From assembly GCF_001485535.1 (NCBI RefSeq), contig NZ_BCMZ01000001.1, positions 806,001 through 870,000 of the forward strand: DNA of 64,000 nt, read 5' to 3'. Below, piece by piece: positions 1 through 64,000 of the stretch (the stretch's first letter is position 1; each line of letters opens with the position of its first letter). The translations under genes and the position numbers were made by a program. The notes beneath the pieces are model-generated. The model was given only the letters and a program-made list of their open reading frames with translations. It ran no database searches and was not told where the DNA came from. This DNA is from Halobacterium sp. CBA1132. GTDB taxonomy: Archaea; Halobacteriota; Halobacteria; Halobacteriales; Halobacteriaceae.

Positions 1-52
1 ACTCCGGTACACACCCACCCCTCGGTCCCGAGCAAGTAGAACGTTCCGGGAG

Positions 53-304
53 TCAGGGCCGCCGCACGAGCAACACCGCGCCGACGACGAACGCCAACAC
101 GTACGCGGGGTGGCCCTGCGCGTACGCCACTGCTTCCGGCAGCGCCGCGCTCACGTCTCCCGTCGCGACGGCGGTGTCGAGCGACTGGTCGGGCGCCTGC
201 GCCCACAGCGCGAAGTGCGCTATCGCCGCCACGCCGAACGCCACGCCGATCAACTGGTAGGCCCGGTCCGCCAGCGCGTCCCCGAACGTATCCGTGAGTC
301 CCAT
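53..304 (-). CDS. Small membrane protein of unknown function
   Basis: Encodes 83 residues with two hydrophobic stretches (about residues 15-35 and 66-80) joined by an acidic, Ala-rich linker, so it is probably a two-helix membrane protein with a short basic end (RRP). I recognise no family. The ATG start follows the GC-rich, acidic pattern of the neighbours. It stands alone at the edge of the window and transcribes in the same direction as the cold-shock gene upstream of it, about 160 bases away. Confidence 0.6.
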   Translation of the reverse strand: MGLTDTFGDALADRAYQLIGVAFGVAAIAHFALWAQAPDQSLDTAVATGDVSAALPEAVAYAQGHPAYVLAFVVGAVLLVRRP

Positions 305-462
305 ACGCGAGTGGTGGCGCCGACAGTAGAAAAACCGTCCGCAGTCGTGCGACTCGCTGCTCGAAGTTTGGGTGCGTTTGGACGCACAGCCGTCGCTACG
401 TAGTGTGGCGTCTCAAAGAAGTGGAAACGTCAGCCGTCACTGAAAGCGACGGCGGATAGGAC

Positions 463-669
463 TTAGTTGCGGACGAGGTTCGTCGCGCGCGGGCCCTTGG
501 GGGACGATTCGATGTCGAACTCGACTTCCTGACCCTCTTCGAGGTCCGGACCGCCGACGTCCTCCATGTGGAAGAACACGTCCTCGTCGTCGTCCACGTC
601 GTCGCTGTCAGTCGAAATGAAACCGTAGCCGCCAGTGTCGTTGAAGAAGTCAACCTTGCCTTCTGCCAT
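463..669 (-). CDS. cspA: Cold-shock domain protein (CspA family)
   Basis: A 68-residue single cold-shock domain (OB fold) that binds single-stranded RNA or DNA and is expected to act as an RNA chaperone in the cytoplasm. The start MAEGKVDFFND is typical. The RNP1-like motif GYGFIS and the RNP2-like motif DVFFHM are both present, split by an acidic insert (DSDDVDDDED) typical of haloarchaeal versions. The reading frame continues upstream, but the ATG at 669 gives the normal family length and lies about 30 bases after an A/T-rich box (GCGTTATCC on the minus strand), which fits a leaderless transcript. Confidence 0.95.
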   Translation of the reverse strand: MAEGKVDFFNDTGGYGFISTDSDDVDDDEDVFFHMEDVGGPDLEEGQEVEFDIESSPKGPRATNLVRN

Positions 670-790
670 TACAATACATCGTAGGGCCGCTTCGGGGATA
701 ACGCTTCCGAGAGTCGAGTTACCACGGACCTCGTGGGTTGTGCGGCCCCACTCGACTACTGTTAAGGGCATCCAGCAGCGAGCTACCGGC

Positions 791-1897
791 ATGTCAGCGT
801 TCGAAGCGCGCACCCGGCGTTGCCAGCAGCGACTCCGGGAGCGCGACGCCAGCGGCGCCGTCCTGTTCCCGAGTCCGAACTGCTACTACCTCGCCGGCTT
901 CCGCGAGGAGCCGGGCGAGCGCCACCTCTTCCTGTTTGTGCCCGCGGACGGCGACCCGGCGTTCGTCGCGCCCGAGCTGTACGACGAACAGCTCCGCGAG
1001 GCGACGTGGGTCGCTGATGTTCGGACGTGGGCGGACGGCGAGGATCCGACCGAGTTGGTCGCCGAGACCGCCAGCGACCTCGGGATGACCGACGGCGAAC
1101 TGCTCGTGGACCCGACGATGTGGGCGCGGTTCACGCAGGACCTCCGCGCGGCGCTCCCGGACGCGACGTGGGGGCTCGCGGACGACGTGCTCGCGCCGCT
1201 GCGCGTGCGGAAAGACGACGCCGAGTTGGACGCGCTCGGTCGCGCAGCCGACGCCGCGGACGCCGCGATTCAGGACGTCCGCAACCTCGGCGCGGATGCG
1301 GTCGGGATGACCGAGCGCGACCTCGCGGCGTTCGTGGAGGACCGTCTCGCCGCGCACGGCGGCGACGGCACGTCGTTCGAGACAATCGTCGGGAGCGGCC
1401 CGAACGGCGCGAAACCTCACCACCACCGCTCCGAGCGCGAGATTCGCCGCGGCGACCCCGTGGTGTTGGACTTCGGGACGCGCGTCGACGGCTACCCGAG
1501 CGACCAGACGCGCACGGTCGTGTTCGCGGGTGACCCCCCGGAGGAGTTCGAGCGCGTCCACGACGTCGTCCGCGAAGCACAGCAGGCCGCGGTCGACGCG
1601 GTCGAACCGGGCGTCCCCGCCGAGGACGTGGACGCCGCCGCGCGCGAGGTCATCGAGAACGCCGGCTACGGCGACCAGTTCGTCCACCGCACGGGCCACG
1701 GCGTCGGCCTCGACGTCCACGAGGAGCCGTACATCGTCGACGGCAACGACCGCCCGCTGGAGGCGGGCATGGTGTTCTCTGTCGAGCCGGGTGTCTACCT
1801 CGACGGCGAGTTCGGCGTGCGCATCGAGGACCTCGTCGCGGTCACCGACGACGGCTGCCGGCGCCTCAACGACACGCCGCGGGGCTGGCGGCCGTAG
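791..1897 (+). CDS. M24 family aminopeptidase (Xaa-Pro peptidase type)
   Basis: A 368-residue cytoplasmic metallopeptidase of the pita-bread fold that removes N-terminal residues, probably next to proline. The N-terminal half is the creatinase-like domain and the C-terminal half is the catalytic domain. The metal ligands are visible: Asp in VLDFGTRVDG and in SDQTRT, His in HRTGHGVGLDVHEEPY, Glu in FSVEPGVYL and in GVRIEDLV. The ATG at 791 was chosen over upstream in-frame codons because the protein then begins at the usual place (MSAFEARTRRC) and a TTAAG box lies about 30 bases before it. It is divergent from cspA. Substrate specificity cannot be read from sequence. Confidence 0.93.
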   Translation: MSAFEARTRRCQQRLRERDASGAVLFPSPNCYYLAGFREEPGERHLFLFVPADGDPAFVAPELYDEQLREATWVADVRTWADGEDPTELVAETASDLGMTDGELLVDPTMWARFTQDLRAALPDATWGLADDVLAPLRVRKDDAELDALGRAADAADAAIQDVRNLGADAVGMTERDLAAFVEDRLAAHGGDGTSFETIVGSGPNGAKPHHHRSEREIRRGDPVVLDFGTRVDGYPSDQTRTVVFAGDPPEEFERVHDVVREAQQAAVDAVEPGVPAEDVDAAAREVIENAGYGDQFVHRTGHGVGLDVHEEPYIVDGNDRPLEAGMVFSVEPGVYLDGEFGVRIEDLVAVTDDGCRRLNDTPRGWRP

Positions 1898-2001
1898 CCC
1901 GGCGGCGAATCCTCAGTCTGCGGGAGCCGGCCCGACTCCGGCGGTGTTTCGTTCCGAAATGGTTGCGCTTTTGTCCGCGCCACTCCGACCACGACGTAGT
2001 C

Positions 2002-3438
2002 GTGGTCCCGAACCCGTTCAGTCGACTCCTCCGCGAAATCGGGCTGGCGCTGGCGCGACTCGGACTCGTCTCCGAGGAGCGCGCGCTCCGCACGTCGGAA
2101 CTGGCGTGGCCGCGCATCGTCACCGGCGTCGCGCGCATGTCCAAGAGCGCCGCCGACGTCGCGATGGTCGGCGTCGCTCTCGGCAGTTCCGCCATCGCCG
2201 GCGTCGGGTTCGCGGGGCCGTTCTGGGGCGCCGCGTTCAGCCTCGGTGGCGGCCTCGCGGCCGGAACCATCGCGCTCGTCTCCCAGCGGTTCAGCGCCGA
2301 AGCCTACGACGAACTCGGGCAGGCCATCCGGTCGAGCGCGCTGCTGGTGTTCGCGACGACGCTCCCCGTGGCGGCGCTGTTCTACCTGTTCCCCGTCGAA
2401 CTCATCGACCTGCTGACCGACGACCCGGTCGCCGTCGCGTACGGCGCCGACTACCTCCGCGTGCTCGCGTTCGGCGTGCCGTTCGCCGGCCTCAACCTCG
2501 TCGGTAGTCGCGCGCTCATCGGCGCCGACGACTCGTGGACCGCGATGGTGTTGCGCGCGGGCGGCGCCGTCGTCAACATCGGGCTGAACGCGGTGTTCAT
2601 CTTCGCGCTCGGGTGGGGCGTCGCGGGCGCCGCGCTCGGCACCGTCGTCAGCAACGTGGTCATCGTCGCGGCGTTCGTCGTCGGCATCACCCGGGGCCGC
2701 CTCCCGCTCGTCGGCGCGTTCCCCGTCACCGTCTCGCCGTTCGGCGGCTACTGGGACCGCGAGACGTGTCGCGACGTCGTCAGCATCGGCCTGCCCGTCG
2801 TCGGCCGGAACTCCGTCTGGACGGGCGCGCGCTTCCCGCTGCTCGCGTTCGTCGGCATGCTCGGCTCCGAAGTGGTCGCGGCGTACGTCGTCACGCGACG
2901 CATCTGGGGCATCATGAACGCGCCCGGCTGGGGATTCGGGCTCGCGGCGTCCAGCCTCGTCGGTCAAGAACTCGGCCACGGTGACGAGTCCACCGCGGAA
3001 GCCTACGGCCGCGAAATCGTCCTGTTCTCGGTCGCCACGTACGCGCTGTTCGCCGCGCTCGTGGCGGTCTTCGCGCGCGACATCGTCGTGCTGTTCGTCG
3101 AGGACCCCAGCTCTGCGAGCGTCCACATCGCCGTCGGAATGGTGTACGCGGCCGCGCTCGCCATCATCCCGCAGGGTGTCACCGCGGCCGTCGCGGGCGC
3201 GCTTGACGCGACGGGCGACACCCGGTGGCCGTTCTACAGCAAGGCGTTGGGGATGTTCGGGCTCGCCATCCCGCTGGTCTACCTCGGCGCCACCACGTCG
3301 CTGGGCCTCTGGGGCATCTACCTCGCGTTCTTCGCGGAGACGCTCACGCCCGCGTTCATCAACTACTACCGCTTCGCGACCGGGAAGTGGAAGGCGATTA
3401 GTCGCGGGTATCGGCCGGAAGCCGCGACCGACGACTGA
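2002..3438 (+). CDS. MATE family efflux transporter
   Basis: About 478 residues of an integral membrane exporter of the MATE (NorM/DinF-like) family, which extrudes organic cations or drugs in exchange for Na+ or H+. Two homologous halves with about twelve hydrophobic helices are visible, each half opening with the family-type pattern (KSAADVAMVGVALGSS and ARFPLLAFVGMLGSE). The start is uncertain: I chose the GTG at 2002 (VVPNPFSRLLREIG) because a T-rich box lies about 30 bases upstream; a TTG at 1963 is possible but would add atypical residues. It runs in the same direction as the peptidase gene, 104 bases downstream. Confidence 0.9.
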   Translation: MVPNPFSRLLREIGLALARLGLVSEERALRTSELAWPRIVTGVARMSKSAADVAMVGVALGSSAIAGVGFAGPFWGAAFSLGGGLAAGTIALVSQRFSAEAYDELGQAIRSSALLVFATTLPVAALFYLFPVELIDLLTDDPVAVAYGADYLRVLAFGVPFAGLNLVGSRALIGADDSWTAMVLRAGGAVVNIGLNAVFIFALGWGVAGAALGTVVSNVVIVAAFVVGITRGRLPLVGAFPVTVSPFGGYWDRETCRDVVSIGLPVVGRNSVWTGARFPLLAFVGMLGSEVVAAYVVTRRIWGIMNAPGWGFGLAASSLVGQELGHGDESTAEAYGREIVLFSVATYALFAALVAVFARDIVVLFVEDPSSASVHIAVGMVYAAALAIIPQGVTAAVAGALDATGDTRWPFYSKALGMFGLAIPLVYLGATTSLGLWGIYLAFFAETLTPAFINYYRFATGKWKAISRGYRPEAATDD

Positions 3439-3444
3439 GAAGAA

Positions 3445-3517
3445 AGCCGTGGGGGGGAGTTGAACCCCCGACCGGTCGATTACAAATCGACTGCTCTGGC
3501 CACTGAGCTACCACGGC
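3445..3517 (-). tRNA. tRNA-Thr (anticodon TGT)
   Basis: Reading the minus strand, the acceptor stem GCCGTGG pairs with CCACGGC. The D arm (TAGCTCAGTGGCCAGAGCA) is followed by an anticodon stem GTCGA/TCGAC enclosing loop TTTGTAA, giving anticodon TGT (Thr). The T arm is GGGGG-TTCAACT-CCCCC, and T is the discriminator base. No intron is visible and CCA is not encoded. The gene lies convergent to the MATE gene. Confidence 0.97.
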
Positions 3518-3681
3518 GCGCGTCGCCACCTCAACGTACAGCCAACGACGAAATAACCCCTTTGATACCCGCCGGCTTCGCCGCCCGACTCCGTGACGGC
3601 GCGCGTGGCCCGCCGCGACCGGCGACGAGCTTTTTGTGTGTGCCGGGCGACCGTCCCGATGATGCACTGGAGTGGTCGCGC

Positions 3682-4140
3682 GTGAGTCTGTCCGTGTCCA
3701 GCCCGGCGTTCGACGACGGCGCCCGGATTCCCGAGAAGTACGGCCACGACGCCGCGAACGTCAACCCGCCGCTGTCGGTGGCGGGCGTCCCCGACGACGC
3801 GGAGTCGCTGGCGCTCGTCGTGGACGACCCGGACGCCCGCGAGCCGGCGGGGAAGGTCTGGGACCACTGGACGGTGTGGAACGTCCCGCCGAGCGTCGAT
3901 GAAATCCCCGAGAACTGGGATGCGAGCGCCGACGGCGCCACCGAGGGGACGAACGACTTCGACGAGCGCGGGTACGGCGGGCCGGCGCCGCCGGACCGCG
4001 AACACACGTATCAGTTCAAGCTGTACGCGCTCGACACGGAACTCGACCTGCCCGAGTCGGCGGGCCGCGAGGACGTCGAAGCCGCAGTCGAGGGCCACGT
4101 CCTCGACGACGCGCTCCTCGAAGGGACGTACGCGCCCTGA
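3682..4140 (+). CDS. PEBP / YbhB-YbcL family (Raf kinase inhibitor-like) protein
   Basis: A 152-residue cytoplasmic protein of the phosphatidylethanolamine-binding protein superfamily. Conserved ligand-pocket motifs are present: DDPDARE followed by DHWTVWNVPP, and GYGGPAPP followed by H-x-Y-x-FKLYALD. The role of prokaryotic members is not firmly known; proposed ligands are small anions. The GTG at 3682 (VSLSVSSPAFDDG) starts at the normal family position; a T-rich stretch (CTTTTTGTG) lies about 50 bases upstream. The frame stays open for another 220 bases upstream, across the convergent tRNA, so the longer version is rejected. Confidence 0.92.
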   Translation: MSLSVSSPAFDDGARIPEKYGHDAANVNPPLSVAGVPDDAESLALVVDDPDAREPAGKVWDHWTVWNVPPSVDEIPENWDASADGATEGTNDFDERGYGGPAPPDREHTYQFKLYALDTELDLPESAGREDVEAAVEGHVLDDALLEGTYAP

Positions 4141-4195
4141 CGCGCGAGCGCCCGCGAAGAGTACGGCATTTACGCGAGCGCCGCCTTTTCGGGAT

Positions 4196-4867
4196 ATGGT
4201 CGCGCCGCTCGCCGTCGACATCGACGGCACGCTGAGTCGCCCGGACCGGTCCATCGACAGCCGCGTGCTGGACGTGCTTCGGGAGTGGGACGCGCCGGTC
4301 GTGATTGCGACCGGGAAGGCGCTGCCGTACCCGGTCGCGCTCTGCCAGTTCGTCGGCGTCGCGGAGCGCGTCATCGCGGAGAACGGCGGCGTCGCGTACG
4401 TCGACGACGAACTGTTCTACTTCGGTGACAGGGACGCCGCCGCGGACGTGCGCGAGGCGTTCGCGGACGCGGGCTTCGACCTCGGCTGGGGGGAGTCGGA
4501 CCTCGTGAACCGCTGGCGGGAGACCGAACTCGCGGTCAACCGCGAGCGTCCGCTGGACGTGCTCACCGACCTCGCCGACGAGCACGGCCTGAGCGTCGTG
4601 GACACGGGGTTCGCGTACCACGTGAAGGCCACCGAACCGAGCAAGGGCGACGCGCTGAACGTGGTCGCCGAGGAACTCGGCTACGAACCGGGGGACTTCG
4701 CCGCAGTCGGCGACTCCGCGAACGACGTGGAACTGTTCGAAGCGGCGGGCGAGTCGTACGCCGTGGCGAACGCCGACGACGCCGCCCGCAGCGCCGCCGG
4801 GGTGGTGCTCGACGAGTCCTACGCCGACGGCTTCCTCGCGGCGACGCGGCGCATCCGCGGCGAGTAG
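4196..4867 (+). CDS. Phosphoglycolate phosphatase, archaeal HAD-IIB type
   Basis: A 223-residue HAD-superfamily phosphatase of the archaeal phosphoglycolate phosphatase type (2-phosphoglycolate to glycolate plus phosphate). Motif I is VDIDGTLS with both catalytic aspartates. Motif III is a Lys in EPSKGDALN, and motif IV is GDSANDVELF. A type IIB cap lies between. The ATG at 4196 is about 27 bases after a CATTTACG TATA-like box, so it is probably leaderless. Close relatives act on sucrose phosphate or other sugar phosphates, so the substrate is inferred from the family. Confidence 0.88.
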   Translation: MVAPLAVDIDGTLSRPDRSIDSRVLDVLREWDAPVVIATGKALPYPVALCQFVGVAERVIAENGGVAYVDDELFYFGDRDAAADVREAFADAGFDLGWGESDLVNRWRETELAVNRERPLDVLTDLADEHGLSVVDTGFAYHVKATEPSKGDALNVVAEELGYEPGDFAAVGDSANDVELFEAAGESYAVANADDAARSAAGVVLDESYADGFLAATRRIRGE

Positions 4868-4907
4868 CGAGTCGGGGAATTTAGTGGCGCCGCGCGAACC
4901 ACCGCAC

Positions 4908-5927
4908 ATGGACTTGGCAGCGCGCCTCGCCGACGCGCCGTCGCCGACGATGACGCTGCTTCCCGACGGGAGCGTCGACCGCCGGTACGGTGTGCTCGAC
5001 CGCGAGAACGCCCCCGCGAGCCGTGAGGCGTTCGTCGAGCAGTTGTCGGGCGGCCAGCGGTCGTTCGTCACGGAGCACCGTGGCGTCGAACCCGGCGGGC
5101 AGGCGGTCAACGCCGCGATACAGGCCCGGGAACTCGGCGCGGACGTCGACCTGTACGGCCACCTCGACCACGAGGTGTTCGGCGTGCTCGACGCCGACAC
5201 CGCGTCGATGGGCGCGCCCGCGTCCGTGAACGTCTACGAGTTCGAGGACTCGGCGGTCATGTTTACGACGGAGTCGGCGGACATCCGGTCGTGGACGTAC
5301 GACGACCTCGCGGCGGCGGGCGGCGACGCGGCCCTGGACGCGGACGCGGTCGTGTGGACGAACTGGGCGTCGTTCCCGAACGCCACGGACGCGCTCTTGC
5401 GCGCCGCCGACCGCCCCGGCGATGGCGGCGTGTTCGTCCTCGACCCGGGCGGTGTCACGGCGCGAACGGCGGCGGAGCGCGCGGCGTTCGTGGACGCGCT
5501 GGGCGCGCTCGCGGACCGCTACAGCGTGGTGGTGAGCGCGAACGCCGAGGAGCTCGGGTCGATAGCGTCGACGGTCGGCGTCGAGGGGAGCGTCGTCGAG
5601 CAGGTCCGAGAACTCCGCGACCTCGCGGGAATCACCGGCGTCGTGATGCACGGGGAGCGCCGCGCGGTCGCGGGAACACGTGGCGGCGTCGTGAACGTGC
5701 CGAACTTCGAGTTGGCCGGCGTCTCCCGGTTCACTGGGGGCGGCGACCGCTTCTCGGGGGCACTCGGGTTCGCGCGGGCCTGCGGGTGGGCGTGGGAGCC
5801 GTCGCTATGGCTCGCGAACGCGTGTGCGTCCTACTACATCGGGACGGGACTGACCGGTGACCGCACCGCAATCGGGACGTACAGCGCGGAGACGACCGCG
5901 CTGGCGGGGGAGAGCCGCAACGATTAA
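4908..5927 (+). CDS. PfkB family sugar kinase
   Basis: A 339-residue kinase of the ribokinase/PfkB family that phosphorylates a sugar or nucleoside using ATP. The N-terminal glycine-rich segment (VEPGGQAVNAAIQARELG) is the substrate-side motif. The C-terminal signature FTGGGDRFSGALGFA holds the catalytic Asp and the anion hole. The ATG at 4908 lies about 28 bases after GAATTTAG. The gene follows the HAD phosphatase at 40 bases on the same strand. The specific sugar cannot be assigned from sequence. Confidence 0.88.
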   Translation: MDLAARLADAPSPTMTLLPDGSVDRRYGVLDRENAPASREAFVEQLSGGQRSFVTEHRGVEPGGQAVNAAIQARELGADVDLYGHLDHEVFGVLDADTASMGAPASVNVYEFEDSAVMFTTESADIRSWTYDDLAAAGGDAALDADAVVWTNWASFPNATDALLRAADRPGDGGVFVLDPGGVTARTAAERAAFVDALGALADRYSVVVSANAEELGSIASTVGVEGSVVEQVRELRDLAGITGVVMHGERRAVAGTRGGVVNVPNFELAGVSRFTGGGDRFSGALGFARACGWAWEPSLWLANACASYYIGTGLTGDRTAIGTYSAETTALAGESRND

Positions 5928-5953
5928 CAATCAGTCAGCCGACAAAACGAGCG

Positions 5954-6448
5954 ATGAGCGGTGACCCGAAGAACTCCGGCGAAGGCCCGAACGCTGGCGG
6001 CGTCCGCGACGGGACGACGCTCGTTCTCGGCGACGGCAGTCACGACGCCGCCTGCCGCCGGCTCGCCGACGAGTGCGCCGGCGACGCGTACCGCGTCCGC
6101 GCGACCACCGACGCGGCCGACGGGCGCTGCTGCGCGGGCGTCGACGACCTCTACGACACGGGGGCGTACGACGCCATCGCGCTCCCGGAGGCCGGCGTCG
6201 TGGTGTCTGATACGATTGCGAACCTCGACGCGCCGGCGGGTCGACTCGTCGTCTGCGTCGACGGGCTACCGCGGCCGACCGGCGACGACGAGCGCCGGAC
6301 ACTCCTCCAGTTCCTCCACGCCGTCACGCACCGCGTCGGCGCCGCGAACGGTCGGTGTCACGTCCACCTCGGAGTGGACGCCGACGACGACCTCGCGGCG
6401 GTCGTGGAACCGCTGTTCGAGACGGTCGTAGACGCCGACAGCGACTGA
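5954..6448 (+). CDS. Conserved haloarchaeal hypothetical protein
   Basis: A 164-residue acidic protein with an alternating alpha/beta look (TTLVLGDGSHDAACRRLADE, then DAIALPEAGVVVSD, then GRLVVCVDGLPRP, then GRCHVHLGVD). The layout faintly resembles the RecA-like HTR-type ATPases of haloarchaea, but there is no Walker A motif, so I assign no function. A CC pair (DGRCCAG) is unusual for so cysteine-poor a proteome. It starts 26 bases after the PfkB kinase on the same strand and converges with thiC, whose end is 3 bases away. Confidence 0.65.
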   Translation: MSGDPKNSGEGPNAGGVRDGTTLVLGDGSHDAACRRLADECAGDAYRVRATTDAADGRCCAGVDDLYDTGAYDAIALPEAGVVVSDTIANLDAPAGRLVVCVDGLPRPTGDDERRTLLQFLHAVTHRVGAANGRCHVHLGVDADDDLAAVVEPLFETVVDADSD

Positions 6449-6451
6449 CGG

Positions 6452-7891
6452 TCAGTCGTCGGCCGCGAGGTCGTCGCCGCGGCCGTCCTCGAACTCCGCG
6501 CTCTCGGGCACGTCGGCCGTGTCGTGGACGCCGACCGGCGGGAGGTTCACGTCGGCAGCGGGCGACTCCGCGAGGTCGATGTCGCCGTCGATGCCCGCCA
6601 TCTCGCCGTCGGCGTCGCGCGCGTCTTGGTCGATGCGCATCGAGCAGAACTCGACGCCGCACATCGAGCAGAAGCGCGCGTCCTCGTAGTTGTCGCCGGG
6701 CAGCGTCTGGTCGTGGTAGTCGCGGGCGCGCTCGGGGTCGAGCGCGAGGTCGAACTGCCGCGACCAGTCGAAGTCGTAGCGCGCCTCCGAGAGCGCGTCG
6801 TCCCAGTCGCGGGCGCCCGGGAGGCCGGCGGCGACGTCGCCGGCGTGGGCGGCGATGCGGTACGCGGCCATCCCGTCGCGGACGTCCTCGGCGTCCGGCA
6901 GCCCGAGGTGTTCTTTCGGCGTGACGTAACACAGCATCGCGGCGCCCGCTCGGGCTGCTTCGGTCGCGCCGATGGCGCTGGTGATGTGGTCGTAGCCGGG
7001 CGCGACGTCGGTGACCAGCGGCCCGAGGACGTAGAACGGCGCGCCGTCGCAGACCTCCTGCTGGCGCTCCACGTTCTCCCGAACCTCGTCCATCGGGACG
7101 TGGCCGGGGCCTTCGACCATTACTTGCACGCCGTGGTCCCACGCGACCTGCGTGAGGTTGCCGAGCGTCTCCAGTTCCGCGAACTGGGCGTCGTCGCTGG
7201 CGTCGGCCAGCGACCCCGGGCGGAGGCCGTCGCCAAGCGAGAACGTCACGTCGTGCTCGCGGAAAATCTCGCAAATTTCCTCGAAGTGTGTGAACAGGGG
7301 GTTCTGGGCGGCGTTCTCCTCCATCCACTGCGCGAGAATCGACCCGCCGCGGGAGACGATGCCCGTGGTGCGGCCGTCCGTCAGCGGGAGGTGTTCGGCG
7401 AGCACGCCCGCGTGGATGGTCATGTAGTCGACGCCCTGTTCGGCCTGCTTCTCGATGACGTCGAGCAGCAGGTCGGGCGTGATGTCGGGCACGTCGTCGA
7501 CGCGCGTGACGGCCTCGTAGATGGGGACCGTGCCGACGGGGACCGGCGAGTGTTCGACCTGCATCTCGCGGATGTCGTCGAGGTTCTCGCCCGTCGAGAG
7601 GTCCATCACGGTGTCGGCGCCGTAGTGGACCGCGCTGTGGAGCTTCCGGAGTTCCTCCTCGCGGCTGCTGGTCGTCTCGCTGTTCCCGATGTTGGCGTTC
7701 ACCTTCGTCGCGAACTCCCGCCCGATGACCATCGGGTCGAGGGCGTCGTGGCTGTGGTTGCTCGGCACGACGGCCTGCCCGTCCGCGACCTGCTGGCGGA
7801 CGAACTCGGGGTCGCGGTTCTCGCGCTCGGCGACTCGCTCCATCGCGGGGGTGATCGTTCTGTCGCGGGCGCGTTCGAGCTGCGTCGGCAT
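6452..7891 (-). CDS. thiC: Phosphomethylpyrimidine synthase ThiC
   Basis: A 479-residue radical-SAM enzyme of thiamine synthesis that converts aminoimidazole ribotide to hydroxymethylpyrimidine phosphate. Family motifs are strong: [31 protein letters not shown], and the C-terminal 4Fe-4S motif C408-x2-C411-x4-C416 (CSMCGVEFC). A hydrophilic acidic tail of about 55 residues follows the cluster. The ATG at 7891 sits about 28 bases from the minus-strand TTTTATTA box, so the transcript is probably leaderless, and two copies of a short repeat occupy the promoter-to-start interval. Confidence 0.98.
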
Positions 7892-7895
7892 GAAT

Positions 7896-7916
7896 AACTA
7901 GGTGGTAGAACTAGGT
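7896..7916 (-). promoter_or_regulatory. Candidate operator: direct repeat in the thiC promoter
   Basis: Two copies of AACTAGGT (plus-strand 7896-7903 and 7909-7916) lie 13 bases apart between the thiC start codon (7891) and its TATA-like box (about 7916-7924). A protein bound here would cover the transcription start. This could be the site of a thiamine-responsive regulator; that identity is inference from position only. No TPP-riboswitch leader fits in this short space. Confidence 0.45.
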
Positions 7917-8000
7917 AATAAAACGTGGTGGTGGGGACGACAGCTATGCAACCACGGTTTCGAAGAACGACTAATCTGGGATGACGGCTCTGGTATAGAT

Positions 8001-10028
8001 TTATTGAACGGAAAGGAAAGACCGTCGTCCTTCCAAGAATTCGTTGATCATCCGTTCTCCACGGTCATCAATTAGATTCGTGATATCCGTGATATCAGAG
8101 TATTTATTAAACTCCTCTGAGCTAATTCCGGTGAACTTTTCGAGTTCGGATTTTAGCCACGGATCCGAGATCTGATCAAGGGACTTCGTCCCCTTTGATA
8201 CGTTCTCCTTCTCAGGGATCTCTGCTAGGTTTGCGATATGATGCTCGTATTTTTCGAGACCTTCATCTGGTGTTCCTTCGAACTCCTTACTGGGGATGAT
8301 GTGGTCGATAGACATTTTTCCGACATCAGTCGGTCTGGTTCCCGTTAGTGCGTAGTAATACCGCAATAGGACTTTCACTCTGAGACTCGGATTCTTATTA
8401 TTCAGTTGATTCTGTCCTTCGATTTGCCCCTCTTCGACTAAGCTTCTGAGTAAATCCTCCCAGTCTTCCGACGCCACCGGATCGAATAACGGACTATCCT
8501 CAGTCAAATTCTTCAAATTATTCGCAGTACGTGTGTCACTAGAGCCGCTCCAGAGACGGGTAACGTACTCGTATATCATCCGATCGAACAGAACCGCACC
8601 CTTATTTTGGAAACTTTGGAATTTCCCCGAGGTGGTTGAAGAGGGCTCACCCAGTAACTCCCAGTATTTCAACATACAGAGAAGATAGTTTACCGCAACT
8701 GCTTCTGATGTCATTCGTACTAGTGGATCATTCCAAGACTTCCAGAAGCTGAGTAGGCTGTGACCGGAGGTGAACGATTCAACTTGATTGATTTTCTGCT
8801 CTAATTCGGTCGAGCTCCAGTTGATCGTCTCCGTTTTGGCGAGCGCCTCAAAATCTTCCTTAGAAATCCCATTCAGGTAGTATCCGCTCATTAATTTGAA
8901 TCCGATACGGACTTCGCGCTCGAAGCTATAGCCGCTGTTCGGAAAAATTGTCGGAATTTCTAGCCGGCTATACAAGGTCGCTGGTCTGTCCCACCGTACT
9001 GCTTCTTGATGAGATACTTCCATCTCCTTCTCGTATAGGGTTTTAATATCCGAAAGGATAGCCTCACTTGGATCTTCTAACTCAATGTTATATGCCGGCT
9101 TAGCCGAGAGGATTTCGACCGCGGTCAAGTCTGTCCCCTCGCTATTGATAATCTCGAAAATCTTCTTTTCGTCGTTTGCACTGGCATCACGGACCTCCAT
9201 ATATCCGATTTTTCTGTTGCTTAGGGTGGTGTCTAGACCTTCAAGCGCCTCGAATGCACGAAGTACTTGATCCCAGTTCCTGTCGATCTCTTTCCGTATC
9301 GTCTTCTCAGTCGAATTCCCGCCTTCTCCCGGATCTTTGCCACTCATCAACCAGTTGTAGAGTTCGTCTTGGTCGAAGGCTTCTATTTCCGGTGTCGTCC
9401 GCCCACCTGATCGGTATTCGATCCAATCTAGCAACTGCTCCGTGTCGACGTACCGATACCCATCCGTCGGATCGGCAATGTAGTCCAATCCGTTGACCTC
9501 ATCTCTGAAGTCAAACGGTTTTGTAATGCCACTCGATTTTCTCCGTTTTGGATGGACTGTAAGTATGATATCTAGTAATCGGATTAGATTTTCATCCTCA
9601 CCGTGGTCTGAGGTTTCAGCATACGAGTCCGGGTCTTGCGCGTCTCTATCCGGTTGTGCTTCATTTTCTTCGGGTTCCTCGAACTCGCCAAAGTACTGGT
9701 CGACGTATCTCCAGTACTGTTCACGGAGATCATCTTCAGAGACACTCAGATTAAAACCAATCGCGGAGCGTGCCCAATCATACACTTTCTCGGGGTTTCT
9801 CATCTCGTCTAACGCGAACCGTCGCTGTCGTCCATCGAGTAGATACTTTTTGCCAGCATCTTTCGATAGGACGATAACTCCGAGAGGATATCCTTTGAAA
9901 ACGCTAAGACAGAGTTTGAAATTATCTTTATCCGTCCACGTGAGCTTCCGCTGGAAACGAGGTAACTCTATTTGACTATCGTCAACAAATGAATTGATTG
10001 ACTCGGTATTGAGATCATACCCGGGCAT
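8001..10028 (-). CDS. DUF262/DUF1524 protein (GmrSD-like putative defence nuclease)
   Basis: A 675-residue protein in a visibly A+T-rich stretch unlike its neighbours. The N-terminal DUF262 (ParB/Srx-like, GmrS-type) domain shows ELPRFQRKLTW at 21-31 and the nucleotide-site motif DGRQR at 65-69. The C-terminal DUF1524 (GmrD-type HNH-like nuclease) domain has D575-H-I-I-P, then HHIANLAEIPEKEN with Asn at about 600 and 609. In bacteria this fusion is a type IV restriction enzyme acting on modified phage DNA (GmrSD, BrxU); that role here is inferred from the architecture. No restriction or BREX partner genes adjoin it. It has its own TATA box and was probably gained by transfer. The start is the ATG at 10028. 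Confidence 0.9.
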   Translation of the reverse strand: MPGYDLNTESINSFVDDSQIELPRFQRKLTWTDKDNFKLCLSVFKGYPLGVIVLSKDAGKKYLLDGRQRRFALDEMRNPEKVYDWARSAIGFNLSVSEDDLREQYWRYVDQYFGEFEEPEENEAQPDRDAQDPDSYAETSDHGEDENLIRLLDIILTVHPKRRKSSGITKPFDFRDEVNGLDYIADPTDGYRYVDTEQLLDWIEYRSGGRTTPEIEAFDQDELYNWLMSGKDPGEGGNSTEKTIRKEIDRNWDQVLRAFEALEGLDTTLSNRKIGYMEVRDASANDEKKIFEIINSEGTDLTAVEILSAKPAYNIELEDPSEAILSDIKTLYEKEMEVSHQEAVRWDRPATLYSRLEIPTIFPNSGYSFEREVRIGFKLMSGYYLNGISKEDFEALAKTETINWSSTELEQKINQVESFTSGHSLLSFWKSWNDPLVRMTSEAVAVNYLLCMLKYWELLGEPSSTTSGKFQSFQNKGAVLFDRMIYEYVTRLWSGSSDTRTANNLKNLTEDSPLFDPVASEDWEDLLRSLVEEGQIEGQNQLNNKNPSLRVKVLLRYYYALTGTRPTDVGKMSIDHIIPSKEFEGTPDEGLEKYEHHIANLAEIPEKENVSKGTKSLDQISDPWLKSELEKFTGISSEEFNKYSDITDITNLIDDRGERMINEFLEGRRSFLSVQ

Positions 10029-10045
10029 TCTTTGACGTTTGAATC

Positions 10046-10060
10046 TGTATATATAAATTA
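10046..10060 (-). promoter_or_regulatory. TATA-box promoter of the DUF262 gene
   Basis: An A/T-only run (TAATTTATATATACA on the minus strand) lies 18-32 bases before the ATG at 10028, the spacing of a leaderless archaeal promoter. It is the most A/T-rich promoter in the window, in keeping with the foreign base composition of the gene. Confidence 0.6.
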
Positions 10061-10150
10061 GTTACCATGATGTGCCAATTTAGATAAATGATATATGGCT
10101 GATTGACATCGATAATTTCTATTCAGTAAGTGACTATAGAACCGCGGGGC

Positions 10151-10897
10151 TCAGGCGTGGGGCGCGAAGACCTCCTCGTGGAGGCGCCCGGTGACCAAGT
10201 CCAGCAGCGTCTGGAGGTTCTGCGTGTCGTAGCGGTTGTACTCCACGAGCTTGTCGAGGGCGGCCTCGTCGCCGTCCTCGTAACGGTGCCAGAGCCGGAC
10301 GGCCTCGCGGCCGTCGACGTCCATTCCGTCGCGGTCGATGCCGAGGTCCTGCTCGATTTGCTTGAGGCCGCCGGTCAGGTCGAGGCGCCGGCAGAGGTAC
10401 ATCAAGTCGAGGTGCGGAGCGTCGACGTTGACGTCGTAGTTGTGCTCGACGAACGGCTGGTCGAAGCGCTTCCCGTTGAACGAAACCACGAGCGAGGCGT
10501 CCAAGAGTTCCGCGAGGTTCTCGCTGGTGAGGTCGTCGCCGCGAACGAGCGTCTCCGTGCTCCCGCCGTGGTGGACGCTCACCGTCGTCACGTCGCTGGA
10601 GCGCTTGTCGAGGCCGGTGGTCTCGATGTCGAAGAACGCGACGTCGTCGGCGACGTTCTCGTAGAGCCGCCAGAGCGCGTTGTTCGGGAAGGTCTCGGCG
10701 AAGAACTGGGTGTCGCCCGTGTCGAGCGCGGCCCGCGCGTCGTCGATGAACGCGTGGACGTTCTCGGCGGTGGTCTCCCCGACGCCGGGCGCGCTCGCGT
10801 CGAAGTCGTCCCAGTGCGTGACGCCGTGCTGCCAGAGGCGTCGCTCGGTGGTCTCGCCGACGCCGGGTGCGGGAATGAACGAGTTCTCGGCGCGCAT
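10151..10897 (-). CDS. Ribonuclease H-like 3'-5' exonuclease with helix-hairpin-helix repeats
   Basis: A 248-residue protein of the DEDDy exonuclease type (COG3359-like). Residues 1-55 hold two helix-hairpin-helix-like repeats (PAPGVGETTERRL and SAPGVGETTAENV) that should bind DNA non-specifically. The nuclease core shows D90-x-E92 in FFDIETTGL, the second Asp in SFNGKRFDQPF (D146) and the third motif Y220-x3-D224 in EYNRYDTQ. It probably trims DNA or RNA ends; the physiological substrate is not known. The ATG at 10897 is preferred because the upstream extension to 10924 is Arg/Pro-rich and atypical. Confidence 0.88.
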   Translation of the reverse strand: MRAENSFIPAPGVGETTERRLWQHGVTHWDDFDASAPGVGETTAENVHAFIDDARAALDTGDTQFFAETFPNNALWRLYENVADDVAFFDIETTGLDKRSSDVTTVSVHHGGSTETLVRGDDLTSENLAELLDASLVVSFNGKRFDQPFVEHNYDVNVDAPHLDLMYLCRRLDLTGGLKQIEQDLGIDRDGMDVDGREAVRLWHRYEDGDEAALDKLVEYNRYDTQNLQTLLDLVTGRLHEEVFAPHA

Positions 10898-10946
10898 ACT
10901 ACTCGGTGGACGCCTGCGGTACAAAGGCGTCGCGGTCCGGTACTCC

Positions 10947-11588
10947 TCAGTCCAGCCCCTCCCGTACGAACGTCTTGATGCCGCGGCGGAGGCGCTCGCT
11001 GACCGCCTGCGAGGAGACCCCGAGTTCGTCGGCGACGTCGGACAGCGACGCCTGCCGGGGGACGTCGTAGTAGCCCAGTTCGGCGGCGGTCACGAGGGCC
11101 TCGCGCTGTTTCGCGGAGAGCCCGTACTCGTCGCCGAGCGCTGTCTCGGTGTCGCTGTAGACGCCGCGCAGGGTGACGTCGACGCCGCGCGCTTCGACGC
11201 GCGGCTGGAACTCCGAGAGGCTCTCCCGGTTCGGGAAGCGGAGTCGCGCCTCCACGCCGTCCGCCGAGGAGGTGACGCCGAGGCGGGAGGCCTCCATGCG
11301 GTCGTCCATCGGGTACAGCGTTACCGGCGTGTCCTCGCTGACGGAGACGCGGTAGAGGCGGTGGTCGTCGCCGTCCTCGACGAGCGCGGCGTCGTCGACT
11401 GTCGGGTCGTCCTCGACGGCGCTCTCGAAGCGGTCGAGGTCGCCCTCCGACGCCCACACGAACAACACCGGTTCGTCGGGGTCGGCGGCGACGGCCTGTT
11501 CGACGTCGAGGTGCACGCCGCTCTCTTCGAGCGACGGCATCAGCGGCAGTCCCGGATGGCGGAACGTGAATTCGGCGATGACCCCCAC
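10947..11588 (-). CDS. Bat-type helix-turn-helix transcriptional regulator
   Basis: A 213-residue regulator with the C-terminal HTH_10 domain of the bacterio-opsin activator (Bat) family: LSAKQREALVTAAELGYYDVPR, then the recognition helices SLSDVADELGVSSQAVSERLRRG. The N-terminal 150 residues form the usual haloarchaeal ligand/effector-like domain, with no PAS or GAF motif visible. The start is GTG (GVIAEFTFRHPG). A TTTGATATTT box lies about 30-40 bases upstream, followed by a short leader that can fold (CTGCACC/GGTGCAG). The target genes are unknown. Confidence 0.9.
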   Translation of the reverse strand: MGVIAEFTFRHPGLPLMPSLEESGVHLDVEQAVAADPDEPVLFVWASEGDLDRFESAVEDDPTVDDAALVEDGDDHRLYRVSVSEDTPVTLYPMDDRMEASRLGVTSSADGVEARLRFPNRESLSEFQPRVEARGVDVTLRGVYSDTETALGDEYGLSAKQREALVTAAELGYYDVPRQASLSDVADELGVSSQAVSERLRRGIKTFVREGLD

Positions 11589-11812
11589 GACTGCACCGAG
11601 AACCCGGGTGCAGAAATATCAAACGGTTGTTATTATTGGCGATAATTAGCGGGTGTACGCCAAGGCTCACCCGAGGTGGGATACGACCGCTATCGGGGCG
11701 TCTGCGGACAGTAACCTGTCTGATTGCGACGCACCTGAACCCGAGGCCTTCCCAGTAATGGTTTTAAATACTCCGCGGAAAGATTGTGTCTGTATTCTGA
11801 CTCGTCTGCTCG

Positions 11813-12283
11813 GTGGCCGCCGGAAGGCTTCAGTTCGCCCGGCGCGTACCCCACGGCGTGCGTCGAATCGCGCTCGCCCTCGCCGCCGGCGTCCTCGCGC
11901 AGGCCGCGCTTCTCGCAGTCGTCTCCGGCATGCCACACCACCACCCGACCGCCGGGACGCTCGCGTTCCGTGTGGCCTCGGTCGGCGTCGTCGGCGGATT
12001 TGTCGCCGCGACTGCCGCCGGCCGCGCGCCGCTCCGTGCGGGCGCTGCGACCGGTTCCGTCGCGGGACTCGGTGTCGGCGCGGGGTTCTGGTGGCTCGTC
12101 TTCCACGGGGACACGGTCGGCGTCTTCCACCACCTCCACTACGCGCTCGTGACGACGCCCGCGCTCGTCGACCTCATCGCGGGTGCGCCGCGTCTCGGCG
12201 TCGCGGGCGTCTCACTCGTTGTCGCGTTCGCGTTCGCCGCCAGCGGCGCGCTCGGCGGATACGCCGTGAGTCGTCGACCGTGA
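11813..12283 (+). CDS. Hypothetical multi-pass membrane protein
   Basis: About 156 residues with four hydrophobic helices, some Gly/Ala-rich, and a His cluster (GMPHHHPT) after the first helix plus VFHHLHYAL before the last pair. The His pattern could bind a metal, but this is speculation. A TTTAAATA box at about 11762-11769 predicts transcription from near 11793, so the GTG at 11813 is favoured; a second GTG at 11858 is possible. The stop abuts the stop of the convergent membrane-protein gene. Confidence 0.6.
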   Translation: MAAGRLQFARRVPHGVRRIALALAAGVLAQAALLAVVSGMPHHHPTAGTLAFRVASVGVVGGFVAATAAGRAPLRAGAATGSVAGLGVGAGFWWLVFHGDTVGVFHHLHYALVTTPALVDLIAGAPRLGVAGVSLVVAFAFAASGALGGYAVSRRP

Positions 12284-12658
12284 CTACGTCGCCGCGCGCG
12301 ACGCGACCAGCGCCAGCACCCACGTGACGACGAATCCGATGGCTGTTCCGGCCGGCCCGCCAGCCACGAACCGAACGCCCGTCGCCACGAGCAGGTAGCA
12401 CGCGACGACCGCGACGCAAGCCGCCAGCGCCCACGCGACGCCTGCGAGGTGGGAGTCGACGACGTCCGTCCACGAGTCCTCGTAGACGTTCGGCACGGCG
12501 ACACCCGCCAACATCACGACGGCCAGCGCGTCGCGCTCGACGGCCACGTGCGAGAAGGCGAGCGCGCCACCCCCGACGAGTGCGGCGACGACCGACGTCG
12601 CGGTGACGGCGAACTCCACGCTGACGAGCCACGCCCGGAACCGTGTGAGTGCAGACAT
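12284..12658 (-). CDS. Hypothetical membrane protein
   Basis: A 124-residue protein with four predicted membrane helices (for example TATSVVAALVGGGALAFSHV and VAWALAACVAVVACYLLVA) and an amphipathic start MSALTRFRAWLVS. I recognise no family. The ATG at 12658 was chosen because the frame upstream runs through sequence antisense to the deaminase gene. Its stop directly abuts that of the convergent upstream gene. Confidence 0.65.
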   Translation of the reverse strand: MSALTRFRAWLVSVEFAVTATSVVAALVGGGALAFSHVAVERDALAVVMLAGVAVPNVYEDSWTDVVDSHLAGVAWALAACVAVVACYLLVATGVRFVAGGPAGTAIGFVVTWVLALVASRAAT

Positions 12659-12761
12659 ACGACATCGTTCTCTCCGGACGGCTTGAACGTAGCGCCGAGT
12701 CGCGCGCGCCGAACCCGGACCGCAACGCGTTAGGGGCGGTGGTGTCGTACGTGGTGACGGT

Positions 12762-14057
12762 ATGACGCTACTGTGCGCCGACGCGGTCGTCTGCGACGCC
12801 GAGCAGGTCATCGAGGACGGCGCGGTCGTCGTCGCCGGCGACCGCATCGAAGCGGTCGGCGACCGCGCGGCCCTCGCGGACGCGTACCCGGACCACGAGC
12901 GCGTCGAGTGCGACCTGCTCGCGCCCGGGCTCGTCGGCGCGCACGTCCACTCCGTGCAGAGCCTCGGCCGCGGCATCGCGGACGACGAGGAACTGCTGGA
13001 CTGGCTGTTCGACCACGTGCTCCCGATGGAGGCGTCGATGGGCGCCGACGAGATGCGCGCGGCCGCGGACCTCGGCTACCTCGAAATGGTCGAGTCGGGA
13101 ACGACGACCGTCGTCGACCACCTCTCGGTCGCGCACGCCGAGGAGGCGTTCGACGCCGCCGTCGACGCCGGCATCCGCGCGCTCATGGGGAAAGTCCTGA
13201 TGGACAAGGACTCCCCAGACGGCCTCGTCGAGGACACGGACGCCGCACTCGCGGAGTCCGAGCGCCTCATCCGCGAGTACGACGGTGCGGGCGGCGGCCG
13301 CGTCCGGTACGCGGTCACCCCGCGCTTCGCCGTCTCCTGCACCGAGGAGTGCCTGCGCGGCTGCCGCGAGTTGGCCGACGAGTACGACGTGCGCATCCAC
13401 ACGCACGCCAGCGAGAACCGCGGCGAAATCGAGACCGTCGAGGACGAGACGGGGATGCGCAACGTCCACTGGCTCGACGAGGTCGGCCTCACCGGCGAGG
13501 ACGTGGTGCTCGCGCACTGCGTGTGGACCGACGAAACCGAGCGCGAGGTGCTCGCCGAGACGGGGACGCACGTCACGCACTGCCCGTCCTCGAACATGAA
13601 ACTCGCCTCCGGCGTCGCGCCGATTCGGGACTACCTCGACCGCGGCATCAACGTCGCGCTCGGCAACGACGGCCCGCCCTGCAACAACACGCTGGACGCG
13701 TTCACGGAGATGCGCCAGGCCAGCCTCCTCGGGAAGGTCGAAGACCTCGACCCGACCGCGATTCCCGCGCGCGCCGTCTTCGAGATGGCGACCCGCAACG
13801 GCGCGGCGGCCGCGGGCTTCGAGGACGTCGGGAAACTCCGCGAGGGGTGGAAGGCGGACGTCGTCGGCCTCACCACGGACAACGCGCGCTCGACGCCGAT
13901 TCACGACCCGTACTCGCATCTCGCGTTCGCGGCGCACGGCGACGACGTGACGTTCACGATGGTCGACGGCGAACTCCTCTACCGGGACGGCGAGCACGTC
14001 CGACTGGACGACGCCGGCATCCGGGAGCGCGCCCGCGAGTTCGCGCGAGCGTACTGA
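12762..14057 (+). CDS. Amidohydrolase: 5'-deoxyadenosine / S-adenosylhomocysteine deaminase type
   Basis: A 431-residue zinc amidohydrolase of the MtaD/SahH-deaminase group (COG0402), which deaminates adenosine-like compounds such as 5'-deoxyadenosine, methylthioadenosine or S-adenosylhomocysteine. Metal ligands are visible: H61-x-H63 (AHVHS), a third His in IHTHASENRGE, a fourth in VLAHCVW, and the catalytic Asp in LGNDGPP. The segment HCPSSNMKLASG is also typical. In archaea these enzymes salvage by-products of radical-SAM reactions, and thiC in this window would produce 5'-deoxyadenosine. Exact substrate preference cannot be read. Confidence 0.9.
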   Translation: MTLLCADAVVCDAEQVIEDGAVVVAGDRIEAVGDRAALADAYPDHERVECDLLAPGLVGAHVHSVQSLGRGIADDEELLDWLFDHVLPMEASMGADEMRAAADLGYLEMVESGTTTVVDHLSVAHAEEAFDAAVDAGIRALMGKVLMDKDSPDGLVEDTDAALAESERLIREYDGAGGGRVRYAVTPRFAVSCTEECLRGCRELADEYDVRIHTHASENRGEIETVEDETGMRNVHWLDEVGLTGEDVVLAHCVWTDETEREVLAETGTHVTHCPSSNMKLASGVAPIRDYLDRGINVALGNDGPPCNNTLDAFTEMRQASLLGKVEDLDPTAIPARAVFEMATRNGAAAAGFEDVGKLREGWKADVVGLTTDNARSTPIHDPYSHLAFAAHGDDVTFTMVDGELLYRDGEHVRLDDAGIRERAREFARAY

Positions 14058-14102
14058 TTCCGGCACCACGCTTTTCGGGCGGGCGCACGCACCCCTAGGT
14101 AG

Positions 14103-14231
14103 ATGTCTGGAAGCGAGCCAGTTCAGTGTCCCATCTGTGGCTGGACGGGCCACGCCAGCGACCTCGACGAGGCGGCGTCGGGGTCGGCGTGCCCGACCTG
14201 CGGCGAACCCGTCAGCGCGCCGTCGGCCTGA
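14103..14231 (+). CDS. Two-CxxC zinc-ribbon micro-protein
   Basis: A 42-residue reading frame (MSGSEPVQCPICGW ... ACPTCGEPVSAPSA) with two CPxC knuckles spaced as in a zinc beta ribbon. Haloarchaea encode many such very small zinc-finger proteins, several of which affect growth or biofilm formation; this one is assigned by analogy. It starts 45 bases after the deaminase gene, within about 35 bases of a T-rich box (GCTTTTCG). The acidic middle and cysteine pattern make chance unlikely. Confidence 0.75.
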   Translation: MSGSEPVQCPICGWTGHASDLDEAASGSACPTCGEPVSAPSA

Positions 14232-14359
14232 CGGCCAGCCCGCCGCGACCTCCTCGTATTTTCACGTCACTCGGGGTCGGCGCTGTCGTCGAATCGGACT
14301 GACACGACGACGCGACAACGATAACAACGTTTTCAAGCGCACCGGCCGGAGGTGAGTGC

Positions 14360-15490
14360 ATGAATCGCGGTCTGGCGTGTTGGGTGGTCGGGTTGCTCGT
14401 CGTCGCGGCTGTCGCCGCGCCAGCGGCGGGCGCCGGTGCGCCGACCGGCCCGTTCGGACTGGCACAGGAAGACTTCGACCCGGACGACGTGACGCTGTCC
14501 GCGGCGCTGGACGAGGACGGCAGCGCCGGGTGGTCGTTCAAGTATCGGATGGCGTTGACGACGGAGAACGAGACGCAGGCGTTCGAGGAACTGCAGGCCG
14601 ACGTCGAGCAGAACCGCTCGGCGTACATTGACCGCTTCCGGTCCCGCATCGAGTCGACGGTCGCGAGCGCGGAGAACGCGACCGGACGCAACATGAGCGT
14701 CGCGGACGTCGGCGTGGAGACGCGCCTCCAGAGCGGCACGGAGTTCTCGGAGTCGTACGGGTTCGTGGTGTACACCTTCGAGTGGAGCGGGTTCGCCGCG
14801 ACAGACGGCGAGCGAATCGTCGCCGGGGACGCGCTGGAGGGCTTCTACTTGAACAACGAGACGTCGCTGCAGTTCTCGTGGTCGGACGGCTACACGGCCA
14901 CGGACGTCGACCCGCCGGCCGACGAGTCGACGGCGACGTCGGTGCAGTGGCTCGGCCCCGAGGAGTTCGCCACGAATCAGCCGCTCGTCGTCCTCGAACC
15001 GGCGGACCCGGCAGACACGACGGAGGGGACGACACCCGGCTCCAGCGGCGAGAGCAGCGTCGTCTTGCCCGCGATCGTGGGGGCTGTCGTGGCCGTCCTC
15101 GTCGTCGCCGCTGTGGGCTGGCTGTACCTACGTCGTGACGACGATGGCGCGGACGGAACCGGGCCGACCGAAACGACTCCGGGCGGTGGCGGCGACGACG
15201 CGGCCGGCAGCGCCAAGTCCGTCGACGAGGAGTCGAACGCGAACGCGGAGGGAGGAACGGCGACGGAGCCGCCCGCGGAGCTGTTGAGCAACGAGGAGCG
15301 CGTCGAGCGGTTCCTCAGCGAGCAGGGCGGTCGCGCGAAACAGCAAGACGTCGTCGAGGCGATGGGCTGGACGGAGGCCAAGACCAGCCAAGTGGTCAAG
15401 GAGATGCGCGAGAACGACGACTTGGAGTCGTTCCGCATCGGCCGCGAGAACGTCCTGAAGCTCCCGGACGCCGACATCAGCGAGGAGTAG
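14360..15490 (+). CDS. Membrane-anchored exported protein with C-terminal winged-helix domain
   Basis: A 376-residue protein with three parts. Residues 1-27 are a signal peptide (hydrophobic core LVVAAVAAPAAGA). Residues 28-230 form an acidic extracellular domain with several N-x-T/S sites. A membrane helix follows (about 235-257, AIVGAVVAVLVVAAVGWLYL). After a low-complexity Gly/Asp linker, residues 305-376 form a cytoplasmic winged-helix domain (RVERFLSEQGGRAKQQDVVEAM, then TEAKTSQVVKEM). The layout suggests a one-component membrane regulator that senses outside and binds DNA inside. A strong ribosome-binding site (GGAGGTGA) precedes the ATG. The signal is unknown. Confidence 0.85.
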   Translation: MNRGLACWVVGLLVVAAVAAPAAGAGAPTGPFGLAQEDFDPDDVTLSAALDEDGSAGWSFKYRMALTTENETQAFEELQADVEQNRSAYIDRFRSRIESTVASAENATGRNMSVADVGVETRLQSGTEFSESYGFVVYTFEWSGFAATDGERIVAGDALEGFYLNNETSLQFSWSDGYTATDVDPPADESTATSVQWLGPEEFATNQPLVVLEPADPADTTEGTTPGSSGESSVVLPAIVGAVVAVLVVAAVGWLYLRRDDDGADGTGPTETTPGGGGDDAAGSAKSVDEESNANAEGGTATEPPAELLSNEERVERFLSEQGGRAKQQDVVEAMGWTEAKTSQVVKEMRENDDLESFRIGRENVLKLPDADISEE

Positions 15491-15591
15491 CCTTCCTTTC
15501 CGAACGTTTTCTGCGGGCGGCGAGCACGTTCGATAGCCCTGCTAGTGCCGCCCGAGCGAAGTCGTAGCACGGCGGCCGCGATGCGGCATCT

Positions 15592-15599
15592 CCTTATGT
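15592..15599 (+). promoter_or_regulatory. TATA-box promoter of the glutamate dehydrogenase gene
   Basis: CTTATGTA lies 23-30 bases before the ATG at 15622, the expected spacing for a leaderless haloarchaeal transcript. No ribosome-binding site is visible between the box and the start. Confidence 0.55.
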
Positions 15600-15621
15600 A
15601 CTGCGCAAATACTGCCGAGAC

Positions 15622-16872
15622 ATGACAGAGAGCGGCCCACTGGACAACATGCTCGCGCAGATGGAGCAGGCGCGGGAGTACGTCGACATCGACGACGGCA
15701 TCTTCGAGCGGCTGAAGTACCCCGAGCGCACCCTCTCGGTGAGTCTCCCCGTGGAGATGGACGACGGCTCCGTGGAAGTGTTCGAGGCCTACCGCTGCCA
15801 GTTCGACGGGGCGCGCGGCCCGTTCAAGGGCGGCATCCGCTACCACCCGAGCGTCTCCGAGGAGGAGGTCTCCGCGCTCGCGGGGTGGATGACGTGGAAG
15901 ACCGCGCTCGTGGACCTGCCGTTCGGCGGCGCGAAGGGCGGCATCATCTGCAACCCCAAGGAGCTCTCCCAGTCCGAAATCGAGCAGCTCACCCGCCGCT
16001 ACACGGAGGGCATCCGCCGCATCATCGGCCCGGACACGGACATCCCGGCGCCGGACGTGAACACGAACCCGCGCACGATGGCCTGGATCATGGACACGTA
16101 CTCCGTCTACCAGGGCTACGCTGTCCCCGAAATCGTCACCGGGAAGCCGCTGGAAGTCGGCGGGACCGCGGGCCGCGTGGAGGCGACCGGCCGCGGCGTC
16201 ACCATCGTCACCGAGGAGACCTTCGAGTACCTCGGGGTCGACGTCGAGGACGCCGACATCGCCATCCAGGGGTTCGGGAACGTCGGCAGCGTGACCGCCC
16301 AGCTGCTCGCCGAGCGCGGCGCGAACGTCGTCGCAGTCTCCGACGTCACGGGCGCCATCTACGACCCGGACGGCCTCGACGTGGAGGACGTCGGCGCGCA
16401 CGTCGCCAACGACGGCCGCCTCGAAGACTACGATGCCCCCGAACACATCACCAACGACGACCTGCTGACGATGGACGTGGACGCGCTCATCCCCGCGGCC
16501 ATCGAGGACGTCATCACCGTCGACGTCGCCGAGCGCCTGCAGGCGGACGTGGTCGTGGAGGCCGCCAACGGCCCGACGACGTTCGACGCCGCGGGCGTCC
16601 TGAAGGAACGCGACGTGCCCGTCGTGCCGGACATTCTCGCGAACGCGGGCGGCGTCATCGTCTCGTACCTCGAGTGGGTGCAGAACAGCCAGCAGTACTC
16701 GTGGGAACTCGAAGAGGTCAACCGCGACCTCGAAGCGCGACTGACGACGGCGTTCGACGAGATGCTCGCCGCCTACGAGCAGAAGGACATCCCGGACCTG
16801 CGGACCGCCGCGTACACTATCGCGCTCGAACGCACGGCCGACGCCCACGAGTACCGCGGGCTGTTCCCGTGA
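15622..16872 (+). CDS. gdhA: Glu/Leu/Phe/Val dehydrogenase family, probable glutamate dehydrogenase
   Basis: A 416-residue hexameric-type dehydrogenase that interconverts glutamate and 2-oxoglutarate plus ammonia. Substrate-site lysines are in GPFKGGIRYHP (K69) and TWKTALVDLPF (K93), and the catalytic Lys is in PFGGAKGGI (K105). The Rossmann fold shows IQGFGNVGSVTAQLL. The C-terminus carries NAGGVIVSYLEWVQN. Length and motifs match archaeal glutamate dehydrogenases. NAD versus NADP use cannot be stated safely. It is a single gene with its own promoter. Confidence 0.95.
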   Translation: MTESGPLDNMLAQMEQAREYVDIDDGIFERLKYPERTLSVSLPVEMDDGSVEVFEAYRCQFDGARGPFKGGIRYHPSVSEEEVSALAGWMTWKTALVDLPFGGAKGGIICNPKELSQSEIEQLTRRYTEGIRRIIGPDTDIPAPDVNTNPRTMAWIMDTYSVYQGYAVPEIVTGKPLEVGGTAGRVEATGRGVTIVTEETFEYLGVDVEDADIAIQGFGNVGSVTAQLLAERGANVVAVSDVTGAIYDPDGLDVEDVGAHVANDGRLEDYDAPEHITNDDLLTMDVDALIPAAIEDVITVDVAERLQADVVVEAANGPTTFDAAGVLKERDVPVVPDILANAGGVIVSYLEWVQNSQQYSWELEEVNRDLEARLTTAFDEMLAAYEQKDIPDLRTAAYTIALERTADAHEYRGLFP

Positions 16873-16887
16873 TCACGCGTGACGCTG

Positions 16888-17088
16888 TTAGGACCGCGTG
16901 AACTGCGCGAGGACGAACACGACCAGCACGAGCGCGCCGAACGCGCCGACCGCGAACCACAGTCCCGCGACCTCCGGCGCCGCCACCACCTGCGGTGCGA
17001 GCAGCCAGACGACTGTTCCGACGCCCACGAACAGGAGTACGTACACGTACGCTCGCACGGCGTCGTAGGCGAATCGCAGTCGGTCCAT
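16888..17088 (-). CDS. Small two-helix membrane protein
   Basis: A 66-residue protein with two hydrophobic helices (about residues 14-36 and 42-62) and a basic C-terminus (FTRS). I recognise no family. The ATG at 17088 begins MDRLRFAYDAVRAYVY. It lies between two well-defined plus-strand genes, converging with gdhA. Confidence 0.6.
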   Translation of the reverse strand: MDRLRFAYDAVRAYVYVLLFVGVGTVVWLLAPQVVAAPEVAGLWFAVGAFGALVLVVFVLAQFTRS

Positions 17089-17225
17089 ACCCCGACACTA
17101 CTGTTCGCGTACTTAGATATTCGGGTGGCTCGTCGCCACCGGGAACGCGCGACGCCGTCGGGGAAGCCCCGGTGCGGGCGTGAAAACTCGAAGCACTTTA
17201 ACGCCAGCGCGGTGACGAGAGTAGT

Positions 17226-18599
17226 ATGACCGACGTAGACGTGGCCATCGTGGGCGGCGGGCCGGCGGGGTCGGCAGCCGCGTACGCGGCCGCCGACCGG
17301 GGCGCGGACGCCGTCGTCTACGAGAAGGGCGTGCCGCGGGCCGACCGCGACCGCCTCGGCTCGGACTCGACGGACGCCGCGGGTTTCCTCGACTACTGGC
17401 TGGAGGTCGCGGACCTCGACTTCGCGGAGATTCCCGACGACGTCGTCGAGCGGGAACTCGAGGACGCACAGTTTATCGGCCCCGAGGAGGAGGTCGTCGT
17501 CGACCGCACGGGCATCGACGCCGACTACGACAACTTCGGGTTCACGTTCCACCGCGCGAAGTTCGACGACTGGCTGCGCGACCGCGCTGAGGACGCTGGC
17601 GCCGACTACGTCGCCGGCACCAGCGTCAAGGGCGTCGACTCGGACCTCTCTGGCGGCCACGAGCACACGCTCACGCTCGGCGACGGCGAGGAAGTGACCG
17701 CGGAGTACCTCGTGCTCGCGGACGGCCCGCAGCGACAGGTCACGATGCGTGTGCTCGACCCGCTGCTGCCCGAGGGCAAGCGCGCCAGCGACCTGCTCAG
17801 TCCGCCGTCGGCGAACCACATCGCGTACCAGGAGTACCGGCAGTTCCCCGACGAACTGTTCGACGACGACACGCTGAAGTTCTGGTGGGGATGGATGCCC
17901 GGCGAGACCGCCTACCCGTGGGTGTTCCCGAACCGGGACGGCGTCGCGCGCGTCGGCCTCACGATGCCAATCGGGCTGGACATCGAGGACTTCGACGCGA
18001 GCGAGTGGCGCCTGCTCCGCGAGGACGACGACCGCATCCCCTCCGGGAAAGAGTACCTCCGGCGGCTCCTCGAAGACCTCTACGGCGACGAGTACGACGT
18101 CGAGGCGGACTTCCCGCTCGTGGAGGGGCACGGCAAGTCCAACAGCACGGAGACGTACGCCATTTCGTCGACGCGCCCAATCGAGTCTCCGACCGACGCC
18201 GGTATCGCCGTCGTCGGCGGCGCGATGGGAACCACGTCGTCGTTCCACGAGGGCGGCGACCACGTCGCCTACCGCACCGGCACGCTCGCCGGCGAACTCG
18301 TCGCAGAGGGCAACCTCGAGGAGTACAACGCCGCGTGGCACGACGCCATCGGCGAGGAGATTCGGCGGAACGTCGCGATGGCGGACGTCGTCGCGGAGTT
18401 CGGTCCCGACGACTGGGACAAGACCATCCGCATCACTCGACAGATGCTAGCGGGAAGCGACAATGGGAAGATTATCTCGAAGTCGAACGCGCGCTCGGCG
18501 GCCGGCGGCCTCAAGCTCTACACGAAGTACAAGCGCGCGAAGTTCCGCTACCGGAAGGGCAAGTACGCCCAGATTCGGGAGAGCGACTACTCGCTGTAG
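17226..18599 (+). CDS. Geranylgeranyl reductase family FAD-dependent oxidoreductase
   Basis: A 457-residue flavoprotein of the geranylgeranyl reductase family, which saturates isoprenoid chains of archaeal lipids or related polyprenyls. The FAD-binding GxGxxG motif is in VAIVGGGPAGSAAA (residues 5-18), and a second FAD motif lies at GIAVVGGAMGTTSSFHEGG. The extended C-terminal catalytic region ends with a basic helix (KYKRAKFRYRKGKY) that may lie on the membrane. The start is the ATG at 17226, with a CTTTAACG box about 28 bases upstream. The exact lipid substrate (phospholipid, menaquinone or other) is uncertain because haloarchaea carry several paralogues. Confidence 0.87.
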   Translation: MTDVDVAIVGGGPAGSAAAYAAADRGADAVVYEKGVPRADRDRLGSDSTDAAGFLDYWLEVADLDFAEIPDDVVERELEDAQFIGPEEEVVVDRTGIDADYDNFGFTFHRAKFDDWLRDRAEDAGADYVAGTSVKGVDSDLSGGHEHTLTLGDGEEVTAEYLVLADGPQRQVTMRVLDPLLPEGKRASDLLSPPSANHIAYQEYRQFPDELFDDDTLKFWWGWMPGETAYPWVFPNRDGVARVGLTMPIGLDIEDFDASEWRLLREDDDRIPSGKEYLRRLLEDLYGDEYDVEADFPLVEGHGKSNSTETYAISSTRPIESPTDAGIAVVGGAMGTTSSFHEGGDHVAYRTGTLAGELVAEGNLEEYNAAWHDAIGEEIRRNVAMADVVAEFGPDDWDKTIRITRQMLAGSDNGKIISKSNARSAAGGLKLYTKYKRAKFRYRKGKYAQIRESDYSL

Positions 18600-18646
18600 C
18601 TCGCCGCGACCGCAACTGGTTCCCGGGGTGAGGACGAACGCCGAGT

Positions 18647-19102
18647 ATGCTCTCGGAAGGCGATTCCGCACCCGACTTCGAGTTACAGAATCAGGACGGC
18701 GAGCCGGTCGCGCTGTCGGATTTCGACGGCCAGTACCGCGTCGTCTACTTCTACCCGCGCGCGGACACGCCGGGCTGTACGACCGAGGCGTGTAGCTTCC
18801 GGGACAACTGGGACGAGTACGCGGACCGCGACGTGCCCGTCTTCGGCATCAGCGACGACCCCGTCGAGGACCTCAAGGACTTCGCCGAGAAGTACGACCT
18901 CCCCTTCGACCTGCTCAGCGACGAGGACGGTTCGGTGTCCGAGGCGTACGACTCCTACGGCGAGAAGAACGTCTTCGGGAACGAGGTCGTCGGCACCTTC
19001 CGGAACACGTACGTCGTCGGGCCGGACGGCGACATCGTGGCGGCGTTCGAGGGCGTCGACCCGGACGAGCACGCCGAGGAAGTGCTCGCCGTCATCGACT
19101 AG
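18647..19102 (+). CDS. bcp: Thioredoxin-dependent peroxiredoxin (Bcp/PrxQ)
   Basis: A 151-residue thiol peroxidase that reduces hydrogen peroxide and organic peroxides. The peroxidatic Cys is C44 and the resolving Cys is C49, in ADTPGCTTEACSFRD, the C-x4-C arrangement of PrxQ/Bcp enzymes. The N-terminal SAPDFELQNQDG and the LSDEDGSVSEAY segment are also typical. It follows the reductase gene at 47 bases. Its stop codon TAG shares the tetranucleotide CTAG with the convergent tautomerase stop. Confidence 0.96.
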   Translation: MLSEGDSAPDFELQNQDGEPVALSDFDGQYRVVYFYPRADTPGCTTEACSFRDNWDEYADRDVPVFGISDDPVEDLKDFAEKYDLPFDLLSDEDGSVSEAYDSYGEKNVFGNEVVGTFRNTYVVGPDGDIVAAFEGVDPDEHAEEVLAVID

Positions 19103-19461
19103 CCCCAGTCGCCGCCGACGCGGTCGACGCCCTGCATCTGGGCGCCCGCGTGCTCGGTGAACACGACTTTCAGATTCTCGTCGGGGACGCCGAAGCGCTC
19201 GGCGGCCTCGTCCATCACGCCTGTCGCGAACTTTCGTTTCGTCTCTTCGTCGCGGCCCGTCCGCACGTCAGCCGAACAGAACACCTGCCGGCCGTCCGCC
19301 GCGCGCCCCAGCGAGAGGTGTCCGTCGTCGCGCACGACCACCGCGACGTACGACCGGTCGGCGTCCATCGTCTCGGCGTACAGGTCGGTGACGGTGTCCG
19401 CAAACGCGTCGGCGTCGGCGTCGCTCATCTGGAAGTCGGCGTCGAACTGGAGCAGTGGCAC
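19099..19461 (-). CDS. Tautomerase superfamily (MIF-like) protein
   Basis: A 120-residue protein resembling the MIF/phenylpyruvate tautomerase branch in length and in the segments PLLQFDADFQMSD, SYVAVVVRDDGHLSLG and FGVPDENLKVVF. I chose the GTG start at 19461 because it places proline directly after the initiator; Pro-1 is the catalytic base of this superfamily once the initiator is removed. Longer in-frame starts would bury that proline. The natural substrate is unknown. It overlaps the peroxiredoxin stop by three bases. Confidence 0.8.
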   Translation of the reverse strand: MPLLQFDADFQMSDADADAFADTVTDLYAETMDADRSYVAVVVRDDGHLSLGRAADGRQVFCSADVRTGRDEETKRKFATGVMDEAAERFGVPDENLKVVFTEHAGAQMQGVDRVGGDWG

Positions 19462-19552
19462 GGTCGGCCGGACGGCCGCCTGCCCTGTCGACCTGTCGGT
19501 GTCTGTCCGCCACAAAACACTTCGGTCGCACGCAGTTTGCTTCCGAACGCAC

Positions 19553-20248
19553 ATGTCTACGAAAACCCGCTTTGCAGCCCTCCTCGTCGCACTCGCAGTG
19601 GTCGCCAGCGCGACGGTCGGCGTCGCCGCAGCCGCGTCCAGCGGCTCGATTTCCGCCGACCCGTCGTTCCCCAGCGGCACGTCGACGCACACCGTCACTG
19701 CGACCGCAGGCGACGCCACCGCCGGTTCGTGGAACGGCTTCGCGGTCGACTACTCGAACTCCGGCGTCGACGTCGGCAACGTCAGCCGGGCCGACGTCGC
19801 GAAAATCGGCATCGACCGCGGCGACGACGCTTCCGGGGACACGATCGACGTGAACGTCTCCGACGACCTCGACAGCGTCGGCGCGTCCAACAACGGTCAC
19901 CTGTTGACGCTCGGCCTCGGCGGTAGTTACGACCTCGACGCGGGCGACGAGGTTGTCGTCGTCTACGCGGACGCCTACCACCCGATGGCGCAGGGCAGTT
20001 GGGAGACGCCACTGGACATCAACCCGCAGTCCAGCGGCGGCGAGACAACTGCGACGCTGACCATCGAGTCGGCGAGTACCAGCGACGACACGCCGACCAC
20101 CGCGGGCGACGAACAGACGGGGTCCACGACCGACGGCACGACGGCCGCCGACACGACCGAGAACTCGAACGCCAACTCGCCCGGCTTCGGACTCGCCGTC
20201 GCCGCGCTCGCGATTGCCGGGGCCGCGCTGCTCGCGTACCGCGACTGA
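19553..20248 (+). CDS. Secreted PGF-CTERM-anchored surface protein
   Basis: A 231-residue exported protein. Residues 1-28 are a signal peptide (FAALLVALAVVASATVGVAAA). The central 150 residues look like a beta-sandwich (HTVTATAGDATAGSW, DTIDVNVSDDL). A Thr/Asp-rich linker likely to be glycosylated (TPTTAGDEQTGSTTDG) follows. The C-terminus is a PGF-CTERM tripartite signal: SPGFG, a hydrophobic helix and a short end YRD. Known PGF-CTERM proteins are processed by archaeosortase A and lipid-anchored. Its ligand or role is unknown. Confidence 0.87.
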   Translation: MSTKTRFAALLVALAVVASATVGVAAAASSGSISADPSFPSGTSTHTVTATAGDATAGSWNGFAVDYSNSGVDVGNVSRADVAKIGIDRGDDASGDTIDVNVSDDLDSVGASNNGHLLTLGLGGSYDLDAGDEVVVVYADAYHPMAQGSWETPLDINPQSSGGETTATLTIESASTSDDTPTTAGDEQTGSTTDGTTAADTTENSNANSPGFGLAVAALAIAGAALLAYRD

Positions 20249-20253
20249 CGCAC

Positions 20254-20907
20254 CTATCTCTTCACGCTGACCGAGATACCCTCGCCGAGCGGCACGAACG
20301 CCGTCTCGAAGTCGGGGTCGTCGCGGACGTGTTCGACGTACGCCGCGATTGCCGCCGTGTGGCCGTCGACCGGTTCTGCGCCGTCCAGCGCGGCCGTGAC
20401 GTTCTCGGGTTCGACCGGCCCCGCCATCACGTTGTCCGCGACGACGCATCCGCCGTCGGCGAGTTTCTCGCGGGCGTCCTCGAAGGCGTCGACGTACTGG
20501 GGTTTGTCGTGGTCGAGGAGCACGACGTCGAAGGGGCCGTCGTAGCGCTGGAAGGTCTCCATCGCGTCGCCGGCCTCGTAGTGCGCGGTGGCGCCGTCCT
20601 GTCGGTCGAGGAACTCTCGGGCGGTCGCGAGGTTCGACTCGTCGTAGTCCGTGAGTACGATGTCGCCGTCCGCGGGGAGCGCGGTGCGGAACCACGCCGC
20701 CGAGTAGCCGAACCCGGAGCCGAACTCGAAGACGCGCTCGGCGTCGGCAAGCGTCGCCACCACGCGGAAGAACTGGCCGACGTCCGGTCCGACGATGGGG
20801 AAGTTCTGTTCGCGGCCGTACTCGGTCATCTCCGCGAGTAGCTCGGTGGGCTGGGGGTTCGCGGCGTCGAGGAAGGCGTCGAGGGTGTCACTCAGCACGT
20901 CGTTCAT
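20254..20907 (-). CDS. O-methyltransferase family (SAM-dependent) protein
   Basis: A 217-residue class I methyltransferase of the catechol/caffeoyl-CoA O-methyltransferase-like family. SAM motif I is VFEFGSGFGYSAAWF. The acidic motif II is DIVLTDYDESNL. The metal-site segment is DVVLLDHDKPQY with a later VVADNVM. The acceptor substrate is unknown. The start at the ATG 20907 (MNDVLSDTLDAFLD) is preferred over 20934. It converges with the surface-protein gene. Confidence 0.87.
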   Translation of the reverse strand: MNDVLSDTLDAFLDAANPQPTELLAEMTEYGREQNFPIVGPDVGQFFRVVATLADAERVFEFGSGFGYSAAWFRTALPADGDIVLTDYDESNLATAREFLDRQDGATAHYEAGDAMETFQRYDGPFDVVLLDHDKPQYVDAFEDAREKLADGGCVVADNVMAGPVEPENVTAALDGAEPVDGHTAAIAAYVEHVRDDPDFETAFVPLGEGISVSVKR

Positions 20908-20946
20908 GTTTGCGGCGACGGCGCCGCGGCCCAAAGCCGTACCGGG

Positions 20947-21894
20947 TCAGCGGTTCCGGCTCACGGGGAACTTCACGCGCTCGGGGTGCTCGTTGAACGC
21001 TTCGAGCACGCGCTCGTAGAGGTCGTTCCGGACGCGCTGGGCGCGCTTCGGGCTGACGAGGTAGCGCACGCGGAGTTCCACCCACGACTCCCCCTGCTTG
21101 ACGTTCACGCTCGGGCGGTCCTGCACCTCCAGTTCCACGGGGGTCTCCGCGAGTTGGCGGCGGAACTTCTCGACTTCTCGGGCCATCTGCTCGCCGAGGT
21201 ACTCCTCGGTGGTCTCCTGCAGGAGCGATCGGGCGAATTCGAGGTCCGTCTCGTAGGCGACCTGTACGGGGAGTTCGTTCCACACGTACGGGAACTCCTC
21301 GCGGCTGAAGTTCACGATATGGCTCGTGAGGACGACGCTGTTCGGCACGGTGATGTGCCGGCCGGAGGGCTGGTTCGTCGAGACGAGTTCGCCGTTGACC
21401 TCCCAGAGGGTCGTCACGAGGTAGTCGACGTCGATGACGTCGCCCTTCGAGTCGTCGATGCGCACGCGGTCTCCCACTTGGTAGGGCTGCTTGGTCATCA
21501 CGTACACCCACCCGAGCAGGCTCAACAGCGGCTGCTGGAGCGCCAGCGAGACCGCCACACCCGCGACACCGAGGGAGACGAGCGCGGGCACCCAGCGGTC
21601 GGTGACGACGCCCAGCACCGCGATGGCGGCGACGACCAAGAACGCGAGGCGGAGCACGGACTGCGCGCGGTGGCGGCGGCGCTTGTCCATCGTGGACGCG
21701 AACGCCAGCGACGTGACGAGGTGGTAGCCGGCAGCGACGGCGAGCGCGACGGCGGCGGCCGTGAGGCCGCGCGCCGCGACGACTGCGACTGGGTACGTCG
21801 TGTCGAGCGCGGCCGCGAGCGCCGACGGCACTACTGCGGCGAGAACGCCGGCGGCGAGCGCGGCGAGGACGTAGAACGTGGCGCGGCGGGTCAC
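20947..21894 (-). CDS. MscS family mechanosensitive channel
   Basis: A 315-residue small-conductance mechanosensitive channel that releases solutes on sudden dilution, important for a halophile meeting fresh water. About four N-terminal membrane helices are visible. The pore-helix region (VAGVAVSLALQQPLLSLLGWVYV) is followed by the beta domain (GDRVRIDDSKGDVIDVDYLVTTLW) and VPNSVVLTSHIVNFSR, all typical. The C-terminal alpha/beta domain ends in basic residues. It follows the methyltransferase by 39 bases on the same strand. Confidence 0.93.
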   Translation of the reverse strand: MTRRATFYVLAALAAGVLAAVVPSALAAALDTTYPVAVVAARGLTAAAVALAVAAGYHLVTSLAFASTMDKRRRHRAQSVLRLAFLVVAAIAVLGVVTDRWVPALVSLGVAGVAVSLALQQPLLSLLGWVYVMTKQPYQVGDRVRIDDSKGDVIDVDYLVTTLWEVNGELVSTNQPSGRHITVPNSVVLTSHIVNFSREEFPYVWNELPVQVAYETDLEFARSLLQETTEEYLGEQMAREVEKFRRQLAETPVELEVQDRPSVNVKQGESWVELRVRYLVSPKRAQRVRNDLYERVLEAFNEHPERVKFPVSRNR

Positions 21895-21943
21895 GTCGGA
21901 CGGTGACGGCGGATCCGCAAAGAGCTACCGGCGCACTCTCGCT

Positions 21944-22513
21944 TCAGTCGTCGGTCCACTTGATAGAACAGCCACGGGAGGGGCGCCACTCCTTTTCGAC
22001 CGGCTCGCCTGCGAGAATGCTGTCGATGGCGTCGCGGACGTCGCCGCCCGGCCGCGTGGGCTCGTCGCTGGGGTTGAGCGCGTCGTCGAGGCGGCCGTGG
22101 TAGGCTACTTCGAAGCCGTCGTCGGTGTTCCGCAGGAGGAACGGGTCCGGGGTGCAGACCGCGCCGTACGCGCGAGCGACCTCCTGGGATTCGTCGCGGA
22201 GGTAGGCGTCGTACTGGATGGTGCCCTCGTCCACTAACTCCTGCATGCGCTCGAAGGAGTCGTCGGGGTACTCCTCCGCGTCGTTCGGATTGATACCGAC
22301 GACTGCGGCGTCGTCGTAGTCCGCCGCGATGTCGTTGAGCGCGTCGAACTTCGCTTTCGCGTACGGGCAGTGGTTGCACGTGAACACCAAAAGCACCGCC
22401 TCGTAGTCGTCGAAGTCGTCGAGGGCGTGCGCTTCGCCGTCCGTCCCCGGAAGCTCGAAGTCGGGCGCGGGGTCGCCCTGCTCCAGTTCCGTCTCGGATT
22501 CCATCTCGACCAT
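21944..22513 (-). CDS. Thioredoxin-fold AhpC/TlpA-like protein
   Basis: A 189-residue thioredoxin-like protein of the redoxin group. The family opening GDPAPDFELPGTDG and the redox site FTCNHCPYAKAKF (C-x2-C) are present. It also has the segment VVGINPNDAEEYPDD that marks the thioredoxin-family proteins found widely beside peroxiredoxins. It lacks a signal peptide, so it acts in the cytoplasm. ATG codons at 22513 and 22504 are both possible starts; the first is used here. A further Cys lies in GAVCTPDPF. Confidence 0.9.
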   Translation of the reverse strand: MVEMESETELEQGDPAPDFELPGTDGEAHALDDFDDYEAVLLVFTCNHCPYAKAKFDALNDIAADYDDAAVVGINPNDAEEYPDDSFERMQELVDEGTIQYDAYLRDESQEVARAYGAVCTPDPFLLRNTDDGFEVAYHGRLDDALNPSDEPTRPGGDVRDAIDSILAGEPVEKEWRPSRGCSIKWTDD

Positions 22514-22563
22514 ACTCGGACGCAGGGCCGCGAGCGGCAAAGTAGGTCGGGTTGCGGCACCCG

Positions 22564-23511
22564 TCAGGCCGGCACGTAGCCCTCCGGGGTCGCTTCGAGG
22601 CGACCCTCGTGGACGAGATGGTCGAGGTGCGCGTACGCCTCGCCGGGGCCGTGGAGGACGTGGATTCCCGACAGCGACCCGAACAGTTGGGCGCTGACCG
22701 CCCACGGCGTCGCGGGCGCGAGGTCGGCGACGGCTCGCTCGACGCGTGCAGTGCGCTCCTCGTGGTGGGAGGTGATGTCCCGGGCGCGCTCGCTCGGCGC
22801 GATTATCGGGCCGCGGTGGCCGGGCCACGCGCGGTCGAGGTCCAGCGCTTCGATGCGCAGCAGGCTGTCGAGATACTGGGCGAGCGGCCGGTCGACGCGG
22901 ATGTCCGCGCCGCCAACGTTCGGCGTGTACTTCGGGAGAATCGCGTCCCCGACGAACGCCTCGCGGCGCCCGTCGCGCTCGACAACGTACGCGACGAGGC
23001 CGGCGGCGTGCCCGGGCAGGTGGACGACTTCTGCCTCGAACGGGCCGAGCGAGACGGTGTCGCCGTCTGTTATTTCGGTCACGTCTGCGGGCTCGCCGCG
23101 GAGGTCGCTGTGTTCGTCGTTGAACGCTAGCAATCCCTCGCGCTCGTCGTCGGGCAGCCCCCAGTCGTAGAGTGCGGCCTCCTGCGCGTCGTAGAGGTCC
23201 TCGCGGGCGGTCCCGCGCTGCGCGACGAGGTCCGCGTCCGCCTCGTGAATGACGACGGTGGCGTCGCTCTCGGCTTGAATGGCGCCCGCGAGGCCCGCGT
23301 GGTCGTTGTGCCAGTGCGTCAGCAGCACGCGATCCACGTCCGCGAACGAGACGCCGCGCGCGTCGAGCGCGGCCCGCAGTTCGGCTTCGACGTCCGGCGT
23401 CGCGACGCCCGTGTCCACGAGCGTCGTCGGCGCGCTCGCGTCGCCGTCCCCGAGGAGGTAGACGCTGTTCTGCCCCTCGAAGGCGGCATTCGACAACTGG
23501 ATGTGGTGCAC
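22564..23511 (-). CDS. MBL-fold metallohydrolase
   Basis: A 315-residue metallo-beta-lactamase-fold hydrolase. The metal motif is LLTHWHNDHAGL (HxHxDH), with a further His in VHLPGHAAGLVAYV and the final His in WPGHRGPI. A C-terminal winged-helix-like region follows (ARVERAVADLAPATPW and HLDHLVHEGRLEATPEGY), as in the LACTB2-like/hydroxyacylglutathione-hydrolase-like subgroup. The GTG start at 23511 is preferred over the ATG at 23538 because GGGGAG lies just upstream of it. The substrate is unknown. Confidence 0.9.
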   Translation of the reverse strand: MHHIQLSNAAFEGQNSVYLLGDGDASAPTTLVDTGVATPDVEAELRAALDARGVSFADVDRVLLTHWHNDHAGLAGAIQAESDATVVIHEADADLVAQRGTAREDLYDAQEAALYDWGLPDDEREGLLAFNDEHSDLRGEPADVTEITDGDTVSLGPFEAEVVHLPGHAAGLVAYVVERDGRREAFVGDAILPKYTPNVGGADIRVDRPLAQYLDSLLRIEALDLDRAWPGHRGPIIAPSERARDITSHHEERTARVERAVADLAPATPWAVSAQLFGSLSGIHVLHGPGEAYAHLDHLVHEGRLEATPEGYVPA

Positions 23512-23548
23512 GCGCTCCCCTACGCGACACCCCGACAAATGCGTATGC

Positions 23549-24166
23549 CTACCGGACGCGGTAGGACTCGGGGCCGACGAGGAACCGCCCGAGGTCGGCC
23601 TCGCGTCGGTAGTCCGTCTCGCGGAGGCCGCGCAGCGCGTCGATGTACGTGGCTTCGTCGTCGTCGGTCCACTCGCTGGGGTCGAGCGCGGGCACGACCA
23701 GCCAGCCGCTCCCGTGGAGTTCCTCGCCGTGGACGTCCGCGAGCGTCAGGTCGTCGGCGGCGATAGCGGTGTAGTTCTCGAAGACGTGGCGGGTCGCGCG
23801 CTCGCCCACCGGGAGCAGGACGTGAGCGGTGATGGCGCGAAGTTCAGCGTCGAAGAACGGCTCCATCTCCACGTAGTCGCGTTCCGTCGGGTCGCCGTCC
23901 GGGACGCAGGAGTGAAGATACGAGAGGAAGAGTTCCACCGGCTCGCCGTCGTCGTCGAGCAGGCCCGCCGCGGTCAGCGAGCGCCGGAGGCGCTCGCCGC
24001 TGTCGGTTCCCGTGAACGGCACGCCCGACTCGGCGCCGCCGTGGACGCCCGGATGGTCGCCGACGACGTGGAAGTCGGCGTTCGCGTCGCCGTACCCCGG
24101 GACGAACGACTCGCAGGGCGGCTGCATGCCGAACGGGTTGCTCGTTCGGTCCGTGACGTTCTGCAC
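23549..24166 (-). CDS. Uracil-DNA glycosylase superfamily protein
   Basis: A 205-residue protein of the UDG superfamily. The first motif reads VVGDHPGVHGGAESGVPFTG, matching the G-E-A/H-P-G ... G-x-PF-G active-site loop but with Asp where Glu is usual. The C-terminal motif is VPALDPSEW in place of the usual H-P-S. With such altered residues, classical uracil excision is uncertain. The GTG start at 24166 gives the normal family beginning. It is divergent from the photolyase gene, about 100 bases away, so the two may share regulation as repair genes. Confidence 0.8.
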   Translation of the reverse strand: MQNVTDRTSNPFGMQPPCESFVPGYGDANADFHVVGDHPGVHGGAESGVPFTGTDSGERLRRSLTAAGLLDDDGEPVELFLSYLHSCVPDGDPTERDYVEMEPFFDAELRAITAHVLLPVGERATRHVFENYTAIAADDLTLADVHGEELHGSGWLVVPALDPSEWTDDDEATYIDALRGLRETDYRREADLGRFLVGPESYRVR

Positions 24167-24268
24167 GCCGCGGCGTAAGCGACACCGTGACTTAAGCGGT
24201 CCGAGACTGGCCGGCGTCGCCGGACGCCCGCCCACAGACATTTCCCGGCTCCGTCCGAGGCTCCCGCC

Positions 24269-25783
24269 ATGACCGCCGTCTGGGTGCTCGGCGACCAGCT
24301 CTCCCGCGAGCGCGGCCCGCTCGCGGCCGACCCCGAGCGAGTCCTGTTCGTGGAGGCGAGCGAGTTCGCGCAGCGGCGCCGCTACCACCCCCAGAAGCTC
24401 GCGCTCGTGCTCGCGGCGATGCGCAACCTCGCCGACGACCTGCGAGCCGCCGGCGTCGACGTCGCATACGAGCGCGCGGACTCGTTCGGCGACGGCCTCG
24501 ACGCGTACTTCGAGCGGTACCCGGGCGACGAACTGGTCGTCCAGCGGCCCGCGACTCACGGCGCCGCCGACCGCCTCCAGCGCCTCGTCGAGCAACGGGG
24601 CGGGAGTCTGCGCGTCGTCGAGAACGAGCAGTTCCTCTGCTCGCCGGACGCGTTCGACGCGTGGGCGGACGAGCGCGACGGCGACGCCTACAGCCACGAG
24701 GCGTTCTACCGTTGGATGCGCCGCGAAACGGGGTATCTGATGACCGACGGTGACCCCGAGGGCGGTGCGTGGAACTACGACGATCAGAACCGCGAGACGC
24801 CGCCCGACGACTACGAGAGTCCGGAACTCCCCGACTTCGAGTACGGCGAGCACGCCCCCGAAGTTCGGGCGTGGGTCGCCGCGGAGGTCGACACGTGGGG
24901 CGACCCAGCGGGCTTCGACTGGCCGGTGACTCGCGAGCACGCGGAGCGCGCGCTCGCGGACTTCCTCGACCACCGGCTCGCCGACTTCGGTCCCTACGAG
25001 GACGCGATGCTCGACGACGACTGGCACCTCGACCACAGCCTGCTGTCGGCGGCGCTGAACGTCGGACTGCTCGACCCCGGGGCGGTCGTCGACGCCGCGA
25101 TTGCCGAGTACCGCGAGCGCGACGACATCCCGCTGCACTCTATCGAGGGGTTCGTCCGTCAGATTGTCGGCTGGCGGGAGTTCGTGCGCCACGTCTACCG
25201 CCGGGAGATGCCCGCGCTGGCGGACGCGAACCAGCTCGACCAAGCCCGCGAGCTCCCGCCGCTGTACTGGGACCCGGACGCGACCGAGATGGCGTGCCTG
25301 AACGCCGCCGTCGGGCGCGTCCACGACCGCGGCTACACCCACCACATCGAGCGGCTGATGGTGCTGTCGAACTTCGCGCTGCTGTACGGCGCCAGTCCGC
25401 AGGCGCTCAACGAGTGGTTCTACGGCGGGTTCGTGGACGCCTTCCACTGGGTCGTCACGCCGAACGTCGTCGGCATGGGGTCGTTCGGCACGCCGGCGTT
25501 CACGACGAAGCCGTACGCCGCGTCCGCGAACTACGTCGACCGCATGAGCGACTACTGCGCGGGCTGTCACTACGACCCGGACAGCACGACCGGCGCCGAC
25601 GCCTGCCCCCTGAACAGCCTCTACTGGGCGTTCCTCGCCGACCACGAGGACGACCTCCGCGAGAACCACCGGATGGGGCTCGTCTACAGCCACCTCGACG
25701 ACAAGCGCGACGCCGGCGACCTCGCGGCGATTCGCGAGCGCGCGGACGCGGTCCGCTCGCTCGCCGAGTCCGGGGAGCTCTGA
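24269..25783 (+). CDS. Cryptochrome/photolyase-related protein with Fe-S cluster (PhrB type)
   Basis: A 504-residue flavoprotein of the FeS-BCP/CryPro group, whose characterised members repair (6-4) photoproducts using light. The N-terminal Rossmann-like antenna domain begins VWVLGDQLSRERGPL. The C-terminal helical FAD domain contains GWREFVRHVYRREMP. Cysteines 343, 430, 433 and 446 match the four 4Fe-4S ligands of PhrB in both identity and spacing (x86, x2, x12). Motifs for an antenna ribolumazine cannot be judged. It fits a UV-exposed halophile and sits back-to-back with a UDG-family gene. Confidence 0.93.
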   Translation: MTAVWVLGDQLSRERGPLAADPERVLFVEASEFAQRRRYHPQKLALVLAAMRNLADDLRAAGVDVAYERADSFGDGLDAYFERYPGDELVVQRPATHGAADRLQRLVEQRGGSLRVVENEQFLCSPDAFDAWADERDGDAYSHEAFYRWMRRETGYLMTDGDPEGGAWNYDDQNRETPPDDYESPELPDFEYGEHAPEVRAWVAAEVDTWGDPAGFDWPVTREHAERALADFLDHRLADFGPYEDAMLDDDWHLDHSLLSAALNVGLLDPGAVVDAAIAEYRERDDIPLHSIEGFVRQIVGWREFVRHVYRREMPALADANQLDQARELPPLYWDPDATEMACLNAAVGRVHDRGYTHHIERLMVLSNFALLYGASPQALNEWFYGGFVDAFHWVVTPNVVGMGSFGTPAFTTKPYAASANYVDRMSDYCAGCHYDPDSTTGADACPLNSLYWAFLADHEDDLRENHRMGLVYSHLDDKRDAGDLAAIRERADAVRSLAESGEL

Positions 25784-25838
25784 GCCGTCGCCGGGTTCGG
25801 CCACACCGTTCATGGGCGCGGCGGCGCTCCCGTCGACT

Positions 25839-26108
25839 ATGGCAGCCATCAACCCGGACGCGACCACGGAGCCGCTGGCCGACGTTCCAGAGCGTGTCGA
25901 GGGTACGCGGCTCGTCGGCGTCGACGCCGCGGGCGTCGCTATCTACTTCGACGAGGCCGACGAGCGCGCCGTCGAAGCCGTCGAGCGCGACGGCGAGTGG
26001 GTCGTCGGGGACGAGCGAACCCGCGGCGCGCTCGAAGACGTCGTCGACGACATCGGCACGCTCACCGGCTGGCGCGGCCTCTCGCCGTTCGGTCGCGGTG
26101 AGACCTGA
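25839..26108 (+). CDS. Conserved haloarchaeal hypothetical protein
   Basis: An 89-residue acidic protein (MAAINPDATTEPLADVPE ... GWRGLSPFGRGET). Short beta-strand-like segments (TRLVGVDAAGVAIYFDEAD and RDGEWVVGDE) alternate with acidic turns. There are no cysteines and no membrane segment. I recognise no function. The ATG at 25839 is used because the upstream in-frame ATG at 25812 adds Ala-rich sequence. It follows the photolyase at 55 bases on the same strand. Confidence 0.6.
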   Translation: MAAINPDATTEPLADVPERVEGTRLVGVDAAGVAIYFDEADERAVEAVERDGEWVVGDERTRGALEDVVDDIGTLTGWRGLSPFGRGET

Positions 26109-26140
26109 GTGCGTCCGCGGGAGTGTGGGGACGATTACGA

Positions 26141-26168
26141 TTAGGTAACGGGCTATCGTTAGGTAGCC
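26141..26168 (+). promoter_or_regulatory. Candidate operator: direct repeat before the HxlR-type regulator
   Basis: TTAGGTAACG (26141-26150) and TTAGGTAGCC (26159-26168) are repeated 18 bases apart. They lie immediately upstream of a CCTTAACT TATA-like box and 30-57 bases before the ATG of the HxlR-family gene. The GGTAAC core recurs before the next regulator gene (26949-26985). Autoregulation is inferred. Confidence 0.4.
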
Positions 26169-26197
26169 TTAACTTGCGGTCCGCCTTATCGGGAGTT

Positions 26198-26569
26198 ATG
26201 AGTGAATCCGAGCAGTTGCCCGCTTGGTGTCCCGGCGACGGCTGGTGTTCGATTACCGCGACGGCGTCGCTCGTCGGGAAGAAGTGGCACCCCGTCATCA
26301 TCCACCGGCTGCTCACGCGCGGCCCGCTCGGCTTCAACGCCCTCCAAGAGGAAGTCGATGGCATCTCCAGCAAGGTGCTCTCCGAGAGCCTCGACGACCT
26401 CGAAGAGAAACAGGTCGTCTCCCGAACCATCGTCAGCGAGAAGCCAGTCCGCGTCGAGTACGCGCTCACCGAACTCGGGGAGTCGCTGGAACCGGTGGTG
26501 ACGGCACTCGAAGACTGGGGGAACGAACACCTCGAACCAGTCGACGAAGAAGCAGCGTCACTCGTCTGA
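26198..26569 (+). CDS. HxlR family winged-helix transcriptional regulator
   Basis: A 123-residue cytoplasmic regulator of the HxlR group. The core reads WCSITATASLVGKKWHPVIIHRLL, then GPLGFNALQEEVDGISSKVLSESLDDLEEK (recognition helix), then the wing VSEKPVRVEYALTELGE. HxlR proteins are often redox or aldehyde sensors through a conserved Cys; here Cys residues lie in AWCPGDGWC near the N-terminus. The ATG at 26198 is leaderless-compatible. It is followed by a convergent HTH gene. Confidence 0.92.
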   Translation: MSESEQLPAWCPGDGWCSITATASLVGKKWHPVIIHRLLTRGPLGFNALQEEVDGISSKVLSESLDDLEEKQVVSRTIVSEKPVRVEYALTELGESLEPVVTALEDWGNEHLEPVDEEAASLV

Positions 26570-26627
26570 GCGCCGCGAACGCCACTGCGACTCCGCGGGT
26601 GTGGAAACGCGACGACCGGCTGGACCG

Positions 26628-26912
26628 CTAGTCGAGGACGGCTTCGGCTTCCGGCTTGGCTTCCTCCTCGGCGTCCTCGCTCTCGTCGAGCGAGAGCCGG
26701 TAGAGGTTCTGTCGAGCGTCCGGAATGTAGATGTCCTTCTCCACGACGTCGGCTTCCTGCAGACGGTCGAGGGCGTCCCGAACCGTTCGCTGGGACAGCC
26801 GGGAGTTCTCGACGATCTGCTTCTGCGTGAGGCCGCCGTTGTACTCCAGTACTTTCAGCACGAGCTTCGCACTCGGGGGGAGGTCCTGAACGAGTTCGTC
26901 GGTCGTCGTCAT
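26628..26912 (-). CDS. Small winged-helix regulator (MarR/TrmB-like)
   Basis: A 94-residue winged-helix protein: LPPSAKLVLKVLEYNGGLTQ, then QIVENSRLSQRTVRDALDRL (recognition helix), then a wing with ARQNLYRLSL, and an acidic tail. Very similar small regulators are conserved across haloarchaea. The targets are unknown. Its promoter region contains an inverted repeat and two GGTAAC boxes. Confidence 0.88.
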   Translation of the reverse strand: MTTTDELVQDLPPSAKLVLKVLEYNGGLTQKQIVENSRLSQRTVRDALDRLQEADVVEKDIYIPDARQNLYRLSLDESEDAEEEAKPEAEAVLD

Positions 26913-26948
26913 CTACTCTATCAGTGGACCGCCACCCCCTTTAGCGCT

Positions 26949-26985
26949 CGGTAACGGATGTGTGAGCCACTTACCACCCGGTAAC
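26949..26985 (-). promoter_or_regulatory. Candidate operator: inverted repeat and repeated CGGTAAC boxes
   Basis: CGGTAAC occurs at 26949-26955 and 26979-26985, 30 bases apart. The second copy is part of the inverted repeat TTACC-ACCC-GGTAA (26971-26984). The region is 37-73 bases before the ATG of the small winged-helix gene at 26912. The same core is found before the neighbouring HxlR gene, suggesting one regulator may see both sites. Confidence 0.4.
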
Positions 26986-27058
26986 CGCCCCCCTAATTCG
27001 CGGTGCTCGAGCGGCGGCCACGCGCGACGTCCCTCGAAAAACCAGGGGTGCAGCGCGC

Positions 27059-27361
27059 CTAGACGGTGTCCGCTTCGATGCTTTCGATGTACGTGCCCTT
27101 CCAGTTCAGGATGTTCTCGATGGCGTCGTGGCCCGCGTCCGTGATGCGGTAGTAGTTCGTCCGAGAGTCGCGTTCGCCCTTCTCGACGAGGCCGCGCTCG
27201 GCCAGCGAGTCGAGGTTCTGGTAGACGCGGGCGTGCAACACCTCCGAGCCGTAGTACTCCTCCAGTTCCGACTGAATCTCCATGCCCTTCGGGTCGTCGA
27301 GCCCGCAGAGCACGCAGAGGATGTCCCGCTGGAATCCCGTCGTCTCGTCTCGCTGTCCCAT
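27059..27361 (-). CDS. PadR family transcriptional regulator
   Basis: A 100-residue winged-helix protein of the PadR family: FQRDILCVLCGLDDPKGMEIQ, then YYGSEVLHARVYQNLDSLAERGLVEKGERDSRTNYYRITDAG. C-x2-C at CVLC could be redox- or metal-sensitive. The promoter shows TTATAATTT about 25-30 bases before the ATG. It lies just downstream of copZ-copA on the same strand, but it has its own promoter, so a role in copper control is only a possibility. Confidence 0.92.
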   Translation of the reverse strand: MGQRDETTGFQRDILCVLCGLDDPKGMEIQSELEEYYGSEVLHARVYQNLDSLAERGLVEKGERDSRTNYYRITDAGHDAIENILNWKGTYIESIEADTV

Positions 27362-27414
27362 ACCCGACCCAACTCTTCGTAAAATTATAACTATTTCGCC
27401 GCTAACTTAATCGA

Positions 27415-27618
27415 CTACTCGTCGAGTTCCGCTTCGTAGCCCGCGAACTCCACGGCCTGCAACAGCGACTCGGCGTCGGCGTCGCCCTCTACCGTCGCGA
27501 CGCCGTCTTCGTGGTCCACAGTTGCCCCCTCGACGCCGTCCACCCCGGACAGCGCGTTCTCCACGATGTCCTCGCAGCCCGCACAGCCCATGCCTTCGAC
27601 GGTGAGTGTCGTCGTCAT
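27415..27618 (-). CDS. copZ: Copper chaperone, heavy-metal-associated domain (CopZ-like)
   Basis: A 67-residue single HMA domain: MTTTLTVEGMGCAGC with metal-binding C12 and C15. It should carry Cu(I) in the cytoplasm and hand it to the CopA ATPase encoded immediately upstream. Length and ferredoxin-like pattern fit CopZ/Atx1. The 70-base gap to copA has no strong promoter, so the two are probably co-transcribed. Confidence 0.93.
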   Translation of the reverse strand: MTTTLTVEGMGCAGCEDIVENALSGVDGVEGATVDHEDGVATVEGDADAESLLQAVEFAGYEAELDE

Positions 27619-27688
27619 GCCGACAGCACGTACACGGCCCCCCGGCTAGGGTTTTTCGGCTGTCCGCGAAGCCGCCGATTCGCCCTCG

Positions 27689-30277
27689 CTATCGACCAAA
27701 CAGCCGGTAGTCCTCGTCCGGGGAATACCGCCGGAACAGCAGGCTGTTCGTCAGCACGCTCACGCTGGAGATAGCCATCGCCACTGCCGCCAGCACCGGC
27801 TGGAGCAGGCCCAGCGACGCCAGCGGAATCATCGCAGTGTTGTAGCCCAGCGCCCAGAAGAGGTTCTGCTTGATTTTCGAGAGCGTCCCCTCGCTGACGC
27901 GGATGGCTTTCACGACGTCGTAGGGGTCGTCGCGCATCAGCGTCACGTCCGCGGCCTCGATGGCCACGTCCGTCCCCGAACCGATGGCGACGCCGACGTA
28001 CGCCGTCGCCAGCGCGGGCGCGTCGTTGACGCCGTCGCCGACCATCATCGCCTGCGTGCCGTTCGCTTGGATGTCGTCGACGGCGTCGGCCTTCTCGTCG
28101 GGGAGCACGCTCGCGCGGACGTTCGCGGGGTCGACGCCGACCTGCTCGGCGACGGCGCGCGCGGTCCGCTCGTTGTCGCCCGTAATCACGTGGACGTCGA
28201 CGCCGCGCTCGCGGAGCGCCCCGACGGCGCGCTCGGCGGACTCCTTGACGGTGTCGGCGTCCGCGACGACGCCGGCGACGCGGCCGTCGACGGCGACCAG
28301 CATCGCGGTCTTCCCCTCGCGTTCGAGGCGCTCCATCTCCTCGGCCGCGGGCGCGACATCCACGCCCGCGTCTTCGAGGAGTTTGCGGTTGCCGACGAGC
28401 ACCTCGCGCCCGTCGACGGTGGCTCGCACGCCCTGTCCGGGGACGTTCTCGAACGCCTCCGCGTCGCCGACCTCCACGCCGCGCTCGCGGGCGCCCTCGA
28501 CGATGGCGGCGGCGAGCGGGTGCTCGCTGCCGGACTCCGCCGCGGCCGCCATCCGCAGGACGAACGACTCGTCGACTGGCTCGGTGTCGGCCGTCGCGGC
28601 CGCGCCGCCGTCCGGGGCCGCGTCCTCGTCGCCCGCGACGGCGACCACGTCCGTCAGCTCCATCTCGCCGGTGGTGAGCGTGCCCGTCTTGTCGAAGACG
28701 ACCGTGTCGACGTCACGGACGCGTTCGAGCACGTCGCCGCCCTTGAACAGGACGCCGTTCTGCGCGCCGATGCTCGTCCCGACCATCGTCGCCGCCGGCG
28801 TCGCGAGCCCGAGCGCGCAGGGACACGCGATGAGTACCGCGGACGCGAACACGACGACGCTGAACTCCAAGACGCCGACCGCGGCGGGGCCGCCGACGAC
28901 GACGCCCCACAGCGGCAGCGCCTCCACGAACCCCGCGAGTGCGTCGGGGAAGGCGTACCAGACGACCGCCCAGAGGATGGCGTTGCCGATGACCGCGGGC
29001 ACGAAGTACGCGGAGATGCGGTCCGCGACGTTCTGAATCTCGGGCTGGCGGGACTGGGCTTCCTTGACCGTCTGGACGATCTGCTGGATGGCGGTGTCCT
29101 CGCCGACCTTCGTCGCTTCGACGACGAGCACGCCGTTCTCGTTGACTGTCGAGCCGACCACCTCGTCGCCCGGTTCCTTCGAGACGGGGACCGACTCCCC
29201 GGTGACCATCGACTCGTCGACCGCGGACTCGCCGTCGACGACCACGCCGTCCGTCGGAATCTTCTCGCCCGGACGGACCTTCATGCGGTCGCCGACCGTC
29301 ACGTCCGACAGCGGAATCTCCTCCTCGCTGCCGTCCTCGCGGACGACGGTCGCGGTGTCGGCCTCCATCTCCAGGAGCTTCCGGAGGGCGTCGCTGGCTT
29401 GGCTCTTCGAGCGCGCTTCGAGGTAGTTCCCGAGCGTGATGAACACGAGAATGAGCGCCGCCGTGTCGAAGTACAGGCCCGCTCCCGGCAGTATTCCGAG
29501 CAGCGAGACGATGGAGTAGACGTACGCCGTGGTGGAGCCGAGCGCGATGAGCACGTCCATGTTCGCGGTCCCGTTCTTCACGACGGCTTTGTAGGAGTTC
29601 TCGAGGAACTCGCGGCCGAGCACGACGTAGACGGGCGTCGCGAGCAGGAACTCCACCCAGCCGAAGGGCGCGCCGAAGACGGTCTCCGGGAGGACGCCGC
29701 CGCCCAGCAGGTGCGTCTCCGCGACGAAGAACAGCAGCGGCGCGGACAGCAGTGCGCCGAACAGCGTGAGGTTACGCTGGTGTCGGGTCTCGGCTTCCCG
29801 GGCTGCGTCGGCGGCGCTCTGCCCGTCGCTGGCGCTCTCGCCGTCCTCGCTGTCGTCCTCGCGGACGGCCGTGTAGCCGGCGTCCTCGATGGCGTCGTAG
29901 ACCGCGTCGAAGTCGACATCGGCGGGGTTGTAGCGGACGCTCACCTCGTCGGTGGCGTAGTTCGCGTCCACCGAGACGACGCCGGCCACGTCGCCCACCG
30001 CGTCCTCGATTGTGGTCGCGCAGTTCGCACACGACATGTCCGTCACGGCAATCGTCCGGTCGTCGTCCACGGGGTCGTAGCCCGCGTCCTCGATGGCCGC
30101 GTAAATCTCGCCCAGCGACACCTCGTCGGCGTCGTACTCGACGGTGCCGCCGTCAGTGGCGAAGTTCACGTCGGCGTCGCGGACGCCGTCGAGAGCGGTG
30201 ACCGCGTCCGCGACCGTGGACGCGCAGTTCGCGCACGTCATCCCGGAGACATCGAGGTGGATTCTACGCGCTGTCAT
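27689..30277 (-). CDS. copA: Copper-exporting P1B-type ATPase CopA
   Basis: An 862-residue membrane pump that exports Cu(I) using ATP. Two N-terminal HMA domains are present: GMTCANC (C15, C18) and DMSCANC (C83, C86). Membrane helices carry the transport motif C485-P-C487. The phosphorylation site is D529-KTGT. The P1B His-Pro motif is [10 protein letters not shown], and the hinge motif is [11 protein letters not shown] His/Cys-free acidic linker ([20 protein letters not shown]) joins HMA2 to the membrane domain. It stands first in an apparent copA-copZ unit. Confidence 0.97.
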
Positions 30278-30278
30278 T

Positions 30279-30292
30279 ACGTGCTAGTACGT
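30279..30292 (-). promoter_or_regulatory. Candidate operator: imperfect palindrome at the copA start
   Basis: ACGTGCTAGTACGT begins two bases before the copA ATG and is a palindrome except at two positions (ACGT-n-CTAG-n-ACGT). Its place over the likely transcription start suggests a repressor site, possibly for copper-responsive control; the regulator is not identified. Confidence 0.35.
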
Positions 30293-30370
30293 CCTAACCG
30301 TTCAAGCGACTTGTCCATTCGAACGTTCGGCTATCGGGGTGTCGGACTTTGGAATCCGAAGTCCGCGGCG

Positions 30371-30709
30371 TCAGTGGGCGGGCGCGTAGCTCTCGGAGAC
30401 GACGTTCAACACGAACACGCCGGTCAACAGCAACGCGATGCCGAGGACAGCGGCGGCGTCCACGCGCTCGTCGAAGAACACCACGCCGGTGCCGACCGCA
30501 CCGACGATACCGACCGCCGACCACGTCGCGTACACCAGTCCGACGGGCAGCGTCTCCAGTGTGCGCCCGAGGAAGTAGAACGAACCGAGGTAGGCGACGA
30601 CCACGACGCCCGAGGCGACGGGGTTCGAGAAGCCGTCCGAGAACTTCAGCGCGGCCGTCCCCGCAATTTCGGCGGCGATGGCCGACGCCAGATACACGTA
30701 CGCGTTCAT
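30371..30709 (-). CDS. SMR family multidrug efflux protein
   Basis: A 112-residue four-helix membrane protein of the small multidrug resistance family (EmrE/SugE-like), which works as a dimer and exchanges cationic compounds or guanidinium for protons. The essential membrane Glu is E14 (AIAAEIAGTAALKFSDG). The helix-3 and helix-4 motifs PVGLVYATWSAVGIVG and ALLLTGVFVLNV are typical. The ATG at 30709 was chosen because E14 then falls at the canonical position. Confidence 0.94.
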   Translation of the reverse strand: MNAYVYLASAIAAEIAGTAALKFSDGFSNPVASGVVVVAYLGSFYFLGRTLETLPVGLVYATWSAVGIVGAVGTGVVFFDERVDAAAVLGIALLLTGVFVLNVVSESYAPAH

Positions 30710-30778
30710 GCGCTGGCGGTCGCTCCCGCCGAAAATAACAGTTCGGTCGCGCTGCACGCGACGAGAACGCGACCCGAC

Positions 30779-31195
30779 TCAGAGGTGCAGAACCACGAAC
30801 GCGGCCGCGACACCGACGAGCGAGACGAGGTTCAGGCCGACCGACTGCTTGTGGTAGCGCGCGAACGCGTCCGAGCCGGCGGCCTCCATCTTCGGAATCA
30901 GTTGGTAGCGCGCGTAGAGGTTCGCGAGGAACGCCGCCACCACGCCCACGTCAGCGACGAGCGGCGGTTCCGGGACGGACGCGACCGACGGCCCCAGCGC
31001 CCACACGACGAGCGCGACGGCGCCCATCCAGATGCCGAACGAGTAGTACCGCGGGAAGACGACGTTCACGGCGTCTCCCGCGCGCTCCTCGCCGAGTTCG
31101 TCGAACAGCGCGGGCGCGGCGACGAACGAGAAGAAGACGATGCTGCCGAGCCACGCGCCGAGCGCGGCGTGTACGAGGAGGGAGGCGACACTCAT
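30779..31195 (-). CDS. DUF4149/TMEM205-like membrane protein
   Basis: A 138-residue protein with four hydrophobic helices. The N-terminal helix reads LVHAALGAWLGSIVFFSFVAAPALF, and a conserved-looking loop is VVFPRYYSFGIWMG. This resembles the DUF4149/TMEM205 group of unknown function. It ends 70 bases before the SMR gene start and may be co-transcribed with it. It is divergent from the K+ channel gene. Confidence 0.75.
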   Translation of the reverse strand: MSVASLLVHAALGAWLGSIVFFSFVAAPALFDELGEERAGDAVNVVFPRYYSFGIWMGAVALVVWALGPSVASVPEPPLVADVGVVAAFLANLYARYQLIPKMEAAGSDAFARYHKQSVGLNLVSLVGVAAAFVVLHL

Positions 31196-31265
31196 GTCAG
31201 GACTCTGGGCGGCCAGCCTTCTCAACGTTCGGGGTTTAAGTCGACGGCGCAGGTACGATACGGCG

Positions 31266-32909
31266 ATGTCGAGACAGGGGCGCCGCGTGCTCGCGTACAC
31301 CGGGCTCCTTGCGGCCGTCGCGGCGACGTACACCGTCGCGTTCAAGCACGGGATGGCGTTCTTCGAGGGCCGCGAACTCTCCTACCTCCAGTCGCTGCAG
31401 TTCGTCGCGCAGACGTTCACCACGACGGGGTACGGCGAGTTCGCGCCGTGGACGTCGACCGTGATGCTCGTGACCGTGGTGGTGATGCAGCTCAGCGGCG
31501 TCTTCCTCATCTTCCTGACGCTGCCGCTGTTCGTCGTGCCGTGGATCGAGGAGCGCCTCGAAGTCGAACCGCTGCGCAGCGTCGACCTCGAAGACCACGT
31601 CGTCATCTGCGGGTTCGGCGCGCGCGACGAGACCCTCGCCGCGGAACTGGACGCGCAGGGTGTCGAGTACGTCGTCCTCACTGACGACCGCGACACCGCG
31701 CTCTCGCTGTACGAGGACGGCTGGCCGGCGGTCCACGGCGACCCGGAGACCGAGCGCGGCCTCGAACGCGTGGACGTCGCGGACGCCCGCACCATCGTCC
31801 TCGACGAGAGCGACGAGCGCAACGCCACCATCGCGTTGACCGTCGGTGACCTCGCGCCCGACGTCCAGACGGTGTGTTTCGTCGAGGACCCGTCGCTCTC
31901 GGAGTACCTCCGGTACGCGGGCGCCGACCGCGTGCTCGGCCCGCGCGAGATTCTCGGGCGCAGCCTCGCGCGCAACGTCACCACCTCCATCACCTCGCGG
32001 CTCGGGGACGCGGTCGAAATCGGCGAGAACTTCGAAATCGTGGAGATGCCGATTCAGTACGGCAGCGACCTCGACGGCGCCACGCTCGGCGACACCGACC
32101 TCCTCGAACCCGGCGGCGTCAACGCGGTCGGCGCGTGGTTCGCCGGCGAGTTCGTCGGCTCGCTGGACCCCCACAGAGAACTCACGCGCAACACGGTGTT
32201 GCTGGTCGCCGGCCGCGACGCCGACCTCGAAGCCTTCGAGGCGCGCACGCTCGCGCCCACGGACGAGCAGGGCGACGGCCACGTCGTCGTCGCGGGCTAC
32301 GGTGAAGTCGGGTCGACCGTCCGCGAAGCGCTCGACGAGGCCGACATCGACACGACGGTCGTGGACGTCGAGGACCGCCCCGGCGTGGACATCGTCGGAG
32401 ACGCCACCGAGGGTGGGACGCTGCGCAGCGCGGGCATCGAGGACGCGTCCGCGCTCGTGCTCGCGCTCGGCGACGACACGTCGACGGTGTTCGCGACGCT
32501 GGTCGCCCGCGAGGAGAGCGAGCGCGTGGAGATTCTCTGCCGGGCGAACGACACCGAGAGCGCGCGCAAACTGTACGCCGCGGGCGCGGACTACGTGCTG
32601 TCGCTGGCGACCGTCGCGGGCCGGATGCTCGCCCAGACCATCCTCGACGAGGACGTGATGGCTCTCGACAAGCAAATCGACGTGGTGCGAACGGAAGCCC
32701 CGGCGCTCGTCGGGAAGACGCTCGCGGGCGCTGACGTCCGCGCTCGCACCGGCTGTACGGTGGTCGCGGTCCAGCGCGGCGACGAAGTGCGCTCCCAGCC
32801 GGACGCCGACTTCCGGATTCGCGAGGGGGACGCGCTGGTCGTGGTCGGCGCGGACGCCGACGTCGCGCGGTTCAACGAGGTCGCGGGCGTCCACGCCGGT
32901 CCTCCGTGA
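31266..32909 (+). CDS. Potassium channel with two TrkA (RCK) domain pairs
   Basis: A 547-residue potassium channel of the two-helix (2TM) type. The first helix is followed by the pore with selectivity filter T54-G-Y-G57 in FTTTGYGEFAPW and a second helix rich in Leu/Val. Two TrkA-N domains follow (VVICGFGARDETLA at about 113 and VVVAGYGEVGSTVRE at about 340), each with a TrkA-C domain (the last is VVAVQRGDEVRSQPDADFRIREGD). They should gate the pore with nucleotides or ions. K+ is the main osmolyte of haloarchaea. The start is the ATG at 31266. Confidence 0.93.
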   Translation: MSRQGRRVLAYTGLLAAVAATYTVAFKHGMAFFEGRELSYLQSLQFVAQTFTTTGYGEFAPWTSTVMLVTVVVMQLSGVFLIFLTLPLFVVPWIEERLEVEPLRSVDLEDHVVICGFGARDETLAAELDAQGVEYVVLTDDRDTALSLYEDGWPAVHGDPETERGLERVDVADARTIVLDESDERNATIALTVGDLAPDVQTVCFVEDPSLSEYLRYAGADRVLGPREILGRSLARNVTTSITSRLGDAVEIGENFEIVEMPIQYGSDLDGATLGDTDLLEPGGVNAVGAWFAGEFVGSLDPHRELTRNTVLLVAGRDADLEAFEARTLAPTDEQGDGHVVVAGYGEVGSTVREALDEADIDTTVVDVEDRPGVDIVGDATEGGTLRSAGIEDASALVLALGDDTSTVFATLVAREESERVEILCRANDTESARKLYAAGADYVLSLATVAGRMLAQTILDEDVMALDKQIDVVRTEAPALVGKTLAGADVRARTGCTVVAVQRGDEVRSQPDADFRIREGDALVVVGADADVARFNEVAGVHAGPP

Positions 32910-33032
32910 CCACGCCCGATAACGATTTTAGAAGTGACACGTCGGCGGTGGCGGCGTCTCAAGCCGCGACGCCACGGAGACGCCCTGTACCGGGTCTCGG
33001 ACGGCTGAAACCGGTGCAGCCCCGCGCATTCC

Positions 33033-33048
33033 GCACATACTTATGTGC
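33033..33048 (+). promoter_or_regulatory. Palindrome overlapping the promoter of an HTR-like ATPase gene
   Basis: GCACATA-CT-TATGTGC is a 7+7 inverted repeat with a 2-base centre. It contains the A/T-rich core (CATACTTATG) that probably serves as TATA box for the gene starting at 33108. A repressor here would block TBP directly. The cognate protein is unknown. Confidence 0.5.
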
Positions 33049-33107
33049 CTCCACCCAACTATCAGCAAGCGGAACAAGCCGACGTGTTGTCGGTTTCGCT
33101 CGTACAA

Positions 33108-33764
33108 ATGACGTACAACGTCGACGGGGTGCTCCCCACCGGGCTGGTCTCGGGGTTCGACGACGGCACGAACCTCCTGTTGAGCGGTCCGGCGATGTCC
33201 GGTAAGCGCGACCTCCTCCTGTCGCTGCTGGCGCGCGGTGAAGCGGACGGCGACGGCGCTGTCATCGTCACCGCGCGCGACCCGGCCGACGAGGTGGCCA
33301 CCGAGTACGCCGACGCGGTCGACGCGGAGCCGCAGTTCCTCCGCATCATCGACTGCGTCAGCGCGCAGAGCGGCAGCGCTACGAACGGCGACAACACCCA
33401 CTACGTCTCCTCTCCCGGTGACTTGACGGGGATGGGAATCGAATTCTCGGAGGTCGCACGCAGCGCCAACGACGCGGGCGTCGACCGGCTCCGCGTCGGC
33501 TTCGACTCGCTGTCACCCCTCCTGATGTACGTCGACCTCCAGCGGCTCTTCCGGTTCCTCCACGTGTTCACGAGTCAGATACAGTCCCAGGGCTGGCTGG
33601 GCGTGTTCTCCGTGGACCCGGAGAGCCACGACGACCAGACCATCAACACCATCAGCCAGCTGTTCGACGGCGTGGTCGACGTCCGGCTGACCGACGACGG
33701 CGACCGCGAGGTCCGCGTGCGCGGCATCTCGGGCACGCCGACCGAGTGGACGCCCGTCGAGTAA
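33108..33764 (+). CDS. RecA-like HTR-type ATPase-fold protein
   Basis: A 218-residue protein of the haloarchaeal RAD55/KaiC-like (HTR-like) group. The opening VLPTGLVSGFDDGTNLLLSGPAMSGKRD (given in two overlapping motifs: LPTGLVSGF and the Walker A GPAMSGKRD) is typical. A Walker B-like strand is LRVGFDSLSPLL. Relatives are associated with signal transduction in haloarchaea, but no function is established. The ATG at 33108 fits the family start; a GTG at 33084 is also in frame. Confidence 0.8.
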   Translation: MTYNVDGVLPTGLVSGFDDGTNLLLSGPAMSGKRDLLLSLLARGEADGDGAVIVTARDPADEVATEYADAVDAEPQFLRIIDCVSAQSGSATNGDNTHYVSSPGDLTGMGIEFSEVARSANDAGVDRLRVGFDSLSPLLMYVDLQRLFRFLHVFTSQIQSQGWLGVFSVDPESHDDQTINTISQLFDGVVDVRLTDDGDREVRVRGISGTPTEWTPVE

Positions 33765-33767
33765 CTT

Positions 33768-34184
33768 CTACGCCCGGCGTTCGTGGCGCGCGGCCGCGAT
33801 GTCCGCGATTGATTCTCGCTGCGAACTGTACGCGAGGTGTGCGACGCACCCGCAGTCCGACGCACCCAGCCCAGCGACCGCGCCCCCTGCATCGTTCAAC
33901 GCGCGTGCGGTTTCGCACTCCACGTCCTCGTGTTCGGTGACGTAGACCGCGTCGACGCTCGCCGCAGGGTGGCCGAGCAGGTAGTCGACGTGCCAGTGGC
34001 GGGTATCTGACTCGCCCCGAGCTAGGCGGCGGTGGCGCTCGACGCGTCCGAGTCCACCTGCGCCGAACGCGCTGCCCGTGTACGCGTACCAGCCCGCGTC
34101 GAGGTCGTATTCGCCCTTCGCGCCGAACGCCACGGTCGCCGGCGCCGCGAGTTCCACCAGCAGCGTGTACGTCCCCGGCGCCAT
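33768..34184 (-). CDS. DUF123 / GIY-YIG-like (Uri superfamily) endonuclease
   Basis: A 138-residue protein of the archaeal DUF123 family (COG1833), related to GIY-YIG nucleases. It has TYTLLVELAAP, then DAGWYAYTGSAFG (the YIG-like element), then GLGRVERHRRLARGE, then HWHVDYLLGH. Cys residues sit at DVECETA and ASDCGCVAHL. It is presumed to cut DNA, but no substrate is known. The start is the ATG at 34184, one base after the end of the aldo/keto reductase gene on the same strand, so the two are probably co-transcribed. Confidence 0.88.
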   Translation of the reverse strand: MAPGTYTLLVELAAPATVAFGAKGEYDLDAGWYAYTGSAFGAGGLGRVERHRRLARGESDTRHWHVDYLLGHPAASVDAVYVTEHEDVECETARALNDAGGAVAGLGASDCGCVAHLAYSSQRESIADIAAARHERRA

Positions 34185-34185
34185 C

Positions 34186-35163
34186 TCACTCGTGCCCGGA
34201 GACCCGCACCGGCTCGTACGGCGCTTCGAGGTACTCGATGTCGGAGTCCGAGAGGTCGATGTCGAGGGCTTCGACGGCGTCTTCGAGGTGTTCGACGCTC
34301 GTCGTGCCGACGATGGGCGCGTCCACGCGGTCCTTGTGGAACAGCCACGCGAGCGCGATTTGGGCCATCTTCACGTCCTTCTCGTCGGCGAGCTCCTGCA
34401 CACGCTCGTTGATTTCGGGGCCGCCGCCCTCCCGATAGGGGTGCTCGTAGAGGCGCTTCTCGCTCTCACCGCGCTGGGTGGCTTTGACGTCCTCGTGGGG
34501 CCGCGTGAGGTAGCCGCGCGCGAGCGGCGACCACGGCATTACGCCGACGCCCTCCTTCTCGCAGAGCGGCAGCATCTCGCGCTCCTCCTCCCGGTAGACG
34601 AGGTTGTAGTGGTTCTGCATCGTCACGAACCGCTCGTAGCCCGACACGTCGCTCGTGTGGAGCGCGTCCGCGAATTGGTGCGCCCACTGTGAGGACGCGC
34701 CGATGTAGCGGGTCTTCCCCCGGCGCACCGCGTCCGTGAGCGCCGCGAGCGTCTCGTCGATGGGCGTGTCGTAGTCCCAGCGGTGGGTCTGGTAGAGGTC
34801 CACCGTCTCCATCCCCAGTCGGTCCAGCGAGTTCTCCAACTCCTGCTCGATTGCCTTCCGGGAGAGCCCGCCCGAATTCGGGTTCTCGGCGTCCATCTGG
34901 AAGTACCCCTTCGTCGCGACGACGTGGTCGTCGCGGTCGTAGTCCGCGAGCACGTTCCCGAGCACGCGCTCGCTCTCGCCCTCGGAGTACATGTTCGCCG
35001 TATCGAAGAAGTTCACCCCCAACTCGATGGCGCGCTCGATAATGGGGCGCGCGTCCTCCTCGTCCAGCACCCACGGCCGCCACTCCGAGGAGCCGAAGCT
35101 CATGCAGCCCAGACAGATGCGTGAGACTTCCATCCCGGTGTCGCCGAGTGTCGTGTACTCCAT
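34186..35163 (-). CDS. Aldo/keto reductase
   Basis: A 325-residue NAD(P)H-dependent oxidoreductase of the aldo/keto reductase superfamily. The catalytic tetrad is visible: Asp and Tyr in FFDTANMYSEGESE, Lys in VATKGYF and His in YQTHRWDYDTP. The cofactor-binding segment near the C-terminus is IVGTTSVEHLEDA. The start at the ATG 35163 (MEYTTLGDTGMEVSRICLG) is canonical. The physiological carbonyl substrate is unknown. Confidence 0.95.
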   Translation of the reverse strand: MEYTTLGDTGMEVSRICLGCMSFGSSEWRPWVLDEEDARPIIERAIELGVNFFDTANMYSEGESERVLGNVLADYDRDDHVVATKGYFQMDAENPNSGGLSRKAIEQELENSLDRLGMETVDLYQTHRWDYDTPIDETLAALTDAVRRGKTRYIGASSQWAHQFADALHTSDVSGYERFVTMQNHYNLVYREEEREMLPLCEKEGVGVMPWSPLARGYLTRPHEDVKATQRGESEKRLYEHPYREGGGPEINERVQELADEKDVKMAQIALAWLFHKDRVDAPIVGTTSVEHLEDAVEALDIDLSDSDIEYLEAPYEPVRVSGHE

Positions 35164-35249
35164 AGGGGGAGCGTCGGCCGCGCGGCCCAAAGGCGTTCGC
35201 CAACCGGTCGTCGAGGGTTCGACAGCGCTACTCGCTGCCGTCCGTGCGA

Positions 35250-36014
35250 CTACCCATGGAGGAGGTCGGCGTCCGCGCGAATCGACTCGTACACCTCGTC
35301 GGCCCACTCGACGGCGTGCGGTTCGTCGTTCTCGACCATGCCGGCGATGCCGTGGTCGTCGAAGAAGAGCGCGCAGGCGACCGTGCGCTCGGGCTGCTCG
35401 ACGACCACGAGCGCGTAGTCCAGCACCGTGGTCGCCTCCCGGAGCGTCAGCCGACCCGTGTCCAGCGCGTCCTCGATGACGTCCGCGTGCGAGGAGAGCA
35501 GTTCGTCGAGCGCCGCCGGCGCGACGGTCAAGTCGACGCGCGCTCGCCCGTCCACGATGCGGTCGTGGAACCGCGAGACGTTCTCGTCGAGGACCGCGGG
35601 CGCGAACCCCCGGACTGCGGTCGCGTCCTCGACGATAGACTGGTACGTGACGTACGGGCGCTGGGGCGCTACCGGGTCCGACTGGACGACGTTCGCGCCG
35701 TGCAACAGCGCGCTGTCGACTGTCGCGTCCGCCGGCAGCACGTCCAGCAGTCCACCCGCCTCTTCTAGCGCGTCGAGCGTCTCCACGAACTCGTCGTAGG
35801 CGTCCAGCGCGAGCCGCCCGCGGAGCGTGAGCGCGACGCCGCCGTTGCGTTCCACGAACCCGCGCGCTTCGAGCGTGCGAACCGCCCGGTCGACCGTCGA
35901 CCGCGACATCGACTGCGCGGCCACGAGATCCTGTTTCGGCCGCGGTCCGTCGCGGAGCGAGCGCAACAAGTGCGCGCGTCGGGCGAGCAACGCGGTGGCG
36001 TCGTCCTCGGTCAT
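35250..36014 (-). CDS. HTH regulator with FilR1-type effector domain
   Basis: A 254-residue regulator. The N-terminal winged helix reads HLLRSLRDGPRPKQDLVAA, then SMSRSTVDRAVRTLEARGFVER. It is followed by a methanogen-FilR1-like middle domain (ATVDSALLHGANVVQSDPVAPQRP and VDLTVAPAALDELLSSH) as in many haloarchaeal repressors. Target and ligand are unknown. Two direct repeats bracket its TATA box, which suggests self-regulation. Confidence 0.9.
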   Translation of the reverse strand: MTEDDATALLARRAHLLRSLRDGPRPKQDLVAAQSMSRSTVDRAVRTLEARGFVERNGGVALTLRGRLALDAYDEFVETLDALEEAGGLLDVLPADATVDSALLHGANVVQSDPVAPQRPYVTYQSIVEDATAVRGFAPAVLDENVSRFHDRIVDGRARVDLTVAPAALDELLSSHADVIEDALDTGRLTLREATTVLDYALVVVEQPERTVACALFFDDHGIAGMVENDEPHAVEWADEVYESIRADADLLHG

Positions 36015-36038
36015 CGTCTCATCGAACAGTTGCCACGT

Positions 36039-36066
36039 ACCACTACACGCATATAAATGACCACTA
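36039..36066 (-). promoter_or_regulatory. TATA box flanked by direct repeats upstream of the FilR1-type regulator
   Basis: ACCACTA occurs at 36039-36045 and 36060-36066, exactly 21 bases (two DNA turns) apart, on either side of the TATA-like ATATAAA (36051-36057). The box is about 40 bases before the ATG at 36014. Proteins bound to the same DNA face at both repeats could trap or expose the box. The remaining 200 bases to the next gene hold no convincing gene. Confidence 0.5.
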
Positions 36067-36270
36067 GAGTTATCACTCCGCCCCGAAACCTGCGGAGGTG
36101 TGCAAACGGTAACGTGAAGGAGACCGCGTAACGACAGTAACCTGCTGGTGTACGAACACCGGCTGTGCCTCTGACATGCTCCACGCCGTCGGTGCTTTCA
36201 CCGGCGGCTATCGGAGCGACAACGTGATTCTCTACAGCGACCGCACTGGTCCGTGAGCGCGACTGGACAG

Positions 36271-36960
36271 CTACGCGACCGACTCGACGAGTTCCGGGCG
36301 GTCGTTGGCCGGATTGTTCACCGCCTCGGAGACCGGCCACGCCTGCAGGTCGACGTCGCTCGGTTCGAGGAGGTCCGTGGGGTCCTCGGCGGATAGCCAC
36401 CGCTGGCCGGTCGCGGCGTCGAGGACGACTGCCATCCGGTGGTGGTAGTCCGCGAGGAAGTCGTTCGGCTCGGTCGTCACGACGGTGAACGACCGCACCG
36501 GCTCGGCCTCGCGGCTCGGGCCGCCGCCACCGAACTCCCCGAGCCCGGTCTGTTTTTGCTCGGGCGTCCACGTCTCCCACAGCCCCGCCAGCAACATCGG
36601 CCGGCCGTCGGCCCGTGAGACGAAGTACGGCCGCTTGCCGTCCCCGGTCTCCGTCCACTCGTAGAACCCGTCCACGGGCACCAGACACCGGCGCTGCCGG
36701 TACGCCTCCGCGAACAATCGATTCTCGGTCAGCGACTCCGCGCGGGCGTTGATGGGGTCCGGGCCCTCGTTCGGCCCGTCGGACCACGACGGTACCAGCC
36801 CCCAGCGCGCCGTCGAGAACTCGGTCGGGTCCTCGTCGAGGAGGACGGGAAGGTCCTCCGAGGGCGCGGCGTTGTACGTCGCCTCGTAGCTGGCGTCGTC
36901 GACGCCGAACTCGGCGGCGAGTTCGCTCGGGTCACTGAACAGCGCGTACCGGCCACACAT
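36271..36960 (-). CDS. SRAP (SOS response-associated peptidase, YedK/HMCES) family protein
   Basis: A 229-residue protein that links covalently to abasic sites in single-stranded DNA, shielding them from strand breakage. The catalytic Cys2 follows the initiator (MCGRYALF). Other active-site elements are the Asn in YNAAP, the Glu in VDGFYEW and the His in YHHRMAVVL. All key residues are intact. It begins 29 bases after the fbp stop and may be co-transcribed with the fba-fbp pair. Confidence 0.95.
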   Translation of the reverse strand: MCGRYALFSDPSELAAEFGVDDASYEATYNAAPSEDLPVLLDEDPTEFSTARWGLVPSWSDGPNEGPDPINARAESLTENRLFAEAYRQRRCLVPVDGFYEWTETGDGKRPYFVSRADGRPMLLAGLWETWTPEQKQTGLGEFGGGGPSREAEPVRSFTVVTTEPNDFLADYHHRMAVVLDAATGQRWLSAEDPTDLLEPSDVDLQAWPVSEAVNNPANDRPELVESVA

Positions 36961-36989
36961 ACTCGAAGGGAGGGACCGAACGCTAAAAG

Positions 36990-37835
36990 TCAGTCCGGTA
37001 GCGCGGCTTCGAGGTCCTCGACGACCGCGTCGTTCCCGACGAACGTCGGCACGCGCTCGTGGAGGCGCTCGGGTTCGACGTCCAACAGCGACTGCGACCC
37101 GTCCGTGGACGCGCCGCCGGCCTGCTCGACGACGAACGCGATGGGCATCGACTCGAAGTGCGCGCGCAGTTTCCCCTCCGGCCGGGACTGCAGTCCGGGA
37201 TACCCGAAGACCCCACCGTACGTCAGCACTTGGTTTACGTCCGCAATCATCGCGCCGCCGTACCGGAGCTTCAGGTCGTCCTCGACGTCGCGGACGAACG
37301 ACTCGAAGTCCGCGGTCCAGTCGGGCACGCGCCCCCCGAACCCGTACACGACGGGGTCGTCGGGGAGCGAGACGGACCCGAGGTCCGTGCGCCCGTCGGC
37401 TTCCACGAGGTACTCGGTGACGCCGTCGTCGCGAGCGACCGTCATCGTCGTCGTCGGCCCGTACAACACGAATCCCGCGGCGACGAGGCTCCGGCCCGAC
37501 GCCGGCAGGCGCTCGTCGTAGACGCCGAACACCGTCCCGCAGGGGTTGTTCGACTTGACGTTCGAGGAGCCGTCGAGCGGGTCGACGGCGACGGCGTACC
37601 CGTCGTCGGCGTCCCCGACGACTTCGAGGTCGTCGCGCTCCTCGCTGGCGTACCAGTTCACGCCGTCGACAGCCGCGAACCGCTCGAACAGCAGGTCGTC
37701 GGCCCACACGTCCGCCTCCAACTGGACGTCCCCGGTGACGTTCTCCGTCGCCGCCTTCGCGCGCCGCTCCGGGAGCCCATCACGGATTTCGGGGGCGGCG
37801 TCCGCCACCACGTCGAAGACTTCCTCGACGACCAT
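36990..37835 (-). CDS. fbp: Fructose-1,6-bisphosphatase, class 1
   Basis: A 281-residue enzyme of gluconeogenesis that hydrolyses fructose 1,6-bisphosphate to fructose 6-phosphate. The metal motif VDPLDGSSN is intact, and the preceding metal-site Glu is in YASEERDD. The later segment YGGAMIADVNQVL is typical of the sugar-phosphate site. Its ATG overlaps the stop of the aldolase gene by one base, so the two enzymes that join and dephosphorylate the C6 sugar are translationally linked. Confidence 0.93.
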   Translation of the reverse strand: MVVEEVFDVVADAAPEIRDGLPERRAKAATENVTGDVQLEADVWADDLLFERFAAVDGVNWYASEERDDLEVVGDADDGYAVAVDPLDGSSNVKSNNPCGTVFGVYDERLPASGRSLVAAGFVLYGPTTTMTVARDDGVTEYLVEADGRTDLGSVSLPDDPVVYGFGGRVPDWTADFESFVRDVEDDLKLRYGGAMIADVNQVLTYGGVFGYPGLQSRPEGKLRAHFESMPIAFVVEQAGGASTDGSQSLLDVEPERLHERVPTFVGNDAVVEDLEAALPD

Positions 37836-38626
37836 CAGATGCGGTCGAGCGCCTCGTCGACGCTCGTCTCCTCGTAGATGACCGCTTCGAGCGCGTCGAG
37901 GAACGGTTCGGGCTCCTCGCGCTGCCAGACGTTCCGGCCGACTGCCAGCCCCTTCGCGCCCGCGTCGACGGCGCCCTTCACGGATTCGAGGAAGTCGCGG
38001 TCGCTGGTCTTCGACCCGCCGGACATCACCACGTCCGTCGGCCCTGCCATGTCGACGGCGTGCGCCATTCCGTCGGTACTACCCGGGTACTTCACCTTCG
38101 CGACGTCCGCACCGAGTTCCAGCGCCTGCCGCGCCGCGTACGCGATGGTCTCCGGGGACGTGTCGTCCTTGAGGCCCTGCCCGCGCGGGTACGACCACAT
38201 CACCACCGGGAGATCGTAGTCCCGAGCGGCCTCTTGTGCCGTTCGGAACTCCTCGGCCATCTCGATTTCGTGGTTCGAGCCGCCGTACAGCGTGAACCCG
38301 ATTGCGTCCGCGCCGAGTTCGGCGGCGTACTCGACCGTCCAGTTCACCGCGGAGTCGGGTTCGCCCATCCAGAGGTTCGACGTGCCGTTGAGCTTCGCGA
38401 GCAGGTTCACGTCGTCCTCGTAGGAGGGATAGTACGCCTCCGCGATACCCTTCTGCGTGGCCATCGCCGACACCGCGTCGTGGGTCGCGATGTCCCAGAC
38501 GACGCCCGGGTCCATCGTCTCGGGCACTTCCTCGAAGTCCACCGGGCCGTGTTCGAGTCCGTGGTCGTACGCCAGAATCAGTACCTTCCCGTCGCGCGAA
38601 ATTGGAGAGTCCTCGAAGGGACGCAT
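37835..38626 (-). CDS. fba: Archaeal class I fructose-bisphosphate aldolase
   Basis: A 263-residue Schiff-base aldolase of the archaeal DhnA type (COG1830) that condenses glyceraldehyde 3-phosphate and dihydroxyacetone phosphate. The conserved opening LILAYDHGLEHGP, the active-site Lys in VAKVKYPGST and the phosphate-binding VVMSGGSKTSD are all visible. The ATG at 38626 follows a CTTATAC box by about 25 bases, so it is leaderless; the open frame further upstream has no support. It leads the fba-fbp pair. Confidence 0.95.
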   Translation of the reverse strand: MRPFEDSPISRDGKVLILAYDHGLEHGPVDFEEVPETMDPGVVWDIATHDAVSAMATQKGIAEAYYPSYEDDVNLLAKLNGTSNLWMGEPDSAVNWTVEYAAELGADAIGFTLYGGSNHEIEMAEEFRTAQEAARDYDLPVVMWSYPRGQGLKDDTSPETIAYAARQALELGADVAKVKYPGSTDGMAHAVDMAGPTDVVMSGGSKTSDRDFLESVKGAVDAGAKGLAVGRNVWQREEPEPFLDALEAVIYEETSVDEALDRI

Positions 38627-38720
38627 CAACTGCACGTGCGGCGAGGACGTATAAGTGTCTAACTGTCCGCGAGCCGCCGCGAGCCGTCTGAATTCCGCAT
38701 ATTTACTGCACTCCGAGTAA

Positions 38721-39401
38721 CTACTGTTCGTGTTCGACGGCAGCGCGCTTCCACGCCGCGACCGCCGACTCGGAGACACCCAACGAGTCCGCGACGTGCT
38801 CGACGTGCGCAGTCGCGAGGCTCCGAACCGAGGTGACGCCCGCCCGAGCCAGCAGTTCCGCGTCGCGAGCGTCTACACCCTCTAGAGCGGTCACGGGCGT
38901 CGGCGTCGACTGCTCGCGCCACTCGCGCTCGTCGCGCTCGGGCGACGCGTCGTGGTCGTCGCCGTTCGGCCACGACCGCTCGCGCCACGCTGTCTCGTCC
39001 TCAATCTCGTCGGCGTCGGACTCGGCGCCGCCGCTGGCTGTCGAGGGCTGTTTCTGCCACGCCGACTCCTCGGCTGACGCCGCCCCGCTGCCGTCCGCGG
39101 ACGCCTCGTCGTCGTCGTAGCTCGCGGCGACCCACTCGCGCTCGTCGTCGTGCAGCCCCCGCACCTGCTCGGCGCGGCGGTCGAGGTCTTGGCCGCCCTC
39201 GAACGACCACTGCAGGGAGTGCTCTCGCCGGATGCGCGCGGCGACCCCGGGATTGACGCCGGCGTCGACGAGTTCGGCGTGCGAGACGGCCTTCGATTCG
39301 AGGTCGCCCGCGTCGATGCCAGCGTCAGTGAGGACGTCCGCGGTCGCTGGTCCGACACACTTCAGCGACAGCAACGCGGTCCGCGTGTCCTCGTCTGCCA
39401 C
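38721..39401 (-). CDS. Helix-hairpin-helix domain protein of unknown function
   Basis: A 226-residue protein with helix-hairpin-helix-like modules at both ends: LKCVGPATADVLTDAGID (about residues 11-28) and LEGVDARDAELLARAGVT (about 175-192). They are joined by a long, very acidic, Ser/Trp-repeated linker (REWREQS, AWRERSW and AWQKQPS recur). The ends probably bind DNA; the linker looks disordered. The GTG start at 39401 is chosen because the preceding frame is antisense to the dehydrogenase gene. I know no function. Confidence 0.7.
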   Translation of the reverse strand: MADEDTRTALLSLKCVGPATADVLTDAGIDAGDLESKAVSHAELVDAGVNPGVAARIRREHSLQWSFEGGQDLDRRAEQVRGLHDDEREWVAASYDDDEASADGSGAASAEESAWQKQPSTASGGAESDADEIEDETAWRERSWPNGDDHDASPERDEREWREQSTPTPVTALEGVDARDAELLARAGVTSVRSLATAHVEHVADSLGVSESAVAAWKRAAVEHEQ

Positions 39402-39485
39402 AGTTGCTGGGACGAAGCTCCCGAAGGTGCTTGAGTGTTTCCACGTTCCGGCACGCTTAGGTGACCGAACGTCGCAGTCGCACCC

Positions 39486-40346
39486 ATGCGAGACCTCCGA
39501 GACATCGACACCGTCGGCGTCGTCGGCGCCGGCACGATGGGCGCCGGCATCGCACAGGTCGCCGCGACCGCCGGCTACGACGTCGTGATGCGGGACATCG
39601 AGACGGAGTACGTCGAGGCTGGCTTCGAACGCATCGAGGACTCCCTCGACCGCTTCGTCGGAAAAGACAAAATCGATGCTGACGAACGTGACGCCATCCT
39701 CGACCGCATCGAGGGCACGACCGAACTCGCTGACTTCGACGACGCGGACCTCGTCGTGGAGGCCGCCGTCGAAGACATGGACATCAAGCAGGACATCTTC
39801 GCCGACCTCGACGACGAACTCGACGACGACGTGCCGCTGGCGACGAACACGTCGACGCTCTCGATTACGACCATCGCGTCCGTGACCGACCGCGAGGACC
39901 GCGTGATCGGCCTCCACTTCATGAACCCAGTCCCTATCATGACCGGCGTGGAGGTCGTCGTCGGCGAGAAGACCAGCGAGGCGGCGGTCGAACTCGCACA
40001 CGACTTCGCCGAGGCGCTCGACAAGGAGACGTGGGAGTCAGACGACAAACCCGGGTTCGTCACGAACCGCATCCTGATGCCGTGGATCAACGAGGGCATC
40101 CGCGCGTTCGACGAGGATGTCGCCACGAAGGAGGACATAGACAAGGGAATGGAACTCGGCACGAACGTCCCGATGGGGCCGCTCGAACTTGCCGACCACA
40201 TCGGCCTCGACATCTGTCTGGACGCCAGCCAGACGCTCCACGAGGAACTCGGCGACCGCTACAAGCCGGCGTACCTCCTCAAGCGCAAGGTCGACGCCGG
40301 CGACCTCGGGAAGAAGACGGGCAAGGGCTTCTACGAGTACGAATAA
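39486..40346 (+). CDS. hbd: 3-Hydroxyacyl-CoA dehydrogenase (3-hydroxybutyryl-CoA type)
   Basis: A 286-residue NAD-dependent dehydrogenase of beta-oxidation or butanoyl-CoA metabolism. The NAD-binding motif is VVGAGTMGAGIAQ. The catalytic Ser is in TNTSTLSIT, the His in IGLHFMNPVPIM, and Asn in KPGFVTNRI. The C-terminal domain has NVPMGPLELADHIGLD and ends GKKTGKGFYEYE, the full family length without a fused hydratase. It stands alone and is divergent from the helix-hairpin-helix gene. Confidence 0.95.
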   Translation: MRDLRDIDTVGVVGAGTMGAGIAQVAATAGYDVVMRDIETEYVEAGFERIEDSLDRFVGKDKIDADERDAILDRIEGTTELADFDDADLVVEAAVEDMDIKQDIFADLDDELDDDVPLATNTSTLSITTIASVTDREDRVIGLHFMNPVPIMTGVEVVVGEKTSEAAVELAHDFAEALDKETWESDDKPGFVTNRILMPWINEGIRAFDEDVATKEDIDKGMELGTNVPMGPLELADHIGLDICLDASQTLHEELGDRYKPAYLLKRKVDAGDLGKKTGKGFYEYE

Positions 40347-40672
40347 CAGGGGCTTGCAGGCGGCGAGTCCTCCCGGTGCGCGCTGCCGCCGTTCCACATC
40401 CTGACGCACCGGGCGACGTTCAGGTCACGGCCCGGATTGGTCCCACTCTCCTACTTGAACCTACGCGAGTAGCAACAGCAAGCATCCGCGAGCCTCGCGG
40501 CTCGATAGAGCCCGAGGCGAGCGGTTCCCTGCTCGAGTGAGCAACGCGAACGAGCGCAGGCCGACGAGTGAACGGAGCGCTCGAAGAGCGCGGAGTGAAC
40601 GAGGAGTGCTTTTTCCGCAAGTTTTTGCCAGCGACGGCGCGCTTCGCGCGCCGAACGCAGCAAAAAGTGCGT
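40347..40672. other. 326-base intergenic region with decayed purine-rich repeats
   Basis: No gene is seen. The region contains GAGTGAACG twice (40566-40574 and 40593-40601) and several hairpins: GCCTCG-C-GGCTC/GAGCC-CGAGGC at 40492-40518 and GCGCTC-GAA-GAGCGC at 40577-40591. The sequence resembles weathered relatives of the hairpins beside dnaK. Its far end forms the probable dnaJ terminator. Confidence 0.5.
40622..40666 (-). terminator. Nested hairpin downstream of dnaJ
   Basis: GGCGCGC-TTC-GCGCGCC (40636-40652) is nested inside a wider pair TTTTTGC (40622-40628)/GCAAAAA (40660-40666). It starts 6 bases past the dnaJ stop. On the minus strand a T5 run immediately follows dnaJ, and haloarchaeal termination uses such T runs. 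The strong hairpin may also protect the mRNA end. Confidence 0.45.
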
Positions 40673-41824
40673 TTAGAAGCTACTCTTCAGTTTCTCGAAG
40701 AAGCCTTGTTCGACGTCGATTTCTTCGCCGCCGGCTTCCGCGAACTGTTCGAGGGCGTCGCGTTGTTCGTCGTTGAGTGAGTCGGGGGTGACGACTTGCA
40801 CGGTGACGTAGAGGTCGCCGGTGCCGCGGCCACGCAGGCGGGGCATTCCCTTGCCTTTGAGTCGGAAGGTCTCGCCGCTCTGCGTACCGGCGTCGAGGTC
40901 GAACGTGGCGCCGCCGTCGAGCGTGGGGACTTCGATTTCGTCGCCGAAGACGGCTTGCGGGAAGGAGACGGCGTGGCGGTGGTGGAGGTCGGCGCCGTCG
41001 CGCTCGAAGTCGGGGTGGTCTTGGACTTCGACTTCGACGAGCAGGTCGCCGTTGCGGGCGCCGCGGTCGCCGGGCGCGCCTTCGCCGTCCATGCGGAGGG
41101 TCTGCCCGGAGCGGATGCCGGCGGGCACGTCGACGGTGAGCGTCGTTCGTTCGCGGACTTGTCCCTGTCCGCTGCACGTCGAGCACGTCTCGGAGGCGAG
41201 TTCGCCGTCGCCGCCGCAGCGCGAACACTCCTGGGTCTGCTGGACGCGGCCGAGCGGCGTCTGTCGGACTTGCGTGACTTGGCCTTGGCCGTCGCACTGC
41301 GGGCACGTCCGCACGTCGGCGTCCTCGGGGTAGCCCGCGCCGTCACAGTCGGGGCAGGCTTCCGGGCGTCGGACGGTGACTTGCTTCTGGACGCCTTCGT
41401 GGGCTTCGTCCAGAGAGATGGAGAGTCGCGTGCGGAGGTCGCGGCCCTGCTGGGGGCCCTGCTGGCCGCGGCCGCCGCCGCCGAAGAACTGGTCGAAGAT
41501 GTCGCCCATGCCGCCGCCACCACCGCCGGCACCGCCGAACGGACCGCCGCCCATGCCGCCCGCGCCACCGGCGCCGCCACCGCCGCCGCCGCGCTTCTCG
41601 GCTTCCGTATAGCGCTCGTGGCCGAGTTGGTCGTAGCGCTGGCGCTTCTCGTCGTCGGTGAGGACGTCTTTGGCTTTCTGTATCTTCCGGAACTTCTCCT
41701 CGGCGTCGGGGTCGTCGTTGACGTCCGGGTGGTACTCCGAGACTTTGTCGCGGTACGCCCCCTTGATTTCGTCCTCGGAGGCGTCCCGGGAGACGCCGAG
41801 CGCTTCGTAGAAGTCTTCGCTCAT
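40673..41824 (-). CDS. dnaJ: Chaperone protein DnaJ
   Basis: A 383-residue type I DnaJ (Hsp40) that stimulates DnaK ATPase and delivers unfolded proteins. The J domain has H32-P-D34 (EYHPDVND). A long Gly/Phe-rich stretch (about residues 80-115) follows. Four CxxCxGxG zinc repeats are present: CPDCDGAG, CPQCDGQG, CSRCGGDG and CSTCSGQG. The C-terminal substrate domains are complete. The ATG at 41824 gives the family start MSEDFYEALGVSRDA. It is the last gene of the chaperone block. Confidence 0.97.
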   Translation of the reverse strand: MSEDFYEALGVSRDASEDEIKGAYRDKVSEYHPDVNDDPDAEEKFRKIQKAKDVLTDDEKRQRYDQLGHERYTEAEKRGGGGGGAGGAGGMGGGPFGGAGGGGGGMGDIFDQFFGGGGRGQQGPQQGRDLRTRLSISLDEAHEGVQKQVTVRRPEACPDCDGAGYPEDADVRTCPQCDGQGQVTQVRQTPLGRVQQTQECSRCGGDGELASETCSTCSGQGQVRERTTLTVDVPAGIRSGQTLRMDGEGAPGDRGARNGDLLVEVEVQDHPDFERDGADLHHRHAVSFPQAVFGDEIEVPTLDGGATFDLDAGTQSGETFRLKGKGMPRLRGRGTGDLYVTVQVVTPDSLNDEQRDALEQFAEAGGEEIDVEQGFFEKLKSSF

Positions 41825-41924
41825 CAGTTGTGCGTACGTATCCCGTTGAGCCACTTGAAACGCGCGCTTGTCGGCGTTGGGCGCCGCGACGCCGCCGAAT
41901 CCCGCGCGCGTCGTTGCCGTCGGG

Positions 41925-44309
41925 CTATTCCGTGCGGTCGACGAGGTCGTCGTGGTGAACCTCGTAGATGGTGACCGCGTCGTTCCGGTAGACGCGCTCG
42001 ATGCCGGGGTCGTCGCCGAGGGCCGCGATGTCGTACTCCTCGCGTTCCAGCGGCCCGACCCAGACGTACTGCACGTCGTACTTGTCGAGCAGCACGGCGC
42101 GCGAGCGGTCGTCCCTCGTCTCGTAGAGGATGCCGACGTCGTCGACGCGCTGGTAGTAGGGGTCGTCGCCGCGGTAGCCGGTCTCGTGGAACCATCCCGC
42201 GACCGTCGGCAGGCCGCTGAGCGTCGAGACGGGGTTCTGCCAGCCGCGGCTCAACCCCGGTTTCTCGACGAACGTCGGCGTCCCCGTCTCGCGCTCCATC
42301 CACAGCACCGACTGCGTGGTGCTCACTTCGTCCTCGAACCACGCTATCGCAGCAAACTGCTCGGGGTGGTCCTCGCGGTGGTCGGCGTACCCGTTCAGCG
42401 ACGGTTCGACGCCGTCTTGGTACGGTCCGACGACGTCCGTCGCGACGACCAGTGGCGCGAACAACGCCGACGACACGACCGCGACCACGAGCACGACGGA
42501 GACGGCGGTTGTTGCGGTCGCCGCGCTCGACCGTCGAATCTTGGATACCGAGGGTGCGGCGGCGCGCACATCGCTCGCGAGCATCGCGGCGATGGGGCCG
42601 GCGGCGAGCCCGCAGAACACCCAGCCCTGAATGGCGACTTTCAGCGTGGTGTTCCAGCGCGCGAGTTCGAACGGGTGGACCTTGGCGTGGACGAGTTCCA
42701 TCGCGAGCACGAGACCGACGCCGCCGACGACGAGCATCGCCTCGAAGCCCGCCGACGCCCGGAAGCGCATCGCGAGCCACGCGCCCGCGACGACCGGCAA
42801 CAGGACGACGATAGCGCCGAGGTCACCGACGAGCGCGCCGACGGCGACGACGACTGCAGCGGCAGCAGCGGCTTTCAGCACGTCAGCTGCGTCACTGTCC
42901 TCGATTGCGCTGCGGCGCGTGAACAGGTACGTTGCGAACAGCGCGAGTAAGGCGCCGTAGATGAGCAGGACGCCCGCAGCAGTCGTGCGCGGCGGGAACA
43001 GCCCGATACCGTCGTTCGGCGGGACGCTCGCCAACAGGAAGGGGGACGCGAGTACGTACCCGACGGCGCCGACGCCCGCCGCGACGACTGCCGCGAGCAC
43101 GGTCCGCCACGCCTCGGCGAGCGCCAGTGCCGACCGCGACTGCTCGCGGTCCGGCGCGACGGCCCGGAGTCGCTCGCCGAGGCGACCCGGTGCGAGCGTC
43201 GCGGGGTGCGGGCCGGCGTAGACGACTGCCAGCCACGCCATCCCGACGGCGCTCGGCAGCGACCACGTGTTCGTCACGCCGAAGTAGCCCGCCACCGCGC
43301 CGAGACCGCCGAACAGCAGGCCGACGCGGCGCTTCCGAGCGCTCGCCGGCGCCTGCACGTACGCGTACGCCAGCGCCGCCGAGAGGACGAGGAAGCCCGT
43401 TGTCACGGTGTGGCCGTGCATGTCGGCTTTCACGAACGAGTACAGCGGGAACTCCTGAAGGGTCCCCTCGACGACGTAGCGGGTGTCCCACCACCCCCAC
43501 GTCTTCAGCGAGGACTGCTCGAACAGAATCTGTGGGTAGTCCGACCTATTCAGGTTGAACGCCGCCCGGCCCCACTTCACAGCGAGGTCGCGGGGCAGTT
43601 GCCCGAGCACGAACCGAACGGCGGTGACGGCGTTGCCCGCAAATGCCACGAAGAACACGCCGAGCGCGCCGCCGACGCGCCGCGAGTAGCCGCGGTCGCG
43701 CGTAATCCACCCGCACAGCGAGTACGCGCCCACGACGAGCGTCCCGAAGTACCCCGCGAGCGCGACGTTGTGGACGTACTCCACGCTCGTGTCCGTGAGG
43801 AACGCCGCGACCGCGTTGAACACCGGGAGCCCGTAGTAGTAGCGCACGGGCTTCCCAGCGTACCACATGTCTTCGGGCGGCAGCGCCTCCGTGCGCAGAA
43901 TGGCGTTCAGCAGGCCCGTGTGGAGGAACTTCTCGCCGCCCCACCCGCTCATCACGGGGTTCATCGACCGCAGCGCGAGCACGAACCCGAACCCGACCGC
44001 GAACACCGCGAACGCGCCTGCGACCCGCTTCCAGTCGTAGTCCGCGAGGCCGCGGCGCTGCGCGAGTCGATGACCGACGCCGCCGAGCACGAGTAGCGCG
44101 GCGACGCTGACGAGCGCGGTCCACGGCCCGAAACTGAACTGCCCGACGTAGAACGCGACCATCGTCACCACGACGGTGGCAATCGGAATCGCGAACCCCG
44201 CGCCGTCGTCGGGTGCCGACGGGAACAACAGCCGTGCTATCGGCAGCGCAGCGACGAGGAACGCGCCGTAGAGGACGAGCCATCGGGCGGCGACGGCGGC
44301 GCCTGACAT
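41925..44309 (-). CDS. DUF2298 / YYY-domain multi-pass membrane protein
   Basis: A 794-residue integral membrane protein with many hydrophobic helices. The hallmark motif VRYYYGLPVF, with KFLHTGLLNAILRTEALPPEDMWYAGKP before it, identifies the Chlor_Arch_YYY/DUF2298 family of archaea and Chloroflexi. The large-loop region (DMHGHTVTTGF) and a 150-residue C-terminal soluble domain suggest a glycosyltransferase-like (GT-C) layout, but the function is unproven. The ATG at 44309 follows a minus-strand TTTATGCG box. It sits between dnaK and dnaJ, an unusual place for a membrane protein. Confidence 0.87.
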   Translation of the reverse strand: MSGAAVAARWLVLYGAFLVAALPIARLLFPSAPDDGAGFAIPIATVVVTMVAFYVGQFSFGPWTALVSVAALLVLGGVGHRLAQRRGLADYDWKRVAGAFAVFAVGFGFVLALRSMNPVMSGWGGEKFLHTGLLNAILRTEALPPEDMWYAGKPVRYYYGLPVFNAVAAFLTDTSVEYVHNVALAGYFGTLVVGAYSLCGWITRDRGYSRRVGGALGVFFVAFAGNAVTAVRFVLGQLPRDLAVKWGRAAFNLNRSDYPQILFEQSSLKTWGWWDTRYVVEGTLQEFPLYSFVKADMHGHTVTTGFLVLSAALAYAYVQAPASARKRRVGLLFGGLGAVAGYFGVTNTWSLPSAVGMAWLAVVYAGPHPATLAPGRLGERLRAVAPDREQSRSALALAEAWRTVLAAVVAAGVGAVGYVLASPFLLASVPPNDGIGLFPPRTTAAGVLLIYGALLALFATYLFTRRSAIEDSDAADVLKAAAAAAVVVAVGALVGDLGAIVVLLPVVAGAWLAMRFRASAGFEAMLVVGGVGLVLAMELVHAKVHPFELARWNTTLKVAIQGWVFCGLAAGPIAAMLASDVRAAAPSVSKIRRSSAATATTAVSVVLVVAVVSSALFAPLVVATDVVGPYQDGVEPSLNGYADHREDHPEQFAAIAWFEDEVSTTQSVLWMERETGTPTFVEKPGLSRGWQNPVSTLSGLPTVAGWFHETGYRGDDPYYQRVDDVGILYETRDDRSRAVLLDKYDVQYVWVGPLEREEYDIAALGDDPGIERVYRNDAVTIYEVHHDDLVDRTE

Positions 44310-44439
44310 ATCGAAGTGGCGGACCACGCCGCGCATAAACCTTCTGTCCTCGGCGTACGTGAAGCCCTACGGCAGAAACGAACCAACAGCGAAACACCGG
44401 GAGAACAGCCCCCGAATCGGAGACTCGCCGTCTTCCAAC

Positions 44440-44734
44440 TTCGAAAACCTCGCTGCGCTCGGTTTTCGAAACACTGGACGACTCGCGCTGCTCGTCGTCC
44501 AACCCCGAGGTTCCGGCGAGTGTAGTGAGCCGGAACCTCGGACACCGGGAGACTCACTCCGTTCGTCTCCCGAGCGGAAGAGGCCTCCTCGACTCGCGTT
44601 ACTCGTCTGCGTCGTCCGCTTCGAATTCGAGACGTTCGCTGACGCTCACGTCTCGAAACACCGGAAGACTCGCTGCGCTCGTCTTCCGAGCCGAAGAAGA
44701 CAGCGAGTCGCGTTACTCCTCGCTGTCTTCTTCG
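44440..44734. repeat. Array of seven hairpins with a common 11-nt loop consensus
   Basis: Six perfect hairpins share an 11-base loop; stem arms are 44440-44449/44461-44470, 44476-44482/44494-44500, 44505-44517/44529-44541, 44546-44553/44565-44572, 44662-44669/44681-44688 and 44692-44707/44719-44734. A seventh, 44626-44635/44648-44657, has a 12-base loop. Stems are unrelated in sequence, but the 11-base loops (for example TCGCTGCGCTC, TCACTCCGTTC, TCGCGTTACTC) fit TCRCKNYRYTC, with the third in reverse orientation. The last hairpin spans the end of dnaK, and its outer arm is an inverted copy of dnaK coding sequence. The rest of this 403-base gap (44310-44439) holds only the YYY gene promoter. 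Confidence 0.8.
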
Positions 44735-46599
44735 ACGTCTTCGAAGTCGGCGTCGACGAACTCCTCGTCGTCGCCGTCTCCACCTGCACCGGGGCCGGCA
44801 CCGCCCATGCCGCCCATGCCGGCACCGGCCGCGCCGGCGCCGCCGGCGCCAGCCTGCGCTTCCTGCTGGTAGGCCTGCTTGCCGATTTCCTGCAGGGTCT
44901 TGCTGAGGGACTCGGTGGCGTCTTCGAGTTCCTCGGGGTCGACGTCGTCCTCGTCGAGGAGGGCTTCGACGTTCTCGATCTCGTCGTTCACGTCGGCTTC
45001 GAGGTCCTCGTCGACGAGCTCCTCGTTCTCCTCGAGGAGGCTCTCAGCGCGCTGAATCGCGGTCTCGGCGTCGTTCCGAGCCTCGATGCGCTCGCGGCGC
45101 TGCTCGTCCTCCTCGGCGTGCTCTTCGGCCTCGCTCTGCATCTCCTCGATCTCCTCGTCGCTGAGGCCGACGCCGCCCTCGATGGTGATGGACTCGGCGT
45201 TCCCGGAGCCCTTGTCCTCGGCTTCGACGTTCACGATGCCGTCGGCGTCGATCTCGAACGTGACCTCGATTTCGGGGGTGCCCGCGGGCGCCGGCGGGAT
45301 GCCCGTGAGTTGGAAGTCACCGAGCAGTTCGTTCTCGTTAGCGATTTCGCGCTCCCCCTGGAAGACGCGAATCTGGACGCTCGTCTGGTTGTCCGCGGCG
45401 GTCGTGAACACCTTCGACGCGGTCGTCGGAATGGCGGTGTTCTTCTCGATGAGGCGCTCGAAGAGACCGCCCTTCACTTCGATACCGAGCGAGAGCGGAG
45501 TGACGTCGACGAGCACGATGTCGTCGACTTCCCCGGAGAGCACGCCGCCCTGCACGGCCGCGCCGAGCGCGACGGCTTCGTCGGGGTTGACGTTCTTCTT
45601 CGGCTCCTGCCCGACGAGCTCCTCGACTTGCTCTTGAACCTGGGGCATCCGCGTGGAGCCGCCGACCAGAATCACTTCGTCGATGTCGTTCTTATCGAGA
45701 CCGGCGTCTTCGAGGGCCTGCTCCGTCGGGCCGACGGTGCGCTCGATGAGGCCCTCGGTGAGGTTCTCGAAGGTCGCTCGCGTGATGTCCTGTTCGAGGT
45801 GGACGGGACCGGAGTCGGTCGCGGTGACGAACGGGAGGTTGACCGTTGTCTCCTTCCGCGAGGAGAGCTCGATTTTGGCTTCCTCGGCGGCGTCCTTGAG
45901 GCGCTGGAGCGCCTGCTCGTCGTCGCGCAGGTCGATGCCGTGGTCGTTCTCGAACTCGTCGGCGAGGTGGTCGATGATAGCTTCGTCCCAGTCGTCGCCG
46001 CCGAGGTCGTTGTCCCCGTTGGTCGCGACGACTTCGTAGACGCCGCCGCCGAGGTCGAGAATGGAGACGTCGAAGGTGCCGCCGCCGAGGTCGTAGACGA
46101 GCACGGTCTGGTCGCGGTCCTCGTCGAGGCCGTACGCCATCGACGCCGCGGTCGGCTCGTTGACGATGCGCTCGACCTCGAAGCCGGCGATTTCGCCGGC
46201 GTCCTTGGTCGCTTGGCGCTGCTTGTCGTTGAAGTACGCGGGCACCGTGATGACGGCTTTCTCGATGTCCTGCCCGAGGTACTCCTCGGCGTCGTGCTTG
46301 ATTTTCTGGAGGATCATCGCCGAAATCTGCTCCGGCGTGTACTCCTCGCCGTCGAGTTCGACCGTGTAGTCCTCGCCCATGTGGCGCTTGATGGACGCCA
46401 CCGTCTCCTCGGAGTTCTGGACGGCCTGATTCTTCGCGGGTTTGCCGATGAGGCGCTCGCCGTCGTCGAACGCGACCACCGACGGCGTGGTGCGGTCGCC
46501 TTCGCTGTTGACGATGATTTCGGGGTCTCCACCTTCCATCACCGCGAACGCGCTGTTCGTGGTGCCGAGGTCGATGCCCAAAATCTTCTCACTTGCCAT
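44713..46599 (-). CDS. dnaK: Chaperone protein DnaK (Hsp70)
   Basis: A 628-residue Hsp70. The ATPase domain has [13 protein letters not shown], the phosphate-2 motif [12 protein letters not shown] and [12 protein letters not shown]. The substrate-binding domain has [13 protein letters not shown] and the hinge-like linker [14 protein letters not shown]. The acidic C-terminal lid contains a Gly/Ala/Met-rich patch ([17 protein letters not shown]) before the acidic end. A minus-strand GGCTTAAAGGG box precedes the ATG by about 30 bases. The stop codon lies within a hairpin loop. It acts with the GrpE and DnaJ encoded on either side. Confidence 0.98.
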
Positions 46600-46737
46600 G
46601 TTACCCGTTTGTAAGCCGCGTTTTCCCTTTAAGCCTTGCTAGTGACAGCGAGTACCACGAACAGCCGGGTCGCCGCCCTCGTGCGTTTCTGACGAGTGGC
46701 GGAAAAACGGGCCGGGGAATTTATCACGAACCGGTGG

Positions 46738-47448
46738 TCAGTCGTCTCGCCCTCCCGCAGTCTCCCCGGAGACAGCGCCTGGACCGTCGGCCAGCGCCGC
46801 CAGCACGTCCTTGAGGACGTCCTCGCGGCCCGCCGAGGAGAAGAACTCGTGGCTGCCGTCGTACACGCGGAGGTTCGACGCCGGCGTCCGCGCGCCGATG
46901 GCTGGGACGCTCACAAGTTCGTCCGTCAGCGTACAGAACACGGTACTTCCCTCTCGGAACGGCGGCAGCGCCGACTGCGCTCGCTGAATCTCTCTCGCGA
47001 ACGCCGGCGACAACCCACCGGGTCCCTCGCGGGGCGTCGACTCCTCGAGGTCCCCGACAGCGTCCTCCGCGCCCGACGGGAGCAACCGCTTGCTCGTCGG
47101 GAGTTTCGCGAACCACGGCAGGAACAGCGACTGGACACCGGGCTTGACGCCCCACCACGGGCTGAGGTAGACGCGGCGCACGTCCCAGTCGAGGTGCGCG
47201 ACGATGAGTCCGCCGGTGCTGTGCGAGAGCACCGCATCGAACTCCCGGTCGGCCGCGTACGACTCCACGGGCTGTCGGTACTCGCGCTCGAACGACGAGA
47301 TGTTCGTCGGAATCGTCGCGGCGTGGACCTCGTAGCCGGCGTCGGCCAGCGCGTCCAACAGCCACGCGACGTTGTCCTGACTCGGGTCGTTTCCCCACCC
47401 CAGCACGAACAACAGCGGGGTACCCTCGCCGTGCACTGAGAAGTTCAC
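46738..47448 (-). CDS. Alpha/beta-fold hydrolase-like protein
   Basis: A 236-residue protein with an alpha/beta hydrolase pattern: TPLLFVLGWGNDPSQDN (oxyanion region), then the nucleophile elbow VLSHSTGGLIVAHL (S-H-S-T-G-G), a late Asp region and His in VYDGSHEFF. The elbow Ser and the late His suggest an active esterase or lipase-like enzyme, but the substrate is unknown. It lies between grpE and dnaK on the same strand, separated by only 38 bases from grpE, so it is probably expressed with the chaperones. The start is the GTG at 47448. Confidence 0.82.
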   Translation of the reverse strand: MNFSVHGEGTPLLFVLGWGNDPSQDNVAWLLDALADAGYEVHAATIPTNISSFEREYRQPVESYAADREFDAVLSHSTGGLIVAHLDWDVRRVYLSPWWGVKPGVQSLFLPWFAKLPTSKRLLPSGAEDAVGDLEESTPREGPGGLSPAFAREIQRAQSALPPFREGSTVFCTLTDELVSVPAIGARTPASNLRVYDGSHEFFSSAGREDVLKDVLAALADGPGAVSGETAGGRDD

Positions 47449-47486
47449 GCCGGCAGCGACGGCCCGCCCGCCCAAAACAGTTCCCG

Positions 47487-48074
47487 CTACTCGCCGTCGC
47501 TGACCGTGACCTGCGCGGGCCGCAGCACTTTCCCGCCCATCTCGTAGCCCGACCGATACACGTCAACGACGGTGCCATCCGGCTGGTCGCTGTCCACGCG
47601 CATCATCACTTCGTGGCGCTGCGCGTCCACGCTCTCGCCGGCTTCGGGCGCGATTTCGTCGACGCCCTCCGCGTCGAGCACGCGGTCGAACTCCTTTCGC
47701 GTGAGCTTCACGCCCTCGCGGAGGCTGTCCACGTCTCCGCTCTCCTCGTCGAGCGCGCGACCGAGGTTGTCCCGCACGTCCAGCAGGCGCTCCACGAGGT
47801 CCTCCGTGGCGCGCTCCCGGATGTCCTCTTGGCGCTGTTTCGCGCGCTGCTTGTAGTTCTGGAAGTCCGCCTGCTTGGCCTGCAGTCGCTCGGTCAGGTC
47901 GTCGACTTCGGCTTCCGCGTCGTCGAGGTCTTCCTCCAGTTCCGCGACGCGGGCTTCGAGGTCGGCGACCTCGTCGCCGAGGTCCTCGTCGTGCTCGCGG
48001 ACGCGCTCGGCCAGCGAGTCGCTGGCGTCGGCGTCTTCGTCCGCGTCGGCGGCCTGCTCGGCGTCGTTGCTCAT
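47487..48074 (-). CDS. grpE: Nucleotide exchange factor GrpE
   Basis: A 195-residue GrpE that releases ADP from DnaK. A long acidic N-terminal coiled coil (about residues 25-95, ELEEDLDDAEAEVDDLTERL) leads into the family core NYKQRAKQRQEDIRERATEDLVE, NLGRALDE and the beta-wing VMMRVDSDQPDGTVVDVYRSGYEMGGKVLRPAQV. The start at the ATG 48074 follows a minus-strand CCGTAAACCC box by about 25 bases. It is the first gene of the chaperone block and is divergent from the XPB-type helicase. Confidence 0.96.
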   Translation of the reverse strand: MSNDAEQAADADEDADASDSLAERVREHDEDLGDEVADLEARVAELEEDLDDAEAEVDDLTERLQAKQADFQNYKQRAKQRQEDIRERATEDLVERLLDVRDNLGRALDEESGDVDSLREGVKLTRKEFDRVLDAEGVDEIAPEAGESVDAQRHEVMMRVDSDQPDGTVVDVYRSGYEMGGKVLRPAQVTVSDGE

Positions 48075-48173
48075 GTGTGTGGGAAACGGATACTCGGGTT
48101 TACGGATTTCGGGACGGTCCGCGTTCGGCGCGGAGTCCGACGACTCATTAGCGTCCGTCTCCAACCCTCGGGC

Positions 48174-49532
48174 GTGACAGTCCGGCTGGCGTTCGAGGAC
48201 GGCACGCTGCGCGTCGAACACGACGGCGACGGCCCGCCCACGGACGGCGTCGGCAGTCTGCCCGGCGTCGAGTACGACGACCGCACGGACACGGGCCGAG
48301 CGCCCGCGATGGCATACGCCGACCTCCTCGCGTACCTCCACGCGCGCGAGATTCCCTACGAGGACGACGCGCTCCACGCCGACGCCCTCGCCGTCGAATC
48401 CGCGTACGAACTCCGGGACTACCAGCAGGACGCCCTCGACGCGTGGACCGGCAACGACCGCCGCGGGGTACTCGAACTTCCCACCGGCTCCGGGAAGACG
48501 GTCATCGGCCTGAAAGCCATCGAGGCGGTCGGCCAGTCGGCGCTCGTCGTGGTGCCGACCATCGACCTGTTGACGCAGTGGAAGCGCGAACTCGGCACCG
48601 AATTCGACTGCGAAATCGGCCAACTAGGCGGCGGCGAGCAAGAAGTAGAGTCGATTACGGTCGCGACCTACGACTCCGCGTACCTCCGCGCGGACGACCT
48701 CGGCGACCGGTTCGGACTCGTGGTTTTCGACGAAGTCCACCACCTCGGCGGCGAGGAGTTCCAGAACATCGCGCGCTTACTCGCCGCGCCCGCTCGGCTC
48801 GGCCTGACGGCGACGTTCGAGCGCCCGGACAACGCCCACGAGGTCGTCGCCGAACTCGTCGGCGATGTCGTCTACCGGCTCTCCGCGGACGACCTCGCGG
48901 GCGACCACCTCGCAGAGTACGACGTCAAGCGCCTCGAAGTCCCGCTCACCGCCGACGAGCGCGAGCGCTACGAGGCCGCGCAGGGGACGTTCACGGACTA
49001 CCTCCAGCAGTCCAACGTCCAGTTGCGCTCGGGCAGCGACTACCAGGAACTCGTGAAGCGCTCCGGGAACGACCCGCGAGCGCGGGAGGCACTGCTCGCG
49101 AAACAGCGCGCGCGCCGCATCGTCCGCGAGAGCGACGCGAAAGTACAGCGCCTCGAAGAGATTCTGGACCGGCACCGCCACGACCGCGTCATCGTGTTCG
49201 CGGCGTCGACGGACCTCGTCTACCGGCTCTCCGAGCAGTTCCTGCTGCCCGCCATCACCCACGAGACGGGGGCCAGCGAGCGTCGGACCATCCTGGAGAA
49301 GTTCCGGAGCGGCGACTACTCGCGAGTCGTCACGGCGAACGTTCTCGACGAGGGCGTGGACGTTCCGGACGCGAACGTCGCGGTGGTGTTCGCGGGCAGC
49401 GGCAGCGAGCGCGAGTTCACGCAGCGCCTCGGGCGCGTGCTCCGACCGAAGGAGGACGGCGGGCGCGCGCTGCTGTACGAACTCGTGAGCGCCGACACCG
49501 CAGAAGAGCGCGTCGCCGACCGCCGCCGCTAG
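48174..49532 (+). CDS. rad25: XPB/Rad25-type DEAD/DEAH superfamily 2 helicase
   Basis: A 452-residue helicase of the archaeal XPB family, which opens DNA during nucleotide excision repair. Residues 1-75 form an N-terminal damage-recognition-like domain. Walker A is ELPTGSGKTV, the DEVH box is VVFDEVHHL, motif III is LTATFERPDN and motif VI is FTQRLGRVLRP. The thumb-like segment carries the RSGSDYQELVKRSG insertion. The GTG start at 48174 fits the family. The nuclease partner Bax1 lies just downstream. Confidence 0.94.
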   Translation: MTVRLAFEDGTLRVEHDGDGPPTDGVGSLPGVEYDDRTDTGRAPAMAYADLLAYLHAREIPYEDDALHADALAVESAYELRDYQQDALDAWTGNDRRGVLELPTGSGKTVIGLKAIEAVGQSALVVVPTIDLLTQWKRELGTEFDCEIGQLGGGEQEVESITVATYDSAYLRADDLGDRFGLVVFDEVHHLGGEEFQNIARLLAAPARLGLTATFERPDNAHEVVAELVGDVVYRLSADDLAGDHLAEYDVKRLEVPLTADERERYEAAQGTFTDYLQQSNVQLRSGSDYQELVKRSGNDPRAREALLAKQRARRIVRESDAKVQRLEEILDRHRHDRVIVFAASTDLVYRLSEQFLLPAITHETGASERRTILEKFRSGDYSRVVTANVLDEGVDVPDANVAVVFAGSGSEREFTQRLGRVLRPKEDGGRALLYELVSADTAEERVADRRR

Positions 49533-49876
49533 TCCTCGACGATGTCCGTGTTCCAACTAGCGTTCGTGACGTCGTCGTAGGCGACGTCGTACTCGACGCG
49601 GACGACGGTCGTCTCGTTGGGGCCGAGCGTGATTTCTCGGACGCGCGTGTACGCCTTGTCGTCGAACTCCGTGTTGACGTACAGCGTTCCGGACGCCTCC
49701 CGCCCGGAGGGGTTGCTGACGGTGACGACGACCACGACGTTGCCGTTCTCGCCTTCCTCGTACGTCGAGTCAGTGACTGTCAGATCGGCCTCGCCGTCGC
49801 CGCTTCGCAGGCAGCCCGCCAGCGGGAGGGCGACGCTCGCGGCGGCCGTCCGTCGGAGCAGCGTCCGCCGGTTCAT
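49529..49876 (-). CDS. Tat-exported lipoprotein with a FxLYD-like domain
   Basis: A 115-residue exported lipoprotein. The signal starts MNRRTLLRRTAAASVALPLAGC, read as a twin-arginine motif (RRTLLRR) and a lipobox LAGC with the modified Cys at about residue 22. The mature domain (about 85 residues) has beta-sandwich-like strands (NVVVVVTVSNPSGREASGTLYV and TTVVRVEYDV), resembling FxLYD-type domains. It is encoded antisense-wise between the helicase and Bax1 and shares the CTAG stop tetranucleotide with the helicase. Its function is unknown. Confidence 0.83.
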   Translation of the reverse strand: MNRRTLLRRTAAASVALPLAGCLRSGDGEADLTVTDSTYEEGENGNVVVVVTVSNPSGREASGTLYVNTEFDDKAYTRVREITLGPNETTVVRVEYDVAYDDVTNASWNTDIVED

Positions 49877-49946
49877 ACGTCCCGGTCCGGGCGTACCGGC
49901 AAGAATCTTCTGTATCCTTTTGTGCGCGCGCCGCCAATCTCGTCGC

Positions 49947-51455
49947 GTGCTGACGAAAGACCTCCTGCGAGTGTCCCGCGCCGGCGGCGGCTACCAGCCG
50001 CAGTTCGCGGGAACGGAAGACGAGGCGCTCGCGGCGCGCGTGCTCGGTACGTTCCAAGGGCACGTCGGCGAGGAGCGCGCGTCGCTGCGCGAGTCGCTGA
50101 CCGGCGTCGAGCAGGAGGCGCGCGACTTCAAACTCGTTCGGGGGTTCGCGCACCTTGTCGAGCGCGACGCCGCCTTCGAGGTCGAGTCCGAAGTCGACCC
50201 GCGGTCGGCGCGCCGCGCGGCGTTCGCGGCAGCCGAGGACGTGGTCGTCGTCGACGCCGACGAGCGTGAGCGCGCGCTCTCAGAGGCTGCCGACGGCTTC
50301 CCCGGCGACGTGACGCCCAACGAACTCGCGGCCTCGCTGTACGCCGACCGCGAGACTCGCGAGGTGCTCACCGAGGTCGCCTCGCGCTGGACGCCCGCGT
50401 CGCTGGTCGCCCAGTACAACCTCTCGCTGGCGATGACCGCGCTGTTCGACGCGACCGAACTGCGGGTGCGCTCCTCGGACCCGCGGCGCCTCGTCTCCGC
50501 CGTGAAGCGCCTCGGCTTGCTGTACGAGGTGATTCCCGTCGAGGGCGGCGAGGGCCGCGAGGTCGTGCTCACGGGGCCGGACGCGCTGTTCCAGCGTTCG
50601 CGGCGGTACGGCACGCGGTTCGCGCGCGTCCTCCGGACGGTCGCGAAGGGCGACGACTGGCGAGTCGAAGCGACCATCGACGACCGCGGCACGGAGCGCC
50701 TGCTGGAACTCTCTGCGGGCGACCTCGACGTGCCGGACGCTGACCCTGTCACCGACGTGGAGTACGACAGCGGCGTCGAACGGGAGTTCGCCGCGCGCTT
50801 CCAGTCCCTGGACTTGGACTGGGACCTCGTCCGCGAACCCGACGTGCTGGCGGCCGGCGACCGCCTGATGGTCCCGGACTTCGCGTTCGACTACGCGTTC
50901 GGCGACGAGCGCGTCTACTTCGAGATTATGGGGTTCTGGACGCCCGAGTACGTCGAGAAGAAGCTCGCCCAACTGGACGCCACCGACGAGACGCTCCTCG
51001 TGGCCGTCGATTCGAGCCTCGGCGTCGGCGAGGACATCGAGTCCCGCGACCACCGCGTCGTCGAGTACACGGGCTCCGTGCGCGTGAAAGACGTCGTGGA
51101 CGCGCTCCGCGACCTCGAAGCCGACCTCGTCGCCGAGTCTGCGGCCGACCTCCCGGACGAACTCGTGCCTGACGCGGACGCGATAACGCTCGAAGCGCTC
51201 GCCGCGTCCCGCGGCGTCAGCGAGGACGCCATCGAGGACGTTGCGTTCCCCGAGCACGAACTCGTGGGTCGGACGCTCGTCCGCCCGGGCGTGTTGGACG
51301 ACGTGGCCGCGGAGCTGGCGGCAGGTATGTCGCGGGCGGACGCCGAGGCAGTTGCCGAAGAACACGGAATCGACGACGCGAGCGCGCTGTTCTCCCGGCT
51401 CGGCTACCGCGTCGAGTGGGAGGGGTTGAGCGGCGGGACGCTGCGCGAGAAATAA
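49947..51455 (+). CDS. bax1: Bax1 (DUF790) nuclease, XPB partner
   Basis: A 502-residue protein of the archaeal DUF790 family. Characterised members (Bax1) bind XPB and act as the structure-specific nuclease in excision repair. The PD-(D/E)XK core shows MVPDFAFDYAF, then VYFEIMGFWTPEYVEKK. The N-terminal VLTKDLLRVSRAGGGYQPQF and the region TPNELAASLYADRE are typical. A GTG start at 49947 is used. It is separated from the XPB gene only by a short lipoprotein gene on the other strand. Confidence 0.92.
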   Translation: MLTKDLLRVSRAGGGYQPQFAGTEDEALAARVLGTFQGHVGEERASLRESLTGVEQEARDFKLVRGFAHLVERDAAFEVESEVDPRSARRAAFAAAEDVVVVDADERERALSEAADGFPGDVTPNELAASLYADRETREVLTEVASRWTPASLVAQYNLSLAMTALFDATELRVRSSDPRRLVSAVKRLGLLYEVIPVEGGEGREVVLTGPDALFQRSRRYGTRFARVLRTVAKGDDWRVEATIDDRGTERLLELSAGDLDVPDADPVTDVEYDSGVEREFAARFQSLDLDWDLVREPDVLAAGDRLMVPDFAFDYAFGDERVYFEIMGFWTPEYVEKKLAQLDATDETLLVAVDSSLGVGEDIESRDHRVVEYTGSVRVKDVVDALRDLEADLVAESAADLPDELVPDADAITLEALAASRGVSEDAIEDVAFPEHELVGRTLVRPGVLDDVAAELAAGMSRADAEAVAEEHGIDDASALFSRLGYRVEWEGLSGGTLREK

Positions 51456-51480
51456 GCCATGGATGTTATCTCCACAAACA

Positions 51481-51496
51481 TAACCTATATGGGTTA
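51481..51496 (+). promoter_or_regulatory. Palindrome overlapping the promoter of the SatD-like gene
   Basis: TAACC-TATATG-GGTTA is an inverted repeat that contains the TATA-like core (CTATATGG). It lies 21-36 bases before the ATG at 51517. The product of that gene carries a helix-turn-helix, so self-repression at this site is a natural hypothesis. Confidence 0.55.
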
Positions 51497-51516
51497 TTAC
51501 CGAGTACATCGTGTTG

Positions 51517-52143
51517 ATGACGACCCGGTACGTCCTTCTCGGCGACGTTGTCTCCTCTCGGGAGATAAACGACCGCGCGGAGTTCGGAGCGCGGCTCCGC
51601 GAGGCCTGCCGGACGGTAGCCGAACAGTACGAGAATGCGTTCGACGCACCGCTCAAACCGCTCAAGGGCATCGATGAGATCGGAGGGGTTCTCAACACCG
51701 TAGAACCGCTGTACGACATCCTCGACACGCTCCGCGCTGCGCTCCACCCGCACGAACTCAGAGTCGCCGTCGCTAAGGGTGTCGTCGACGTCGGTCTCGA
51801 CTCGGGAGACGTCTCACAGATGGACGGGCCCGCGTTCCACCGGGCGGACGAGCTCCTCTCGGAACTCGAACGTGGGCCACTCCGGTTCGCGTTCGATTTC
51901 CAGACGGAGTCGCTCGACACGGCAGTTGCCGACGAGGTGAATCTCCTGTTCGCGTCCAAGCGCCGCTGGACGGACCGGGAGCGCGAAGTCGTCGAGAGCT
52001 ATCTAGAGACAGGTTCGCAAGCTGAGACAGCCGATGCACTCGGTATCTCGCAGGCGGCGGTCTCTCAGACCCTTTCACGCGCATCGTGGCCGACCATTCG
52101 TGAAATTGAAACCAGATTACGAACCACCCTGCAGACAGTATGA
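51517..52143 (+). CDS. SatD-like protein with C-terminal helix-turn-helix
   Basis: A 208-residue protein of the SatD group. The opening MTTRYVLLGDVVSSREINDR is the strongly conserved family motif, followed by FDAPLKPLKGIDEIGG and a nucleotidyl-cyclase-like (GGDEF/cyclase-fold) alternation ELRVAVAKGVVDVGLD. The C-terminus is a helix-turn-helix (QAETADALGISQAAVSQTLSRA). It probably regulates its own promoter. It overlaps the next gene by four bases (ATGA), so the two are translationally coupled. SatD proteins have no established biochemical activity. Confidence 0.85.
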   Translation: MTTRYVLLGDVVSSREINDRAEFGARLREACRTVAEQYENAFDAPLKPLKGIDEIGGVLNTVEPLYDILDTLRAALHPHELRVAVAKGVVDVGLDSGDVSQMDGPAFHRADELLSELERGPLRFAFDFQTESLDTAVADEVNLLFASKRRWTDREREVVESYLETGSQAETADALGISQAAVSQTLSRASWPTIREIETRLRTTLQTV

Positions 52144-52511
52144 GCGCTCTCCCGTTCGTTCCGACCGCGGAACGACTTGTCGTCGTGGTCGCCAGCTACG
52201 CATTCCTGTTAGCGACGAGCGGGTTCGTCGTCACACGAGCACTCCGTACCGTCCCGTCGGACGACGACGTGCCGACCGGCCGCGAGCGCGACGTCGGGGT
52301 TCTCGTCGGGAAGTGTGAGAACGTACTAACGCTCACGTTCGTCCTCGCTGGCGCGTACACCGCACTCGCTGTCGTGTTCGCCGCGAAGGGAATTGTTCGG
52401 AAGGACGACATCGAGAAGAACAGCCTGTTCTACCTGGCCGGAACGCTGGTCAACCTCACGTACTCCGTGCTCGTCGGACTCGTGGCTGCAATCCTCATCG
52501 GCGTTCTCTGA
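52140..52511 (+). CDS. Small membrane protein paired with SatD (DUF3307 C-terminal-like)
   Basis: A 123-residue membrane protein with three or four hydrophobic helices (AERLVVVVASYAFLLATSGFVVT read as the first). The second half (CENVLTLTFVLAGAYTALAVV, then FAAKGIVRKDDIEKNSLFYLAGTLVNLTYSVLVGL) resembles the final membrane part of bacterial DUF3307 proteins that also neighbour SatD genes; the comparison is from memory of the family and is the main evidence. It is translationally coupled to satD. Its function is unknown. Confidence 0.72.
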   Translation: MSALPFVPTAERLVVVVASYAFLLATSGFVVTRALRTVPSDDDVPTGRERDVGVLVGKCENVLTLTFVLAGAYTALAVVFAAKGIVRKDDIEKNSLFYLAGTLVNLTYSVLVGLVAAILIGVL

Positions 52512-52512
52512 A

Positions 52513-53079
52513 CTACAGGTCCCGGCGGTTCCCCTTCGGCACCATCGACTTGAGGTCGCCGTACGTGTAGAGGCCGACGCCGATGGGTTCGACGCCGCCC
52601 GCGAGCTCGTGGGCGACGACGAGGTAGCCCCAGTCGCCGTCCCACGCTATCTCCTGCTCCTCGCCGGCGACGAAGCGCTTCGCCTCGTCCTCGTCGAGCA
52701 CGAGGACGTTCTGCTCGGCGTCGCGGCCGAACCGCTGGACGGCGTCGGTCGTGGGCTTCCAGTGCTCCTGGCGCGTGCGCAGGATTTTCAGGCCGAGCGC
52801 CTCGACGGGCACCGGCTCCCCGGGGTCGTAGGGGAGCGCCCAGACCTTCCCCTTGCCCTTCTCCCAGAACGTGTACTCGTCGAAGGTGTCCTCGGGGACG
52901 GCGAACCGGTCGACCCACCAGTCCACGACGGCCCCGCGGGTCGGCCGACCTTTGACCGTCCGGTCGGCGTCCGTCTCGGGGAGGCGGTCGAACTGGCCGC
53001 TCCTGTTCCGGCGGAAGTAGTCGACACCGCTGTCACCACCGCCGTCGCTCTCGCTGGAACCGCGGTCGTCGTCGGTCAC
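52513..53079 (-). CDS. PUA-like C-terminal partner of a NOP2/Sun methyltransferase
   Basis: A 188-residue protein with an acidic start and a globular part (WWVDRFAVPEDTFDEYTFWEKGKGKVWALP, shown in shorter motifs as WWVDRFAVPEDTF and TFWEKGKGKVWALP). GLKILRTRQEHWKPTTDAVQ and VGLYTYGDLKSMVPKGNRRDL follow. This resembles the C-terminal RNA-binding domain fused to RsmF-type methyltransferases. Its GTG start overlaps the methyltransferase stop by four bases (GTGA), so the two are translationally coupled and may act as one enzyme in two chains. Confidence 0.8.
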   Translation of the reverse strand: MTDDDRGSSESDGGGDSGVDYFRRNRSGQFDRLPETDADRTVKGRPTRGAVVDWWVDRFAVPEDTFDEYTFWEKGKGKVWALPYDPGEPVPVEALGLKILRTRQEHWKPTTDAVQRFGRDAEQNVLVLDEDEAKRFVAGEEQEIAWDGDWGYLVVAHELAGGVEPIGVGLYTYGDLKSMVPKGNRRDL

Positions 53080-53987
53080 GCCGTCACCTCCAGTTTCGCG
53101 GCGAAGAACCCGCCCGTGTCGTTCTGGTGGGGGTAGTAGCGCCGCGTCTTCGTCAGCGAGTCGTCGTACGTCTCGCCGTTCCACTCCGTGATGCCGGGCG
53201 AGGATTCGAGGCCGGTGTCGAACTCGACGAGCTGACAGTCGCCGTCCGCGAGGGCGCTGTCGACGACGGCCTCGTTCTCTTCGGGGGCGAACGTGCACGT
53301 GGAGTACACCACGGTCCCGCCCTCGCGAGTGAGTTCGATGGCGCGTTCGAGGATGTCCGACTGGAGCGCCGCGAGGTTCCGGCTGGCGCTCGCCCCCGCG
53401 CCGTCGAGGGCGTCGGCGTTCTTGCGGACGGTGCCCTCACACGTGCAGGGCGCGTCGACGAGCGCGCGGTCGAAGGCGTCCACGTTCGGGAACGCGTCGA
53501 GGGTCGCGCGGCGAGCGTCCGTGTTCGTCACCGCCGCGCACGTGACGCCGAGCCGGTCGGAGTTCCCGCGCAGCGCGGAGAGGCGGCCGAGGTTGTCGTC
53601 GTTCGCGACGACCAACCCCTCGTCGTTCATCTCTGCGGCGATTTGGGTGGTCTTCCCGCCGGGCGCGGCACACGAGTCCCAGACGACTTCCCCCGGTTGC
53701 GGATCGAGAATCGCAGGCGGCACGGCCGACACCTCCTCCTGGCCGTGAATCCAGCCGTGGACGTAGGGCCACGTGTTCCCCGGTTTGCCGGTGGCGACGC
53801 CCAGCACGTCGCTGTTCCAGTCGCGGCCGTAGACGTCGACGCCCTCGGCTTCGAGGGCGTCGACCACGCGGTCCCGGGTCGCCTTGATCGAGTTGACCCG
53901 GACCGTCGTGGGGAGGTGGCGTTCGCAGGCGTCGAGGAACGCGTCGAAGTCCTCGATTATCGGTTCGTATCGCGAGAGCGCGTCCAT
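53076..53987 (-). CDS. RsmB/NOP (NOP2/Sun) family RNA cytosine-5 methyltransferase
   Basis: A 303-residue SAM-dependent methyltransferase that makes 5-methylcytosine in rRNA or tRNA. The SAM motif is WDSCAAPGGKTTQIAAE. The two catalytic cysteines are in VDAPCTCEGTVRK and in VYSTCTFAPEENE. The N-terminal RNA-facing part (HLPTTVRVNSIKATRD) is also typical. It lacks a C-terminal PUA-like domain, which the next gene seems to supply. The RNA target is unknown. Confidence 0.94.
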   Translation of the reverse strand: MDALSRYEPIIEDFDAFLDACERHLPTTVRVNSIKATRDRVVDALEAEGVDVYGRDWNSDVLGVATGKPGNTWPYVHGWIHGQEEVSAVPPAILDPQPGEVVWDSCAAPGGKTTQIAAEMNDEGLVVANDDNLGRLSALRGNSDRLGVTCAAVTNTDARRATLDAFPNVDAFDRALVDAPCTCEGTVRKNADALDGAGASASRNLAALQSDILERAIELTREGGTVVYSTCTFAPEENEAVVDSALADGDCQLVEFDTGLESSPGITEWNGETYDDSLTKTRRYYPHQNDTGGFFAAKLEVTA

Positions 53988-54077
53988 CGACGCAACGTAG
54001 ACTGGACGGGCGCTTGTGGGTTACGCTCGGCGACGGGCGCCCCCGCGTTTATGCCGCTTCCGGGCTACGGCCTAGGC

Positions 54078-54824
54078 ATGGCAACCATCCGAACGGAGAC
54101 GGAGTTCGACCTCGACTCCCCCGAACTCGTAGAGGGCCTGCCCGGGGTCGGCCTCGTCGGGAAGATCGCGACCGACCACCTCGTCGACGCCTTCGAGATG
54201 GAGTACGTCGCGAGCGTCGACTGCAGCAACGTCCCGCGGGTCGCCGTCTACGACGAGGACTCCCGGGACGTCCTCCCACCGGTACGCCTGTACGCCGACG
54301 AAGAGCGCGACCTGCTCGCGCTCCAGTCCGACGTCCCCCTCACGCGCGACACCGGCGGCGAGTTCGCGGACTGCATCACGGAGTGGCTCGGCGACAACGA
54401 CGTCACCCCGCTGTACCTCAGCGGCCTCCCCGTGCAGGACCTCGACCACTCCGAACTCCCCGACGTGTTCGGCATCGCGAGCGGGAACGGCAGCGAGCGA
54501 CTGGACGCCGCGGACATCGACACGCCGCCGGAGCGCGGCCTCGTCGGCGGCCCGACGGGCGCGCTCGTGAACCGGGCCGCGATGGCGGACCTCGACGCCG
54601 TCGGTCTGGTCGTCGAATCCGACCCCCAGTTCCCCGACCCCGCCGGCGCCAAGCGCCTCCTCGACACCGCCATTGGACCGCTGACCGACATCGAGGTGCC
54701 AACGGACGACCTCGTCGAGCGCGCCGAGGAGATTCGCGAGCAGAAAGAACGCCTCGCCAAGCGCATGCAGGAAGCCGAGGAGGAGGAGTCCACGCAGGCC
54801 CGCCCGATGCGGATGTTCCAGTAG
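54078..54824 (+). CDS. Proteasome assembly chaperone family (PAC2) protein
   Basis: A 248-residue protein of the archaeal PAC2/COG2047 family. The opening FDLDSPELVEGLPGVGLVGKIATDHLV (two motifs: ELVEGLPGVGLVGK and IATDHLVDAF) is characteristic. VPRVAVYDEDSRDVLPPVRLY and the C-terminal coiled coil (VERAEEIREQKERLAKRMQE) ending in basic-acidic residues follow. Family members help or tune proteasome assembly, but direct proof in archaea is limited. The start is the ATG at 54078. Confidence 0.87.
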   Translation: MATIRTETEFDLDSPELVEGLPGVGLVGKIATDHLVDAFEMEYVASVDCSNVPRVAVYDEDSRDVLPPVRLYADEERDLLALQSDVPLTRDTGGEFADCITEWLGDNDVTPLYLSGLPVQDLDHSELPDVFGIASGNGSERLDAADIDTPPERGLVGGPTGALVNRAAMADLDAVGLVVESDPQFPDPAGAKRLLDTAIGPLTDIEVPTDDLVERAEEIREQKERLAKRMQEAEEEESTQARPMRMFQ

Positions 54825-54928
54825 CGTCGGGCGCGTTCCCGGTTTTCCCGGACCCGCTTTCGTGTCCTCTATCGTACACCTAGCGGCACGCTCAAGATGC
54901 GCCGCCCCCTCTATACTCGGAAGCAGCG

Positions 54929-57180
54929 ATGACCTCAGTCGATTCTCTCGCGGTCCTCTGCGTCGACGACGACGCCGGCCGTGCCGACGACGTCGCCGCG
55001 TTCCTCGAACGCGCCGACACCGACATCTCGACCACGCCGGTAGCGAGCGTCACGGACGCAGTCGCGCACATCGACGCGGGCGGCGTCGACTGCGTCGTCA
55101 GCAGGTGGGCGATGGCCGGCGTCGACGGCGTCGCGTTCCTCGAAGCCGTGCGCGCGAGCCACCCTGACCTCCCGTTCGTATTGTTCGCCGCCGACGGCAG
55201 CGAAGCGGTCGCCAGCGACGCCGTCGCCGCCGGCGTCAGCGAGTACGTCGCGGCGGCCGCAAACGAACAGTACGACGGCCTCGCGAGCCGAGTCCGTGCC
55301 GCCGTCGACCGCGCTCGCGACACCCGCGAGGAAGCCGCGACGCTTGAGCGAATCCGCACCGCGCTCGACGCCGCGCCCGACGCGATACTCGTCGTCGCGG
55401 ACGGCGAGTTCGTGTACGCGAACGCCGCCGCGGCCGACCGCTTCGCTGCCGGCGACCCCACCGACCTCGTCGGTGAACCCGTCTCGGCGGTCGCCGCGTC
55501 CGGCGACGAGCGCGCCGTCGAAACCGCGTTCACCGCCCCGTCCACGGACCTCGGAGACAGCAGGCAGTCGCTGTGCGCGGTCACGGGCGAGGCGTTCTCC
55601 GGCCGGGTCGCCAGCCGCGGGATTCCGTGGGGCGACGAGCGCGGCGTCGTCGCGGTGGTCCGTGACGTCGTCGGCAGCGACACCGACGACCACGTGCAGA
55701 CGCGCTACCGCGCAGCGTTCGAGCAGGCGATGGACGCCATGGTCGTCGCCGACGACGACGGCCGCTACATCGACGCCAACGAGAGCGCCCTCGAACTGTT
55801 CGACCTCTCGCGGGAGGAACTGCTCGGCAGCCGAATCGCCGAGTTCGCGCCCGAGGACTACGACTTCGACGCGGCGTGGAACGACTTCGGCGCCGACGAG
55901 ACGGGGACCGGGTCGTTCCCGCTCGTCCGCCCGGACGGCTCTCAGCGCCTCGTCGAGTACGCCGCCACCGCCGACATCGTCCCCGGCGAACACCTCTCCG
56001 TGCTCCGGGACGTCACCGAACGCACCCGCCTCGAAGAAGCCCTCCAGTCCGAGCAGGCGGCGCTGCGCGAGATGTACCGCATCACCGCGGCGCGCGACGC
56101 CGACTTCGAGACGAAACTCGACGACCTGCTCGCGCTCGGCTGCGACATCCTCGACGTCCCCTACGGCTTCCTCACCGAAATCGACGACGACACACAGAAC
56201 GTCGTCCAAGCCCGCGGCGACCACCCGCTGCTCCAGCCCGGCGCGAGCTGTCCGCTGTCGGAAGCCTACTGCCGGAAGACGCTCACCGCAGACGAAATCG
56301 TCACCGTCCAGAACGCGGTCGCCGGGGGGTGGAGCGACGACCCCGCCTACGACCGATTCGGCCTCGGCTGCTACGCCGGCGCCGAAATCGTCGTCGACGG
56401 CGAGACCTACGGGACGTTCTGCTTCGCGGACACGGAGGCCCGGGACGAGCCGTTCTCGGAGACCGAGCGCACGTTCGTCGAACTGATGGCGCGGTGGGCG
56501 AGCTACGAGATCGAGCAGCGCCGCTCGACCGAGCGCCTCCGCAAGCAGAACGAGCGCTTAGAGGAGTTCGCGTCGATGGTCAGCCACGACCTCCGGAGTC
56601 CGCTGAACGTCGCCCGCGGCTTCCTCGACCTCGCGCGCGAGAACGACGACCCCGAGAACTTCGACCGCGCCATCGACGCGCTCGACCGCATGGAGCGCAT
56701 CGTCAGCGACGTGCTCTACCTCGCGCGGGAAGGCGAGGAAATCGGCGACACCGAGACGGTCTCTCTCGACGAGGCTGCCACCGCGTCGTGGGACGCGGTC
56801 GCCGCCGACAACGCGACCGGCGGACTCTCGCTCGGCGAGAACCTCGGCGAAGTGGTCGCCGACCGCGACCGCCTCTGTCAACTACTGGAGAACCTCTTCC
56901 GGAACTCGCTGGAACACGCCGGCACCGACGTGTCGGTTCGCGTCGTTCCGGCCGAGACGGGTTCGCGGTCGAAGACGACGGCCCCGGCATCCCGGTCGAA
57001 CACCGCGCCGGCATCTTCGAGCGCGGCTACACCACCGACGACGACGGCACCGGATTCGGGCTCTACATCGTCCGCAAAATCGCGAACGCGCACGGCTGGA
57101 ACGTCGAAGCCACGGACGCCGAGGACGGCGGCGCGCGCTTCGAGTTCTCGCAGGTCGAACGCGTCAGCCTCCGTCACTAA
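54929..57180 (+). pseudogene. Sensor histidine kinase (REC-like, PAS, PAS, GAF), frameshifted in the ATPase domain
   Basis: The first frame encodes an N-terminal receiver-like domain (1-130), two PAS domains (about 145-245 and 265-365), a GAF domain (about 385-530) and HisKA with H553 (SHDLRSPLN), then the N box [10 protein letters not shown]. Near 56,950 the reading shifts by one base. The remaining ATPase motifs (EDDGPGIP and [13 protein letters not shown]) continue in another frame and end at the TAA of 57178-57180. Without correction the protein would end in Ser/Thr/Arg-rich nonsense at 57250, overlapping the next gene. The receiver-like domain reads VVSRWAMAGVDG where the phosphorylatable Asp is expected. 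This is a real mutation or a sequencing error. Confidence 0.85.
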
Positions 57181-57590
57181 TCCCGCAGCCACGCCGGCGT
57201 TTCGACTGACTGCGGGGAGTTCTCGTGTAACTGCTTCAGGCAGCGCGTGATGAACTGGACGATGTCGCGGCCCGCCTCCGGCGACAGCGTGATAATCGTC
57301 CCGGAGGTCTCCTGCTGCATGAAGTGGAACAGGATGGCGTCGTCGTAGAAGTGGACCGTGCAGTGGTCGTTCCCGAGGTCGAACGGCTCCACGTCCGCCT
57401 CCTTGCGGTTCTGGTCGCGGTAGTAGTCGAACAGTAGCTCCAGCTCCTCGTCGGTGTAGAGGGCGGCCACGTCGTCCCGCAGGAACAACACCTCGTAGTC
57501 GTCCTCGGTGTAATACACCGCACCGCGCAGGTACTCTCCCGCCTCACTCCGCAGAAACGCAATCAGCTCTTCTGTGCCGGTCTTCCCCAT
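57177..57590 (-). CDS. Conserved haloarchaeal hypothetical protein
   Basis: A 137-residue acidic protein ([23 protein letters not shown] ... ETPAWLRD, shown as segments). It has many aromatic residues in [29 protein letters not shown] and a His/Phe-rich strand [15 protein letters not shown]. There is no known motif; homologues appear common in haloarchaea. Its stop overlaps that of the convergent kinase. A minus-strand ATATTT box lies about 20 bases before the ATG. Confidence 0.75.
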
Positions 57591-57797
57591 ACCCTATCGA
57601 CGAGCCGACGAAATATGACTCTTCGTGCTACCATTCCCCACGCTCAAACTACGGCTACGAACTCTGGCAGCGCGAAGTTCGTCTGCCGGCGTGCGACTCC
57701 CGACGCATCTCGTCTCCGACTGAGCGGGATTTCGCCACACTTCCACGGCGAGAAATACCCGGCAAGTGCGTATTGACCGCCAAACTCAAGATGTTGT

Positions 57798-57812
57798 GTA
57801 AGGAATTCTTAC
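57798..57812 (+). promoter_or_regulatory. Candidate operator of the AbrB/PIN toxin-antitoxin pair
   Basis: GTAAG-GAATT-CTTAC is an inverted repeat ending 7 bases before the antitoxin ATG at 57820. AbrB-type antitoxins usually bind such a palindrome to repress their own operon. The remaining 200 bases to the upstream gene show no other feature. Confidence 0.5.
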
Positions 57813-57819
57813 GTATACG

Positions 57820-58083
57820 ATGACTTCCGACGAACCTGAAGTAACCACGGTCACCTCGAAAGGACAGATTACGATTCCCAGCAGGCTGCGGGACCAATTT
57901 GGTCTCGAACAGGGAACGAAACTGATGGTCGTCCCGACGGAGTACGGCCTCATATTGAAGAAGGTCGAGTTGCCATCGGTTGCAGAATTCCAGCAGCGCG
58001 TCGAAGAGCGTGCCGAGACACTCGACCTCTCAGAAGACGAGGTAACAGAACTCGTCCACGAGGCACGAGGCACTGAGGAATGA
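57820..58083 (+). CDS. AbrB/MazE-SpoVT family antitoxin
   Basis: An 87-residue protein with a swapped-hairpin AbrB DNA-binding domain: TTVTSKGQITIPSRLRDQFG, then EQGTKLMVVPTEYGLILKK. The C-terminal acidic helix (EERAETLDLSEDEVTELVHEA) should wrap the toxin. It overlaps the PIN toxin gene by four bases (ATGA). The base composition is lower in G+C than the surroundings. Confidence 0.92.
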   Translation: MTSDEPEVTTVTSKGQITIPSRLRDQFGLEQGTKLMVVPTEYGLILKKVELPSVAEFQQRVEERAETLDLSEDEVTELVHEARGTEE

Positions 58084-58493
58084 GAGCGGTTCTGGATACG
58101 AACGTCCTCATCTCGGGTGTCATAGCAACTGGTGTCCCACACGAACTCCTCGTCCGGGGGTTCGATCACAAGTACCAGATCGTCGTCTCCGTCGAGACGC
58201 TCACAGAATTCCGCGAAACGCTGCTCAAGTACCCCGAACGGTTCCAGATGAGCGAAGACGAGGTGCAACAGGAAGTCGAAACGATTCGGTATTTCGCGGA
58301 ATTTGTCGACCCGGACGAGGACATCACTGCGGTCCAAGCGGACCCTGACGACGACAAATTCCTCGAAGCGGCTGTTGCTGGTGACGTCGATTACCTCGTC
58401 TCTGGGGACACTCATCTCCTCGATATGGCGTCATTCCGCGGAATCGATATCGTTGAACCACGAGCATTCTACGAACGACTCGACACACAGTAG
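58080..58493 (+). CDS. PIN-domain toxin (COG1569-type)
   Basis: A 137-residue PIN-domain ribonuclease of the COG1569 toxin group. Acidic metal ligands are in AVLDTNVLISG (Asp 6), SVETLTEFRETL (Glu), ADPDDDKFLEAA (Asp) and GDVDYLVSGDTHLLD (Asp pair). All four are intact, so it should be an active RNase held by the antitoxin encoded just upstream. RNA targets are unknown. Confidence 0.92.
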   Translation: MRAVLDTNVLISGVIATGVPHELLVRGFDHKYQIVVSVETLTEFRETLLKYPERFQMSEDEVQQEVETIRYFAEFVDPDEDITAVQADPDDDKFLEAAVAGDVDYLVSGDTHLLDMASFRGIDIVEPRAFYERLDTQ

Positions 58494-58544
58494 CTGTACT
58501 GTCGGCTGCGTAATGCGGTCTCTCACGTCCGTTCGAGACAATAA

Positions 58545-58656
58545 TGCACCGACCGGGATTTGAACCCGGGCCACCGGAAGACTCGCTGCGCTCGTCTTCC
58601 GAGGTCGCAAACCGTCGCTCTGCTCAGGTTTGCTCCCATGAGCTTGGAAGGCTCAG
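58545..58656 (-). repeat. Broken partial copy of tRNA-Gly
   Basis: Positions 58545-58573 match the 3' end (T arm and acceptor) of the intact tRNA-Gly over 29 bases, and 58636-58656 match its anticodon arm over 21 bases. Between them, 62 unrelated bases carry two hairpins (stem arms 58575-58582/58594-58601 and 58607-58613/58627-58633). The D arm and 5' acceptor are missing, so this cannot be a working tRNA. The first inserted hairpin is identical to the one at 44661-44690 beside dnaK. Confidence 0.75.
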
Positions 58657-58678
58657 AGTATCAGTAGAATCGAAGGAG

Positions 58679-58700
58679 TGCACCGACCGGGATTTGAACC
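58679..58700 (-). repeat. 22-base 3'-end fragment of tRNA-Gly
   Basis: A second partial copy of the 3' end of tRNA-Gly (TGCACCGACCGG and the following T-arm bases). It is followed by unrelated sequence containing a T-arm-like self-complementary stretch at 58745-58761 and a hairpin with a TCACTTCGTTC loop (stem arms 58763-58772/58784-58794 with one bulged base). It may mark an old integration event at this tRNA. Confidence 0.65.
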
Positions 58701-58791
58701 GAAGCCAGACGTGCTCAGTCGCGGTGCTCCCTGCGCGCGACTGGCAGGGTTCAAACCCCTGCGCATTTCGTCTCACTTCGTTCGACAGAAA

Positions 58792-58863
58792 TGCACCGAC
58801 CGGGATTTGAACCCGGGCCATGAGCTTGGAAGGCTCAGGTCCTAGCCACTAGACCATCGGTGC
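58792..58863 (-). tRNA. tRNA-Gly (anticodon TCC)
   Basis: On the minus strand GCACCGA pairs with TCGGTGC, and A is the discriminator. The D arm contains GTCTAGTGGCTAGGAC. The anticodon stem TGAGC/GCTCA encloses CTTCCAA, giving TCC (Gly). The T arm is CGGGT-TCAAATC-CCGG type. All arms fold. CCA is not encoded. The gene is surrounded on both sides by pieces of itself. Confidence 0.96.
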
Positions 58864-58910
58864 GCTGCGCTTCGCTTGCGCACCGTGGCTCGCAAAACCG
58901 CCGGTTTTGC

Positions 58911-58978
58911 TCACCATCGGTGCTCGTTCCACTCGCACCGCGCATCGGCGAACTTCGTTCGCCTCACCATCGGTGCTC
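58911..58978 (-). repeat. Two 15-base copies of the tRNA-Gly 5' end with interspersed hairpins
   Basis: TCACCATCGGTGCTC occurs at 58911-58925 and 58964-58978. Its core ACCATCGGTGC equals the 5' end of tRNA-Gly (58853-58863). Short hairpins lie between copies: GCAAAACC/GGTTTTGC (58892-58899/58903-58910) and GGCGAAC-TTC-GTTCGCC (58947-58963). The stretch from the tRNA to the methyltransferase gene contains no gene. Confidence 0.65.
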
Positions 58979-59010
58979 ACTTCGTCGTTCCCTCCCGTCG
59001 CTTAAGGGCG

Positions 59011-59646
59011 TTACTCTTCGCCGTGGACGACGGCGTAGCAGTTCCCGCTGGCGGTGAACGTCTCGGCGACGGCGAGTGCGCTCGCTCGGAGGTCCGCGCG
59101 GAACTCGTCGGGGCTGTAGACGTGATAGAAGCGCGGGACCGTCTCGCCGCCCGGGAGCGTCCAGTCGACGGTGGTGTCGAAACTCGCCTCGCTGTCGAAT
59201 TTGTCGTGGGTGGTGCTCCACGCGCTCACGAGGGCGTCGCCGTCCGCGGTGAGCACGCGCGCGAGTTCGTCGAGGCTGGCGACGCGTGCGTCCCGGTCGG
59301 GGAGGTGGTGGATAGTCGCGATGTACACCGCGAGGTCCGCGGTGTCGTCGGCGAGCGGGAGGCGTTCGGCGTCGCCGGCGACGAGGTCCGCGTCGAACCC
59401 GCGCTCGCTGGCGCGGTCGCTGGCTTCGTCGAGGAGGCCGCGGCTGGCGTCCACGCCGACTGCGCGCTCGGCGCATTCCGCGAGCAGTTCGGTGTGGCGC
59501 CCGTTCCCGCATCCGATGTCGACGGCGACGCTGCCGGTGCGGTCGGCGAGGAACTCCTCGATTTCCGGCCACGGGTACTCGCGGGTCTTCGAGAAGTGTT
59601 CGGCGATGCGGTCGTACGTGTGGTGGACGCTGGTGGTGTCAGTCAC
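59011..59646 (-). CDS. Trm9/ALKBH8-like SAM-dependent methyltransferase
   Basis: A 211-residue class I methyltransferase. The start VHHTYDRIAEHFSKTREYPWPEIEEFL (quoted in part: YDRIAEHFSKTREYPWP) is the hallmark of the Trm9/ALKBH8 family, which methylates carboxymethyl-uridine at the tRNA wobble position. The SAM motif is VDIGCGNGRHTELL. The region AVYIATIHHLPDRDAR is also typical. I chose the GTG at 59646 because GGTGA lies six bases upstream; a GTG at 59655 overlapping the pilC stop is possible. The tRNA target is inferred. Confidence 0.83.
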   Translation of the reverse strand: MTDTTSVHHTYDRIAEHFSKTREYPWPEIEEFLADRTGSVAVDIGCGNGRHTELLAECAERAVGVDASRGLLDEASDRASERGFDADLVAGDAERLPLADDTADLAVYIATIHHLPDRDARVASLDELARVLTADGDALVSAWSTTHDKFDSEASFDTTVDWTLPGGETVPRFYHVYSPDEFRADLRASALAVAETFTASGNCYAVVHGEE

Positions 59647-59651
59647 GAGAG

Positions 59652-61760
59652 TCACCCGAGAACGAGGAATGTACCGTACGCGATTGCGAGCATCGCGGTG
59701 GCGTGTTTCGCGCCGGCTTTCACGCTGCCCTGTCCCATCTGGCCGGCGACGAGCCCCGAGCAGACCGCCTGCACCAGCCCCGTGTGGAAGAACACGAGGC
59801 TGTAGGCGTCCTTCGTCGCCTGCGTGAGTTCGGCGGTCCGCGAGAACGCGCCCGAGCTGCCGCCGCTCGGGAGTTGGTCGGTGGACGCGGCGGCCTCCAC
59901 CACCGGGATGTTCGGGATGAAGATGACGTCCAGCGCGACGATGATGGCGAGGAACACGAAAAACGCGATGTAGACGACGACGAGGTACGTCAGCAGTTCG
60001 CTGCGGCGGTCGCGTTCGAGGCGCCGCGTCGCCTTCGCCTCGTTGGCCGCGATGCGCAGGACTGGGCCGAGGTCGCCGCTGGCCCGCATCGCGTTCGTCG
60101 TCAGCGTCACGACCCGAGAGATGGCCGGCGTGTTCGTGCGGTCGCGGAAGCGGCCGAGCGCGTGCTCGACGCGGGCGCCCCACTGCACGTCCGCCCACGT
60201 ACGCTCCAGTTCCGTGGTGAGCGGGCCGAGGTCGCCGCCGACGACGCGCCCGAGGCTCTGGACGACCGGCATCCCGGCTTCGTTCGTGGACGCGAACCGG
60301 TCGAGGAAGTCCGGGACGCCCGCTTCGACGGCTTTCACGCGGCGCCGGTGGAATTCGTACACGACGGTGAACGTTCCGAGGACGAACAGCGCTGCGTGGA
60401 TGAGCGGGTCGTCGTACGCCGTGAGGTCGGCGACGCCAGCCGTCGCGAGCGGCCACCACTGCACGAGTAAGTAGAGCGCGGCGAGGGGAACGGTCGCGTA
60501 CAGCACCAGCGTCGGGGATTCGCTGACGACCGATACGGGGTTGCGGAGCCGGTAGAGTATCGGCCGCAGCGTCTCGTACGTGGCGAGGCGCTTCCGGTTG
60601 CGCTCCGTCGACGCGCCCGCCGTCGAGCCGCCGTCGGTGCGTGCGGCCGACCGCTGCGGGATGGACTGGAAGCGCGTCGCCGCCTCCGAGTCCGCTTCGT
60701 CGGTGGCGGTGCCGCCGGTCGAGGTCTCGGTGATGCTGTCGAGGTAGACGACGAATCCGAGCGTCGCCATCGGAATCAGGAGGTACGCCGTGAACTGCAG
60801 GAACGTCAGCGTGTCACTGAGCGTGAGGCCGATGACGACGAGGATGGTGATGAGGAACAGCGGGCCGGCGACCAGCAGCGTGACGTACGCTTCCGCCAGC
60901 GTCGCGAGCAGTTCGAGGAACTGCTCCTGTTGGGCTTCGGCTTCCTCGGCGTAGTAGTCGTACTGGCGCTTGAGGAACCCCGGGAGGTCGCGGCCGCTCT
61001 GGAGGACGCTCGTGAGGTTCTCCGCGAACTCCGAGAGTTCCTCGCTGGGCGTGCGCTGGCCGAGTCGGCCGAGCGCGCGCAGGATGTCCGCGCCGTACAT
61101 GTCGACGTCCTTGACGGCGACGGACATCTCCTCGGCGCTCTCCCCGTAGACTTCGCGGTTGCGCGAGAGAATCCGCAGCACCTCGGGGAGCGCCATCCCG
61201 CTGCGCGAGAGCGCGTACAGGAACGCGACCGTGCGCTCCATCGACACGTCGATGCGGCGCTCGCGCTCGCCCGCCCGATAGCTCGGCATCGACCACCGGA
61301 ACTGATAGGCGGCGTACGCCACGAGCACGCCCAGCGTCGCGCCCGACGCCAGAAACAGCGCGAAGAACTCACTAATCGAGAATCCACCGAGTCCCTCCAC
61401 GAACAGCCCTTGGACGGCCTCGGGGAACCGCGCTTGGAGGCTCTGTGAGGCGGAGCCGAGGAACACCAGCACGCCCGCGACGAGGTAGACGCCGAGGATG
61501 CTGCCCGCGAGCGCGCCGACCGTCGCGTAGAAGAACGTCCGCGAGGCGTACACGCGGTACGTCTGCGCGACGTGTGCGCCCTGCAGCGCGGCGACCTGGC
61601 TGGGGTTGAATTCTCGGCGGCGGCGCGCGAACGACCCGAACGCCGCCAGCGACACTCGAGAGATGAACCGGTCGACGGACTGGACGACCGGTGCCGCCGC
61701 GAGCGCGAACAGCGCCGCCAGCACGGCGACCAGCGGCGCGAAGACCAGTGGCGACGCCAT
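59652..61760 (-). CDS. pilC: PilC-type membrane protein (type II/IV secretion F domain)
   Basis: A 702-residue inner-membrane platform protein for archaeal adhesion pili (PilC/TadC-like). It carries two T2SF domains, about residues 170-300 and 510-640, each flanked by hydrophobic helices. Typical segments are FLYALSRSGMALPEVLRIL and FLDRFASTNEAGMPVVQSLGRV. It works with the PilB ATPase encoded one base upstream. The start is the ATG at 61760. Confidence 0.9.
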   Translation of the reverse strand: MASPLVFAPLVAVLAALFALAAAPVVQSVDRFISRVSLAAFGSFARRRREFNPSQVAALQGAHVAQTYRVYASRTFFYATVGALAGSILGVYLVAGVLVFLGSASQSLQARFPEAVQGLFVEGLGGFSISEFFALFLASGATLGVLVAYAAYQFRWSMPSYRAGERERRIDVSMERTVAFLYALSRSGMALPEVLRILSRNREVYGESAEEMSVAVKDVDMYGADILRALGRLGQRTPSEELSEFAENLTSVLQSGRDLPGFLKRQYDYYAEEAEAQQEQFLELLATLAEAYVTLLVAGPLFLITILVVIGLTLSDTLTFLQFTAYLLIPMATLGFVVYLDSITETSTGGTATDEADSEAATRFQSIPQRSAARTDGGSTAGASTERNRKRLATYETLRPILYRLRNPVSVVSESPTLVLYATVPLAALYLLVQWWPLATAGVADLTAYDDPLIHAALFVLGTFTVVYEFHRRRVKAVEAGVPDFLDRFASTNEAGMPVVQSLGRVVGGDLGPLTTELERTWADVQWGARVEHALGRFRDRTNTPAISRVVTLTTNAMRASGDLGPVLRIAANEAKATRRLERDRRSELLTYLVVVYIAFFVFLAIIVALDVIFIPNIPVVEAAASTDQLPSGGSSGAFSRTAELTQATKDAYSLVFFHTGLVQAVCSGLVAGQMGQGSVKAGAKHATAMLAIAYGTFLVLG

Positions 61761-61761
61761 A

Positions 61762-63411
61762 CTACTCGGAGACACCCGGCGCGTTCACGACGACGTCCTC
61801 GTCGAGTTCCGCCCGGACGCGCTCGACGACCCGTTCCGGGTTCGCGTAGTACTCGTTGACGACGGCCGTGAACTGGCGGTAGTCGGTGACGTCCTTCTCG
61901 GTGAGATAGCGGAGGACGCGCTTGCGATTCCGGAGTTCGCGCAGGAGTTCGCTGCGCGACCAGCCGCGCTCGTCGCGAATCTCGTCGAGGACCACGGAGT
62001 CGCGCTGCTCGAAGTCGTCGTTGCCGGCGTTCCACTCGAACGCCGTCGAGTAGTCGAGGTCGCCGGTGCGCTGGTCGATACCCTCGATTTCCGCGATGAC
62101 GCGGTTCCGGCGCACGCGCTCGCCGCCGACGTGCGTGAGCGTCTGCACGCACAGCACGTCGAGGCTCTGAATCATCGCCCGCGGGACGTTGATGGGTTCG
62201 TTCTCCAAGCGATTGATGACCGTCTGGACGCTGTCGGCGTGCATCGTCGAGTACGTCGTGTGCCCGGTGTTCATCGCCTGGAACAGCGTCATCGCCTCGT
62301 CGCCGCGCACCTCCCCGACGATGATGTACTCGGGGCGGTGCCGGAGCGCCGACCGCAGCAGGTCGTACATCGTGATGTCCTCGCCCTCGCCGGTGGACTC
62401 CCGGGTGACCGAGGAGAGCCAGTTCTCGTGGAACAGCGTCAGCTCGCGGGTGTCCTCGATGGTGAGCACCTTCGAGCGCGGCGGCACGAACATCGAGATG
62501 GCGTTCATCGACGTCGTCTTCCCGGACGCGGTGCCCCCCGCGAACAGCAGGCTCTTGTTGGACTCGATGGCGAGCCAGAGGTACGCCATCTGGTCGAGGT
62601 CGAACGTGTTGTAGTCGACGAGCGTCGCGGGCGTGAACGGGTCCTCGCTGTACTTCCGAATCGTGAACGCCGACCCGCGCGGCGTGACCTCCTCGCCGAG
62701 CGCGAGTTCCGCGCGGGAGCCGTCCCGGAGCGTCGTCTCCGACACCGGGTCACCGATGGAGATGTGGCGCCCGGACTGCTGGGCGAGGCGCACGACGAAC
62801 CCGTCGAGTTCCGCCTGCTCGTAGGTGACGTTCGTCTCGATGTCCGTGTACTGGTCGTGGTAGACGAACAGCGGGATGCCGTAGCCGTCACAGGAGATGT
62901 CCTCGATGTGGGGGTCGCGCATCAGCGGGTCCAGTTTCTCGAACCCCTCGAACGAGCGGTGGAGGTAGTAGAACAGCCGGTAGAACGCGTTCGCGTCGAT
63001 GTCGATGCCGTACTCCTCGACGAGCCGCTTCATCTGCTGTTTCAGCACGCCCTCCGGGTCGTCGGGTTCGTACTCGGCGTCGTAGATGAGCGCGTCCCGG
63101 ATGTCGTCGTACAGCGTCTCCAAGAGGTCCTTCTCGAAGTCGTCGAGCGCGGGTTCGACGACGTGGTAGCGGTACTCGTCGCTGTCTTCGTCGTGGCCGA
63201 CGAAGACGAAGGCGTACGGCGCGTGTACCCAGTAGCGGTCGACCTCCTCGTAGCCGTCGAGGCCGTCGAAGTCGACCAGCGAGCCGTGGGCGGCGGGGTC
63301 GTACTCGACGAGTTCGACCGTCGACCCGCGGACGACATCGACGACGCGTTCGGCGCGCTCTCGGAGCGTTTCGAACTGTCGTTCGAGGTCCGCGAGGAAG
63401 TCGTCGGGCAT
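61762..63411 (-). CDS. pilB: PilB-type secretion ATPase (type II/IV pilus assembly)
   Basis: A 549-residue hexameric ATPase of the PilB/GspE/VirB11 superfamily that powers pilus assembly. Walker A is FAGGTASGKTTSMNA, the Asp box is VLTIEDTRELTL, Walker B is YIIVGEVRGDEAM and the His box is TGHTTYSTMHADS. The 200-residue N-terminal part is the usual archaeal extension. It is followed at once by pilC, with 1 base between the genes. No pilin gene is seen beside them in this window. Confidence 0.95.
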   Translation of the reverse strand: MPDDFLADLERQFETLRERAERVVDVVRGSTVELVEYDPAAHGSLVDFDGLDGYEEVDRYWVHAPYAFVFVGHDEDSDEYRYHVVEPALDDFEKDLLETLYDDIRDALIYDAEYEPDDPEGVLKQQMKRLVEEYGIDIDANAFYRLFYYLHRSFEGFEKLDPLMRDPHIEDISCDGYGIPLFVYHDQYTDIETNVTYEQAELDGFVVRLAQQSGRHISIGDPVSETTLRDGSRAELALGEEVTPRGSAFTIRKYSEDPFTPATLVDYNTFDLDQMAYLWLAIESNKSLLFAGGTASGKTTSMNAISMFVPPRSKVLTIEDTRELTLFHENWLSSVTRESTGEGEDITMYDLLRSALRHRPEYIIVGEVRGDEAMTLFQAMNTGHTTYSTMHADSVQTVINRLENEPINVPRAMIQSLDVLCVQTLTHVGGERVRRNRVIAEIEGIDQRTGDLDYSTAFEWNAGNDDFEQRDSVVLDEIRDERGWSRSELLRELRNRKRVLRYLTEKDVTDYRQFTAVVNEYYANPERVVERVRAELDEDVVVNAPGVSE

Positions 63412-63617
63412 CGATTACTACCTCCAACTTCGCCCGCGTCACCTTAAAGGCTGGCTGCCGAACCGCGGTCGGGCTACACCACGGCGTTCGCGAGCACCGC
63501 GCCGTCGTGTACTCTGTCGGGTCGGCGTCCGTCTTTGCCCGGGCGTCGAACTCGGGGGAGCGTCCGTCGCTCGCGTCGGAACGCGGGAACTAAGGCAGCC
63601 GAGTGCTACCACGACGC

Positions 63618-63857
63618 ATGGGCATCGTCAACAGGGTTTCGGCCGCGCTGTCGGGGAGCGTGGAGACGGGGATGGACGACGTGGAAGTCGACGCCTCGCG
63701 GGGCGCGTACTGGTGTGACGACTGCAGCGTCCGCCTCCGAGACGTGACTATCGAGGACGAGGGATTGGACCGCGACGAAGCGGGGACGCCGCTGTGTCCG
63801 GACTGCGGGGACCCGATGCGCTTCGAGCGCACGTACGCCGACGGCTACACTCACTAA
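63618..63857 (+). CDS. Small protein with a two-CxxC zinc ribbon
   Basis: A 79-residue protein: an N-terminal helix (MGIVNRVSAALSGSVETGMDD), then GAYWCDDCSVRLRDV and GTPLCPDCGDPMRFER, giving CxxC-x(~24)-CxxC typical of a zinc ribbon. Haloarchaea often encode such proteins with unknown roles. The ATG at 63618 is preferred to the in-frame start at 63603 because residues 1-5 of the longer form are atypical. It is divergent from pilB, about 200 bases away. Confidence 0.8.
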   Translation: MGIVNRVSAALSGSVETGMDDVEVDASRGAYWCDDCSVRLRDVTIEDEGLDRDEAGTPLCPDCGDPMRFERTYADGYTH

Positions 63858-63955
63858 CCGACCCGGTCGCGGGCTCGCGTCCGCAGCACGACCGCTGTCT
63901 CGTTCTCCGTGTCGGAGGGATCGTCCGGGAGCGCAGCGGCGTCCGCGTCAGTCAT
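63854..63955 (-). CDS. Possible 33-residue acidic micro-protein
   Basis: A short frame (MTDADAAALPDDPSDTENETAVV ... RVG in pieces) with a start overlapping the end of the next gene (ATGACTGA). Its stop overlaps that of the convergent zinc-ribbon gene. The acidic composition and overlap make it possible, but it may be chance. Confidence 0.3.
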   Translation of the reverse strand: MTDADAAALPDDPSDTENETAVVLRTRARDRVG

Positions 63956-64000
63956 CCTCGCTGGGGTCGTACGCGACCGCGTCGTCGGGCGCCGGCGGCG
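63948..64000 (-). CDS. C-terminal end of a gene running off the window
   Basis: The last residues read PPAPDDAVAYDPSEDD followed by TGA. The acidic C-terminus is typical of haloarchaeal proteins, but too little is visible to name it. The remainder lies beyond position 64,000. Confidence 0.4.
   Translation of the reverse strand, partial: PPAPDDAVAYDPSEDD

Follow-up and report, generated by a model that had tools for sequence, protein, structure and literature searches.

The SatD family protein encoded in the window (the whole stretch of DNA analysed here, 64,000 nucleotides) is more than an HTH regulator: in its structural model, a cyclase-type palm domain makes up most of the protein. Its gene forms a cassette with that of a short membrane protein, and palindromes lie in the promoter. 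The family membership of SatD, its pairing with the membrane protein, the identity of that protein, the predicted fold and the conservation of the palindromes are directly supported. We give an even chance to the proposal that this locus forms a self-contained switch that depends on a nucleotide, represses its own expression and acts on, or responds to, an effector or sensor in the membrane. The SatD family is widespread, and the cyclase-type fold, the true partner module and the promoter palindromes lead to a testable mechanism for it, here in an archaeal group that is accessible to genetics.

A two-gene cassette with tandem palindromes

The window SatD matched PF16264 with an E-value of 3.4e-14 and 53.4 bits, above the Pfam cut-off of 29, and is thus a genuine member of the family. 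A preliminary description of this DNA had proposed a SatD with a C-terminal HTH, a four-base overlap with a membrane gene and a compact two-gene system that controls itself. The profile check, the Sigma70_r4-type HTH and the shared ATGA bear out the two-gene system, and tandem palindromes that exceed shuffled sequences are signs of self-control (Table 1). The inverted repeat described over the TATA box is also present, with limits of 51480-51497 instead of 51481-51496. Absent from that description are the empty slot in congeners, a second palindrome and the cyclase-type fold predicted for SatD. In most relatives, the satD and membrane genes overlap by 4 to 11 nt.

Table 1 Features of the SatD cassette and its flanks (positions in the window)
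Feature	Position	Strand	Remarks
DUF790 gene	49617-51455		Flank of the cassette
Putative distal palindromic operator, ATAAGC-CATGGA-TGTTAT	51452-51469	.	Centre -56; overlaps the DUF790 stop codon
Putative proximal palindromic operator, ATAACC-TATATG-GGTTAT	51480-51497	.	Centre -28, over the TATA box; position conserved in relatives
TATA-box-like TATAT, inside the proximal palindrome	51486-51490	+	27-31 nt before the ATG
satD ORF, SatD family protein, 208 aa	51517 (ATG) to 52143 (TGA)	+	PF16264 match; relatives
Predicted cyclase/palm-fold domain of SatD, residues 1-150	51517-51966	+	AF2, Foldseek, VIA, conservation
SatD D10	51544-51546	+	End of the first strand
SatD D53	51673-51675	+	Hairpin
SatD E54	51676-51678	+	Hairpin
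C-terminal HTH of SatD, Sigma70_r4-like, residues 152-189	51970-52083	+	E 8.6e-7; helices in the AF2 model
ATGA start/stop overlap of satD and the membrane gene, 4 nt	52140-52143	+	Sequence
Membrane-protein ORF, 123 aa; SatD-associated membrane module alone, no DUF3307 domain	52140-52511	+	Profiles
Membrane-protein residues 26-120, aligning to the C-terminus of DUF3307-containing proteins	52215-52499	+	
DUF7122 gene	52513-53079		Flank of the cassette

Two convergent genes, for DUF790 and DUF7122, enclose both cassette genes and the palindromes in the window. The gap between these flanking genes measures 5-24 bp by alignment and is empty in seven congeners, 247 bp in one further congener and 1.06 kb in three carriers. 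In the cassette-free congeners DUF790 and DUF7122 almost adjoin, leaving a clean empty site. Since nine loci from several families keep the slot, the cassette would be either old in this place and often lost, or moving by homologous exchange.

The proximal palindrome consists of perfect 6-bp arms flanking TATAT, with its centre 28 bp upstream of the ATG, and the distal palindrome lies exactly 28 bp further upstream. When up to two mismatches were allowed, the motif was found three times in the 64-kb window, against 0.14 expected, and one of the three matches is the distal site. In the 3.0-Mb genome of the organism itself, the exact proximal site and the tandem pattern each occur once, and within one mismatch there is only one other, single site. 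Across 28 dereplicated haloarchaeal loci of the divergent SatD type (see below), the tandem-palindrome score averaged 8.36 versus 6.25 for shuffles, the largest of 500 shuffle means being 6.75, and 11 of the 28 loci scored at least 10 of 12 (0.07 expected). Upstream palindromes are enriched at bacterial loci as well, of which 28% reach a score of 8 versus 4%, and some carry a TTGACA-like sequence between the arms.

The arms depend on the clade (ATAACC, ACAACC and others; ACCGAAC around -26.5 at bacterial-type loci), while symmetry and position persist, and the sequence of the SatD recognition helix varies together with that of the operator across clades. Roughly one third of the haloarchaeal loci, or more, have weak palindromes or another spacing. 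A single strict spacing for all loci was rejected, as the spacing is variable and some clades have other arms.

The distance from TATAT to the ATG would fit a leaderless haloarchaeal transcript. Because the proximal palindrome covers the TATA box, a dimeric HTH protein bound there would repress its own operon.

Predicted fold and conserved residues of SatD

The AlphaFold2 model of the window SatD, built with 56 relatives, had a pLDDT of 95.7 and a pTM of 0.90. The best Foldseek matches of this model in the PDB were class III cyclases, namely a bacterial light-regulated adenylyl cyclase (E 3.7e-5) and Rv1900c (E 6.4e-5), followed by GTP cyclohydrolase III, GGDEF proteins and Cmr2/Cas10. VIA gave a Z-score of 12.3 over 137 residues (rmsd 3.2 Å), and the 50 VIA matches listed were class III cyclases, GTP cyclohydrolase III or Cmr2/Cas10. 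Residues 1-150 are therefore predicted to adopt the class III nucleotidyl cyclase/GGDEF fold, so that the HTH regulator of the preliminary description retains its HTH as the smaller part of the protein. By sequence, a profile HHalign of SatD with four cyclase-type (Pycsar-type) sequences gave a probability of 2%, which is not significant, with a consistent register. In a sequence search for solved relatives of SatD, the significant matches were HTH proteins only, and diguanylate cyclases appeared weakly (E 0.24-0.7). The fold shared by the model does not in itself show activity of SatD.

D10 and D53 occupy what we take to be the metal-aspartate places of class III cyclase/GGDEF enzymes, a placement based on motif and secondary structure instead of a superposition of coordinates. 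Both aspartates are kept in every SatD that has a module (137/137; 157 loci), and both are lost in three SatDs, one haloarchaeal (L090, genome G319) and two from Bacilli (L217, G887; L226, G875). The association of the aspartates with the module gave a Fisher P of 0.002, which is only indicative because the rows share descent. In the same three SatDs the loss of the aspartates coincides with the lack of an intact module, an apparent joint decay.

The divergent haloarchaeal SatDs, including that of the window, keep K50, G51, D53 and E54 nearly invariant, and in the window's clade the GDE hairpin is one residue longer than in bacterial SatDs. Position 111, an R in bacterial SatDs, is occupied by D, T, S, A or N in the divergent SatDs of haloarchaea (D in the window). 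The likely counterpart of the class III Asn/Arg helix is MDGPAFHRADELL in the window SatD versus GADGPAYHxARxAI in bacteria; it contains no Asn, and Arg only in bacterial-type members. Because the bacterial R111 is replaced, catalysis in the window's clade appears doubtful and may have been lost.

A cyclase-type fold in front of an HTH also occurs in PucR/CdaR-type regulators, two of which, Rv2242 (Foldseek E 1.2e-4) and BAD_0249 (E 2.9e-4), are among the structural matches of the SatD model. SatD might be a membrane-anchored one-component regulator, in which the palm is a dead scaffold and an envelope-sensing module retains or releases SatD as an anti-sigma factor does its sigma factor, with no nucleotide involved. 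The Sigma70_r4-like HTH, the tight pairing of SatD with the module and the loss of R111 in the window's clade would suit such a regulator. A dead scaffold, however, would need neither D10 nor D53, and every module-paired SatD in two domains of life keeps both; unlike the PucR/CdaR-type proteins, SatD has retained these aspartates and has a membrane module as its partner. Moreover, no wider SatD regulon was seen, because the tandem operator occurs at its own operon only. We consider this nucleotide-free regulator possible but rather unlikely.

The membrane module and its pairing with SatD

The membrane protein of the window has three hydrophobic segments. When its coding sequence (52140-52508) was translated and compared with Pfam, no match was obtained even at E 10, hence none to PF11750, and membership in DUF3307 was rejected. 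At the family level, however, the short partners align with the long, DUF3307-containing ones by HHalign (probability 98.8%, E 1.4e-16, columns 167-266 of 270), and an HMM of the short partners matches the long ones in their C-terminal part only (E 1e-13 to 1e-10). DUF3307 spans about residues 15-116 of the long relatives, and the window protein aligns behind it. The shared part is a module of ~100 residues, which stands after DUF3307 in the longer proteins, contains every invariant residue of the long partner family and has G53, G57, E60, K83, R87, L99 and G101 conserved.

Plasmids of Alphaproteobacteria carry SatD with the module alone, and in the Gammaproteobacteria Chromatocurvus and Haliea the module stands behind a different membrane segment lacking PF11750. 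Because of these two arrangements, the module is, as judged from comparative sequence, the constant partner of SatD, and DUF3307 one optional front end. The preliminary description had likened the window protein to the last part of DUF3307 and had named DUF3307 membrane proteins as the neighbours of bacterial SatD. The likeness holds for the C-terminus of DUF3307-containing proteins, outside the Pfam domain, and the neighbour that regularly follows SatD is the module. DUF3307 also occurs without SatD, as in a 134-aa protein of phage RsoM2USA, and was present in 2 of 14 control genomes, none of which had SatD (0/14). The long-form partner was modelled with confidence (pLDDT 93.2), and structure searches with this model retrieved no usable relative (Foldseek E 0.76 at best, VIA Z 6.2). 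One module gene (L243, G840:C81:12000-15500) has neither an aligned DUF3307 match nor SatD nearby.

Of 391 haloarchaeal genomes, 46 contain PF16264, representing 23 of 86 genera, and a profile built from the short membrane proteins and run against the complete genomes found the module in 45 of the 391. Both genes were present in 44, SatD alone in two (partnerless SatDs L060 and L090) and the module alone in one (Fisher P 1e-54), so that the pair co-occurs in 44 of the 47 positive genomes. The single orphan module (L195, G398:C1:1498500-1505500) has its conserved K83 and R87 changed. Among 296 genomes of Bacilli, SatD was found in 26, the module in 25 and both in 21 (P 1e-23); a pairing common to bacteria and archaea, as the preliminary description had supposed, is thus upheld. 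The four module-only Bacilli comprise G717, with a divergent SatD-like gene directly upstream, G732 and G762, with a cyclase-like gene directly before the module, and G840, with neither kind of gene upstream.

A scan of genomes from 84,980 species yielded more than 500 SatD relatives; 80 loci were retained. Most belong to Clostridia and their relatives, and the others to Eisenbacteria, Fusobacteria, Gammaproteobacteria, a Thermoplasmatales MAG and haloarchaea. The module follows SatD in 70 of 83 scan loci, the two genes usually overlapping by 4 or 8 nt. The haloarchaeal SatDs (49 loci) fall into two types: 10 are bacterial-type (GDIRGSR, TTGDEFQ) and are followed by a ~250-aa protein with DUF3307, and 39, including the window, are divergent (LKG[IV]DE), with a short partner protein where a partner is present. 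A search among phages and viruses found neither SatD nor the module, and ffh, the neighbour in the streptococcal sat operon, was not seen next to SatD in the Bacilli loci with 1.5-kb flanks.

Several loci deviate from the usual arrangement. In L081, a TnpB-like gene lies between satD and the partner gene. A 488-aa frame (L097:3362-4825) adds ~280 residues, perhaps a TPR-like extension, to the usual SatD and is a possible fusion. Intact SatDs with a split or truncated DUF3307 partner occur in L123/L207 (Thomasclavelia), L173, L133, L135 and L136; these partners may be pseudogenes, phase variation or assembly errors.

NCBI already names an adjoining pair on a haloarchaeal plasmid 'SatD family protein' and 'DUF3307 domain-containing protein', and the sat genes of S. 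mutans have been associated with acid tolerance, as cited in PMC11323703. The locus could thus be an ordinary annotated SatD-DUF3307-type pair with a housekeeping function in acid or envelope stress and nothing beyond its annotation. We regard this as improbable: only 12% of haloarchaea carry SatD, which argues against housekeeping, and our literature search found no description of the SatD cyclase fold, the membrane module or the operators.

Proposed switch and comparison with known systems

In the switch that we propose, the palm domain predicted for residues 1-150 would carry D10 and D53 at the metal-binding places. A SatD dimer would bind the palindromes at -28 and -56 through its C-terminal HTH, as comparative sequence suggests, and the proximal site over the TATA box would make SatD a repressor of its own operon. 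The palm domain would bind a nucleotide in a metal-dependent manner, and many bacterial members possibly also make one. The co-translated membrane module, as effector or sensor, would then read the nucleotide state or receive it by relay, with DUF3307 in front of it elsewhere as an optional extra. DNA binding, nucleotide binding and the direction of signalling are the steps that we infer. For the window's clade, nucleotide sensing without turnover would be at least as likely as synthesis, given the replaced R111 and the extension of the GDE hairpin by one residue. More broadly, and more tentatively, SatD and the module may represent an undescribed nucleotide-signalling system across bacteria and archaea, in which SatD is an enzyme or sensor as well as a self-repressor and the nucleotide restrains or triggers a membrane effector.

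In Streptococcus pyogenes, satD is reported as the single essential yet accessory gene, being essential in all transposon studies yet present in 178 of 249 genomes (PMC11323703). This would be expected if SatD restrained a harmful neighbour, as in a guarded-effector or toxin-antitoxin-like arrangement, where the module is harmful once released and SatD keeps it inactive by a signal, by contact or by repression. Such a plan would be comparable to Panoptes, in which a membrane effector is under constant restraint by a palm-domain enzyme (PMC12657218). It would also suit an overlapping two-gene cassette with its own putative operators that either occupies one exact slot of the chromosome or is missing from it, and haloarchaea in which the module without SatD is rare and degenerate (G398) and SatD without an intact module is commoner. 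Against it, the module matches no known PADLOC effector, and the broken partners could equally be assembly frameshifts. We judge a guarded effector, too, possible but rather unlikely.

For the nucleotide-dependent switch, two side loci from Bacilli are of interest. In G762 (L245, G762:C1:593000-597500) and G732 (L246, G732:C1:1154000-1158000), a gene for DUF3307 plus the module stands in a run with a PycC-type cyclase (PADLOC PycC E 6e-81 and 1e-79), directly after the gene for a smaller cyclase-like protein (E 3e-8). These loci are possibly a Pycsar-like system with a DUF3307 membrane effector; the PycC association is confined to these two related genomes. Neither SatD nor the module gave a PycC or effector match in PADLOC-DB 2023, a negative that is weak for Panoptes because this release predates it. 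By analogy, the essentiality of satD and the PycC neighbourhood would agree with a palm-domain protein that is linked to a partner in the membrane, as in Panoptes and in Pycsar (PMC11224242).

Within the SatD family (PF16264), the window protein shares the profile, the domain order and the position directly before a membrane gene, whereas its branch has a KG[IV]DE hairpin instead of GDEFQ, a replaced R111 and a partner reduced to the module. The window membrane protein resembles the C-terminal ~100 residues of SatD-linked DUF3307 proteins (PF11750) but lacks the DUF3307 domain, which in turn is also found without SatD. With class III cyclases and GGDEF proteins SatD has in common the predicted fold and two aspartates, one closing the first strand and one within the hairpin; unlike class III cyclases, it has a C-terminal HTH, and the catalytic Asn/Arg pair is not evident. 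SatD differs from Panoptes (OptS/OptE) and Pycsar (PycC/PycTM) in its DNA-binding domain and putative operators, and the module is without sequence match to known effectors. The likeness lies in the plan of two genes, a palm-type nucleotide enzyme and a membrane effector, and if our proposal is true, systems with a palm-domain protein wired to a membrane partner would extend beyond Pycsar and Panoptes.
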